Positions 1-44,384 of a DNA stretch of 44,384 nucleotides are shown here, piece by piece (within the stretch, counting starts at the first letter, position 1; each line of letters starts with the position of its first letter). Origin of the DNA: a virus; IMG/VR virus record IMGVR_UViG_3300020459_000018, positions 1-44,384 of that record. The stretch is one strand, 5' to 3'. The notes below the pieces were generated by a model. The model ran no database searches. It saw nothing but the letters and a program-made list of their open reading frames with translations, and was not told where the DNA came from. Position numbers and translations under genes: made by a program.

Positions 1-621
1 TCCTGTTCCTTCATTATGATACTTACCATTAGTTCTATCTCTGGTTCCCCAGTCCTTTGCTGGTTCCTTGATTGCTTCATTATCATAGAAGTATTTTTTA
101 TTCTTACTGAACAAGAAGATATACTCATGTGACTTAGTGCATCTATCTCTCACACTCTCAGGCATTGGATTAGGTTTATGCCATATAATATCCTGTCTTA
201 GATACCAACCATCTGCTCGCATTGCAAATGCAAACATCCAAGGAATACCAATAAGATCCTTCTCTTTTAATCCTTCAAGTTTGTTCCCTCTACGAGGACA
301 CATATCTGGTAAGTCTTGTTTAGTATTTGAGACTGTTTGTTTAACCAATCCTTGTCCTCTACCTGGCCTGTAGTTATAGTAACTATCCCCAATATTAACC
401 CAACAAGTTCCATCATCTGTGAGCACATTTTTTACCTCTTTGAATACGTTTACTAATTGTTTAATAAACTCCTCTGGAGTTTGTTCCTGTCCTATCTGTG
501 AATCTTCTCCACCATAGTCTCTTAGACCGTAGTATGGTGGAGATGTAACACACATCCTCGCTTTCTCATCAAATTGTTTAAGGGTGTTTCTACAATCACC
601 GAATAGAATTGTATCTCTCAT
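1..621 (-). CDS. DNA methyltransferase (N4/N6 class), 3'-truncated by window edge
   Basis: The frame is open from the ATG at 621 down to base 1 (207 codons) with no stop, so the C-terminal part lies outside the window. The protein begins MRDTILFGDCRNTLKQF and carries the catalytic motif TSPPYYGLRD with SPPY at residues 27-30, the hallmark of amino-methyltransferases that methylate adenine N6 or cytosine N4. SPPY near the N-terminus, before any FxGxG SAM-binding motif, fits the beta-class order; the SAM motif would be in the missing part. The later stretch GWYLRQDIIWHKPNPMP is also typical of this family. Its ATG overlaps the stop of the upstream nucleotidyltransferase (ATGA), so the two are probably translationally coupled. 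Likely role: modifying phage DNA against host restriction. The target site cannot be read from sequence. Confidence 0.88.
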   Translation of the reverse strand, partial: MRDTILFGDCRNTLKQFDEKARMCVTSPPYYGLRDYGGEDSQIGQEQTPEEFIKQLVNVFKEVKNVLTDDGTCWVNIGDSYYNYRPGRGQGLVKQTVSNTKQDLPDMCPRRGNKLEGLKEKDLIGIPWMFAFAMRADGWYLRQDIIWHKPNPMPESVRDRCTKSHEYIFLFSKNKKYFYDNEAIKEPAKDWGTRDRTNGKYHNEGTG

Positions 622-1046
622 GCTTTCCACCTCTCTAATATCCATGAACTACTATTCTTCTTATCCTCACCACCAACACCAAACTTAAACTCAACTCTCT
701 TATCATCTTTATATCTCTCATATTCAGGAGTATTCACACTACCTCTATCACCACCATTACAGAATAGTACATTATCATATACTTGTAAAGCAATGCTAAT
801 AGCATCACAGGCACTATCATCCTTATCAATGAACTCAATGGCAAGGTCTACACATTTAAGTTCTTTAATGATACTCATCCTTTCACCAACATCCATAAAA
901 GGTTTACCCTTCTTTCTGGTTAACCAATCGTCAGAGTTCACACCCACACATAATGAATGTCCAAACTCTCTTGCTGCTTTAAAGTAAGCAATATGACCAC
1001 TATGTAAGGGATCAAATCCACCTGTAACTAATGTAACTGTTGTCAT
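618..1046 (-). CDS. Cytidylyltransferase-like nucleotidyltransferase
   Basis: A 142-aa protein beginning MTTVTLVTGGFDPLHSGH. The GGFDPLHSGH segment (residues 9-18) contains the HxGH nucleotide-binding signature of the nucleotidyltransferase superfamily (glycerol-3-phosphate cytidylyltransferase, RfaE/HldE C-terminal domain, phosphopantetheine adenylyltransferase). A second element near the C-terminus, NSSSWILERW, matches the usual ISSTxI phosphate-binding position. The length equals a single minimal catalytic domain. These enzymes transfer CMP or AMP to a phosphorylated sugar or alcohol; the substrate here is unknown. It overlaps the helicase stop upstream and the methyltransferase start downstream, each by ATGA. 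Such genes are common in T4-like cyanophages; a role in sugar activation or nucleotide metabolism is inference. Confidence 0.82.
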   Translation of the reverse strand: MTTVTLVTGGFDPLHSGHIAYFKAAREFGHSLCVGVNSDDWLTRKKGKPFMDVGERMSIIKELKCVDLAIEFIDKDDSACDAISIALQVYDNVLFCNGGDRGSVNTPEYERYKDDKRVEFKFGVGGEDKKNSSSWILERWKA

Positions 1047-2221
1047 TTTGTAACCACCGATGTTGCTGCCTCACCTTTGTTGAAGATAGTATCAACAACT
1101 GCTTCTACTTTACGTGCAGTAGAGATACCGACCTTAGAATAAACTGGAACGCAAACTAAACCGTATGCCTTATCAGTTGCCCCCTTGCGGATCACTCTAC
1201 CGATTGTTTGACTAATACCAATGTAATCCATAGAACGCAAGAATAGAACTGCCTCAAGACCATTTACATTGATACCCTCAGATAGGATGCTGTGATGTAG
1301 AACTACAAACTTAGTATAATCATCCTTGCCCCATGTATTTAATACCTCAAAGAACTTGTCTCTCTTAACTTTCTTACCATTGATAACAGCACCAGTCTTA
1401 GCAGTAATATACATCCAATTATAACCACGTTCTCTCAACTGAACACAGAAGTCAGTTTGAGATACTAGGTTTGTAATCTGCTTAGTTGACTTAGCACAGA
1501 TAAGAACCTTGTCTTTCTCTAAGTTATCAATAGAATCAATCATCTGCTCACAATCTTTATCAGCAACCAACTCATGCTTGTCTAACAATCTTGATTCATA
1601 TACTTCTACTTTTGGTGGTAGAATGTAACCTTGCTCTACCAACTTAGGTGCTGGAACCTGACAGATTACATTACCGAATATATCACTATCATTCATACCT
1701 GCCTTAAATGGTGTAAGACTGTGCTTTGGTGTAGCAGTAAAGAAGTATGAACGATCAGCATCCATTGAGAAGTGTTCTACGGGACCAATGAAGTTTCTCT
1801 GAACACTGTTGTGTGCTTCATCAAAGTAAACTACATCAACTACAATATCACTCTCTTGTATTCTATGTAATGAATGGTATGTTGTAAAGATTAACTGATT
1901 AGACTCATAGCATAGGAAGTTATGGTATCTAATGTCATTAACTTTGGTTGAAGAGTAATGCTCTGTCTCACCACTGTGAACATGCATAACTCTAACATCG
2001 TTGAACTCTCCTGTTTCCAAGAACTCAGAACATAGTTGCTCTGCTAACAGGATGCGTGGAGCGACTACGACAATGGTTGCAACCTCTTGTGTACGGAATA
2101 CTGTTTTAGCATCCTCTATCATACACATGGTCTTACCACCGCCAGTAGGCACAATTACTTGACCCTTTGGATTGTTTGCCATTGCATCCAGAGCATCAAT
2201 TTGGTGTGGACGTAAAGGCAT
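1043..2221 (-). CDS. uvsW: SF2 DNA/RNA helicase, UvsW-like (short form)
   Basis: A 392-aa superfamily 2 helicase. Visible motifs in order: LRPHQIDAL at 3-11, Walker A PTGGGKT at 25-31, Walker B DEAH at 134-137, motif III TAT at 162-164, motif V around SEGINVNGLEA at 314-324, and motif VI QTIGRVIR at 338-345 with both arginines. This is a complete two-RecA-lobe engine of the ResIII/UvsW type. T4 UvsW is about 500 aa, so this one lacks the extra N-terminal domain. In T4, UvsW unwinds R-loops and branched DNA and helps switch replication from origin-driven to recombination-driven. It is the first gene of the cassette, behind the extended -10 element at 2243-2251. It could instead be a generic phage DEAD-like helicase; the neighbouring methyltransferase is not enough to call a restriction system. 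Confidence 0.85.
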   Translation of the reverse strand: MPLRPHQIDALDAMANNPKGQVIVPTGGGKTMCMIEDAKTVFRTQEVATIVVVAPRILLAEQLCSEFLETGEFNDVRVMHVHSGETEHYSSTKVNDIRYHNFLCYESNQLIFTTYHSLHRIQESDIVVDVVYFDEAHNSVQRNFIGPVEHFSMDADRSYFFTATPKHSLTPFKAGMNDSDIFGNVICQVPAPKLVEQGYILPPKVEVYESRLLDKHELVADKDCEQMIDSIDNLEKDKVLICAKSTKQITNLVSQTDFCVQLRERGYNWMYITAKTGAVINGKKVKRDKFFEVLNTWGKDDYTKFVVLHHSILSEGINVNGLEAVLFLRSMDYIGISQTIGRVIRKGATDKAYGLVCVPVYSKVGISTARKVEAVVDTIFNKGEAATSVVTK

Positions 2222-2242
2222 TAATGAATTTCAACTGAATAT

Positions 2243-2251
2243 ATTATAGCA
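2243..2251 (-). promoter_or_regulatory. Extended -10 promoter for the helicase cassette
   Basis: On the minus strand the sequence reads TGCTATAAT, a perfect sigma70 -10 hexamer with the TGn extension. No good -35 hexamer lies 17 bp upstream (TCATAC). It sits 22 bases before the helicase ATG and immediately after the U-tract of the terminator at 2253-2277. This is where an early or middle transcript for the helicase, nucleotidyltransferase and methyltransferase would start. Confidence 0.6.
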
Positions 2252-2252
2252 T

Positions 2253-2277
2253 AAAAAAGACCCCTGTATGAGGTCTT
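2253..2277 (-). terminator. Rho-independent terminator
   Basis: On the minus strand AAGACC (2277-2272) pairs with GGTCTT (2262-2257), with a loop of about nine bases, and the 3' arm runs into six T residues. It separates the late structural unit and the candidate small RNA upstream from the helicase promoter directly downstream. Confidence 0.75.
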
Positions 2278-2302
2278 GTGACACTTTCGCCACTGGTTGT
2301 CT
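2253..2302 (-). ncRNA. Candidate small RNA (~50 nt) with own promoter and terminator
   Basis: A sigma70-like promoter at 2309-2337 predicts a start near 2302. The RNA would begin AAGACAACCA, fold the hairpin GUGGC-GAAAGU-GUCAC (about 2280-2295; five pairs including one G-U) and end in the terminator hairpin and U-tract at 2253-2277. There is no open reading frame of note inside. The promoter-hairpin-terminator layout without a gene is what a small non-coding RNA gene looks like. Function is unknown. It might instead be only the 3' trailer of the protease transcript, the promoter match being chance in AT-rich DNA. Confidence 0.45.
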
Positions 2303-2308
2303 TAAAGA

Positions 2309-2337
2309 ATTATAATCTTTGCCTTAAACCACTACAA
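2309..2337 (-). promoter_or_regulatory. Sigma70-like promoter before the candidate small RNA
   Basis: The minus strand reads TTGTAG (2337-2332), a 17-bp spacer, then a perfect TATAAT (2314-2309). The -35 matches the consensus at three of six bases (TTG). The spacing is ideal. No coding sequence starts downstream before the terminator at 2253-2277. Confidence 0.5.
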
Positions 2338-2360
2338 ACATAGTTATAAGATTTCATATT

Positions 2361-4034
2361 TTAAGAAGTTTTTGTTACCAATGAAGAACTTCTAGGATAT
2401 TTAACTCCATTAATAGTAGGATTGCGATTATTCTGGGTAATAGATGGATAAGCAACCCCACTCTCAGGTCGTTTCTTTACATAGAATAACCATCTGTTAG
2501 GAGAATTAGCCAAACTCTCATAAGGGGATTGAACAGGATTTGATGCACCTGCATCTGCTACATTTGCTTTAGAATTTTCTACGAGATGTTGTAAAACATC
2601 TGCATTTCTTAAATTTGGTTCTTGCTCTGCTAAACATGCAATATAACCTGTAACCTGTGGACTTGCCATACTTGTTCCACTAATTGATGCAATTCTATAA
2701 TTACTATCTCTAGGATCAGTAGCATTAGGAGAATAAGGAGTTGCATAAGGATCTTGTGCTGTTCCCATAGCAGATATAATGTTAGAACCAGCAGACCATA
2801 CATCAGTTCTTTCATCAAAATTACTAAAACCTGACTTATATTCAGCAACTTTATTGCCCACAGATCCAACACATATTACACCAGTAGCAGCAGCAGGTGT
2901 TGATCCTCTTGTATGATATTTATTACCAGTAGTAGTAAAATAATTATTATAATCTTGTCCACTAGAAATATCCATTGGCCAATAAGAATTACCAGCAGCA
3001 CTTATAACCACAACACCATCTGCAATAGCATCTGCAACGTCAGCATCAACCGACGCTACTCTAACTGGTGTTCTATAAAGATAAACTCCATATAAACAAG
3101 GACATCCATTTGCCTCTAAAATTGCTTGTCTTTCAGAAGTTGATCCAGTTACAGAGGTAGTTGTTCCTCTATAAGTTACACTGTTAACATTACTAATATT
3201 ATAAGTACCTTGATTATATCCCCAACTATGATTTGTAATTGTAGGATTTCTTCTACCAGTTGCAGGGTTTATATCTTTATTTTTATGAAAATGTCTCAAA
3301 TAATCCCATAACATATTTGTCCACGTACTTACTCCATTACCACCACCAGCACTACTCGAAAATTCCATATTATAGATATTAGCATCTCTCGCCCATCCTT
3401 GTGTATTTCCAGCTACAGTTCCAGCAACATGAGTACCATGAGAACTTGTTCCAGCAGAATAATCATAAGTTGCATTACTACTATATCCTAATGCAGAACT
3501 ATATTGAAACCAATTAAAATTTACAAATCTACTTCCTCCTGTTCCATCTGCATTTACCGCAAATTCAGGATGATTTGGAGTAATATGCCTATCAACAATT
3601 ACAACATCAACATTCTTACCAGAACTCGTAGTCTTAATTGTTGCATTATGAGAAGATGTATTATCATTACCCCAATTTGCAACACTAGCACCATTTATAG
3701 TCCTAAAAAGACCCCAATTTTTATCTGTGGATGAAATTGAAGAACTACTTTTTTGGAAATCAGCAGTTTGATCCCAAAAAGGAACAGGTTCTATACCTAG
3801 TTTATGTGGTGGTTCTTCAACTGCCAATACCCTAGAATCTTTTGATAATTCTAGTGCTTCTGCCTCTGTCAGATCATAATGAGTATTCCTACTAATTGTT
3901 CTTCTACAACAACAATTACATGGTCGAGATGGAATATCTTCATTTTCAGCACTAGATCCTTCCATCTGTGTATAAAAATCATCGAGATCGTTATGATTTT
4001 TGAGAGTAACAATATACTCCTTAGTTGCTGCCAT
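2361..4034 (-). CDS. Subtilisin-like serine protease (S8 family)
   Basis: A 557-aa protein with a full S8 catalytic set: Asp148 in VVIVDRHI, His199 in SSHGTHVAGT, oxyanion Asn349 in SAAGN and the nucleophile Ser455 in GTSMASP. Residues 5-75 (EYIVTLKN through SRVLAVEE) resemble an I9-type inhibitory prodomain, suggesting synthesis as a zymogen. No signal peptide is visible, so it probably acts in the infected cell or on the virion. The prodomain region contains a cysteine cluster, CNCCCRR, at 39-45. The ATG follows directly on the stop of the 746-aa fibre (TAAATG), and it is the last gene of the adhesion block. Possible jobs, inferred from context: maturing tail fibres, or a virion-borne protease that digests host surface protein on adsorption. 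The family call is secure; the role is not. Confidence 0.93.
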   Translation of the reverse strand: MAATKEYIVTLKNHNDLDDFYTQMEGSSAENEDIPSRPCNCCCRRTISRNTHYDLTEAEALELSKDSRVLAVEEPPHKLGIEPVPFWDQTADFQKSSSSISSTDKNWGLFRTINGASVANWGNDNTSSHNATIKTTSSGKNVDVVIVDRHITPNHPEFAVNADGTGGSRFVNFNWFQYSSALGYSSNATYDYSAGTSSHGTHVAGTVAGNTQGWARDANIYNMEFSSSAGGGNGVSTWTNMLWDYLRHFHKNKDINPATGRRNPTITNHSWGYNQGTYNISNVNSVTYRGTTTSVTGSTSERQAILEANGCPCLYGVYLYRTPVRVASVDADVADAIADGVVVISAAGNSYWPMDISSGQDYNNYFTTTGNKYHTRGSTPAAATGVICVGSVGNKVAEYKSGFSNFDERTDVWSAGSNIISAMGTAQDPYATPYSPNATDPRDSNYRIASISGTSMASPQVTGYIACLAEQEPNLRNADVLQHLVENSKANVADAGASNPVQSPYESLANSPNRWLFYVKKRPESGVAYPSITQNNRNPTINGVKYPRSSSLVTKTS

Positions 4035-6275
4035 TTAACTCTCCAATTTAAGAACTGTTAATGTTACTGTAATTGCATTACTACCAGAAGATGATCGCTT
4101 ATTCTTAACTTTTGCATAAATTGTAGTTGATGGAGATCCATCATCATTCCATCCAATCACACCAGGAGACATTACAAATGTGCTTGCACCTGCTGTTGTT
4201 GTAAGAACTTCTGCAATTACACCTGAACCAGGAGTCGGATCTGTTCCTTCTGCTCTACCATCATCAGCAGTTCTCGTAGTATCATTTGTATATAAAACTA
4301 CCCATGCAGGGGCACTAATAGCAACCTTTAATAGTGCATATGATTTGAATCCTGTAATACTTAAATCAGCAGAAGCATCTTTTGCAATACTACCAGTAGT
4401 TCCTGCTTTTGTTGTTCTTGAATCATCAGTAACAACAGTTTGAGGTATCCATTTAGATGTTGAACTATCCCAACTTAATGCTTGATTATCTGTTGGTGAT
4501 CCTGCATTAACATCAGTTAAATCATTAAGTGCAGAAGCACCTCCACCACTAGAACCTGTCGAGATTCCAACCCATCCTATTGTAGAATTTGGATATACTT
4601 CTAATCTATCACTCGTTTCATTGTATATTAATGCACCATCTTGAACAGATGCAATAGCAGTTCTTTCAGTAGATGTGATACTTGGTGGTATTAAAAATCT
4701 ATTTGTAGTAACAATACCAGTTGCACCTGCATCAGCAAAGTCAGCTACTGATCTTGGGAGTGTAGTTCCAATACCAACTGCACTAATTATAGCTTGTGTA
4801 TTATATGCGTTGATTCCTTCAAAATAAGTAGCATCAGTTTTAATACCAATGTATCCAGAACTATCAGCAAAAACTGTTGATCCTTTAGTATTAATATAAA
4901 GACCTACATTAGAAGCTTCAGTATTAATTCCTAATCTACTTGTTACCTTTACATTAGTAAATGTAGAAAGACCAGACGCAGCATTAACATTTCCAACTAG
5001 ATTTGCAGTTAATTGTGAAATACTTAATGAAGTTGCTGATAATCCTTGAGTAGTAACATCTCCTGCAACTTCAACATCATTACCAAAATATGCTTTATTT
5101 GTTACTGTAGAAGTTCCTACTACTTGTAATGTAGTTGTTGGTTGAGTTCCTCCAATACTTAATTGACCTGCATTAGTTAAGGTCATTAAACGACTATAAT
5201 TTCCTCTTCTATGCCAATAGAAATTACCAGTAGTTATACCAGGAGTACCTGCTTCTAAGTAGAAATTAATATTACCAATACCATAATTAAGTATATCCAA
5301 AGAGTTTGCATCACTATATGGGAAACTACCAGATACTTTACCAAATCCTATTGCTCCATTATTACCAGTAGTAGAATTTGCTCTACCTAATGTAATAACT
5401 GCATTATTTGGATTAACTATTTGAATATCAGTTGCAGGATTTGTAGTTCCAATACCAACCGAACCAAAAGATCCAATACCACCTATAATATTACTAGCAG
5501 TATAAGATGCATCTTGAGACAATGCTAAGGCAACACTTGCAGTTGTTGCTGTTCCAGTTAAGTTACCAACAAAACTCGTAGCAGTTACAACACCAGTAAA
5601 TGTTGCACTCGTACCAGCAATTCCAGTAACACTTATATCAGGAGTTCCAGTTAAACCTTGAGAAGTGGTCGAGATTCCAGCAGTACTAGCATATCCAGCA
5701 GTTGTTGCTGCAGCAGCTACGAGAGCATAATTAACCTGACCTGTTAAATTACCAATTACATCACCACTAAAAGTAGTTGCAGTTATAATTCCACTAGTTC
5801 TAATATTACCTGATAAAGAATCTATTCCAACTCCATTACCACTAGCTGGATCATTACCAACTTGTAAGTCATAAACAGGATTTGTAGACCCTATACCAAT
5901 ATTAGATGATAATACATACTTACCATAAGTAGCATTAGAAAATGGAGATGTGGGTAAATTACTTAATGTAGATGCATCACCATAATAAGATATAGCAGTT
6001 ACAATACCAGCATTTAATATTGTTGTATTAGTAGTTGATGCAGCACCAGTTATATTTGTCGTTCCTATTCCAACATTCCCCATAAATGTTGAAATACCAG
6101 TTATTTTTACTCTCTCAGCAATAATACCATTGGATATTGATACATCACCTTTTATATCTAAGACATCTACAGGTGCGGTAGTACCTATACCAACTCGATC
6201 TCCAACAACAACTAAAACGCTGTCATCAACCTTAACGCCTTCACGAAAATTAAAACTCTTTCTGATATTCGCCAT
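4035..6275 (-). CDS. Tail fibre-like virion protein with GIGTT repeats
   Basis: A 746-aa structural protein beginning MANIRKSFNFREGVKVDD. It is rich in Gly, Thr, Ser, Ala and Val, nearly free of Cys, and carries several copies of the (V/N)GIGTT turn (for example GDRVGIGTT and MGNVGIGTT) spaced through the first 500 residues, a pattern typical of trimeric beta-structured fibres in marine myoviruses. The last 100 or so residues (from about GSIAKDASADLSITGF) look like a separate compact beta domain repeated in related phages. A late promoter ATAAATA lies 22 bases before the ATG. It is directly followed by the protease. No enzymatic motif or collar/S74 domain was seen. Exact position in the particle is unknown. 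Confidence 0.8.
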   Translation of the reverse strand: MANIRKSFNFREGVKVDDSVLVVVGDRVGIGTTAPVDVLDIKGDVSISNGIIAERVKITGISTFMGNVGIGTTNITGAASTTNTTILNAGIVTAISYYGDASTLSNLPTSPFSNATYGKYVLSSNIGIGSTNPVYDLQVGNDPASGNGVGIDSLSGNIRTSGIITATTFSGDVIGNLTGQVNYALVAAAATTAGYASTAGISTTSQGLTGTPDISVTGIAGTSATFTGVVTATSFVGNLTGTATTASVALALSQDASYTASNIIGGIGSFGSVGIGTTNPATDIQIVNPNNAVITLGRANSTTGNNGAIGFGKVSGSFPYSDANSLDILNYGIGNINFYLEAGTPGITTGNFYWHRRGNYSRLMTLTNAGQLSIGGTQPTTTLQVVGTSTVTNKAYFGNDVEVAGDVTTQGLSATSLSISQLTANLVGNVNAASGLSTFTNVKVTSRLGINTEASNVGLYINTKGSTVFADSSGYIGIKTDATYFEGINAYNTQAIISAVGIGTTLPRSVADFADAGATGIVTTNRFLIPPSITSTERTAIASVQDGALIYNETSDRLEVYPNSTIGWVGISTGSSGGGASALNDLTDVNAGSPTDNQALSWDSSTSKWIPQTVVTDDSRTTKAGTTGSIAKDASADLSITGFKSYALLKVAISAPAWVVLYTNDTTRTADDGRAEGTDPTPGSGVIAEVLTTTAGASTFVMSPGVIGWNDDGSPSTTIYAKVKNKRSSSGSNAITVTLTVLKLES

Positions 6276-6297
6276 CTTATATGGTTTATTTTTTAGT

Positions 6298-6305
6298 TAT
6301 TTATC
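6298..6305 (-). promoter_or_regulatory. Late promoter GATAAATA
   Basis: The minus strand reads GATAAATA, seven of eight matching T4 late TATAAATA, ending 22 bases before the ATG of the 746-aa fibre gene at 6275 in a short intergenic gap. Confidence 0.65.
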
Positions 6306-6311
6306 AATGTT

Positions 6312-6902
6312 TTAATAACCACCTTCATTACTCTGTTGCATCCATGCCCATGAGGTAGCAAGATACTTTGTACCTCCAAGTGGTGGATTTCCTCTGTGTG
6401 TATGAGTAAAGGAACAGGGAAATATTAATACATCTCCTGTCTCTGCTTTTTCTCTTCGGTGTTGATATAAAAATTCAGTCTCTCCACCATCAAATTCATC
6501 ATTCAAATATAATTGAAGAACAAGATGCCTTTGTCCATATTGTAATTGACTATTTTCAAAATGCCAATTATGAAATCCACCACCTTCTGAAATCTTTTTT
6601 ATCTTACAATCATATACTAAAAAATTACATCTTCCAAGAACACTAAAAGTTTCCAAATATTCATCTATACATGGTTTAAATTTTGGAATAATTGAAGAAG
6701 CTATCCTAGAACATGTAGGAGTATCTACATTGTATGATCCAGTAACATTTAAAGTCTCATGATCTTCTTTATCAAGACTACTTTTATTATAATTTAATAT
6801 ATTATGATTTTCAAAAAATTTAATATGTTCTATTATTTCTTCACAATCTTCTTTTGAAAATGCACCCTCATAACGTCGTATTAAATCAGATTCACTAGCC
6901 AT
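6312..6902 (-). CDS. 2OG-Fe(II) oxygenase, prolyl 4-hydroxylase type
   Basis: A 196-aa protein matching the double-stranded beta-helix oxygenases. The metal site reads WHFEN with His114 and Glu116, then the distal His169 in THTHRG; Lys179 in GGTKYLATSW stands at the 2-oxoglutarate-binding basic position. Between them FDGGETEFLY and GDVLIFP are typical of the phage prolyl-hydroxylase-like group. The usual facial triad is HxD, so the Glu here is a variant. Such enzymes hydroxylate proline or other residues using O2 and 2-oxoglutarate. Lying between two fibre genes and behind its own late promoter, it may modify a virion protein, but the substrate is inferred only from position. Confidence 0.87.
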   Translation of the reverse strand: MASESDLIRRYEGAFSKEDCEEIIEHIKFFENHNILNYNKSSLDKEDHETLNVTGSYNVDTPTCSRIASSIIPKFKPCIDEYLETFSVLGRCNFLVYDCKIKKISEGGGFHNWHFENSQLQYGQRHLVLQLYLNDEFDGGETEFLYQHRREKAETGDVLIFPCSFTHTHRGNPPLGGTKYLATSWAWMQQSNEGGY

Positions 6903-6922
6903 AGTATTATATCAACTAGTTT

Positions 6923-6930
6923 TATTTATT
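6923..6930 (-). promoter_or_regulatory. Late promoter AATAAATA
   Basis: The minus strand reads AATAAATA, ending 20 bases before the ATG of the oxygenase at 6902. It overlaps the stop codon of the upstream 990-aa gene (TAA at 6928-6926). Confidence 0.6.
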
Positions 6931-9898
6931 CCACTCCAATAGGTGATTCTGCTGCTCCTCCTTTTCCAGTTCCAAAAACATTATCAGTAACATGTTCATC
7001 ACCATAGGTCCATGTTGTACCTGTAGTTTTACGAATTGCTCCACCACTAGCACCACCAGCACCACCAGCACCACTTTCACCTGTTTGTTCGCCAGTTTGA
7101 CCAGCAGTTAAACCATTAGTATGATTTATTGAATATTCACCACCAAATCCACCTACACCTGTTTCATCTGGACCACTATCATCACCACCTGAATCAGAAC
7201 CAGAACCACCAGCACCACCAGCAGAAATAGTACCATTACTACCATCTCCACCATCACCTTCATGTCCTTCACCTGCTATACCACCTGCTCCAGGAGGTAA
7301 TCCAGCACCACCTCCACCGCCGCCACCAGTAGCATTTTCACCACTAAATCCTTGATCGGTTCCGTGGTTACCACCACCACCTCCACCACCACAACCAGCT
7401 TTTACAACTCCACCAGTTCTTACATTTATAACAGTTCCTTCATGCTCTACACCAAGAGCACCTGTTCCTGATACACCAGGATTTCCAGGTGAACTTGAAC
7501 TATCAGAACCCTCAGGAGTAGAACCACCATTACCACCAGCACCTATAACTTGTCCACTACTACCAACATCTATTCTTATTTTAGTTGATGATCCACCCCA
7601 ATTACTACCACTTCTAAATGCACATTTAGAACTTTGTCCACTATAATCACCTACCTTAGTATCTTCATCAACACCAATTAATTTATTGATATGAAGTATT
7701 ACCTTTTTGCCTGTGGGATCAGTAGGTTTTGCTTTAAATCCACCAATAACTCTTACTTTAGTAGGATCATTATATCTTGTTCTACCAGTGTCTGGTCTAT
7801 ATTCAGTACCCCCATTATAATAATCAACTGCCATATTTAATCTAGCATTATAAAAATTACTAAATTTAATTGGTCCACTTTTAGGTATATCTAAATTCAA
7901 ATCAACACCAGCATCAGTATCTAATGGAACTTCTTCCAATGATCCGAAGGATTCACTAACTCTATAATTTCCAAATCTAGAACTACCATCACCAATACTT
8001 ACAAGAGAACCTTGATTCCCAGTATCTCTTGAAGTTTTAAGTATAGTTCCAGAACTATCTTTAATTGTAAAAGCAATGCCACCTGGATTATATAACCAAG
8101 AATTAGTAGGTACACTTGTTGATGAAGCATTATATACTCGTACTTTTAATCTATGTGTTGAATTTGGAGTAATTACTAATGCATTACTAATAGGACATGA
8201 ACCAGTATTACAACTCTCATTATTTTCAGATGATAATACATCAACAGAATTTTTTGTATCGTTGTCTACAAGAAGTATTTGGAATTTACTATCTGCACTT
8301 GCTTCTATAGTATAGGTACTACTACTATTGGTAGTAAATAAGTAATTAGCCTCATGCCATTGATCAACTAATGAACCAATATTAGATGCATAAACAGAAT
8401 AAGTTTGTAGTAATGTACCCCAATTAGGAGAAGGGTAAGTATAATTAAATGAATCACTTGATCTACGAATTACTGTTCCACTAGAATTTTTTAACTCCCA
8501 TGCCACACCAGCAGGATTTATATTCCAATCATTAGGATTACCAGGTGCCTGAGTAGGTATACCATTATTATTCCAAGCACTAACAAAATCTGCAGTCATA
8601 GTTTTACCCATGACTTCTGCTTGAACCATTCCACGAATCTGAACTCTAAGTGGGTATCCATTTGCATCTAAATTACCAGTTGGTTTTCCTTCTGCATCTA
8701 CTTCCAGAGGATATAATCCTTGAGGACCATCATTATCTAAATAACCCCCAAGACCTGTAGCTGGATCATATGGTACAAAATTACTTCCAGAATATGGATC
8801 TACACCATCACTTCTACTACCAAAGTCGTACTCTGGATAATAACCTACAGCTGGCCAATCTCGTGTCTGTATTCTGTCTCTATTAACTATCTCTGCGATC
8901 TCCCTATCCTCAGAGCTATGTCCATCAGTTGGAGTTGGTACAAATACATTATTCAGTGTAGAGACCCATACTTGTGCATTAGCATCAGTACCATCTTGAT
9001 CTGGAATACATAATCTTTGATTATTATTATGTCTCCAATAAGCAGTATCAACATCCTTTGTTTCACTACTAATAAGATTACCATCATCATCATAAGTATC
9101 TTCCGTATAAGTACCTCTCTTAATATCAGCAGTATATGTAGTATTAGGTTGTACTTCCACTAATGCAGTCCTTGCACCATATGACTGTGGATTATTACCC
9201 GCATTTCTTATGCTAAATTCAAGGGGTTGTCCTGTTTGCAGGTCTGTCAAGCCTGGTAGTTTATAATGGTCGAATGAAAATCCATGAGATCCACCTCTTT
9301 GATCATCCCACCCGATAGAAATTCTAATAAGTGTATTAGTACTACCAGCACCAGTAACTAAATTACCATTTTCATCAAAAGTAACTCCTATTTCAGGTGT
9401 GTCATATATATCATTAGTTACATTGGCAGTCAAATAATGATAAGTTTCAGTAGTAGTATTAAAAGTAAATGTAGTATATGTATTATGACTAGAGTAATTA
9501 ATACCATCAGGTGTAGTTAGATCTGATGTTTCCCCTAAAAAAGTTTCATCCCAAGTAAAAGTAGCACTATTATCAGATTGACATTCTAGTGTATAAGTAT
9601 CTGCAGGTAAAAGACTCATACCCTCTCCACCTATCCTCCATATAGCTTGATGAGTACCAACTAAAGGATCTGTATTAGAAGGATAGACAGCATGATCTAT
9701 CATAAATTGAGACCAAGCAGCTGGATCTCCCGAATTATACCATCCAGCAACACCATCAGATGATTTAACCCATGGGGCTGGTGGAGTCCAATATGTCCAA
9801 CCTACACTATAAGAATTGGTTGTATCTGTTGATAAAGGATCACCAAATTCCTCTCTAATTTCAGTGTATTTTATTGGACCTGATGCTTGTAATGTCAT
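6926..9898 (-). CDS. Large virion protein with polyglycine C-terminal region
   Basis: A 990-aa protein starting MTLQASGPIKYTEIREEFG. The same phrase returns near residue 680 as SGPIKFSNFYNARLNM, so two related short modules bracket the first two thirds. Residues about 60-660 are Asn/Thr/Ser-rich beta material with two near-copies of a module reading NPGGIAFTIKDSSG and NPAGVAWELKNSSG. Residues about 780-966 are glycine-rich with long Gly runs (GGGGGGG at several places), which recalls the polyglycine-II tip domains of T-even adhesins such as gp38 of phage S16. It is two bases downstream of the 1949-aa fibre stop and upstream of the oxygenase. A receptor-binding tip or adhesin is plausible but unproven. 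Confidence 0.75.
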   Translation of the reverse strand: MTLQASGPIKYTEIREEFGDPLSTDTTNSYSVGWTYWTPPAPWVKSSDGVAGWYNSGDPAAWSQFMIDHAVYPSNTDPLVGTHQAIWRIGGEGMSLLPADTYTLECQSDNSATFTWDETFLGETSDLTTPDGINYSSHNTYTTFTFNTTTETYHYLTANVTNDIYDTPEIGVTFDENGNLVTGAGSTNTLIRISIGWDDQRGGSHGFSFDHYKLPGLTDLQTGQPLEFSIRNAGNNPQSYGARTALVEVQPNTTYTADIKRGTYTEDTYDDDGNLISSETKDVDTAYWRHNNNQRLCIPDQDGTDANAQVWVSTLNNVFVPTPTDGHSSEDREIAEIVNRDRIQTRDWPAVGYYPEYDFGSRSDGVDPYSGSNFVPYDPATGLGGYLDNDGPQGLYPLEVDAEGKPTGNLDANGYPLRVQIRGMVQAEVMGKTMTADFVSAWNNNGIPTQAPGNPNDWNINPAGVAWELKNSSGTVIRRSSDSFNYTYPSPNWGTLLQTYSVYASNIGSLVDQWHEANYLFTTNSSSTYTIEASADSKFQILLVDNDTKNSVDVLSSENNESCNTGSCPISNALVITPNSTHRLKVRVYNASSTSVPTNSWLYNPGGIAFTIKDSSGTILKTSRDTGNQGSLVSIGDGSSRFGNYRVSESFGSLEEVPLDTDAGVDLNLDIPKSGPIKFSNFYNARLNMAVDYYNGGTEYRPDTGRTRYNDPTKVRVIGGFKAKPTDPTGKKVILHINKLIGVDEDTKVGDYSGQSSKCAFRSGSNWGGSSTKIRIDVGSSGQVIGAGGNGGSTPEGSDSSSSPGNPGVSGTGALGVEHEGTVINVRTGGVVKAGCGGGGGGGNHGTDQGFSGENATGGGGGGGAGLPPGAGGIAGEGHEGDGGDGSNGTISAGGAGGSGSDSGGDDSGPDETGVGGFGGEYSINHTNGLTAGQTGEQTGESGAGGAGGASGGAIRKTTGTTWTYGDEHVTDNVFGTGKGGAAESPIGVE

Positions 9899-9900
9899 AT

Positions 9901-12900
9901 TTACTTACCTTTTTTTAGTTCATCAACCTCAGACTTAAGTTCCTTGATTGCCTCAATTAAAAGTGGAATCAACTTATGATATTGAACAGATTTATGTCCA
10001 GACTCTTGATCTTTGACTATTCCAGGTAATCCAAGTGCTTCAATTTCTTGTGCTACTACACCAGTATCTTCACCTTGATTAGAATTTCCTTCCTTCCAAG
10101 TAAATGTATTACCACTAATTGAAAGAACCTTAGCAAGAGGATCTTCAATAGGTGTAATATTATCCTTTAAGTCTTGATCTGATGCAACATAAAAAGCAGT
10201 AATATCATCAGTTACTTTCAATTGACCATTTATTTGAACACCATCTGCAATAGTCTTTAATTTTGCAGTTGAATTTGAACTACTATTATAGAATAATTCT
10301 ACTTCATTATTAGTTCCACTATTATTAAATCTAAATCCTACATTAGCAGAAGTTTCGTCAGTTATTTCAACCCTATTTTTACTCATTAAATATAAATGAC
10401 CAGAAGCATTGCGACTTTCAAAAATAGTAGTTCCATCAGTTGGTCTATGGTGAATTTGGAAATCAGGGTTATATGATGACCCATCATTATCAAAATTACC
10501 GAACGAAAGGTATTTACTGTCAGGAATGTAAATACCATCTTTACCAGTAATCTGACCACTAGAAGTCAAAATACCAGTTGTTGTAACACCACTTAAAACT
10601 AGACCAGAAGAATTAACTTGTAGTCTACTAGCACCACTATGTTTGAATTGTATATGACCAGGTGTAGAAGATAAGTGATTTATATAAGTGTTATTATCAT
10701 CTGGTTCATGGTATATTTGAACATCACCTACTATATTGGATGCAGAATTACTACCATCACCTATCCAAAGATTTACTTCATCTTGTAATTTAATATCATC
10801 AATTACAAGAGCACCTTGGATTTTAGCAATCTCATCATCACCAGCAAAATTCACTTTACCATTAAAGGTAACCGCACCATCAAAAATACTTTCACCAGTA
10901 ACCTTTAGAGATGCGATCTGAACAGGACCATCAAATTGAGATAATATCCTTTTAGATGTACCACCTTCAACCAGAATTCTTTCCTTACAAATTACCTCAT
11001 CAAAGATGACACTTAAACGTGCAGGATCTTCACCAGTTGTAGTTGGTATTGGAGCATCAAATGTTCTCTCTTGTCCTGTTGCAGAATTAATCTTCTTATT
11101 ACCAATAAAGAAGTCACCTCTATTATTCATACCAGTGTACATAACAGTACCACCAGATCTTTCTTGCGATTGTGATAAGAATTCTTCTCTTTCAGTTAAA
11201 GATTTAACCTGAACTTGTGGAAGACCAGTTGAATAGTTACCTGGACCAAACCCAACGTATTCAAAAGTATGTCCTGATGCACGTGCAATAGAAGGTCTAT
11301 GGAATTCAATAGCAAGTGGTTTAATCTTTCTAATTAGTGAATTAGTACGATGTTGTCTCTTCTTGGATCCTAAAGCACCACGAATTACAGACATTTCATC
11401 CTTAGCAGAACCTGATAAGGAATTTGTAGTAATTCTCATTATCTCATCACCGATCTGTATATAAGATCCTAAGGGGAATATACTTACAGTTCCAATTCCA
11501 GTTGCACTTGGTAATTCAACTCTTATCTGAGAGCTTCCATCAAGACCTTTTTTTCCACCTGCAATATTTTGATTATCATTTTTAAGAATTAAAGATTCAT
11601 TGTCATAAATTACTGTTCCTCTTGCTCCTAAACTCTCAGAAACATTATCAGAATTTGCATCATTAGCAGACATTCCATGTCTTAAAATGTAAACTTGATA
11701 AGGATCAGTTGTACCTAATTGAACAACTGTTTTTGCACTAAACCCAGTTGGATCTGTTGCATCAGCTACACTACCTAACTTATCAACAGTAAAATCTCCA
11801 AGATTATTATTATTAGTCTTATCTACTACTCTAAATTTACTTCCAGCAGATAATCCATGAGGAGCAACAGTTTGCCCAATACCAGTGTTTGGACTTGTAG
11901 TAAATTGTGTAATTCCAGTTGCAGAATTATAATCAGGAGCATCTGATACTGCCACTACTGATGGACCAGTATTATATACATACTGACCTATAATTGGTGT
12001 GTGATCTCCAGCAGTTTTTGCAATAGATATTTGTGTATTATTAGGGATCGATGTAATTCTATAATACCCATCAGGTTCTGTTCCTATACCAGTTACCTGA
12101 ACTGTATCTCCAACATTACTTGAAATTCCATCAGCAGTAATAGTATATCTTGCATCAGCTCCACTACCTGCTCCAATTGCAGTTCTATCAAAGAATAAAC
12201 TAGCAGCAGAATAACCACCACCAGAATCAGTTATACTTACAGAAGATACTGCACCACCAGTAACAACAACTGTTGCAGTAGCACCAAACCAAGTACTTAC
12301 TTCAGGAGTTGGGTCAGAACTACCTCCTAATAATTTTACGTTCTGATGGGTTCCATTACTATAATCAGCACCTGCTACACTAATAGATCCTGTTGCAATA
12401 CCTGAATAATTATGATATGTTTCCTTGGTAAAGGTAAGAGTAGCAGAAGTTCCACTATCACTTACTCCACTAATTGTTGGAGTAACAGTAAAATCTTTAA
12501 CAAATTTATCAAGAGTCTCTCTGGTTAAACTATCTTTTAGATAGTTTGTAACGACATCTCCTAATGGACTATTTACTGCTTTTGATGTAGATGCAGAAGG
12601 ATTATCAGTATTATTATCCCTATCTAATTGTGGATAAAGATCAACTACATTCTGACTATAATTAAGATCAGTAAATTGATTAGATACTTGATTACTAGCA
12701 TTTAATACAAATAAATGGTATATACCATCCTGTTGATTCTCAATATAAGGACTTATAGTTTCATTCCTATAAACATAATAATTAGATAATAAATCACTTC
12801 TTTCAAATCTTGGAAGATCAGTATTTCTAACTGTTACATCATTAGAGAATGTACCTACATTATGGAAATCGCCTTTAATATCTGTAGTTTTATATTTAAA

Positions 12901-15750
12901 GGATTTTGTATCTGGAATATCTGTGACAGCAAATATACCATTATATCCAGAATTACCAATACCCGTAGTATTAGTTGTACTCTTTACATTTTTAATAACA
13001 ACTTCTTCATTAAGTTTTAAATTATGTGGAAGATCTGTTACTACTGTTACTAACTCACTACCTACTACTGAACAAGTACCAATAAATCTTGGATTTCTCT
13101 TATATGCAAAATCATCAGTTCCTATTCCAGTAAGACTAAAATCATTATTTGATCTAGCACCAGTACTACTAGATTCTTGAAGTATAAAACTTTCTTCTGG
13201 ATTCTTTCCATCTTGTACTTCTTTTGGAACTACAACACGAAGTTTATATATTTTATCATCTAATGATCTACTATCTTGATTTCTTTTTATATAAGAAGCA
13301 TTATATTCATCAGGTAATAATATTTTACTACTATCTCCTGCAGCAGCAATTGCATCAAATATAGGATTAGTGGTTGTTACTGAACTATCTGTATTATTAA
13401 CATGAATATACCATTGTTTATTATCTTCATCCCATTGAATTGGTGATCCTAAATCTCCAGATTCTTTATCATGTACTCTACTTTCAATAGATAATTTAGA
13501 TCCCTTATAAATTGTTATTTCTTCATTATTCTGAGCATCAGTAAATGAAGATGCCAATTTAATCTTAGTTGGTTCAGCAGGTATTGTAATTGTATAATAA
13601 AGTTGATGAGGATCAATATTTTCAGGTAAATCAGCAGAATCACTAAAGATTCTTATTGATTCACCATTTTGTAATGCATGAGTACCTATGGTTAATACAT
13701 TATTAGTAGGTCCAGAAGTTACTTTATAAGTCTTAACACTTGAATTTGTTCCATAAGAAACGGTATTACCTATTGAAACACCATCTCTCACAAATTCTTG
13801 TTTAAGTCCATCAACCATCTGTATGGCTGCTTGCTTAACACCTTGATCAGCAAGGTCTTTACGTTCTTTCCAAGCACCTATGGGAACATATAGTATATCA
13901 CCTACTTTTGCACCAACACGATATCCTCCAACAAGGGTTGGTGGAACATCAGATTGATTTGTAAATCCTTCAAGATAAAGATGACTAGATACACCTACAT
14001 TTTTAGTCTTAATATTATCAACTTTAAACCAATCTACCTCATTTTCTACTATTGATATAGATTTTGGAGTAATTATATTAGTGATATATGCAGTATTATC
14101 CTTTGCAAAAGCCTCTCTTCTAAATCCATCAGAGTTTAATGATATCTGACCAAAGTTGGAATTAGCATTGGTTATAGATGCATCACCACCAGATTCTGTA
14201 CTAAAATGTCTATTATATCCAATAGCAAACACAGATACAATCTGCATAATTGCATTGTTACTCATTCTAATATGACAAGTTTCCCATCCAGATCTATAAA
14301 TTGCATCAGAATCTAAATGATATACATCTGATGTAGCTGCAGCAGATGATCCTGATGATAATATATCTTGAGTTAATGGAGTCTCAATAGGAAGACCATT
14401 ATATTCTCTTGTTTCTTTATTATATTTTACAAATGCTCTATCATCTTTTTGTAATGAAATACCAGTGAACTGAGCAACAACCATTGAACGGAAACCAGTT
14501 GCTTTACTACCATCAGCCCACATTCCATTCATACCATAAACTGATCTTAATGAACAGTTAAAGATATATGGTGATGCACCATCAACATTATCAGTTTCAA
14601 CAGTTACAGTTGCATTAGCAACATTCAATCCATTCGCAACACTACCAAGTAAACCAGTTCTATCTCCTGTTATAACATATGTAAACTGAGTAGAATTTAA
14701 AACAGCAGTAACTATTGCAGTAGTATTATATGCTATTTCATCACCCTTAGTACTAGAAACAATTCCCTTAATTCTTATGGGTGTTCCTAAATTTAATTTA
14801 TGATCTATATTAGTAGTAACTGTACATACATTACTTAAAGTTGTTCCATCACCACATATAAAATCTGAAATTTTAACAGGGTCATTTAAAAATGCACCAA
14901 CAATTTCAAATTCAGGTCGCCTTGGTGAAAAACCAGATTTGCTTCTAGGATACTTATCACTAGCTGGAATTGATTTATCAGGTGCTTGTGCATTAAAAGC
15001 ATTAGATAATTTATAATAGTACATGTCAAGATCAGTACTATCATATCCTTCTTGTGTATTAACACCATCAGCATATTCAAAACAAGTTAATTTGTGGTGA
15101 GAAAATGTAGGAGCTGCTACATCATTAAAATCTGTACGATTAGTATAAACTGATCCAGAACCATCAAAAATAGAGAATTGCCAGAAATAACATGCACCAG
15201 TAACCCTAAAAATAGAACTTCTAGGTGCTGCTTTTTCAGATGCTAATGGATTTGGTACATATTTTGGACGTATCTTAGTCTTTCTTAAATCTAGTCCAAC
15301 GATGGAAGTTCCTCTAGGTACTACAACTCCCCCATTTACACTATTAAACTTATAAAGTATATTATCTTTTTGCGTTAAATCAAAATTAGATGTAAGAGTT
15401 AATCCAAATTCAGTCTGTGCTTCACCAGCAGCAGATGTATCACCATCAGGAGCAACTGCAGTTGCACTATTAGTACCAGCATCCCTAATTCCATATCCTG
15501 GTCTATTATCTATCGTATGTTCACCAGGATAAATTAATATCGTAGTTCTTTCAATATAATCATTATTATCTCCACCAACATAAGAGAATCGTGCTGCTTC
15601 TATCAGTGCCCTCTGAATCGTCTTAAAGGGTTGTGCTAATGAATTACCATCATTACTTATACTGTCGGTTGAGTCAAGATCATTCGGATTAACATAAAGT
15701 ATCCTTCCTTCAATGTTCTTGATAAAATTCTCTAATCTATTAAGAGGCAT
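9901..15750 (-). CDS. Giant tail fibre with C-terminal S74 self-cleaving chaperone
   Basis: A 1949-aa protein. The N-terminus (MPLNRLENFIKNIEGRILYV, then GNSLAQPFKTIQRALIEAAR) resembles pectin-lyase-like beta-helix fibres of marine T4-like phages. The middle has beta-rich modules such as ITDSGGGYSAASLFF and repeated CxVxT-type segments. Towards the C-terminus VQIYHEPDD and FQIHHRPTDG repeat a motif also seen in the 1834-aa fibre. The last 93 residues form a peptidase S74 intramolecular chaperone: SDQDLKDN with Ser1857 and Lys1862, GVVAQEIEAL, then a coiled-coil-like helix ending in ELKSEVDELKKGK. In this family the Ser-Lys dyad cuts the trimerised chaperone off just before the Ser. A late promoter CTAAATA lies 33 bases upstream. 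It is probably a long distal or side fibre. Confidence 0.9.
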   Translation of the reverse strand: MPLNRLENFIKNIEGRILYVNPNDLDSTDSISNDGNSLAQPFKTIQRALIEAARFSYVGGDNNDYIERTTILIYPGEHTIDNRPGYGIRDAGTNSATAVAPDGDTSAAGEAQTEFGLTLTSNFDLTQKDNILYKFNSVNGGVVVPRGTSIVGLDLRKTKIRPKYVPNPLASEKAAPRSSIFRVTGACYFWQFSIFDGSGSVYTNRTDFNDVAAPTFSHHKLTCFEYADGVNTQEGYDSTDLDMYYYKLSNAFNAQAPDKSIPASDKYPRSKSGFSPRRPEFEIVGAFLNDPVKISDFICGDGTTLSNVCTVTTNIDHKLNLGTPIRIKGIVSSTKGDEIAYNTTAIVTAVLNSTQFTYVITGDRTGLLGSVANGLNVANATVTVETDNVDGASPYIFNCSLRSVYGMNGMWADGSKATGFRSMVVAQFTGISLQKDDRAFVKYNKETREYNGLPIETPLTQDILSSGSSAAATSDVYHLDSDAIYRSGWETCHIRMSNNAIMQIVSVFAIGYNRHFSTESGGDASITNANSNFGQISLNSDGFRREAFAKDNTAYITNIITPKSISIVENEVDWFKVDNIKTKNVGVSSHLYLEGFTNQSDVPPTLVGGYRVGAKVGDILYVPIGAWKERKDLADQGVKQAAIQMVDGLKQEFVRDGVSIGNTVSYGTNSSVKTYKVTSGPTNNVLTIGTHALQNGESIRIFSDSADLPENIDPHQLYYTITIPAEPTKIKLASSFTDAQNNEEITIYKGSKLSIESRVHDKESGDLGSPIQWDEDNKQWYIHVNNTDSSVTTTNPIFDAIAAAGDSSKILLPDEYNASYIKRNQDSRSLDDKIYKLRVVVPKEVQDGKNPEESFILQESSSTGARSNNDFSLTGIGTDDFAYKRNPRFIGTCSVVGSELVTVVTDLPHNLKLNEEVVIKNVKSTTNTTGIGNSGYNGIFAVTDIPDTKSFKYKTTDIKGDFHNVGTFSNDVTVRNTDLPRFERSDLLSNYYVYRNETISPYIENQQDGIYHLFVLNASNQVSNQFTDLNYSQNVVDLYPQLDRDNNTDNPSASTSKAVNSPLGDVVTNYLKDSLTRETLDKFVKDFTVTPTISGVSDSGTSATLTFTKETYHNYSGIATGSISVAGADYSNGTHQNVKLLGGSSDPTPEVSTWFGATATVVVTGGAVSSVSITDSGGGYSAASLFFDRTAIGAGSGADARYTITADGISSNVGDTVQVTGIGTEPDGYYRITSIPNNTQISIAKTAGDHTPIIGQYVYNTGPSVVAVSDAPDYNSATGITQFTTSPNTGIGQTVAPHGLSAGSKFRVVDKTNNNNLGDFTVDKLGSVADATDPTGFSAKTVVQLGTTDPYQVYILRHGMSANDANSDNVSESLGARGTVIYDNESLILKNDNQNIAGGKKGLDGSSQIRVELPSATGIGTVSIFPLGSYIQIGDEIMRITTNSLSGSAKDEMSVIRGALGSKKRQHRTNSLIRKIKPLAIEFHRPSIARASGHTFEYVGFGPGNYSTGLPQVQVKSLTEREEFLSQSQERSGGTVMYTGMNNRGDFFIGNKKINSATGQERTFDAPIPTTTGEDPARLSVIFDEVICKERILVEGGTSKRILSQFDGPVQIASLKVTGESIFDGAVTFNGKVNFAGDDEIAKIQGALVIDDIKLQDEVNLWIGDGSNSASNIVGDVQIYHEPDDNNTYINHLSSTPGHIQFKHSGASRLQVNSSGLVLSGVTTTGILTSSGQITGKDGIYIPDSKYLSFGNFDNDGSSYNPDFQIHHRPTDGTTIFESRNASGHLYLMSKNRVEITDETSANVGFRFNNSGTNNEVELFYNSSSNSTAKLKTIADGVQINGQLKVTDDITAFYVASDQDLKDNITPIEDPLAKVLSISGNTFTWKEGNSNQGEDTGVVAQEIEALGLPGIVKDQESGHKSVQYHKLIPLLIEAIKELKSEVDELKKGK

Positions 15751-15783
15751 CTTCTTATATCGGCCAAAATATTTCTATGTTTC

Positions 15784-15790
15784 TATTTAG
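15784..15790 (-). promoter_or_regulatory. Late promoter CTAAATA
   Basis: The minus strand reads CTAAATAG, 33 bases before the ATG of the 1949-aa fibre at 15750. It lies just after the small terminator that ends the 64-aa gene, so late transcription can restart here. Confidence 0.6.
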
Positions 15791-15795
15791 TCACC

Positions 15796-15817
15796 GAAAA
15801 AGTAAGTTATTTCTTAC
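15796..15817 (-). terminator. Small Rho-independent terminator after the 64-aa gene
   Basis: The minus strand reads GTAAG-AAATAA-CTTAC followed by five T residues. The five-pair stem includes the stop codon of the 64-aa gene. It is short and A/T-rich, so it is likely to be weak, but it sits exactly where a monocistronic transcript from the promoter at 16033-16061 should end. Confidence 0.45.
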
Positions 15818-16008
15818 ACCTCTCTTGTTGATAAATCTGCGTACTGAATTTGATCTTCATCCAACCTATCAGTACACACTTTTAAGACTCTCATAAACTG
15901 ATCTGGATCTTCACATGTCACTTCTTTTTCCTGTCCTTCTTCACTCAATAATAAGAATTTACGAGAACATAAATCGATTATAATTCCCAATACTGTATCA
16001 TCATCCAT
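15814..16008 (-). CDS. Small acidic protein of unknown function (moron-like, early promoter)
   Basis: A 64-aa acidic protein, MDDDTVLGIIIDLCSRKFLL followed by a charged segment and two Cys (residues 14 and 31, with a third at 45). I do not recognise a named family; short acidic proteins of this kind recur in T4-like cyanophages. It is not a structural-type sequence. It has its own perfect sigma70 promoter 25-50 bases upstream and a small hairpin terminator at its end, while the genes on both sides are late fibres. That makes it an early-transcribed insert in a late block. A possible mini-ORF (MSVS, stop) runs from the ATG at 16022 and its stop overlaps this start as TAATG. No clear Shine-Dalgarno sequence is present. 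Confidence 0.75.
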   Translation of the reverse strand: MDDDTVLGIIIDLCSRKFLLLSEEGQEKEVTCEDPDQFMRVLKVCTDRLDEDQIQYADLSTREV

Positions 16009-16032
16009 TAGGACACACTCATACTTTTTGGT

Positions 16033-16061
16033 ATTATACCATACGAGATCTTATATGTCAA
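16033..16061 (-). promoter_or_regulatory. Perfect consensus sigma70 promoter
   Basis: The minus strand reads TTGACA (16061-16056), a 17-bp spacer ending in TGG, then TATAAT (16038-16033): both hexamers and the spacing match the consensus, and the TGn extension is present. The -35 hexamer contains the TGA stop codon of the upstream 1543-aa fibre. The predicted start is near 16025, giving a leader of under 20 bases before the 64-aa gene. This should be read by unmodified host RNA polymerase soon after infection. Confidence 0.85.
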
Positions 16062-19000
16062 GAGGATTCAAGTGCAGCAATTCTTGCTTCGAGAGCAGTA
16101 TTTTTTGCTTTAAGTTCTTTTACTGCTTCCACCAATAATGCAGTGATACCATTATAATTAAGAGCTTTTATTCCATCACTAGTTTCCTTAACTAACTCAG
16201 GAAGAATTTTCTCAACATCTTGTGCAATCACACCACCAGTACGAGATGGAGATTCTTCACCAGTATTATTATAATTATAAGTATATCCAGTAATTATTCC
16301 AACTTTATCTAAAGAAGAACCAATAACAACTAAATTATCTTTTATTCTACTATCAGAATAATTTTGTATATAATTCCTCACAGTCAAAACTAAATCGCCA
16401 GTATTCTCTATACGAGCATTATAATCACTACCAGAAGTTCTACTAGTATGAAAATCAATATACTTACCAATCTCCATTACACCAGACTGATCTATTACAG
16501 GTACTGATTCTTTACTTGTATCCCACCAGTTACTGGTTGTTGGTCTATGTGAATATTCAACCCTATTACTACTACCACGTGACATTATAACTTGACCAGT
16601 TAGTCCATAGTTACCCCATTGTCCAATTGAGAGAGCTCCCACTGAATTGATACCAAATCTTACTTGTGCTGCACTAGAATCAACAACTCTAAAATCAGGA
16701 GTACTTGAAGTACCATTAGCATCAATTTCCCAAGCAGCAGAAAATGTTGATGAATTAGACTTTGCAAGCAGTATTCCACCACCTTCACCAGTCGCATTGT
16801 CTCGTGCAAGTTTTAGAGGTGATGAAAATTCAATACTGGCACCACCACCAGAACTATTACTAGAAGTAGACCATCTAGGTGGTGCACCATATCCCATACT
16901 GACTAGTACTGCACCAGTAGCACCATAATCTTCTGCACCATTAGCATCAGCAGCTGGCCAAGTTTGACCACTATTACTATTACCCCAAGCAACTGCACCA
17001 TTACGATTCATGCAGAATAATTGATCTGCTCTTCCTGAACTTGCTATAGAAAATTCAGAAAGAATTCTAATTCTTCTTCTATCTCCTACACTAACAGGTC
17101 CAGAATAAGAATCAATTGACCATCCTCTATCTGCTCCATCATACATACCCTGAAGATGTATATGTCCTCCTTCCCAACCAGTAGTCTTTTCAGCACGGAA
17201 GAATGCCTTACCATTTACATCTAATATGTAAGGGGTACCATCCCAGTTTCTAGGTTGGGAAGTTAATGGTGGATGACCTGGACAAAAACCAGATATATTA
17301 TTTGATACATCCCAAGAACCAGAAATTCCAAAAACACCTTCAGTGGTTATTACTGCCTTAGGTTTATTAAGCCCAGAATAAAATTGCAATCCACCAGGAA
17401 GATTGGCATTGGCATCACCACCAGCTGCTGATGTTATCTGTTGAATACGGCAATCATAATCATCAATAGAAGGATTATCCTTAAAATCAATAAATGCACC
17501 ACCAGGAGAACCAGTACCAGCATAAGTAGATCTACATATCTCTAAACCAGCATCATGTGTAAGATGTATAAAATTAGTGTTACCAGTATTACTTATTTCA
17601 AGTTGATTTCCATCAAACTTAAATTTACTAGAACCAGCAACTACTTTATTAGAACCAGATACATCTGTAAATAAAACTTCTTCATCATTTGTATTAATAG
17701 CAAATGTTCCTCCAATAATATCAGCTGCTATTTCCTTTACATATAACTTTCTCCATCGATTAGTAGAACTTTCACCAATATCAAATGCTTCATTTTGTGA
17801 AGGATAAATGTGAGTACTAACATCAGCATTTATTGCTACCTTATCACTAGCATTAGCTCCAATATTAAGAGTGTCTGTACTAGCATTCCAAGTTAATGCA
17901 GTATCACCATAAACAGTTTTATCATCTCCAGTTGCAGTAACAAATAATAATGGTCCTGATTGAGTCGTTGGAGCAGATACATTAATAGTACCAGCAGATT
18001 GAGCTTCTCCTTCAATTGTTAATGTTTGAGTACCTTGACCACTAAACTTAATTCCAGATCCTGGTGTTATTGTAATCCTTTGGTCAGCATCGCCACTCGT
18101 ATTACTTGTAGTATATAATTGAAATACTGCCTTATTAGATGTACCCGTTCCAGTTCCTGTTCCAGTATTTTTAAATTTAAATGCACCTGAACCAACTTCA
18201 GCTGCATGAATTTCAAATCCACTAGTACCAGTATTATCAATTCTAATATTATCTCCAGCAGTTACTGTAACAGTATCTTGTGTAGCACCACCAGTATTTA
18301 ATTTTATGGTACCTGTACCACCTGGGAATGTTGAACTATCAGTTCCACCACCTTGAAGTTCATAGGTTGTATTAGTTCCTGCATTTTGACCATCAATTAC
18401 TAATGCTGAACCATTAAATCCACCACCAGTAGCATTACCTCTTACACTAATACCATTCATACCAAAAATACTTACCATATCATGGTCAGTACTACCCTTA
18501 AGAAGTCTGATTCCACTTAATCCATTAGCAGTACCATAAACAGGAATAGTATAATTACTTCCTGCGACTCCTGAACCATCAATTGTTATTGTATTAGAAG
18601 AACGAGATATCGCAAGACTACCAGTAACGGCAATAACTACGTTATCCTCATCACCACCACCAGTTAATCTTATTTTTTCACTGGTACCATTATCCCCATC
18701 TTCGGCTGTTAAATCATAAGTTACACTGGTTGGTGCTGCCCAAGTATTATCTCCTCTTAAAAACTTCGTAGTAATAGATGTTCCTGTAGCTGATAATTCA
18801 GATATACCAACTGTATCTGCTCTTATTTGCCAATCAGAACCACTACTTCCAACTTCAATATCCCCATAAGTACCATCTTCAATAGTAGCAGTTCCAGAAG
18901 AAGCACTAATAGTAAATTCTGAATTGCCACTATCTACGCTTATTGATATATTAGTACCTGCTTTTATTTTAACAGGATCTTCATTAACAGGACTTGCATT

Positions 19001-20689
19001 ATCAGTCAAAGTCCAAATGGCTTCCCCATTACCAGTACTACCAGCAGGATTACTCGAAGTTCCTGTTAAAGGTAATGTATAAGTTGTATTACTTCCTGCA
19101 TTTTGACCATCAATTGTTAATGTATCAGTACCACTACCTATTACTGTAATTCCATTAGTACCATTAATGTTTACTGTCTGTGATGCAGATGCAGTACCAC
19201 CATCTGGAGTTAATTCAATTCCACTACTTCCATTCGCATTACCAAAAATAGGGAGAGTATATAATGTACCGTCCTGAGTATCAGCAGAAATTGTGAATCC
19301 TTCAGCAGTTACAGAACTAAATGTTATTCCAGATCCTTTTGTTAGAAGAATATCATCAAAAGTGCTTGTTGTATCATCTTTTAGTCTCAATTTAACATTA
19401 GCACCATCTGCACCTGCTTCTTGACTATAAGTAGTATCACTTCCTGCATTTTGACCATCAATTGTTAATGTATTATTACTAGCATTACCTACTACTGTAA
19501 TTCCATTAGTACCAGTAATGTTTATTGTCTGTGTTGCAGATGCAGCACCACCATCTGGAGTTAATTTAATTCCACTAGCAGCATTAGTAGTACCAAAAGT
19601 AGGTAGTGTGTATGTTGTACCATCCTGAGTATCGGCACTAATAGTAAATCCATCGGCAGTTACAGAACCAAATGCTATTCCAGCTCCTTTTGTTATAAGA
19701 ATATCATCAAAAGTATTTGTTTTATTATTCTTTAATCTTAATTGAACATTAGCACCACTTGCACCTGCTTCTTGACTATAAGTTGTACCAGTTTGATCTG
19801 ACCATTTCCACTTACCAGTAGCACTTGCATCATATACTAAAACTTTATCAGCAGCAGCAGTACCACCAGCATTAATATGTTTTTCTTCTATTACATCATT
19901 ATCAATTCTCCAAAGAGAACCAGTACTTGATACTGTTATATCTCCATAATCACCATCAGAAATAGTAGCAGTTCCAGAAGAAGCTGAAATTGTAAACTCT
20001 CCTGACGCTACACTAGTTGCATCTATACTAATATTGGCACCTGCTTTTATTTTAACAGAATCAGATGTTCCACCAGGACCACTAGGTGTTAATGTCCAAG
20101 TGGCTTCACCTGTACCACTTGCCCCAGTAGCACCTGTTAATGGTAAACTATAAGTTCTTTCATCGACAAATTCAAGACCATCAGGAGTACTATTAACCTT
20201 AACAAGTTTATTTGCTTGTCCAGTATAAGTTGTAGGATCAACATCTGTAAGTCCTAAGAACGTACTAGAACCTCCACTACCAGAAGCAGCAGAAATAGTA
20301 AATCCACCAGTACCAGTATTATCAATCTTTACATTACTTCCAGCAGTTATAGAAACTTCATCATTAGTTCCAGTGCTAGGTACTAATATAACTTTTCCTA
20401 TACCAGTTCCAAAAGACCCACCATCAGTTCCACCACCTTCAAGATCATATGTTGTATTACTTCCTGCTCCTCCACCATCAATTGTTAATGTATTATTACT
20501 AGCATTACCTACTACTGTAATTCCATTGGCACCCGTAATATTTACATCATCTGTTGTACTATCACTACCAGTAAGTCTTAGTCCACTACTTCCATTAATA
20601 GTACCAAAAGTAGGTAATGTATAAGTTGTGTTTGCAGAATTATCAGCAATATCTACCCACGCACCATTTTTTCTTACTTTAAGAGCCAT
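16058..20689 (-). CDS. Repeat-built tail fibre with C-terminal S74 self-cleaving chaperone
   Basis: A 1543-aa protein beginning MALKVRKNGAWVDIADNSAN. Residues about 20-900 are made of recurring modules: TYTLPTFGTxNxxSGIxLT, NGITVVGNASNNTLTIDG, and TYSQEAGAxGANVxLRLK followed by FDDILxTKGxGI and GFTISADTQDGT. Several copies are near-identical in DNA as well. The C-terminal 99 residues are an S74 chaperone: SDSRIKDN with Ser1445 and Lys1450, GGVIAQDVEKILP, then the helix AVKELKAKNTALEARIAALE. The dyad for self-cleavage is intact. A late promoter AATAAATA lies 15 bases before the ATG. The repeat architecture gives a long beta-structured shaft; the region before S74 (about 1000-1440) would carry the receptor-binding part. 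Specific receptor unknown. Confidence 0.9.
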   Translation of the reverse strand: MALKVRKNGAWVDIADNSANTTYTLPTFGTINGSSGLRLTGSDSTTDDVNITGANGITVVGNASNNTLTIDGGGAGSNTTYDLEGGGTDGGSFGTGIGKVILVPSTGTNDEVSITAGSNVKIDNTGTGGFTISAASGSGGSSTFLGLTDVDPTTYTGQANKLVKVNSTPDGLEFVDERTYSLPLTGATGASGTGEATWTLTPSGPGGTSDSVKIKAGANISIDATSVASGEFTISASSGTATISDGDYGDITVSSTGSLWRIDNDVIEEKHINAGGTAAADKVLVYDASATGKWKWSDQTGTTYSQEAGASGANVQLRLKNNKTNTFDDILITKGAGIAFGSVTADGFTISADTQDGTTYTLPTFGTTNAASGIKLTPDGGAASATQTINITGTNGITVVGNASNNTLTIDGQNAGSDTTYSQEAGADGANVKLRLKDDTTSTFDDILLTKGSGITFSSVTAEGFTISADTQDGTLYTLPIFGNANGSSGIELTPDGGTASASQTVNINGTNGITVIGSGTDTLTIDGQNAGSNTTYTLPLTGTSSNPAGSTGNGEAIWTLTDNASPVNEDPVKIKAGTNISISVDSGNSEFTISASSGTATIEDGTYGDIEVGSSGSDWQIRADTVGISELSATGTSITTKFLRGDNTWAAPTSVTYDLTAEDGDNGTSEKIRLTGGGDEDNVVIAVTGSLAISRSSNTITIDGSGVAGSNYTIPVYGTANGLSGIRLLKGSTDHDMVSIFGMNGISVRGNATGGGFNGSALVIDGQNAGTNTTYELQGGGTDSSTFPGGTGTIKLNTGGATQDTVTVTAGDNIRIDNTGTSGFEIHAAEVGSGAFKFKNTGTGTGTGTSNKAVFQLYTTSNTSGDADQRITITPGSGIKFSGQGTQTLTIEGEAQSAGTINVSAPTTQSGPLLFVTATGDDKTVYGDTALTWNASTDTLNIGANASDKVAINADVSTHIYPSQNEAFDIGESSTNRWRKLYVKEIAADIIGGTFAINTNDEEVLFTDVSGSNKVVAGSSKFKFDGNQLEISNTGNTNFIHLTHDAGLEICRSTYAGTGSPGGAFIDFKDNPSIDDYDCRIQQITSAAGGDANANLPGGLQFYSGLNKPKAVITTEGVFGISGSWDVSNNISGFCPGHPPLTSQPRNWDGTPYILDVNGKAFFRAEKTTGWEGGHIHLQGMYDGADRGWSIDSYSGPVSVGDRRRIRILSEFSIASSGRADQLFCMNRNGAVAWGNSNSGQTWPAADANGAEDYGATGAVLVSMGYGAPPRWSTSSNSSGGGASIEFSSPLKLARDNATGEGGGILLAKSNSSTFSAAWEIDANGTSSTPDFRVVDSSAAQVRFGINSVGALSIGQWGNYGLTGQVIMSRGSSNRVEYSHRPTTSNWWDTSKESVPVIDQSGVMEIGKYIDFHTSRTSGSDYNARIENTGDLVLTVRNYIQNYSDSRIKDNLVVIGSSLDKVGIITGYTYNYNNTGEESPSRTGGVIAQDVEKILPELVKETSDGIKALNYNGITALLVEAVKELKAKNTALEARIAALESS
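19454..19507. repeat. 54-bp exact direct repeat, copy 1
   Basis: This 54-base stretch inside the 1543-aa fibre gene is identical to 20474-20527. It encodes the ITVVGNASNNTLTIDG module. Diverged copies occur near 19105-19160 and 18575-18600. Confidence 0.85.
20474..20527. repeat. 54-bp exact direct repeat, copy 2
   Basis: Second identical copy of 19454-19507, encoding the first NGITVVGNASNNTLTIDG module of the 1543-aa fibre. Identity at every base, including third codon positions, points to recent duplication or gene conversion. Confidence 0.85.
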
Positions 20690-20704
20690 AATTATATTTT
20701 TAAC

Positions 20705-20712
20705 TATTTATT
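20705..20712 (-). promoter_or_regulatory. Late promoter AATAAATA
   Basis: The minus strand reads AATAAATA, ending 15 bases before the ATG of the 1543-aa fibre at 20689, in the 32-bp gap after the stop of the 1834-aa gene. Confidence 0.55.
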
Positions 20713-20721
20713 AACAACATT

Positions 20722-23700
20722 CTATGATATTCTCATTATATATGCAAGTGCATAATATGGTGGTAGGTTCTTATTGGTTCCACTCTCACCACTATCTCCT
20801 GTGTTTACCGTGCTCTCAAGTCTCCAAGTGTTGGATTGTTCAGTATGACTATCACCAGTATAGGCACCGCCTTTAGTAACATAGGTATGATTATGTTGAA
20901 CAACAACTGCATCTTTACTACCACCATCAGGAGTTAGACTTCCAGTAACGTTTGTTTTCCATCCAGAACTATACTGATCAGCACCAATAACAAACTTATC
21001 TTTTAGATTTGGAGTTGTAACAGATCCATAAGTTGTACCATCACATAGTTTCCAATTTGTCAATGCATTAAGTTCAGTATCAGTCCCCGAATACATTATA
21101 ATACCACCAACTGGAACATTTCCACCTACATCACCACTAGAAGCAGGTGGAGTAGTATCATACCACACATCACCATCACAAACACTACTTCCAGTAGGTT
21201 CAGAAGTTTGAACATATTTTGCACCAAAAGCATTACTACTATCAGGAATATTAATTTGCTTTGTCCCTGATGATGGTGTGCTTATTGTGATTGGCATATC
21301 ACATGGTGCACTTCTACCAGTATAATCAACAAGTATATCAGTAAGACCTCCAGTTCCTCCACTACCCTTAGCAGTCCAACTTAAAATTCCATTTCCATCC
21401 GTTGTAAGAACTTCATTAGTCGCACCATCATTTTGAGGGAGGGTAAGTGTATAATCTGCTGTTAAATCAGCCGTAGCCGGAGTTTGAAGAGTGATTTTAT
21501 GAGTTTTATCAGAATCATAAAGTTTTAAAACTTCTCCATGATAAGTTTTAGCATATACATTATCCCAACGTTGAGTAATACTATCTCCTAAATTATAACT
21601 TTCATTTACAGGAACACTTACATCTGATCTAAAATATGATTTATCTCCATATGCATTAGTTCTCTTAAATGTAACAATACCCACACTAAGATCATTAGAA
21701 GAATTTGCTACAACAAATCCAATTTCTCCTTCAGTACTATCATTATAGATGAAAAATTTCTTATCTTGTCCACCTTTAGTCCATATAGATCCAGCAGCAT
21801 TATTACCAACACCATTTAAATATAATCTTCCATCTACACTAAGATCACTAGTATTAGGATTAAACTTTATTCCATCACCAGTATAAACACTTTCATATGC
21901 ACCAGGGTTATTATTACTATCAACAAAAGTTAAATAATGAGTAGCATTATTGGAGTTTCTTGTTGTCTTAACTTGATCTGCTTGACCAACTGGACCAGTA
22001 GTTTGATCAATCCAATCTAATTCAGTTCCAGTAGAACTTAATATTTGACCCGCATCTCCTATCTGACCATCTTTATCACGAATACCACCATAAATTCTTA
22101 TTGCATCACTCGTAGTTTCAAGACGTTTTGTATTATTATGCCATAATGATACTTCTGCATTTGCAGTTGCAATAATACTCTCTTTAAACTCATTAGGTTG
22201 TATGTAAACTTTATGAGTAGCACTATCAGGATTAAGACTAGAACCCTTTATGTAAACATTACCAGCACCTTGAGATGCATCCCAATATCCATTACCATTT
22301 GCAGTACCATAAATTCTAGTTGAGAAATTATTAGTACTACCTATTTGACCAAAAGTAAAGGTTGAACCATTCTTCATGATCATGGAACTATTAAGACGAG
22401 ACCAATATACGTCTGCAGATAGACCAACAAATGTTACATCACCAGCAGATGCTCCATTATAAGTATACTTAAAATAATCTGCTCCATCAAGATTACCATT
22501 ATTATTAAATTGAATTTCTGTATCATCACCACCTGCTGCCCCAACAATACTACTTGCATTTATCCAATCTAATTGTGATCCAGTAGAACTCAATATTTGA
22601 CCTGATGATCCTAATTGATCGTCTTTATCTCTAATACCACCAGTAATTTTTATTCCATCGGTAGTAGTTGCTAATTTATCAAATGAATTATAATATAAGG
22701 TTACTGAACCACCTTCAACAGCTTTAATAACATTTGCACTAGAAGTGGTTTGAATGTTTAATTCATCCTTAATTCTAAAATTTAATTTTACATTATTGTC
22801 AAAATAATTAGCATTACCAGATTGTTGATGATATATTTCAAGATCCTGAGAATTGCTTCCAAATCTTAATTTTACATCATCTTTAAACTCAATTAATCCA
22901 TTAGCACCACCATAATCATCTGTTGCTTTCCACTGAACTTTAGTTGCACCAAGACTATTAAGAATGTTTATATTTCCACTATTAGTTCCACTATCAATAT
23001 AAGTTAAATTAACCATTCCACCAAAGGAACCATCATTATTATACTGAACTTGGGTATCAGATCCACCTGGTTCTGCTCCAATAGTAGAAGGATTTATCCA
23101 ATCTAATTCAGTTCCAGTAGATTTTAAAATATACCCTGCTGTTCCTAAATCCCCATCTTTATCTCGAAGACCGCCATAAATTCTTATGCCATCGGTAGTA
23201 GTTTCAAGACGTTTTCCATTATTATAGTATAAAGATACTTCTGCATTTGCAGTTGCAATAATACTTGGTTTACCAGATTCAGCATTTATTTGTATTTTAT
23301 GACTACCAGCTCCACTTTTACCCGATATTAAAAGAGTATTACCTGCAGTATCCTCTATATGAGACGTACTAGTACTAGAATTATGATATATTTCCAAATC
23401 ATCATCAGTACCAAATCTTGCTTTTGCACTGTCTTGAAATTCTAAGGAATCATCAGACTTATTCCATATTGCTTGTTTTGTATCACCAACAAAAGTTATA
23501 TCACCAATAGTTTTACTATAAAGTAAACTTTCCATTCCATCAAAGGAACCATTATCATTATATTGAACTTCAGTATTCTCACCACCTGGTTTTGCAGTAA
23601 GATCTCCCTGTGCTATCCAACTTAAAATACCGTTTCCATCAGTTTTTAATATATTATCAGGTCCACCATCATCTGGAGGAAGAGTAAGTGTATAATCTGC

Positions 23701-26226
23701 TGTTAATGTATTAGGAGACTTTATCGCAGCATAGTTACTATTATTACCATCGTATATACTAACAGCAGCACCAACTGTACCATTAGCAGATAATTTAATT
23801 CCTTTATCATAAGTAGATAATCTTAAACCACCATCATAATATAAATCAACTCCCTCATTTGTTTTTGCTTTTATTGCATTTTCAAGACCACCTTCTGTTC
23901 TTATATAAAATTCATTAGTACTATCTACATATAAATTTCCAGTAGCACTAGTATTTTTTATATAACTATCATCAAAATGATAAATTTGTAATTCTCTAGT
24001 ATCACCCCAACTTGCTTCAATGTTGTCGAGATATCTAAATCTCATTTCCGATTTATCCCAGAAAGCAGATTTAATACCTACATTACCTTTACTATCAACA
24101 CCACCAGTTCCATGGAATTCAACATCATCTTTAAAGGTAGCAATACCAGTTACATATAAATCTTCAACTGTAAGAGTTCCTAATCCATCAAATGTTCTAG
24201 CATATACAGTATCCCATCTATTAGAACCACTACCTAAATCATATGTTTCATTTATATTTGGAAGAATATGAGAATCTACCTTTCCACCAAAGACAATATC
24301 ATCTGTAAGAGCATTACCTAAATTTACATCCCCATTTAAATTAGAAGCACCACCTACTGTTAGAGTACTACTTAAATTTGCAGTCGCAGCATCTAATTGT
24401 CCAGTAACAGTAACTCCTATACCAGAAGTTTGTAATTTGGGAAGAGGAAAATTAGCAGAATCATAGTATAAATCAACAGAACAAGCATTAATAAACTTTG
24501 CAATATTTGCAGGTCCAACTCCATTTACAATTCTTAATTCACCATCACTTATCTCATTAATAATATAATTAATGTTTGAAGAATGGTATAATTGTAAGTC
24601 GTCAGAATTTCCTAATTTTATTCTAGCATCATCATTAAATCTTAATGAATCTTCGGATTTGTCCCAATAAGCTATTTTATCACTATCAGCATTACTCCAA
24701 AATTCTACATCACCTCTAAATGTTGCAATACCTGGATTTACAAGAAGTTGTTCAAATTTTCCATCAGAGAATACAGTATCATCCTTAATGAATAAATCAC
24801 CACCCACATATAAATCACCACCAGTAGTAGTAATACCACCAGCAGCCGCAAGAGTAACTGCAACCCCCGTAGGATCACTGTTTCCCTTAAATGAAACTGC
24901 ACCTCCTACATTAACATCTTTTATAATACCAAGACCACCAGATATGGTTAATGCACCAGTGCTCTTAGTGGTAGATTGTGTAACATTATTTAAAAATATT
25001 TTTGCATTTACTTGTACCGTACCACCAGCAGAATTTAAAATTAAATTACCTGATTTAGTATCAATAGTATTAGTATCAAGTTGTATATTACCTAAGGTTG
25101 AAACTCCTGTTGCCTCTAATTGACTAGTAGTTGTACATCCACTAACATTAATTCCACTTGCACCAAAAGTATAATCATCAAACGTTAAATTACTACTATC
25201 AACTAATTCACCATTAGGTCCAACATAAACAACACGATCCTCTGTTAAATCAGTAACTTGTGCTGTGTTTGCCTTTATACCACCATCAGCATTAATTAGA
25301 TTAAGTGCTGTAGTAATACCAGTAACATATAAATGATCAACAGTAACTCCTCCTATAAAAGTAGATACTCCTAATACATCTAATACTTGAGCTGGTTGTG
25401 TACTTCCTATACCAACTCTATCATTAACTGCATCATAATAGAAGATATCTGCACCATCTACGAGACCTGCAGTATTATGATATTGTACTTGCCCAATATC
25501 TCCACCAGCACCTGCTGTAATAGCATTTTGATTTGTCCATTCAAGACCATTAAGACCTTTTAATAAAAGTTCTCCTTGATCTCCAGGTTCATTATTAATA
25601 TCATATATTGTTCCTCTTATTCTAATATCACCATTAACATCTAATTCTTGTGTTGGATTTGCTTCATTTATACCAACTAATGGATAACCAGTTGAAGATG
25701 AGGTTTTTGCACTTATAATAGTTCCACCAATTCCAATATTAATCCCATTTCCTACAGTAAGAATACCAACCGCAGTATTAAATACTAAATCAGTAGATGT
25801 TGCAAAATCTCCCGATTCTTTAAACAAAACACTTGTATTAGAACCAGGAGGTGCTGCTGTTATTGTAGCAATATTACCTGCACTAAGACCTGCTACATAA
25901 GGAGCTGCATCAGCAGTTAAAGAGTTTCCAACAAAATTAAGTTGGGTTATACTACTTACTCCACTTACTAATGATCCTTCTTCATATATGCTAATAGCAC
26001 CAGGTATTAAACCACCACCAATTGGAATCCAATACCTTTCTCCTGGATGAGAAAGAACAGATACTAATTGATATTGTTGACCAGCAGGAATACCAGGAGT
26101 TCCAGAAGCAGTTGGAGGATCACCAATATTAGGTTCTGCTTGACCTATATCAAGATATTGATATCTATCGTCTGTTAATTTATTCTGCGGGGTTCTCTTA
26201 ACCCTTCCACTTAAATACTTAGGCAT
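20722..26226 (-). CDS. Tail fibre with DL[QE]IYH repeats and C-terminal tail-collar domain (gp12-like tip)
   Basis: An 1834-aa protein beginning MPKYLSGRVKRTPQNKLTDD. From about residue 520 it is built of repeats of roughly 200 residues, each containing a (F/W)W-K-S segment and DL(Q/E)(I/L)YH, at about 542, 747, 945 and 1129, with a decayed fifth. Each unit also contains TEVQYNDNGSFDGM-like and LSSTGTELDWI-like phrases. The last 130 residues are a phage tail-collar domain: PVGGIIMYSG, NWKLCDGTTYG, TPNLKDKFVIGA, HNHTY and LPPYYALAYIMRI. The HNH pair (His1778, His1780) matches the HxH metal site of T4 short tail fibre gp12. Its ATG overlaps the stop of the upstream 744-aa gene by eight bases. 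Probably a fibre with a gp12-like tip; whether it replaces gp12 is inference. Confidence 0.88.
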   Translation of the reverse strand: MPKYLSGRVKRTPQNKLTDDRYQYLDIGQAEPNIGDPPTASGTPGIPAGQQYQLVSVLSHPGERYWIPIGGGLIPGAISIYEEGSLVSGVSSITQLNFVGNSLTADAAPYVAGLSAGNIATITAAPPGSNTSVLFKESGDFATSTDLVFNTAVGILTVGNGINIGIGGTIISAKTSSSTGYPLVGINEANPTQELDVNGDIRIRGTIYDINNEPGDQGELLLKGLNGLEWTNQNAITAGAGGDIGQVQYHNTAGLVDGADIFYYDAVNDRVGIGSTQPAQVLDVLGVSTFIGGVTVDHLYVTGITTALNLINADGGIKANTAQVTDLTEDRVVYVGPNGELVDSSNLTFDDYTFGASGINVSGCTTTSQLEATGVSTLGNIQLDTNTIDTKSGNLILNSAGGTVQVNAKIFLNNVTQSTTKSTGALTISGGLGIIKDVNVGGAVSFKGNSDPTGVAVTLAAAGGITTTGGDLYVGGDLFIKDDTVFSDGKFEQLLVNPGIATFRGDVEFWSNADSDKIAYWDKSEDSLRFNDDARIKLGNSDDLQLYHSSNINYIINEISDGELRIVNGVGPANIAKFINACSVDLYYDSANFPLPKLQTSGIGVTVTGQLDAATANLSSTLTVGGASNLNGDVNLGNALTDDIVFGGKVDSHILPNINETYDLGSGSNRWDTVYARTFDGLGTLTVEDLYVTGIATFKDDVEFHGTGGVDSKGNVGIKSAFWDKSEMRFRYLDNIEASWGDTRELQIYHFDDSYIKNTSATGNLYVDSTNEFYIRTEGGLENAIKAKTNEGVDLYYDGGLRLSTYDKGIKLSANGTVGAAVSIYDGNNSNYAAIKSPNTLTADYTLTLPPDDGGPDNILKTDGNGILSWIAQGDLTAKPGGENTEVQYNDNGSFDGMESLLYSKTIGDITFVGDTKQAIWNKSDDSLEFQDSAKARFGTDDDLEIYHNSSTSTSHIEDTAGNTLLISGKSGAGSHKIQINAESGKPSIIATANAEVSLYYNNGKRLETTTDGIRIYGGLRDKDGDLGTAGYILKSTGTELDWINPSTIGAEPGGSDTQVQYNNDGSFGGMVNLTYIDSGTNSGNINILNSLGATKVQWKATDDYGGANGLIEFKDDVKLRFGSNSQDLEIYHQQSGNANYFDNNVKLNFRIKDELNIQTTSSANVIKAVEGGSVTLYYNSFDKLATTTDGIKITGGIRDKDDQLGSSGQILSSTGSQLDWINASSIVGAAGGDDTEIQFNNNGNLDGADYFKYTYNGASAGDVTFVGLSADVYWSRLNSSMIMKNGSTFTFGQIGSTNNFSTRIYGTANGNGYWDASQGAGNVYIKGSSLNPDSATHKVYIQPNEFKESIIATANAEVSLWHNNTKRLETTSDAIRIYGGIRDKDGQIGDAGQILSSTGTELDWIDQTTGPVGQADQVKTTRNSNNATHYLTFVDSNNNPGAYESVYTGDGIKFNPNTSDLSVDGRLYLNGVGNNAAGSIWTKGGQDKKFFIYNDSTEGEIGFVVANSSNDLSVGIVTFKRTNAYGDKSYFRSDVSVPVNESYNLGDSITQRWDNVYAKTYHGEVLKLYDSDKTHKITLQTPATADLTADYTLTLPQNDGATNEVLTTDGNGILSWTAKGSGGTGGLTDILVDYTGRSAPCDMPITISTPSSGTKQINIPDSSNAFGAKYVQTSEPTGSSVCDGDVWYDTTPPASSGDVGGNVPVGGIIMYSGTDTELNALTNWKLCDGTTYGSVTTPNLKDKFVIGADQYSSGWKTNVTGSLTPDGGSKDAVVVQHNHTYVTKGGAYTGDSHTEQSNTWRLESTVNTGDSGESGTNKNLPPYYALAYIMRIS

Positions 26227-28453
26227 TACTATTTTCTAGAATACTTGCAAGAAATTCCATTTGAAGTGGAGCAACAAGTCCACCAGCAGTAGATATTCCA
26301 ACATTAACAGTTATACTATTTGGATCTGCTTCAATAATTCCTAAATTTACTCCAGATGCAGGATCGCCTGGACGTGGATATGCGTGTTCAGATCCAAATC
26401 CATCTTGACTACAAGAAAATATTAAAGAACTATTATCAATCGTAATAGATTCAGTTGATCTCTTCATACTATTGTTAACAGCACTGACAAAATCATGATC
26501 ATAATCACCACCTGCTCTAACAACAGATCTACTAATACCAGCAGTTGCTATTTTAAATGTATGGGCATTTGAAGCAGCAGCTCCTGCACCTCCAACATTA
26601 ACATCAAAAGTATTTGTGGTTACATTTGATATAGGTAACCAAGTATCAGCAGCAGGGTCAGTTGCTCTAGGATAATTCTCTTCACCACCCCCACCATAAT
26701 TACATTCAAAAGTCATACTATTGTTATCAATCTTAATTGCATCTCCAAGTTCAAATCCATGACTAGCAATAGTAACAGTCATTGCACCAGTTGATGCATT
26801 ATAAGTAGCAGCAGTTGGTTTCTGCTTAGTTGGTAATACAAAAGTATGAAGTCCAACATCTGAAAAATCTGCCGTTCCAATACCTAAAGCAACTGTTGTA
26901 TCTGTTCTTGCCACAACAGGAACTGAAGTATTATATGCAGGATCAGGAGACCCATCACCAGCAGTTGCACGAGGATAATCATGATTAGTAGCATTATTAT
27001 CTTTAGCACAAGTAAATCTAAGAGATTCTGTTGCTATTTTAACTGTTGAAGTTGCTCTACTTATAGCATTATCTGCCCAAGATACAAAAGTATGAGGATT
27101 AGTATTTGTAGAAGGAGTAGTATTTAAGACTTGTACCTCAAATGTGTTTGTAGTAACATTAGAAATACGAATCCACTTACCATATGCAGAATCAGTTGTT
27201 CTAGGATATGATTTTTGAGCAGCAGTGCCACTTGCTCCATTATAATTACAACTCATTACTAATGATTCAGTAGCAATATTAATCCAATCTCCATTGTTAA
27301 ATCTATGATTATTAAGAGTAATAGTAAATACACCCGTAGTTGGGTTATATGCCGCATTAGTTGGAGTATGCTTTGATGGTCCTCTAAATGTATTTGATCC
27401 AACAGTAAGAGTAGTAATTCCAACAGTAGGATCGTATTCAGCAAAACTAGCATTATACCATTTAGTAGGAGAAGCTCCTACATCTAACTTAAATTTAGTA
27501 GTGCTTTCTACAGTAATAGACTGCCACTTATTGTGCATAGGATCAGTGGGTCTTGGATAAGTATGATTTGTAGATTTACCATCCATACTACATTTCACTG
27601 TTAATGCATAATCATCAAATTTAATAAGATTACCACTAGAAAATCCATGGGCAGTAGCAGTATAAACTGTTAATATTCCCACATGGGCATTGTACTCTAT
27701 ATCACTAGGAGTATGAGAAGTTGACGATGTAAATAAACTATTATTAACAAGATTTAATTTTAATTTTCCATTTTTTGGAGTATATGTCGCATCTGATGGT
27801 GTATACTTATCACTACTTGATACTATTGTAATTGCATTATCTACAGATCGAATAAATCTATGGTTTGCTGCATTGAAAAAATGAATTATACCATTAGCTC
27901 TACCAACATTTGTAGAAAATACTTTACTATCAGCAACAGTATTTACAATATATGATGCTTGCGGATCTGGAAATATTGTTGTGGTAATACCTGAGGTATT
28001 ATTAGCACAAGTAAATGCTATTCCAGCCATTGTAACTTGATCACCAACAGAAAAACCATGATTACCTTCAGTCATCACAGTACAAACTCCTGTTGGTTCG
28101 GTATATTGAACATCAACAATTGTAGATACACCACTTTGTATAGCTGAAATATATACACGATCTACAATTAATGGTGTCTTTTCTAGAACCATTCTACCAT
28201 CTATTAAAATTACACCATCATTAGGTGGAATTTCTACATCTTTTATAACTCTAATATCTCTTGTTAATCCTGTGCTTCTAGATTCTCTTCTTTGTACAAA
28301 TGTTACTGTTGGATATGTTCCTACACCCACATTTGCAACCTGAGCATATAATACCAAAGCAGAAGTTCCTGTTGGCACTTCATACAATTCCTGTAATCCT
28401 GGTGCTACAGGAACAGCAATTGATATAAACTTATTGACTGGTGCTATTGCCAT
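26219..28453 (-). CDS. Virion protein of repeated Cys-YPR-Asp modules
   Basis: A 744-aa protein beginning MAIAPVNKFISIAVPVAPGL. Residues 1-120 are a compact beta domain. From about 120 onward it is a chain of six related modules of about 80-110 residues, each with xxYNxxTGxxTVTxxxHGF, xxGDxIxI, a short hairpin with Cys (FECNYGG, VKCSMDG, MSCNYNG, FTCAKDN, FSCSQDG), then YPRxxD and NVTTNTFxVxVG. One copy (FTCANNTSG) lacks the YPR. The start lies one base after the stop of the 1121-aa gene, and the end overlaps the 1834-aa fibre start by eight bases, so the three are one translational unit. I do not recognise a characterised homologue; a baseplate-to-fibre connector or fibre shaft is a reasonable guess from position. 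Confidence 0.75.
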   Translation of the reverse strand: MAIAPVNKFISIAVPVAPGLQELYEVPTGTSALVLYAQVANVGVGTYPTVTFVQRRESRSTGLTRDIRVIKDVEIPPNDGVILIDGRMVLEKTPLIVDRVYISAIQSGVSTIVDVQYTEPTGVCTVMTEGNHGFSVGDQVTMAGIAFTCANNTSGITTTIFPDPQASYIVNTVADSKVFSTNVGRANGIIHFFNAANHRFIRSVDNAITIVSSSDKYTPSDATYTPKNGKLKLNLVNNSLFTSSTSHTPSDIEYNAHVGILTVYTATAHGFSSGNLIKFDDYALTVKCSMDGKSTNHTYPRPTDPMHNKWQSITVESTTKFKLDVGASPTKWYNASFAEYDPTVGITTLTVGSNTFRGPSKHTPTNAAYNPTTGVFTITLNNHRFNNGDWINIATESLVMSCNYNGASGTAAQKSYPRTTDSAYGKWIRISNVTTNTFEVQVLNTTPSTNTNPHTFVSWADNAISRATSTVKIATESLRFTCAKDNNATNHDYPRATAGDGSPDPAYNTSVPVVARTDTTVALGIGTADFSDVGLHTFVLPTKQKPTAATYNASTGAMTVTIASHGFELGDAIKIDNNSMTFECNYGGGGEENYPRATDPAADTWLPISNVTTNTFDVNVGGAGAAASNAHTFKIATAGISRSVVRAGGDYDHDFVSAVNNSMKRSTESITIDNSSLIFSCSQDGFGSEHAYPRPGDPASGVNLGIIEADPNSITVNVGISTAGGLVAPLQMEFLASILENSNA

Positions 28454-28454
28454 A

Positions 28455-31400
28455 TTATCTCAACGCTAGTATTAATGGTGTTAATTGTGCTTGAATCGCT
28501 CGGTTAAAGTCTCTTCCTCGAATAGTAGATGTAGTCTGATCAACAGTTAAACCATCACCAATCCTAAAATTACCCTTTTGATCCGTACTTGTAAATGGAC
28601 ATTGACCTCCATTTATAGCAACAACTTCATTTGCAGTAATAGGTTCACCACCTTGGAAGGGGTTCGCTTTATTTATATCCGTACCAGCACCAATATATTC
28701 AAATGAATGAGAACTGGTGATAATTCTACTTAATCTTACAAGTTCAATATCAGTTCCAGCAAAAATCTCATAAGGAATAAACTGATCGAATGTTACTGTT
28801 GTTAATCCAACATTTGATGGTTCTCCAGCAACACTTACAGTATATAAAATAGGATCAGTATCTGCAACTAATTGTGCAGATCCACCACCACTAACACTAA
28901 CTGTAAAATCTTGATTTGGAAGGAAATTTCTACCACTTGCAACAACATCAACAGATGTAATAGTTCCAGCAGCACTCACATTTACAGAAAATTCTGCACC
29001 AATAGATTCTGGACCTAATGGTCTTGGAACAGTAATAACTGGAGGTGCTGCTGAATTATATTCTCCTGGTAATCCACCATTTACAACAGTAATACCTCTA
29101 ATTAATTGTAATGGTTCATTTAATATACCACTAACCGTAGTATCAAGATAATTTGCCAAATTAAGTTTAAAGAATAATCCTTGACCGTCAAAAGGTTTTC
29201 TAAATCTACCCAAAGAATCTGTAAGATTAGTAAGTTCAATAACATCACTATCAGCAGGAGCAGAAGTAAATACTTCTCCTGTAAATTCTGTTGCACCTAC
29301 CCCATCAGCAAAAAGTCCAAAATTACCGAATGATGAGTTAGAGTTTGTTAAATCACATTGTCCACCAGTATCACAATAAATTGCAATATCAGACGCAATA
29401 GTAAAGATAGAAACTAACTGAGCATATGCATTGTTTGTAATTGATACACCAATACCATTCTGATTATATTGTGTAAATGCATCACAAACAAAAGATTTAA
29501 AGTCTTGTCCTAGATTATTAGTACCACTAAAATCAGCATTAGCATGATTTCCATCAATTCTCATACCTGTACTACCTGTCATAAAGTTAGTACAGTTTCT
29601 AACATATGGAGACTTCCACCTACCAGTTGCACCTTCATTTGCTGGTCCTAATGCAATATATCCTGTATTTGCTTGATCTGCTACAACTAATGGAGGGAAA
29701 GCAACTGCTGCACCAGTATGATTATATGAAACTCCACCCTGACCATCATCAGGAGGACCAGAGAAGTTAAGATTTTGTATCAAACAACCTCTTCTAACAT
29801 GAAATACATCCTTATCTCTATTTTCAGGAACAATAGTTACAAGTCTTAAGTCTTCACCAGATACAGAAACATCAGTCCTTAGTCCAATTGGATTATTTTC
29901 AGTATAACTACCAGAACGAATAATAATAGTATCTCCTTCTTTTGCTATTGCAGCTGCTCCACCAACAGTTCTCTTTGCATCACCTTCTAAAAATCCAGTA
30001 TTAGTATCATCACCATCTACGGTAACCCAGATAGCATTTTCAGTCTCAACACCAGATGGTCTCCATGATACACCAGCACCAACTGCTGACAATCTATAAT
30101 CATTTTTTGACTTACTAACATCAAAACCAACACTATTTAATTTATCAATAAAAGCATTTTCTAACTCTAACGTTCCTTCAAGTCTTGTATTATTACCAAC
30201 ATTTAAATTCTCCTGAATACCAACACCACCCAATTCTACTACAAGAGCACCAGTATCTTTACTAGTTGATGATTCATTAACACCTATTCGTACGTTACCG
30301 CCAACATTTACATTTTCTTCAACACCAACACCACCAGATTCTACTATAAGAGCACCAGTATCTTTACTAGTTGATGATTGATTAGAACCTATTTTTGCAA
30401 CACCACCAACATTTAAATTCTCCTCAATACCAACACCACCAGATTCTACTACAAGAGCACCAGTATTTTTATCAGTTGATGTTATATTTGCCTGTAATTT
30501 AGTTTGTCCACCAACAATTAATTTTTTAACTATACCAACACCACCATCCATTTGTACAGAAGCATTTGTTATAGTAGATGCATCCGTAGTATCATTAAAT
30601 GTTGTAAGTCCATCCACATCTAGTGTACTATCAAGATATGCACCACCAGTTACATGTAATTCTGATCCAACATAAAGTTTTTTAGCAATTGCAGTACCAC
30701 CATCTATTGTTACTGAACCACCTTGTGTAGAACTTGATGCATCAGCAACATTATTAAATCTAGCAACACCAGTAACATCTAATGTACCACTTAATAAAGT
30801 GTTTTGATGAACTTCTAAATCATTACGAAGATCTGTTTTTCCATCTACATCAAGAATATCATTAAGAAACGTAGCTCCATCAACATTTAATTGTGAATCA
30901 AAATCAACATTACCAGTAACATGAAGTTCTCCTGTTACATCTAATTCTACTGCTGGACTATTATTTTTGATACCAACATTAGTCATCCTATAGATTGGAC
31001 TATTAACATCACCAGCTGTTGTGAATCCCCATAAATCCTGAGATTGTATCCTAGCAATCATTGTAGGATTATCTGGATCTGGTATAGGAATTATAGTATC
31101 AGTACCAAGACCTAAACTATTAAGTTGCACATAATTCATTACAGAGAATGTTTGTGCCGTTCCAGGATTTGGTATATAAACTCCTTCATCTTGAACTAGA
31201 ATACCAAGTTGTTCAACTGGTGATGCCTGAATCCATCGGACACCATCATTATCCATATTCAAATAATATCCATCAACACCAGGAGATCCACCAGCGTCAT
31301 ATAAATGACCATCCAATCTCATAGGTCCTAATACATCAAGTTTTACTTCACCAGTAAATCCAGTGTTCATACCAACAAAATTAGCAGGAGCAGTAGTTCC

Positions 31401-31820
31401 GATACCAACTGTACCTAATCCAGTAATTACAACAGCTCTATCATCCGTTTCACCTGAATTGCCAATTGTATTTGGACCACCAACTTGGAATCTTTCAAAT
31501 GGTGCTGTATTTGCTACACCAACTCTACCAGGAAATGGTCCTGTATTAATTCCAGTAAATACAGTTCCACCAACACCAACATCTAATCTATGTCGAACTA
31601 ATAAGTCAAAAAGATCTAATTTTTCAATATAAACATCATCTTTAAATGTAGCAATACCACCAAACCAAGAATTCTCTAAAACAGTTAGATTCTTTACCGT
31701 TAAATTTTCAGGAAGTTTTAAATCATCACCACTAAAATCATAATATAACTTTCCATAAACATAAACATTCTCAAATACAGAATCTCCAGTGTGTGCGTTT
31801 TGATTACCTATTCCAGCCAT
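28455..31820 (-). CDS. Fibre/connector protein with beta-helix domain and tandem repeats
   Basis: A 1121-aa protein beginning MAGIGNQNAHTGDSVFENVY. Residues 1-430 are fibre-like with GIGTT turns and repeated LDVxGxxxFxDxLDVDG phrases. Residues about 437-542 hold three near-identical 35-residue repeats (SSTSKDTGALxVESGGVG and following). From about 590 a pectin-lyase-like beta-helix begins, VDGDDTNTGFLEGDAKRTVG then GDTIIIRSGSYTENNPIG. The C-terminal part contains IITSSHSFEYIGAGTDINKA and KGNFRIGDGLTVDQTTSTIRG, phrases paralleled in the 1949-aa fibre (GHTFEYVGFGPGNYSTGLPQ; GDFFIGNKKIN). A strong Shine-Dalgarno AGGAGG precedes the ATG and overlaps the stop of the spike gene. Probably a structural component joining baseplate and fibres; unproven. 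Confidence 0.78.
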   Translation of the reverse strand: MAGIGNQNAHTGDSVFENVYVYGKLYYDFSGDDLKLPENLTVKNLTVLENSWFGGIATFKDDVYIEKLDLFDLLVRHRLDVGVGGTVFTGINTGPFPGRVGVANTAPFERFQVGGPNTIGNSGETDDRAVVITGLGTVGIGTTAPANFVGMNTGFTGEVKLDVLGPMRLDGHLYDAGGSPGVDGYYLNMDNDGVRWIQASPVEQLGILVQDEGVYIPNPGTAQTFSVMNYVQLNSLGLGTDTIIPIPDPDNPTMIARIQSQDLWGFTTAGDVNSPIYRMTNVGIKNNSPAVELDVTGELHVTGNVDFDSQLNVDGATFLNDILDVDGKTDLRNDLEVHQNTLLSGTLDVTGVARFNNVADASSSTQGGSVTIDGGTAIAKKLYVGSELHVTGGAYLDSTLDVDGLTTFNDTTDASTITNASVQMDGGVGIVKKLIVGGQTKLQANITSTDKNTGALVVESGGVGIEENLNVGGVAKIGSNQSSTSKDTGALIVESGGVGVEENVNVGGNVRIGVNESSTSKDTGALVVELGGVGIQENLNVGNNTRLEGTLELENAFIDKLNSVGFDVSKSKNDYRLSAVGAGVSWRPSGVETENAIWVTVDGDDTNTGFLEGDAKRTVGGAAAIAKEGDTIIIRSGSYTENNPIGLRTDVSVSGEDLRLVTIVPENRDKDVFHVRRGCLIQNLNFSGPPDDGQGGVSYNHTGAAVAFPPLVVADQANTGYIALGPANEGATGRWKSPYVRNCTNFMTGSTGMRIDGNHANADFSGTNNLGQDFKSFVCDAFTQYNQNGIGVSITNNAYAQLVSIFTIASDIAIYCDTGGQCDLTNSNSSFGNFGLFADGVGATEFTGEVFTSAPADSDVIELTNLTDSLGRFRKPFDGQGLFFKLNLANYLDTTVSGILNEPLQLIRGITVVNGGLPGEYNSAAPPVITVPRPLGPESIGAEFSVNVSAAGTITSVDVVASGRNFLPNQDFTVSVSGGGSAQLVADTDPILYTVSVAGEPSNVGLTTVTFDQFIPYEIFAGTDIELVRLSRIITSSHSFEYIGAGTDINKANPFQGGEPITANEVVAINGGQCPFTSTDQKGNFRIGDGLTVDQTTSTIRGRDFNRAIQAQLTPLILALR
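30195..30510. repeat. 105-bp tandem repeat, three copies
   Basis: Three adjacent copies of a 105-base unit (in-frame, 35 codons) inside the 1121-aa gene; the block CCACC[CA]AATTCTAC-like phrase recurs at 30226, 30331 and 30436. Copies differ at scattered positions. Two more diverged units can be seen at the protein level upstream. Confidence 0.85.
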
Positions 31821-31829
31821 ATTATCCTC

Positions 31830-32600
31830 CTAACTTTGCGATTGATTAACTGCTGATTCTACAGCTGCACCTGCAACAGGACCACCATAAGCAGTAGCAA
31901 CACTTCCAGCAAGAGAACCAGCATCTAAACCCTCACCACTAAGTAATTGTCCAGCAACAGCACCTGCAACAGGACCACCATAGGCAGTAGCAGCAGTTTG
32001 AGCTAGAGTACCAAGACTTAAATTTCCACCACCAAGTCCACCAATTGCTCCACCAAGTCCACCAAGTCCTCCACCACCAAGCATTCCACCACCAGCAATC
32101 ATACTAGAAGAAAAAGCCTTAAACATACTAGATTTTTTAAGCAAATCTGCTATGTTTCCACTTTTAAGACCTTTCTCATCAACATGAACCTTACTACCAT
32201 AAATTAAAACCTCATCAGTAGATCCTGGTTGATCATAACCTATACGAATTTTAGGTGCTTGTAATACTATTTCTTCTGCTGCTTGTAATGTAATTTGTTT
32301 TGCCTTTTGTAATAATTTTCCTTTATCTGCATTAAAATCACAGTTACCTTTATGTACAATTAATTTATAACTATGCTCATTTTCCTTATTTTTAAATCCA
32401 CACTCTACTTGTAGTGTTTTTTCAGCATAAACTCTTGATAAACCACTACCCTCAGAAAGAGTTTGATTATATTTTACACCGTCTTTAGTTTGAGATAATA
32501 AAGAATATGCCACTTTTCCTGGCAATCCAACCATATGACCAGAAGCTTCAACAATTAACTGTTGATTAAATATTTCCTGAGTATAATTCTCTTGACTCAT
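31830..32600 (-). CDS. Putative baseplate central spike protein with Gly/Ala-rich tail
   Basis: A 256-aa protein starting MSQENYTQEIFNQQLIVEAS. I chose the ATG at 32600 because GGAGGAGAT lies 4-15 bases upstream; an upstream in-frame ATG at 32669 would overlap the preceding gene by 68 bases. Residues about 100-160 (QITLQAAEEIVLQAPKIRIG, DEVLIYGSKVHVDEKG) alternate in the way of the beta-prism repeats of gp5/VgrG-type spikes. Residues about 175-256 are Gly/Ala-rich with the phrase ATAYGGPVAGA duplicated. It follows the 733-aa gene and precedes the 1121-aa gene. Spike function is inferred from the beta-repeat and from its place near the gp5-like and gp27-like genes. Confidence 0.6.
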   Translation of the reverse strand: MSQENYTQEIFNQQLIVEASGHMVGLPGKVAYSLLSQTKDGVKYNQTLSEGSGLSRVYAEKTLQVECGFKNKENEHSYKLIVHKGNCDFNADKGKLLQKAKQITLQAAEEIVLQAPKIRIGYDQPGSTDEVLIYGSKVHVDEKGLKSGNIADLLKKSSMFKAFSSSMIAGGGMLGGGGLGGLGGAIGGLGGGNLSLGTLAQTAATAYGGPVAGAVAGQLLSGEGLDAGSLAGSVATAYGGPVAGAAVESAVNQSQS

Positions 32601-32601
32601 A

Positions 32602-34803
32602 TTAACTATCTCCTCCAGTAGGGAAGTCACCAACACAATCAACAACTTCAAGTGTTTGATCAGGTACAATTGGTTTGTTCAATGTCATAATTACTCTAAA
32701 AATAGCACCATATCCAGGATTTTCAATCAATTCTTCTATTTCGGGTAATGTTGTATATGGTTTTTGACAAATAACATCACAACTAACACATTGTCCGTCA
32801 ACAACATTAAGTTTTATACACTCATCAGATATACTTGCATTCTGATATCCAGCACCAGGATTTTCTATTATAATTTTTTCAATATAAACTTCATCAACTT
32901 CTCCTGGAATATCAACAGGATAATTTTCACCCTCACTTAATACTACAACATTAGTTATTTGACCAAAAGTAGGAGAATTTATATTTTTATCAACAATTGC
33001 TTTACCAAAAGCACCAACTCCCTGATCACAACTATCAGTAAAAGATATAAGAGGTTCTTCACTATATCCTTCACCAGGATCAGTTATTTCAACACCAACA
33101 ATACTAGCAGTTCTCTTCACATCTCCAAAAATATCATCAGGGTCAAGTTTATCTATAAAGTTTCCAAATAAAACTTTTCCTGCTCCACCAATACCATTAC
33201 CACCAAATATCTCAACCTTAGGTGCTCCACATTTAAATATATTTCCAGTATAACAATCAGTTCCTACAGTATCTCCTGCCTCACTTACTTTAGAACCAAA
33301 TATTGAAAACTTACCATATGCTTCTTCAAACTTATTTAAACCAGAAGGAAGACCTTTTAAAATATTGTTTTTAGCATTTTCAATTTGACCACCAACTTCA
33401 TTTGCAGATTTAAATGCTTTATCAATAAAATTTTGTTGCTCATTACTACCCATTGGTTTTGCATCTAATTTATCAATAACAAATTTATCAGTATCAACAG
33501 GTTTTGATGCTTTACCACCACAACTAAATAAATCTTTTACTTTACCCATTATATTCATTCCCTTACCAATAAAACTTTTTACATTAAAAGCCTTTACTCC
33601 AAATTTCTCAAGTAATCCTGATACTGCATTTGTTGCTGGAGAAACGATAGAATCAATCATTCCTGTAATTTTATTGGTTATAGCACCTACCATTTGTTGA
33701 ACAGCACAAGTACCAGCATTTAATACATTCTTTACCATACCTGTCAACATATCTTCAATAGAACCAGATAAAGCACCAGACACTTTATTTACTAAGCAAT
33801 TTGTTGAACCTAACATGCCTTGGATAGGTCCAACCATGCTTGTTTGCAAAGAAGTAATTTTCGATAATGCTTTGTTAAATGGAAGATTTTGTGCGAATAC
33901 ACTTGAAGCAATACCATCCAATCCACCTTTAGCATAATCTATTAATCCATCAGTAAGTGAATTTCCAATTTGTCCAATAAACGTTTGAGACGAACTACTA
34001 ATCATATTCGCTACACTTTTTATCTCACCAGGAAGATCAAGACTAAAATTACTTGCTTTACTTGCTATATCCATAAAGTTACCCAATTGAGTTTGGGTTT
34101 CTGCAAAGAAATTATTTTTATCTGGATTTGCTGTAAGAACTGCCATACCAGAAGTTAAAGATACTGGATCTACATCTGGAAAATCTATTTTTTTATATTC
34201 TTCAGCTCTTTTTTGAAATTGTTTAAAAGCATCCTTAGATAAATTTTCTACTTGACTCGAATCAAATGAAGTTATATCTTTAAATTGATCTGGATATTGA
34301 GTCTTAATATTCTTAATTGCACCCTGCCATTTTTCACCAGGAGGATTGTCCTTTATAAGATTCTCAAAAGATTTGATCTGTTGAAAGGAAGGAAATTCTG
34401 TTGGCACAGCAGGAATAAATGGTTTTTCATTTACTTCATTTCCATTTACACCACCCTCTTCAACAGTAGCATTTATTTTTACAGTTGTTGTTCCACCCTG
34501 AAGAGCACCACCATCAATATCTTCATAAACATTGCCCTTATCATCTTGTCTGTATTCTACCTTATTACTAACAACAGTACCATTTATAGTTTGATCAGTA
34601 AGAGCTTGACTAATAGTAGAATTAAGATCTGTGGTACTACCTTCATCTAATAACTTTTTAAGTTCAGCTGAACTAAATTTTTTACTTCCACCTGTTCCAC
34701 CTTCTGCTGCAAGCTTATCAATATTATCAGCATCCTGATTTACACCGCCAGTATTATATGTGGATTTGGCATCAAGATTACCTTGATCATATGATGATGT
34801 CAT
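32602..34803 (-). CDS. Large baseplate/tail protein, possible tape-measure-like core
   Basis: A 733-aa protein, MTSSYDQGNLDAKSTYNTGG, not matched to a named T4 protein. Residues 1-130 are low-complexity and polar. Residues about 150-450 are mainly helical with hydrophobic amphipathic stretches (GLIDYAKGGLDGIASSVF, MLTGMVKNVLNAGTCAV, SPATNAVSGLLEKFGVKAF), like tape-measure or hub proteins. The C-terminal 190 residues turn to beta modules, VGVEITDPGEGYSEEPLISF and IIIENPGAGYQNA, with several Cys (CVSCDVIC). A late promoter GATAAATA and a strong AGGAGG Shine-Dalgarno sequence (34815-34820) precede it. It sits between the OB-fold hub gene and the spike gene, so a central baseplate role is likely. 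Confidence 0.65.
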   Translation of the reverse strand: MTSSYDQGNLDAKSTYNTGGVNQDADNIDKLAAEGGTGGSKKFSSAELKKLLDEGSTTDLNSTISQALTDQTINGTVVSNKVEYRQDDKGNVYEDIDGGALQGGTTTVKINATVEEGGVNGNEVNEKPFIPAVPTEFPSFQQIKSFENLIKDNPPGEKWQGAIKNIKTQYPDQFKDITSFDSSQVENLSKDAFKQFQKRAEEYKKIDFPDVDPVSLTSGMAVLTANPDKNNFFAETQTQLGNFMDIASKASNFSLDLPGEIKSVANMISSSSQTFIGQIGNSLTDGLIDYAKGGLDGIASSVFAQNLPFNKALSKITSLQTSMVGPIQGMLGSTNCLVNKVSGALSGSIEDMLTGMVKNVLNAGTCAVQQMVGAITNKITGMIDSIVSPATNAVSGLLEKFGVKAFNVKSFIGKGMNIMGKVKDLFSCGGKASKPVDTDKFVIDKLDAKPMGSNEQQNFIDKAFKSANEVGGQIENAKNNILKGLPSGLNKFEEAYGKFSIFGSKVSEAGDTVGTDCYTGNIFKCGAPKVEIFGGNGIGGAGKVLFGNFIDKLDPDDIFGDVKRTASIVGVEITDPGEGYSEEPLISFTDSCDQGVGAFGKAIVDKNINSPTFGQITNVVVLSEGENYPVDIPGEVDEVYIEKIIIENPGAGYQNASISDECIKLNVVDGQCVSCDVICQKPYTTLPEIEELIENPGYGAIFRVIMTLNKPIVPDQTLEVVDCVGDFPTGGDS

Positions 34804-34825
34804 AGTATGTAATTCCTCCTTTTAT

Positions 34826-34833
34826 TATTTATC
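34826..34833 (-). promoter_or_regulatory. Late promoter GATAAATA
   Basis: The minus strand reads GATAAATA, ending 22 bases before the ATG of the 733-aa gene at 34803. The Shine-Dalgarno sequence AGGAGG at 34820-34815 falls between. Confidence 0.65.
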
Positions 34834-34841
34834 ATGAATAA

Positions 34842-36101
34842 TTAAAACATATTAAGTGATTCACTATTATATTCTTTTCTATCTGCTTCTATTGTATCTA
34901 TTGAAGTTTGTATGCTTTCTCTTTGTTCATCACTCAAATTTCTTCTTCTTAATTTGAATTTTAACTTTTCGATATCGGCATCCGCATTTTTATTATAAAC
35001 ATCATCTAATTCAGCTTGATTAGTTGCTAAACTAGAACCAAATGTTTCCTTGGTTGCTTTCTTAATTTGTACATTTTCAACTTCTTTTGCATAATCATAC
35101 TGAAGTTGTAAAACTTCTTTATCATCAGCAGGTGCAGAACCATCTAAAACTTCTTTAGCATTGTTTATATTATTTTTTTTATTAATTTTGTTTATTACCT
35201 CAGACTTTTCACTTGAAGTTATTGGATATTCTACAATACTTTGTGAACCCTTAAAATCATTATTAACTTTTATTTGATCTTTTTTCAAAGTATTTATTGA
35301 CTCTTGAAGTCTTATCTTTTCTTCCTCACTAGTACTTCGTCTATTCTTTTGCCTTTCAAGTTTCTCTATATCCTTATTAGTTTGGGCATTATACCTAGCA
35401 TTTAAGACAGCTGCATCATTTGGTACATTCGGACTTATAGTTTGTGTTGGATCATCTACTACTGGTTGTTCATATGAATCTTTTCCAGCTTTTGCAGTAT
35501 TTAATCTTGGTTGATATGCTGCATCAACAGCATTTTCATTGGGATCATTTCCACCTTTAACATCTGATAATTTTTCAGTAGGAGTTGATTTTGTTTTTCC
35601 ATTACCTTTCTCTGTACCTTCTCTAATTCGAGGAGTAACTATTTGATCCTGTCCTGTATATTCTTGAGTTCCCGTTAATCCTGCTTTTTGTTCTGGAGTA
35701 AATCCAGATTTAGGTGCAAGTTTACTATTATCATTCTCCTTTGCTTTTTCAGCAGATTCTTTTGTTCTACCCAAAGCACCAAGAATTACTGGAAAATTAT
35801 TATTAGGTGATAAAAATGCACCAAAAACAACATCTCCTTGTGTTAATTTAACAGTACCTTTCTTACCAGCACCACCTGTTCCACCAGTTGTCGGAATTAA
35901 TGCAAGTGCTGTATGAACATCTTTATCATCAACACTATCTGAATTTGAATAATCACCTATAATACGAACTTTATATCTCCATCCCCATCCCATACCAGCT
36001 GTTTGACTTTTCTGTTTATCAAATTTTACAATCATTCCTAACCAGAATTCTACACCCTTTCCAAAAAATGATTGATTGTCTAAATCTACTTTACTTTCCA
36101 T
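34842..36101 (-). CDS. gp5-like baseplate hub protein: OB-fold without lysozyme domain
   Basis: A 419-aa protein. Residues 15-110 (VEFWLGMIVKFDKQKS, WRYKVRIIGDYS, LTQGDVVFGAFLSPNNNFPV, ILGALGRT) match the N-terminal OB-fold of T4 gp5 and VgrG-like hub proteins. The lysozyme domain of T4 gp5 and its triple-beta-helix spike are absent; instead residues about 125-230 are low-complexity and Lys/Asn/Thr-rich and 230-419 form Lys/Glu-rich helices likely to be coiled coils (KLERQKNRRSTSEEEKIRLQ and a near-copy KLKFKLRRRNLSDEQRESIQ). The two helical copies suggest an internal duplication. It follows the gp27-like gene by five bases. It should sit on top of the hub and carry the spike made by another gene. 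Confidence 0.75.
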   Translation of the reverse strand: MESKVDLDNQSFFGKGVEFWLGMIVKFDKQKSQTAGMGWGWRYKVRIIGDYSNSDSVDDKDVHTALALIPTTGGTGGAGKKGTVKLTQGDVVFGAFLSPNNNFPVILGALGRTKESAEKAKENDNSKLAPKSGFTPEQKAGLTGTQEYTGQDQIVTPRIREGTEKGNGKTKSTPTEKLSDVKGGNDPNENAVDAAYQPRLNTAKAGKDSYEQPVVDDPTQTISPNVPNDAAVLNARYNAQTNKDIEKLERQKNRRSTSEEEKIRLQESINTLKKDQIKVNNDFKGSQSIVEYPITSSEKSEVINKINKKNNINNAKEVLDGSAPADDKEVLQLQYDYAKEVENVQIKKATKETFGSSLATNQAELDDVYNKNADADIEKLKFKLRRRNLSDEQRESIQTSIDTIEADRKEYNSESLNMF

Positions 36102-36106
36102 ATCTA

Positions 36107-37351
36107 TTATTTACCAGTATGTAATCCATAACTATCACGAGCAAGAGTCATAGATGTAAATGATCTTTGGGGATCAAAATGATGACAAAGATGTAATATT
36201 AAGTATTTACCACTTTGTTGTTGGTCTACACCACCCATTGCTTTATCACCCTGACGTTCAAACTCAACTTTGATAATATTTCCTGCTCTTAATTTTAAAT
36301 TGCAAGGGACTTGTATTTCCATTATCTGAGAATGTAAAAGGTTATATCTCATAGGAGATTTTGCTTGCCACTCTCTTGGATCATTATTTGGAGTTGTATT
36401 AGTAGGATCTAAACTACCAATATCCAAAATATGATAATTAGTCTTACTATAATTATCAACTTTATCTTTAAACGGTACTTCTTTTTTACCTAAGGTTTTT
36501 TCAGGATTTAATTTATAAATATCTTCTTTAGTTTCAAAGGTTAAAGGATTAAAAAATACATTACGACTACTATAAGTTCCAGACTCTAATGTTTTTGATA
36601 CATCTTGATCTTTAACTATGTTAGGTGGTAATACAATTTTAAAATCATTTTCTTTACCTTGCATTGCACCAGAATATGTATATGTTTCTACTGGTTCTTC
36701 CGAAATTAAATTATCTATTGCTTTAAAATTGAGTCCATCTTGAGTTTCATAGAAGAAAAATCCAGGATCACCTTTTTCAGGAATAGATCTTCTACATAAA
36801 TCATTTATCAAATCCAATCCACCCTTTCCTTTTGAGATAAAATCATAACTATTACTTGTACCATCTATTGTATATTTTTTGACATTTAAATCTTTCAATA
36901 TCTGTTCAACAGTATTGCTAATCCTACCTTTATACTTTTTACATGGGTCTTTAATATCATAATTATCAATAGCAGGATTTGATTTAAGACTTAGAACAAC
37001 AGACTGACGATTTGATTCCTGAGATACAACTGGAGCACTATTAATCTTTAATGGATTCTTTGTAAAATTTAAAGTTCCAGATTTAGATTCTATTTTTACT
37101 TCGAGATCTTCATATCCAGTAATAGGTAATGAATTCTTAATACTTCCTTTTCTACCTTGTGTATCTTGCTCCTTACCTGCCTCAATAGAATCACCACTAT
37201 CTAAAAATACCAAAGTAGCAGTTATTTCAGGTGAATATACACTCTCATAAAAATCAAAAGATGTAGTTTTTCCTGCAATATTAGCAGTTTTACCATCCTT
37301 ATTGATAACCATTTTAGCATACTTAGATGCTCTTGATGCACTTCCTGACAT
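36107..37351 (-). CDS. gp27-like baseplate hub protein
   Basis: A 414-aa protein beginning MSGSASRASKYAKMVINKDG. Features of the gp27/gpD hub fold: the N-terminal FDFYESVYSPEITATLVFLD, the middle VEQILKDLNVKKYTIDG with GGLDLINDLCRRSIP and GFFFYETQDGLNFKAID (the LYSM-like region where the protein reads its target), and the C-terminal LKLRAGNIIKVEF, SGKYLILHLCHHFDPQ and TSMTLARDSYG. T4 gp27 is 391 aa, close to this length. gp27 trimers form the hub under the tail tube and bind gp5; the gp5-like gene follows by five bases. The start has the strong Shine-Dalgarno AGGAGG six bases upstream. Confidence 0.8.
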   Translation of the reverse strand: MSGSASRASKYAKMVINKDGKTANIAGKTTSFDFYESVYSPEITATLVFLDSGDSIEAGKEQDTQGRKGSIKNSLPITGYEDLEVKIESKSGTLNFTKNPLKINSAPVVSQESNRQSVVLSLKSNPAIDNYDIKDPCKKYKGRISNTVEQILKDLNVKKYTIDGTSNSYDFISKGKGGLDLINDLCRRSIPEKGDPGFFFYETQDGLNFKAIDNLISEEPVETYTYSGAMQGKENDFKIVLPPNIVKDQDVSKTLESGTYSSRNVFFNPLTFETKEDIYKLNPEKTLGKKEVPFKDKVDNYSKTNYHILDIGSLDPTNTTPNNDPREWQAKSPMRYNLLHSQIMEIQVPCNLKLRAGNIIKVEFERQGDKAMGGVDQQQSGKYLILHLCHHFDPQRSFTSMTLARDSYGLHTGK

Positions 37352-37361
37352 TTATATCCTC

Positions 37362-38216
37362 CTATACTGGTACTGGTACTTCAACAACTTGTCTCTGCAC
37401 AATCACAGTCTTAGGTCCCGTAGAAGTTCTTTGATTTAATTTAACTAAATCCTGATTGTTATTTATACGTTTAAACTGAGCTTGATTTGGTTTTACACCT
37501 CCTCCTTTTGAAGGAACAGAATCAATCATCTTAGATATATCTGCGGTAGAATCAGATTCACTTTGAGTAGTATCACTAGTTTCTTCTGCTGGAATATCAG
37601 TATCACTCATAACATCTTCACCACCAATCACATTACCTTCATCATCAACTTCAACTGACTCATCCTCAATACTAAGACTATTAACATCAATATCAGATTC
37701 TTTCTCTAATCCTTTAAGTTCACCTTCTAATTCTTTCTGTCCCTTTGCAAGATCATCCGTTTTTGTTTTATCTGTAATTCCAAAGAAGTTCTTTACCGAT
37801 TCAGTAATACCTCCAAAGAAATTAGCAATATTTTTTATAGCAGAACCAACACCATCAATAAAAGGTTTAATACTCTCCCATATCTCATTAAACTTTTTGA
37901 TAAATCCAGGCAATGCATTAACAAGAATTCCACCTAAAATAATTGATCCAAAAGACAATATCTTATCAATTATATTACCAGTCGCAGCACCTGCTTTTTT
38001 AGAAAAACTAGTAAGTGGTGAAGATTTTTTGACTGCTTCTACACTCTTTTCCTTTGCTTCTTTTCTTTCTAATTGTAAAGCAGCATTAGCTAATCGTTTT
38101 TTAGACAATTTAACTTGCTTCAATTCTTTATTCTTTTCAAGCAAAACACTTTTGATATTGGTTACAGTTATCTTAAGTTTTTTGATTTCCCTATCTTGGA
38201 GTTTAACAGTTGCCAT
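37362..38216 (-). CDS. Tail protein with coiled coil and hydrophobic segment (unknown role)
   Basis: A 284-aa protein. Residues 1-60 are Lys/Leu-rich and look coiled-coil (MATVKLQDREIKKLKITVTN, KNKELKQVKLSKKRL). Residues about 80-115 form a hydrophobic segment, NIIDKILSFGSIILGGILVN, followed by an amphipathic stretch, KFNEIWESIKPFIDGVGSAI. Residues 150-225 are acidic (DESVEVDDEGNVIGGEDVMS) and the end is RTSTGPKTVIVQRQVVEVPVPV. It shares its pattern of coiled coil plus membrane-like helix with the 449-aa protein just upstream, four bases away. Together they occupy the place between gp51 and gp27-like where T4 has other hub and tape-measure genes. I do not recognise a named family. Confidence 0.65.
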   Translation of the reverse strand: MATVKLQDREIKKLKITVTNIKSVLLEKNKELKQVKLSKKRLANAALQLERKEAKEKSVEAVKKSSPLTSFSKKAGAATGNIIDKILSFGSIILGGILVNALPGFIKKFNEIWESIKPFIDGVGSAIKNIANFFGGITESVKNFFGITDKTKTDDLAKGQKELEGELKGLEKESDIDVNSLSIEDESVEVDDEGNVIGGEDVMSDTDIPAEETSDTTQSESDSTADISKMIDSVPSKGGGVKPNQAQFKRINNNQDLVKLNQRTSTGPKTVIVQRQVVEVPVPV

Positions 38217-38220
38217 AATA

Positions 38221-39570
38221 TTATACTATCCCATGTAATGCTGGTGTTAACATCATATATTCATTAAAAGGATTGATAGAACTAATATAAGCAACTTCTG
38301 TTGATTCTGGTGCTGGAACTTTCTTTTCTGGTGGTTTAACTTTAACAGGTGGCAAATCTTCTACCACTACCTTTGTTTCATCAACTGTCAAATCTGGAAC
38401 TTCATTTGCATTTTTTGCTCGATGAATATCTCTTGCAACAGTTCCTGCATCAATTGCTATTGATAAACCAGTTCCAACACCAGGTACCATTGATGCTGCA
38501 CCAGATGCTAACTCCAAACCAGCACCAGTAAAATCACCTGCCAGTGCTCTTTGTCCAGCAAATAGTAATCCTGCACCTAATCCAATAAAAGGAATCTTTT
38601 TAAGAACACTCTTTCCTATTGCTTTTGTTGTTGCTTTTGTCGCAACCTTAGTTGCTGTTTTTGTTGCAACCTTACTGGTAACCTTAGATGCTACTTTCGT
38701 AGAGGTTTTCATTCCAGTTTTAATTAATGCACGTTTTCCAGCTCTTTTTGCACCATGTTTAAATATTGATTTTATTCCTTTAAATGCTGCAACAGCACCT
38801 TTTCTAAGTCCATTTAAAACTTTAAAAAATCCCTTACTTACAAATTTTATTACTTTCCACAGTTGTCTTACTTTCTTTATAACTTTTGTTAAAAGAAATA
38901 CACCAACTCCAGCAGCAATCCATTTCCAATGTTTTGCTAGAAAATTAAATGTACCAGTTATTCTATCTTTCCATTTTGGATCTAAATTCTGCCAGAAAGT
39001 AACAGCAGCATTACCAGCAATACCAGCACCTAATAACGTAACAAAACTAATTAACTTATCAAAAACATTTTTAAATGGAGAAACAACACTAGATGCTACT
39101 CCCTTGATACCTGCACCTAAACCTTTACCTACACCCTTTATTCCTTCTAAACTTTTCTCAGCAAGATTCTTTTTTCTTTCTTCGTTTTCCTTTTTTCTTA
39201 ATTTATTTGCTTCCTTCCCCTCAGTAATTCTATTAGCAAAATCTAATGATAATGCATTTCCAATATCTTGAAGAGTAGAATTTATTTCTGCTAACTTATC
39301 TTCATTACCACCAAAAGGTTTTTGTGCCTTTAAAACATTCTTCAAAAGAGTAATCTTCTTTTCATTCGCAGCAACCCTTTTTTCTAAAGGATCAAAATCA
39401 TTTAATTGAAATACTTTTTCAGTACTAAGAGCACCACCACTACGAGCAATAGCACCACCTTTCTTCGGAACAATCGCACCACCTTTTCCACCACCACCAA
39501 AGATGGTTTTCATGTTAGTGACATTTAGTTTTACGTTAGAAGGTAATACTTCTGGATTAATTGTCGGCAC
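38221..39570 (-). CDS. Putative tape-measure/hub protein (GTG start)
   Basis: A 449-aa basic protein. It starts with GTG at 39570, which lies inside the last codons of gp51 (14-base overlap). Residues 20-50 are Gly/Lys-rich; 60-135 form a Lys/Glu coiled coil; several hydrophobic helices follow (LISFVTLLGAGIAGNAAVTF near 170, WKWIAAGVGVFLLTKVIKKV near 215, IPFIGLGAGLLFAGQRALAG near 335). A TKVASKVTSKVATKTATKVA run near 300 is a simple Lys/Thr/Ala repeat. Coiled coil plus hydrophobic segments is the usual look of tape-measure proteins, which line the tube and enter the host membrane. In T4, genes 51-27-28-29 follow 26, so position agrees. It is shorter than T4 gp29 (590 aa). Role inferred. Confidence 0.65.
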   Translation of the reverse strand: MPTINPEVLPSNVKLNVTNMKTIFGGGGKGGAIVPKKGGAIARSGGALSTEKVFQLNDFDPLEKRVAANEKKITLLKNVLKAQKPFGGNEDKLAEINSTLQDIGNALSLDFANRITEGKEANKLRKKENEERKKNLAEKSLEGIKGVGKGLGAGIKGVASSVVSPFKNVFDKLISFVTLLGAGIAGNAAVTFWQNLDPKWKDRITGTFNFLAKHWKWIAAGVGVFLLTKVIKKVRQLWKVIKFVSKGFFKVLNGLRKGAVAAFKGIKSIFKHGAKRAGKRALIKTGMKTSTKVASKVTSKVATKTATKVATKATTKAIGKSVLKKIPFIGLGAGLLFAGQRALAGDFTGAGLELASGAASMVPGVGTGLSIAIDAGTVARDIHRAKNANEVPDLTVDETKVVVEDLPPVKVKPPEKKVPAPESTEVAYISSINPFNEYMMLTPALHGIV

Positions 39571-39730
39571 TTTGTTTCAGATTCTCTTCGTCGATATACT
39601 GTTTTAATAAAGTAACATAAACTTCCTTTTCCCAAGGCATCATATTTTCTATCTCTGTTAATGAGTATTTATGGTGTTGCATCAAGGCAAAGTTAACTTT
39701 ATAGTATGACTCAAGACTTGTATGAGCCAT
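39557..39730 (-). CDS. gp51: Baseplate hub assembly protein gp51
   Basis: A 57-aa protein, reading MAHTSLESYYKVNFALMQHH and continuing KYSLTEIENMMPWEKEVYVT. The stretch KYSLTEIENMMPWE followed by a short helix and a charged tail is typical of the small gp51 catalyst of T4-like phages, which promotes hub assembly and is absent from the mature virion. It lies directly after gp26 (stop at 39733, ATG at 39730, a two-base gap) as in T4. The GTG start of the next gene lies inside its end. The short length makes it easy to miss in automatic annotation. Confidence 0.82.
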   Translation of the reverse strand: MAHTSLESYYKVNFALMQHHKYSLTEIENMMPWEKEVYVTLLKQYIDEENLKQSADN

Positions 39731-39732
39731 AC

Positions 39733-40455
39733 TTAGGTGAAAAAACTTGCTAGTCCCTCCAATACAACTTCAGATTCGACCTCAGTAGTTGGATTTGTTA
39801 CCTTAACTTTATGTGAAAGTTTAGGCATTGTCTCAAAGAATTTTTCAATAGTTTTAAACTGTTTACTATTCAATTGCTCTATAAAATCTTCTAATTCTTT
39901 TTTAGTTGAATCAGAAGCATCCCAACTCTCTTCTTCATCATAAATCATCTCAATACAATTAGTAATCATATTCAATGATTTATCAACATCACTAGTATCA
40001 TTACCAGTATCAAAATTACTTTCAATAAACTGATCAAATGATGGATACTTAAGTTTCATAGAATATTGATCGTCAAGTTTAATAATATTCTTATGCCCTC
40101 TGGTCTTTTGAACTTTAATGGCATCAATATTAATTTCCATTTCAACAGATGTTTTATCATCATCTGGACAAGTCAAATTAACTTCAACAGTCTCACCAAC
40201 TGACTTTGATCGAACATTTAAGAATAAGTATTCAATATCAAAAGTAGCAAGTTTAGTAACATCAACTCCCTTTGTAAGAATACACTCATTTAATATTTCA
40301 ACAACAGCATTTGCTATTTGTCCAGTATCTTCCGTTTCTAATGCAAGAATAAGTATTTTTTCTTCTCTTACAAGAAAAGGACGATATTTAATTTTTTTTC
40401 CAGTAGAAGGAATAACTAACTCATAAGTTGGAGTATTAATCTTTGGTAATGGCAT
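39733..40455 (-). CDS. gp26: Baseplate hub subunit gp26
   Basis: A 240-aa protein starting MPLPKINTPTYELVIPSTGK and continuing KIKYRPFLVREEKILILALE, the characteristic opening of gp26-type proteins (T4 gp26 is about 208 aa). The middle has a Cys in LTCPDDDKTSVEME, and the C-terminal half is acidic and helical (FIEQLNSKQFKTIEKFFETM). Related short-tape or assembly-chaperone type proteins occur in many contractile-tailed phages. A perfect T4 late promoter TATAAATA precedes it, and gp51 follows. It is needed for hub assembly; whether it stays in the virion is debated for T4. Confidence 0.85.
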   Translation of the reverse strand: MPLPKINTPTYELVIPSTGKKIKYRPFLVREEKILILALETEDTGQIANAVVEILNECILTKGVDVTKLATFDIEYLFLNVRSKSVGETVEVNLTCPDDDKTSVEMEINIDAIKVQKTRGHKNIIKLDDQYSMKLKYPSFDQFIESNFDTGNDTSDVDKSLNMITNCIEMIYDEEESWDASDSTKKELEDFIEQLNSKQFKTIEKFFETMPKLSHKVKVTNPTTEVESEVVLEGLASFFT

Positions 40456-40479
40456 AATGTTTTCACACTTCAGTAAATT

Positions 40480-40487
40480 TATTTATA
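40480..40487 (-). promoter_or_regulatory. Perfect T4-type late promoter TATAAATA
   Basis: The minus strand reads TATAAATA, identical to the T4 late consensus, ending 24 bases before the ATG of gp26 at 40455. No sigma70 -35 is expected or seen. In T4 this element is read by gp55 with gp33 and the sliding clamp. Confidence 0.8.
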
Positions 40488-40496
40488 GGGGTAATT

Positions 40497-41105
40497 TTAA
40501 CTTCTTGTTACAGTGTATCTATCATAATTAAAACTAACTGTAACTTTCATTAAATCTGCTGTTCCATATGTAACAGGTAGAGATGTAATTGATTTAGGAA
40601 AAGCATTCTTAAATTCATACATTAAAGTTCTTTCAATGTTCTTTTCAAATTTAGTAATTGTCATTGTATTGCATTTATAATCATCTGGATATTTAAATCT
40701 TCTATAAAATGCCTTTTGATCAGGATCAACATCTGCACCACTAGAAATATAATCCATCCATCCTTCAAAAATACTTAGAGATGTATAGTCCTCATCCACA
40801 TAAAAAGTAAAATCAATATCAGTATATAAACGAGTATGGGCAAATTCCTGAGGAACACCCATAAAATTATCCTTTACTTCACCAGTTGCAAATGCACTAG
40901 CAGGTAATGATGCATCAGAGCAAAGAATCCCCAAATCTCTAGATAAGTAATTTCTAGCATTATCAATTCCAAGTCTTTGAAGATAATTCATTACCGTCTG
41001 ATTAAGATTTGAAAAATGAACTTGATATTGATTTGTTAACGACAGCTTGCCAAGTTTCTCCTTGACTTCTGACATCGTTATTCTTTGTACTATACCCTTT
41101 GCCAC
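40497..41105 (-). CDS. Tail-tube-fold protein, candidate tube initiator (gp54/gp19-like)
   Basis: A 202-aa protein. It can start at GTG 41105 (MAKGIVQRITMSEVKEKLGK, AAGG eight bases upstream) or at the internal ATG ten codons later (MSEVKEKLGK). Segments NQYQVHFSNLNQ, CSDASLPASAFATGEVKDNF, DIDFTFYVDEDYTSLSIFEG and TVSFNYDRYTVTR follow the layout of T4 tube-type proteins (gp19, gp48, gp54): the substrate-loop region followed by the beta-rich core. It lies next to gp26 and divergent from gp4 and gp48. Length is nearer to gp19 than to gp54 (320 aa), so it may be a shortened tube initiator or another tube-like ring protein. A late promoter CTAAATA lies 31 bases upstream. Confidence 0.65.
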   Translation of the reverse strand: MAKGIVQRITMSEVKEKLGKLSLTNQYQVHFSNLNQTVMNYLQRLGIDNARNYLSRDLGILCSDASLPASAFATGEVKDNFMGVPQEFAHTRLYTDIDFTFYVDEDYTSLSIFEGWMDYISSGADVDPDQKAFYRRFKYPDDYKCNTMTITKFEKNIERTLMYEFKNAFPKSITSLPVTYGTADLMKVTVSFNYDRYTVTRS

Positions 41106-41106
41106 T

Positions 41107-41113
41107 CTAAATA
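41107..41113 (+). promoter_or_regulatory. Late promoter CTAAATA for gp4
   Basis: The plus strand reads CTAAATA, ending 30 bases before the ATG of gp4 at 41144. Same element as before the 1949-aa fibre and gp48. Confidence 0.6.
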
Positions 41114-41136
41114 CCTTACGAGTCTTATATTATTTC

Positions 41137-41143
41137 TATTTAG
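41137..41143 (-). promoter_or_regulatory. Late promoter CTAAATA for the tube-like gene
   Basis: The minus strand reads CTAAATA (plus-strand TATTTAG), ending 31 bases before the GTG at 41105. It abuts the gp4 ATG. With the plus-strand copy at 41107-41113 it forms an inverted arrangement in which the two promoters point at each other. Confidence 0.6.
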
Positions 41144-41581
41144 ATGGCTTATAAAGGAAAATTCAGACCAAGCATTCCTAAGAAGTATAGAGGTGATTAT
41201 ACCAATATAATATACCGTTCTTTATGGGAACTTAAATTTATGAAATATTGTGATAGTAATCAGAATATTTTAGAGTGGGGAAGTGAAGAATTTTTTATTC
41301 GTTATATATCTCCCATAGATAATCGTGCTCATAGATACTTTCCAGACTTCTATATTAAGGTACGAGAAAGTAATGGACAAATTAAAAAATATGTAATTGA
41401 AATCAAACCAAAGAAACAATGTATAGAACCAAAAGTTCAAAAAAGAAAAACTAAATCATACATTCGTGAGGTATGTGAATATGCAAAGAACCAAGCAAAA
41501 TGGGAAGCAGCAACAGAATATTGTAAGGATCGTAAATTAGAATTTAAAGTATTAACAGAGAACGAACTAGGTATCAAGTAA
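41144..41581 (+). CDS. gp4: Head completion protein gp4 (PD-(D/E)XK-type fold)
   Basis: A 145-aa protein, MAYKGKFRPSIPKKYRGDYT then NIIYRSLWELKFMKYCDSNQ, a clear match in opening and length to T4 gp4 (about 150 aa). The fold shows a PD-(D/E)XK nuclease site: Glu29 in WELKFMKYCD, Asp68 in RYFPDFYIK, and Glu86-x-Lys88 in YVIEIKPKKQ. gp4 is needed to finish heads so that tails can attach; the nuclease-like site is thought to matter for trimming or DNA end handling. It is the first gene of the plus-strand late unit, and its stop overlaps the next ATG as TAATG. Confidence 0.9.
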   Translation: MAYKGKFRPSIPKKYRGDYTNIIYRSLWELKFMKYCDSNQNILEWGSEEFFIRYISPIDNRAHRYFPDFYIKVRESNGQIKKYVIEIKPKKQCIEPKVQKRKTKSYIREVCEYAKNQAKWEAATEYCKDRKLEFKVLTENELGIK

Positions 41582-41928
41582 TGGATAGAATTTCAAGTAT
41601 AAAACAAAATATGTTAGGAATTGAAAGTCCTGATGATTTAATGCTAGAAATACTAGAAGCACTACCCGAAGCAGAAGGAGTTCCTGAAGCAGGAAACTAT
41701 TATACCTTTGTATATCAACCAAAAACATCAGGTATTCAATATGATGAATTTCCTCTAGTTGCAGTTACAGATGTGTTTAATTGGGGATTCAAAGGATTGA
41801 ATTTTCATTGGGGAAATGTTAGACAATATACATGGCAAGAGATGGTAGGAAACCTACATATAGTCAATTCGGAAGAGATGCAATCTTTACGTTCTATTCC
41901 TTATGCAAAAATACGTCTAAATAGTTAA
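41581..41928 (+). CDS. Conserved hypothetical protein between gp4 and gp48
   Basis: A 115-aa protein, MDRISSIKQNMLGIESPDDL. Visible features are an N-terminal helix, a Gly/Glu-rich turn, then a beta-rich core with aromatic residues (YYTFVYQPKTSG, DEFPLVAVTDVFNWGFKGLN, FHWGNVRQYTWQEMVG). I recall similar proteins beside gp4 and gp48 in marine T4-like phages but cannot name a function. It is coupled to gp4 by TAATG. Its last codons contain the CTAAATA late promoter for gp48 (41917-41923). A tail or head-neck role is likely from its neighbours. Confidence 0.7.
   Translation: MDRISSIKQNMLGIESPDDLMLEILEALPEAEGVPEAGNYYTFVYQPKTSGIQYDEFPLVAVTDVFNWGFKGLNFHWGNVRQYTWQEMVGNLHIVNSEEMQSLRSIPYAKIRLNS
41917..41923 (+). 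promoter_or_regulatory. Late promoter CTAAATA for gp48
   Basis: The plus strand reads CTAAATAG inside the last codons of the preceding gene, ending 28 bases before the ATG of gp48 at 41952. A Shine-Dalgarno-like AAGG lies between. Confidence 0.55.
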
Positions 41929-41951
41929 AATTAATATATAAGGTCGATAAA

Positions 41952-43211
41952 ATGTTAGGTGGGAAATTATTTGATAGTAAAGGTAGTGATGGATTTACTA
42001 CAAAAAAAGCTACAGAAGCACAAAAGAAATATAAAACAACAAAAGTAATAAAGGATAGAAAAAAAGCAATTGAAGATCGTGCTAAAAAATTAGGTGTTAG
42101 TAATACTAGTAAAACTTGGAGAGAAGATGCAGCAGAGAATAGACAATTACAAGTAGATAGTGGAGTTGATAAAAAGAAACTTTCAGGTAATATAACATCA
42201 TCTCAATTTGGTAAAAATGATAGTGGTTCAACAGAAGCACATAAACAATCTAATATAAGAGATAGAGGTGGTTTATTAAGATATCCGTTAGAAGCAATGA
42301 CGGACTCCACTGATTATCTACAAATTGATATTACAAAATACGTTCCAGTAAAAAAGGCAAGTGAATCTGGTGGAATAGTCGGTTCTGTTGGTAGTAGAAA
42401 ACTTTCTGGAAGATCACCAGTTCGTGGTTTTACAGCAACTCAATCATTAGTTAATCAAGGAACTGTACTATTACAAATACCATCCCAAATTCAAGATGGT
42501 AACTCTGCTGCTTATGGTGAAGATAAATTAAACAGTCTTGTTGGTGCTGCTGTTGGTGGAACAGCAGATATGATGAAAAATGTAGGTACAGCAATAGGTA
42601 AAGGTGATGTTGAAGGTGCAATAACTGCTGGTGGAGATTCATTAAAAAATGCCTTAGCAAGTTCTGGTGTAAGTGTAGATGCTGCCAAATCATTAATTAC
42701 TAAAAAATTAGCAGCAAGTGCAGTTGGTGTATTTGGTGGTAACGTAACAGTTAATCAATTATTAGCAAGAGAACAAGGACAAGTATTAAATCCTAATATG
42801 GAACTATTGTTTAATGGTCCCACATTAAGAAATTTTAGATTCTCATTCAAAATGACTCCTAGAAGTGAAAAGGAAGCAGAACAATGTAAGTTAATTATAA
42901 GAACTTTCAAAATGAATATGGCACCCAAAGTAACTGGTTCTGGTGCAAATTTATTTCTAAATACTCCAAACGTATTTGAATTAAGATATAAGAGTGGATT
43001 TAGAAATCACCCATTCTTACACAAATTTAAACAATGCTTCTTAACTGATATATCAGTTAATTATACTGCAGAAGGTGTTTATGCAACCTATGAAAATAAA
43101 GAACCAATATCTATGACCATGGATTTAACATTTAAAGAACTTGAACCAATTTATGATAATGATTACTTTGATGAAAGAGGTTATGATTCAGATAGCACAG
43201 TAGGGTACTAA
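41952..43211 (+). CDS. gp48: Baseplate tail-tube cap gp48
   Basis: A 419-aa protein. Residues 1-130 are Lys-rich and polar; from about 105 LLRYPLEAMTDSTDYLQIDI starts the conserved part, with an Ala/Gly-rich central region (LNSLVGAAVGGTADMMKNVG). The C-terminal 150 residues (NPNMELLFNGPTLRNFRFSF, KMTPRSEKEAEQCKLIIRTF, GFRNHPFLHKFKQCFLTDIS, VNYTAEGVYATY) match gp48 of T4-like phages and share the tube-protein fold. T4 gp48 is 364 aa; the extra length is at the N-terminus. gp48 caps the hub and starts tube growth with gp54. It has its own late promoter and is followed two bases later by gp53. Confidence 0.88.
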   Translation: MLGGKLFDSKGSDGFTTKKATEAQKKYKTTKVIKDRKKAIEDRAKKLGVSNTSKTWREDAAENRQLQVDSGVDKKKLSGNITSSQFGKNDSGSTEAHKQSNIRDRGGLLRYPLEAMTDSTDYLQIDITKYVPVKKASESGGIVGSVGSRKLSGRSPVRGFTATQSLVNQGTVLLQIPSQIQDGNSAAYGEDKLNSLVGAAVGGTADMMKNVGTAIGKGDVEGAITAGGDSLKNALASSGVSVDAAKSLITKKLAASAVGVFGGNVTVNQLLAREQGQVLNPNMELLFNGPTLRNFRFSFKMTPRSEKEAEQCKLIIRTFKMNMAPKVTGSGANLFLNTPNVFELRYKSGFRNHPFLHKFKQCFLTDISVNYTAEGVYATYENKEPISMTMDLTFKELEPIYDNDYFDERGYDSDSTVGY

Positions 43212-43213
43212 AC

Positions 43214-43924
43214 ATGGGATATTTTAGAGAACTTCCAAATTTATTATATCAATCATTCTTACCATCCAAAAATTCTTCTTTGGATTATATTGAAGTAAAG
43301 AATTTATTTCGTAGAGCAAAGTTAAGAGATGATCTACAAAGTGTTTTTACTCTATTCACAAAATATGAAATACCTGAGGGATATCGACCAGAAAATGTAG
43401 CAGAAGATTACTATGGTAGTGATGAATTAGATTGGATTGTTTTAATGTGTGCAAATGGTCCTGAGAATACCAGTGGAATAATAAATGTTAGAAATGATTG
43501 GCCATTATCAAATAGAAACTTATATAACTATGCATATGACAAATATGGTAATGATTTAAATTCTACTCGTTTCTATGAAACAAAAGAAATTAAAGATAAT
43601 AAAGGTCATTTAATTTTACCTGCTGGTAAAGTTGTAGATTCCGACTTTACACTATCATATTCTGAAATTACAGGTTTAAATGCAAATGAAGAACCTATCA
43701 GTGAAAATAGAACAAAAAGTGGAACTGATGTTAGAATAGGAATATCAAATTACATATACGAAACACGTTTAAATGATAAAAAATCATCTATATATTTACT
43801 TAAATCTGAATATTTACAACAATTCCTAAATGACTTTAGAGATATTATGATATATGATACATCAACAGAATATTTAAATGATAACTTAATTAAAACAGAA
43901 AATACTAACGTTATTGATTCATAA
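43214..43924 (+). CDS. gp53: Baseplate wedge subunit gp53
   Basis: A 236-aa protein beginning MGYFRELPNLLYQSFLPSKN. The phrases VKNLFRRAKLRDDL, FTKYEIPEGYRPENVAEDYY, GSDELDWIVLMCANGP and NDWPLSNRNLYNYAYDKYGN are typical of gp53 wedge proteins of T4-like phages (T4 gp53 is 196 aa). The C-terminal part carries an extra segment (DSDFTLSYSEITGLNANEEP). gp53 joins wedges together during baseplate assembly. It is last in the plus-strand unit and ends 12 bases before the terminator hairpin. Confidence 0.88.
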   Translation: MGYFRELPNLLYQSFLPSKNSSLDYIEVKNLFRRAKLRDDLQSVFTLFTKYEIPEGYRPENVAEDYYGSDELDWIVLMCANGPENTSGIINVRNDWPLSNRNLYNYAYDKYGNDLNSTRFYETKEIKDNKGHLILPAGKVVDSDFTLSYSEITGLNANEEPISENRTKSGTDVRIGISNYIYETRLNDKKSSIYLLKSEYLQQFLNDFRDIMIYDTSTEYLNDNLIKTENTNVIDS

Positions 43925-43953
43925 AAAAAGGGGTCGTGAGACCCCCTTTTTTG
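43925..43953. terminator. Bidirectional Rho-independent terminator
   Basis: GGGGTC-GTGA-GACCCC with A residues before and T residues after (AAAAA on the left, TTTTTT on the right), so the hairpin has a U-tract on either strand. It ends the gp4-gp48-gp53 unit on plus and the gp32 unit on minus, which converge here. Confidence 0.9.
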
Positions 43954-43955
43954 TG

Positions 43956-44384
43956 TTATTCAGCAGCGAGTTTCGCAAAATACGAAAGTGCTTCATCATC
44001 ATCTGTACTGGATGGAGTAGTTGCAGTTGCAGCAGTTACTAACTGTTCTGCTTCACCTCTATCACTATCCTCATCAACAGTCTCTGCATCTTGAGTAACT
44101 TTCTTGTTACCAAGAACATAACTTAGACGAGTCTTAAGTTCATCATAAGACTTGAACTGATCTGTTGCAACAAGTTCTGCAAGAGAGTACTCTTTCTTCC
44201 AGAGTGCTTCTAGTGCATCATCATCACTATCCTTCAAGAGAGGACTTACAGCAGCAAACTCAGAAGAGTCGTAGTTTCTATAACCAGCAACGTTCTTTGC
44301 CTTCAATTTGAAGTTAGCACCTTGCCAGAAATCAAATGGATCAATTGCTTCCTCATCCTCAAACTCAGGTTGCATTGCTGCAGT
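43956..44384 (-). CDS. gp32: Single-stranded DNA-binding protein gp32, C-terminal part
   Basis: The frame stays open to the right edge, so only 143 codons of the 3' end are present (T4 gp32 is 301 aa). Residues near the start of the visible part, IDPFDFWQGANFKLKAKNVA and GYRNYDSSEF, are the conserved end of the gp32 core; the tail DDDEALSYFAKLAAE is the acidic C-terminus that binds other replication proteins. gp32 coats single-stranded DNA in replication, recombination and repair. It converges on gp53 across the terminator. An internal ATG at 44375 is not the true start. Confidence 0.9.
   Translation of the reverse strand, partial: TAAMQPEFEDEEAIDPFDFWQGANFKLKAKNVAGYRNYDSSEFAAVSPLLKDSDDDALEALWKKEYSLAELVATDQFKSYDELKTRLSYVLGNKKVTQDAETVDEDSDRGEAEQLVTAATATTPSSTDDDEALSYFAKLAAE

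Follow-up and report, generated by a model that had tools for sequence, protein, structure and literature searches.

The stretch of DNA analyzed here (the window: all 44,384 nucleotides of the IMG/VR record IMGVR_UViG_3300020459_000018) comes from a P-SSM2-like marine T4-like phage (Kyanoviridae) and contains a short gap at which the late structural block meets the early helicase cassette. The upstream neighbors of the gap code for tail proteins and a subtilase (Peptidase_S8; 2361..4034, minus strand), the latter closing the late block; downstream lies the gene for a ResIII/DEAD family helicase (1043..2221, minus strand), whose relative in P-SSM2 is T4-GC 36 and whose relatives in the phage collection all come from cyanophages and related marine viruses. 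Read along the minus strand, the gap runs from the protease stop codon at 2361 through a promoter-like element (P1), an inverted repeat, an intrinsic terminator and a second promoter element (P2) to the helicase ATG at 2221. P1 (TATAACTATGTTTGTAG...TATAAT; 2309..2348, minus strand), which directly follows the protease gene and starts about 12 nt past its stop codon, comprises a -35-like TTGTAG (2337-2332), a 17-nt spacer and a -10 TATAAT (2314-2309). A transcript starting, as predicted, about 7 nt after this TATAAT and ending at the terminator would be about 50 nt long (2253..2302, minus strand). The inverted repeat is a 24-bp dyad (ACAACCAGTGGCGAAAGTGTCACA; 2277..2300, minus strand) that includes the five-pair hairpin GTGGC-GAAAGT-GTCAC (2293-2278), and the terminator (2253..2277, minus strand) consists of an 8-pair stem (2277-2257) with a 5-nt loop and a T-run extending to 2253. 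The original prediction, which had read these parts as a small RNA gene, located the promoter, hairpin and terminator correctly; its remark that no open reading frame fits is also acceptable, as only frames of 20-25 codons touch the gap, the one on the minus strand being a 20-codon GTG frame that runs through the terminator. It missed P2, the extended -10 element TGCTATAAT (2243..2251, minus strand) just downstream, in which the extended -10 TGC precedes TATAAT (2248-2243). P2 lies past the terminator and ahead of the helicase gene that it is predicted to serve; no -35 match was found for it.

Individually, such parts prove nothing, since the window is AT-rich and its lone matches to promoters and terminators are about as numerous as chance would give (93 promoter-like sites versus 94 in shuffles, and 10 terminators versus 7.8); hence, conservation must decide. 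In this regard, the suggestion in the original prediction of similar gaps in other marine T4-like phages was borne out: the exact 19-mer CCAGTGGCGAAAGTGTCAC occurs in five IMG/VR contigs (L001, L003-L006; the prefix L denotes contigs and loci of our collection) and in MH319755, each time in the corresponding gap. A sixth IMG/VR match (L002) proved unrelated. Matches of the 16-mer GTGGCGAAAGTGTCAC in viral contigs are mostly to unrelated coding or repeat sequence, and we accordingly used aligned helicase gaps instead of short exact matches. Arrays of AGTGGCGAAAGTGTCAC-like repeats are also present in unrelated viral contigs (L014 5355-5573, L025 6163-6381 and L021 3810), with a period of 45 nt in L014 and L025; no connection between these and the cyanophage dyad was seen.

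Comparison of the regions upstream of 80 relatives of the helicase revealed that the dyad, hereafter the box, stops 27-30 nt short of the -10 in 72 of the 77 non-redundant gaps, the other five being visible variants. Three kinds of locus share the block (C)CAGT-N6-ACTGKCACA, its distance from TATAAT hardly varying (28-29 nt): those with P1 and the terminator, as in the window; those with the terminator only, as in P-SSM2; and those with neither (e.g., L106 and L108-L112), in which the stop codon of the upstream gene falls inside the block. About 24 distinct boxes were recovered with P1 and about 35 without it, about 15 of the latter also without the terminator, in an automatic split that misassigns a few loci (L077 and L083 have P1; L086 and L107 are without it at that place). 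The box is thus kept independently of P1, and the terminator is itself conserved. Conservation outside the terminator, which the original prediction had set as its own test, is present, but the downstream promoter accounts for it.

The box is not confined to the helicase gene. An alignment of 45 sites gave the 24-bp dyad consensus TGTGMCASTT-N4-AASTGKCACA, which recurs in several copies per genome in the early regions of P-SSM2, S-SSM7, P-TIM40 and Syn9, and in Syn9 variants of it precede the helicase gene as well as several of its neighbors. Its halves are 64% complementary at length 24, as against 23% in shuffled controls, and among lengths from 18 to 26 the signal appears at 24 only. The pattern GKCACA-N27-30-TATRAT is present in 19 of 20 phage records, reaching 7 to 14 copies in several complete genomes versus 0-2 for a reversed-pattern control; likewise, in the P-SSM2 early region ten box and -10 pairs are spaced at 28-30 nt, versus five at all other distances up to 79 nt. 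When P-SSM2, P-TIM40, Syn9 and the window itself were left out of its training, a matrix found 41, 28 and 27 sites in the three genomes, respectively; shuffles gave 7.7, 8.0 and 2.7 (sites on either strand being counted, so that symmetric ones enter twice), and the strong sites cluster in their early regions. The same matrix has three matches in the window, and only the box at 2300-2277 (score 16.8) is followed by a -10 at a distance of 28 nt. Its left half-site is weak, with the outer bases ACAA, not TGTG. The window's box nonetheless combines what marks the early promoters of the family, namely a 24-bp dyad and a -10 at 28 nt (28-30 nt in the family), and it lies directly upstream of, and on the same strand as, the helicase, a putative early gene with its ATG at 2221. 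As the spacing is kept without P1 and the terminator, and as many other early genes have copies of the element upstream, the hairpin sequence is best read as a promoter box. We also observed a cluster of strong boxes on both strands of a gap-rich region of P-SSM2 (66336-66614, within L165), including two with a minus-strand -10 opposite to the neighboring genes, which might give rise to antisense or divergent early transcripts.

P1 has a distribution of its own. A profile search recovered about 41 distinct copies with the consensus TATACATACCTTTGTATGGTTTGTA...CTATAATTTTTTAA, typically soon after a stop codon and ahead of differing genes; most copies that have a -10 are followed by a terminator, and the predicted RNAs are mostly 28-58 nt long. 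P-SSM2 has a single copy (40757-40817, corresponding to L165 4758-4818) between PSSM2_037 and PSSM2_038, matching the profile with an E-value of 7.6e-13, the next match being at 0.07. The profile search did not detect P1 in Syn9 or P-TIM40. In P-SSM2, L069, L105 and L120, the terminator follows immediately after P1 without a box, the predicted RNAs of P-SSM2, L120 and L069 being 32 nt long, with little beyond the terminator; in L086, L091 and L098, the RNA body is different and a box lies downstream of the terminator. Given these differing or absent bodies, P1 and its terminator are, on the evidence of sequence comparison, conserved as a putative transcription unit, although the RNA body is not. 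P1 was also considered as a T4-type late promoter; this was rejected, for it has TATAACTA and TATAAT, not a TATAAATA-type -10. Separately, NATAAATA late-promoter-like motifs lie 20-35 nt before structural genes in the window (6930, 6305, 20712, 34833 and 40487, minus strand). An imperfect inverted repeat covers the -35 region of P1 (window 2348-2309; P-SSM2 40757-40817), and its arms change together from locus to locus (CATAC-CTTT-GTATG, CTAAC-TCT-GTTAG and CTAT-GTTT-GTAG); it could serve as an operator or, in read-through transcripts, form an RNA hairpin. A small ORF of about 40 codons, with the start MKLKKPLxHxRLHQ, is seen downstream of P1 in L048 (2251-2420), L034 (2295-2430) and L067 (532-680), with P1 on one side of it and the helicase box on the other in L034 and L048.

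A short transcript from P1 is plausible, and several roles can be envisaged for it or its promoter. P1 might be a relic or an incidental promoter, with only P2 and the terminator, which would end late read-through, being of consequence. This reading, which we consider tenable but doubtful, gains from P1 being absent from the Syn9 and P-TIM40 search results and from L033, L034, L056 and L067, where the upstream half of P1 is kept, the TATAAT is gone and the sequence runs into a small ORF; it sits poorly with how strongly TATACATACCTTTGTATGGTTTGTA and the -10 are conserved among divergent loci with different downstream genes. Alternatively, P1 and the terminator may act as a transcription insulator or switch, P1 firing in one phase until a protein on the box shuts it and turns on P2. 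We regard this as rather unlikely: the predicted P1 start does fall at the left box edge in most P1-bearing helicase loci, but in P-SSM2, L105, L120 and L069 the unit stands without the box. A related conjecture, to which we give little credence, is that the single-copy unit of P-SSM2-like phages yields an RNA of approximately 30-55 nt whose synthesis, not sequence, is the function, either as a switch together with the box or as a replication primer.

The free-standing small RNA gene of the original prediction, in which P1 would make an RNA of about 50 nt that targets phage or host RNA in trans through its hairpin and terminator, now appears very unlikely. The part of it that stands is the conserved succession of promoter-like element and terminator, found in about 41 distinct copies in similar genomic positions with predicted RNAs of about 28-58 nt; the part that falls is the RNA gene with a functional hairpin. 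The RNA from 2306 to 2245 does fold as proposed (-16.3 kcal/mol, z = -2.45, with 4 of 200 shuffles as good), its stability being owed mostly to the terminator. However, the five-pair hairpin does not hold up as an RNA feature: it is fully paired in only 3 of 24 P1-bearing relatives and in none of 35 without P1, and across the 24 distinct P1-type transcripts the GUGGC/GUCAC stem shows no covariation and no double changes, with 67% of cells paired, equal to shuffles. In the CCAGT/ACTGG register of the dyad, 88% of cells are paired in the same transcripts and three are changed on both sides, a weak covariation whose score is reached by 10 of 500 shuffles. This favors an RNA in some measure, but it is no proof of one, because the symmetry of a DNA site produces an identical signal, and loci that lack a P1 to transcribe the dyad have it as well. 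Perfect 5-pair dyad stems are present in 14 of 24 P1-bearing loci versus 5 of 35 others, the loci being closely related and the comparison uncorrected for kinship; some RNA-level selection could account for this excess, to which we give no weight. RNAalifold predicted no consensus pair in the transcript alignment, not even in the terminator, probably because stem lengths vary. The window has no Rfam match at the gathering threshold, and a sensitive search of the gap returned only weak Phe_leader and Atu_C8 matches far below it. Together with the lack of a conserved RNA body noted above, these results leave a functional structured small RNA unsupported. Finally, that P1 marks a replication origin with the short transcript as primer is scarcely credible: P-SSM2 does have a single copy at a block boundary with the helicase gene nearby, but its cumulative GC skew climbs steadily and does not turn at 40.8 kb.

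Hence, we propose that the inverted repeat at 2300-2277 is very probably a DNA site, one copy of the dyad box that marks Kyanoviridae early promoters, placed ahead of P2, with the terminator serving as an insulator and P1 as a separate element. A 24-bp dyad at a fixed spacing predicts a dimeric regulator; a dimeric protein of the host or the phage would most likely bind the box and help RNA polymerase to initiate the helicase mRNA from the extended -10 TGCTATAAT, which lies 28 nt beyond the box. The terminator, which fills the spacer between the box and the -10, would halt transcription that enters from the late block or starts at P1. Any transcript begun at P1 would be only about 50 nt long, and its start site would be expected to lie under a protein bound to the box. 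The analysis removes a false small-RNA candidate and describes precisely the box at early promoters of marine T4-like phages, namely a 24-bp dyad spaced at a fixed distance from the -10. The site is ordinary promoter anatomy.

Several known systems offer points of comparison. Noncoding RNAs reported from T4-like cyanophages include CFrI, PhotoRC-II, wcaG, manA and glnA (PMC9964418, PMC9602691); unlike these, the gap has neither an Rfam match nor a conserved RNA body. The cyanobacterial Pho and NtcA consensus sequences quoted in PMC3037559 bear no resemblance to the dyad. A closer parallel to P2 is provided by the middle promoters of T4, which combine a MotA box with a -10, in that an upstream box replaces the -35 ahead of TATAAT. 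The short MotA box has its centre near -30, whereas the P2 box is a 24-bp dyad extending roughly from -65 to -42. In 2016, Doron et al. reportedly described a novel element controlling the early genes of the T4-like cyanophages Syn9 and P-TIM40. The dyad box is probably this element, to judge by its description. Both lie upstream of early genes of T4-like cyanophages, and the dyad box is present in P-TIM40 and in Syn9, including ahead of its helicase gene.
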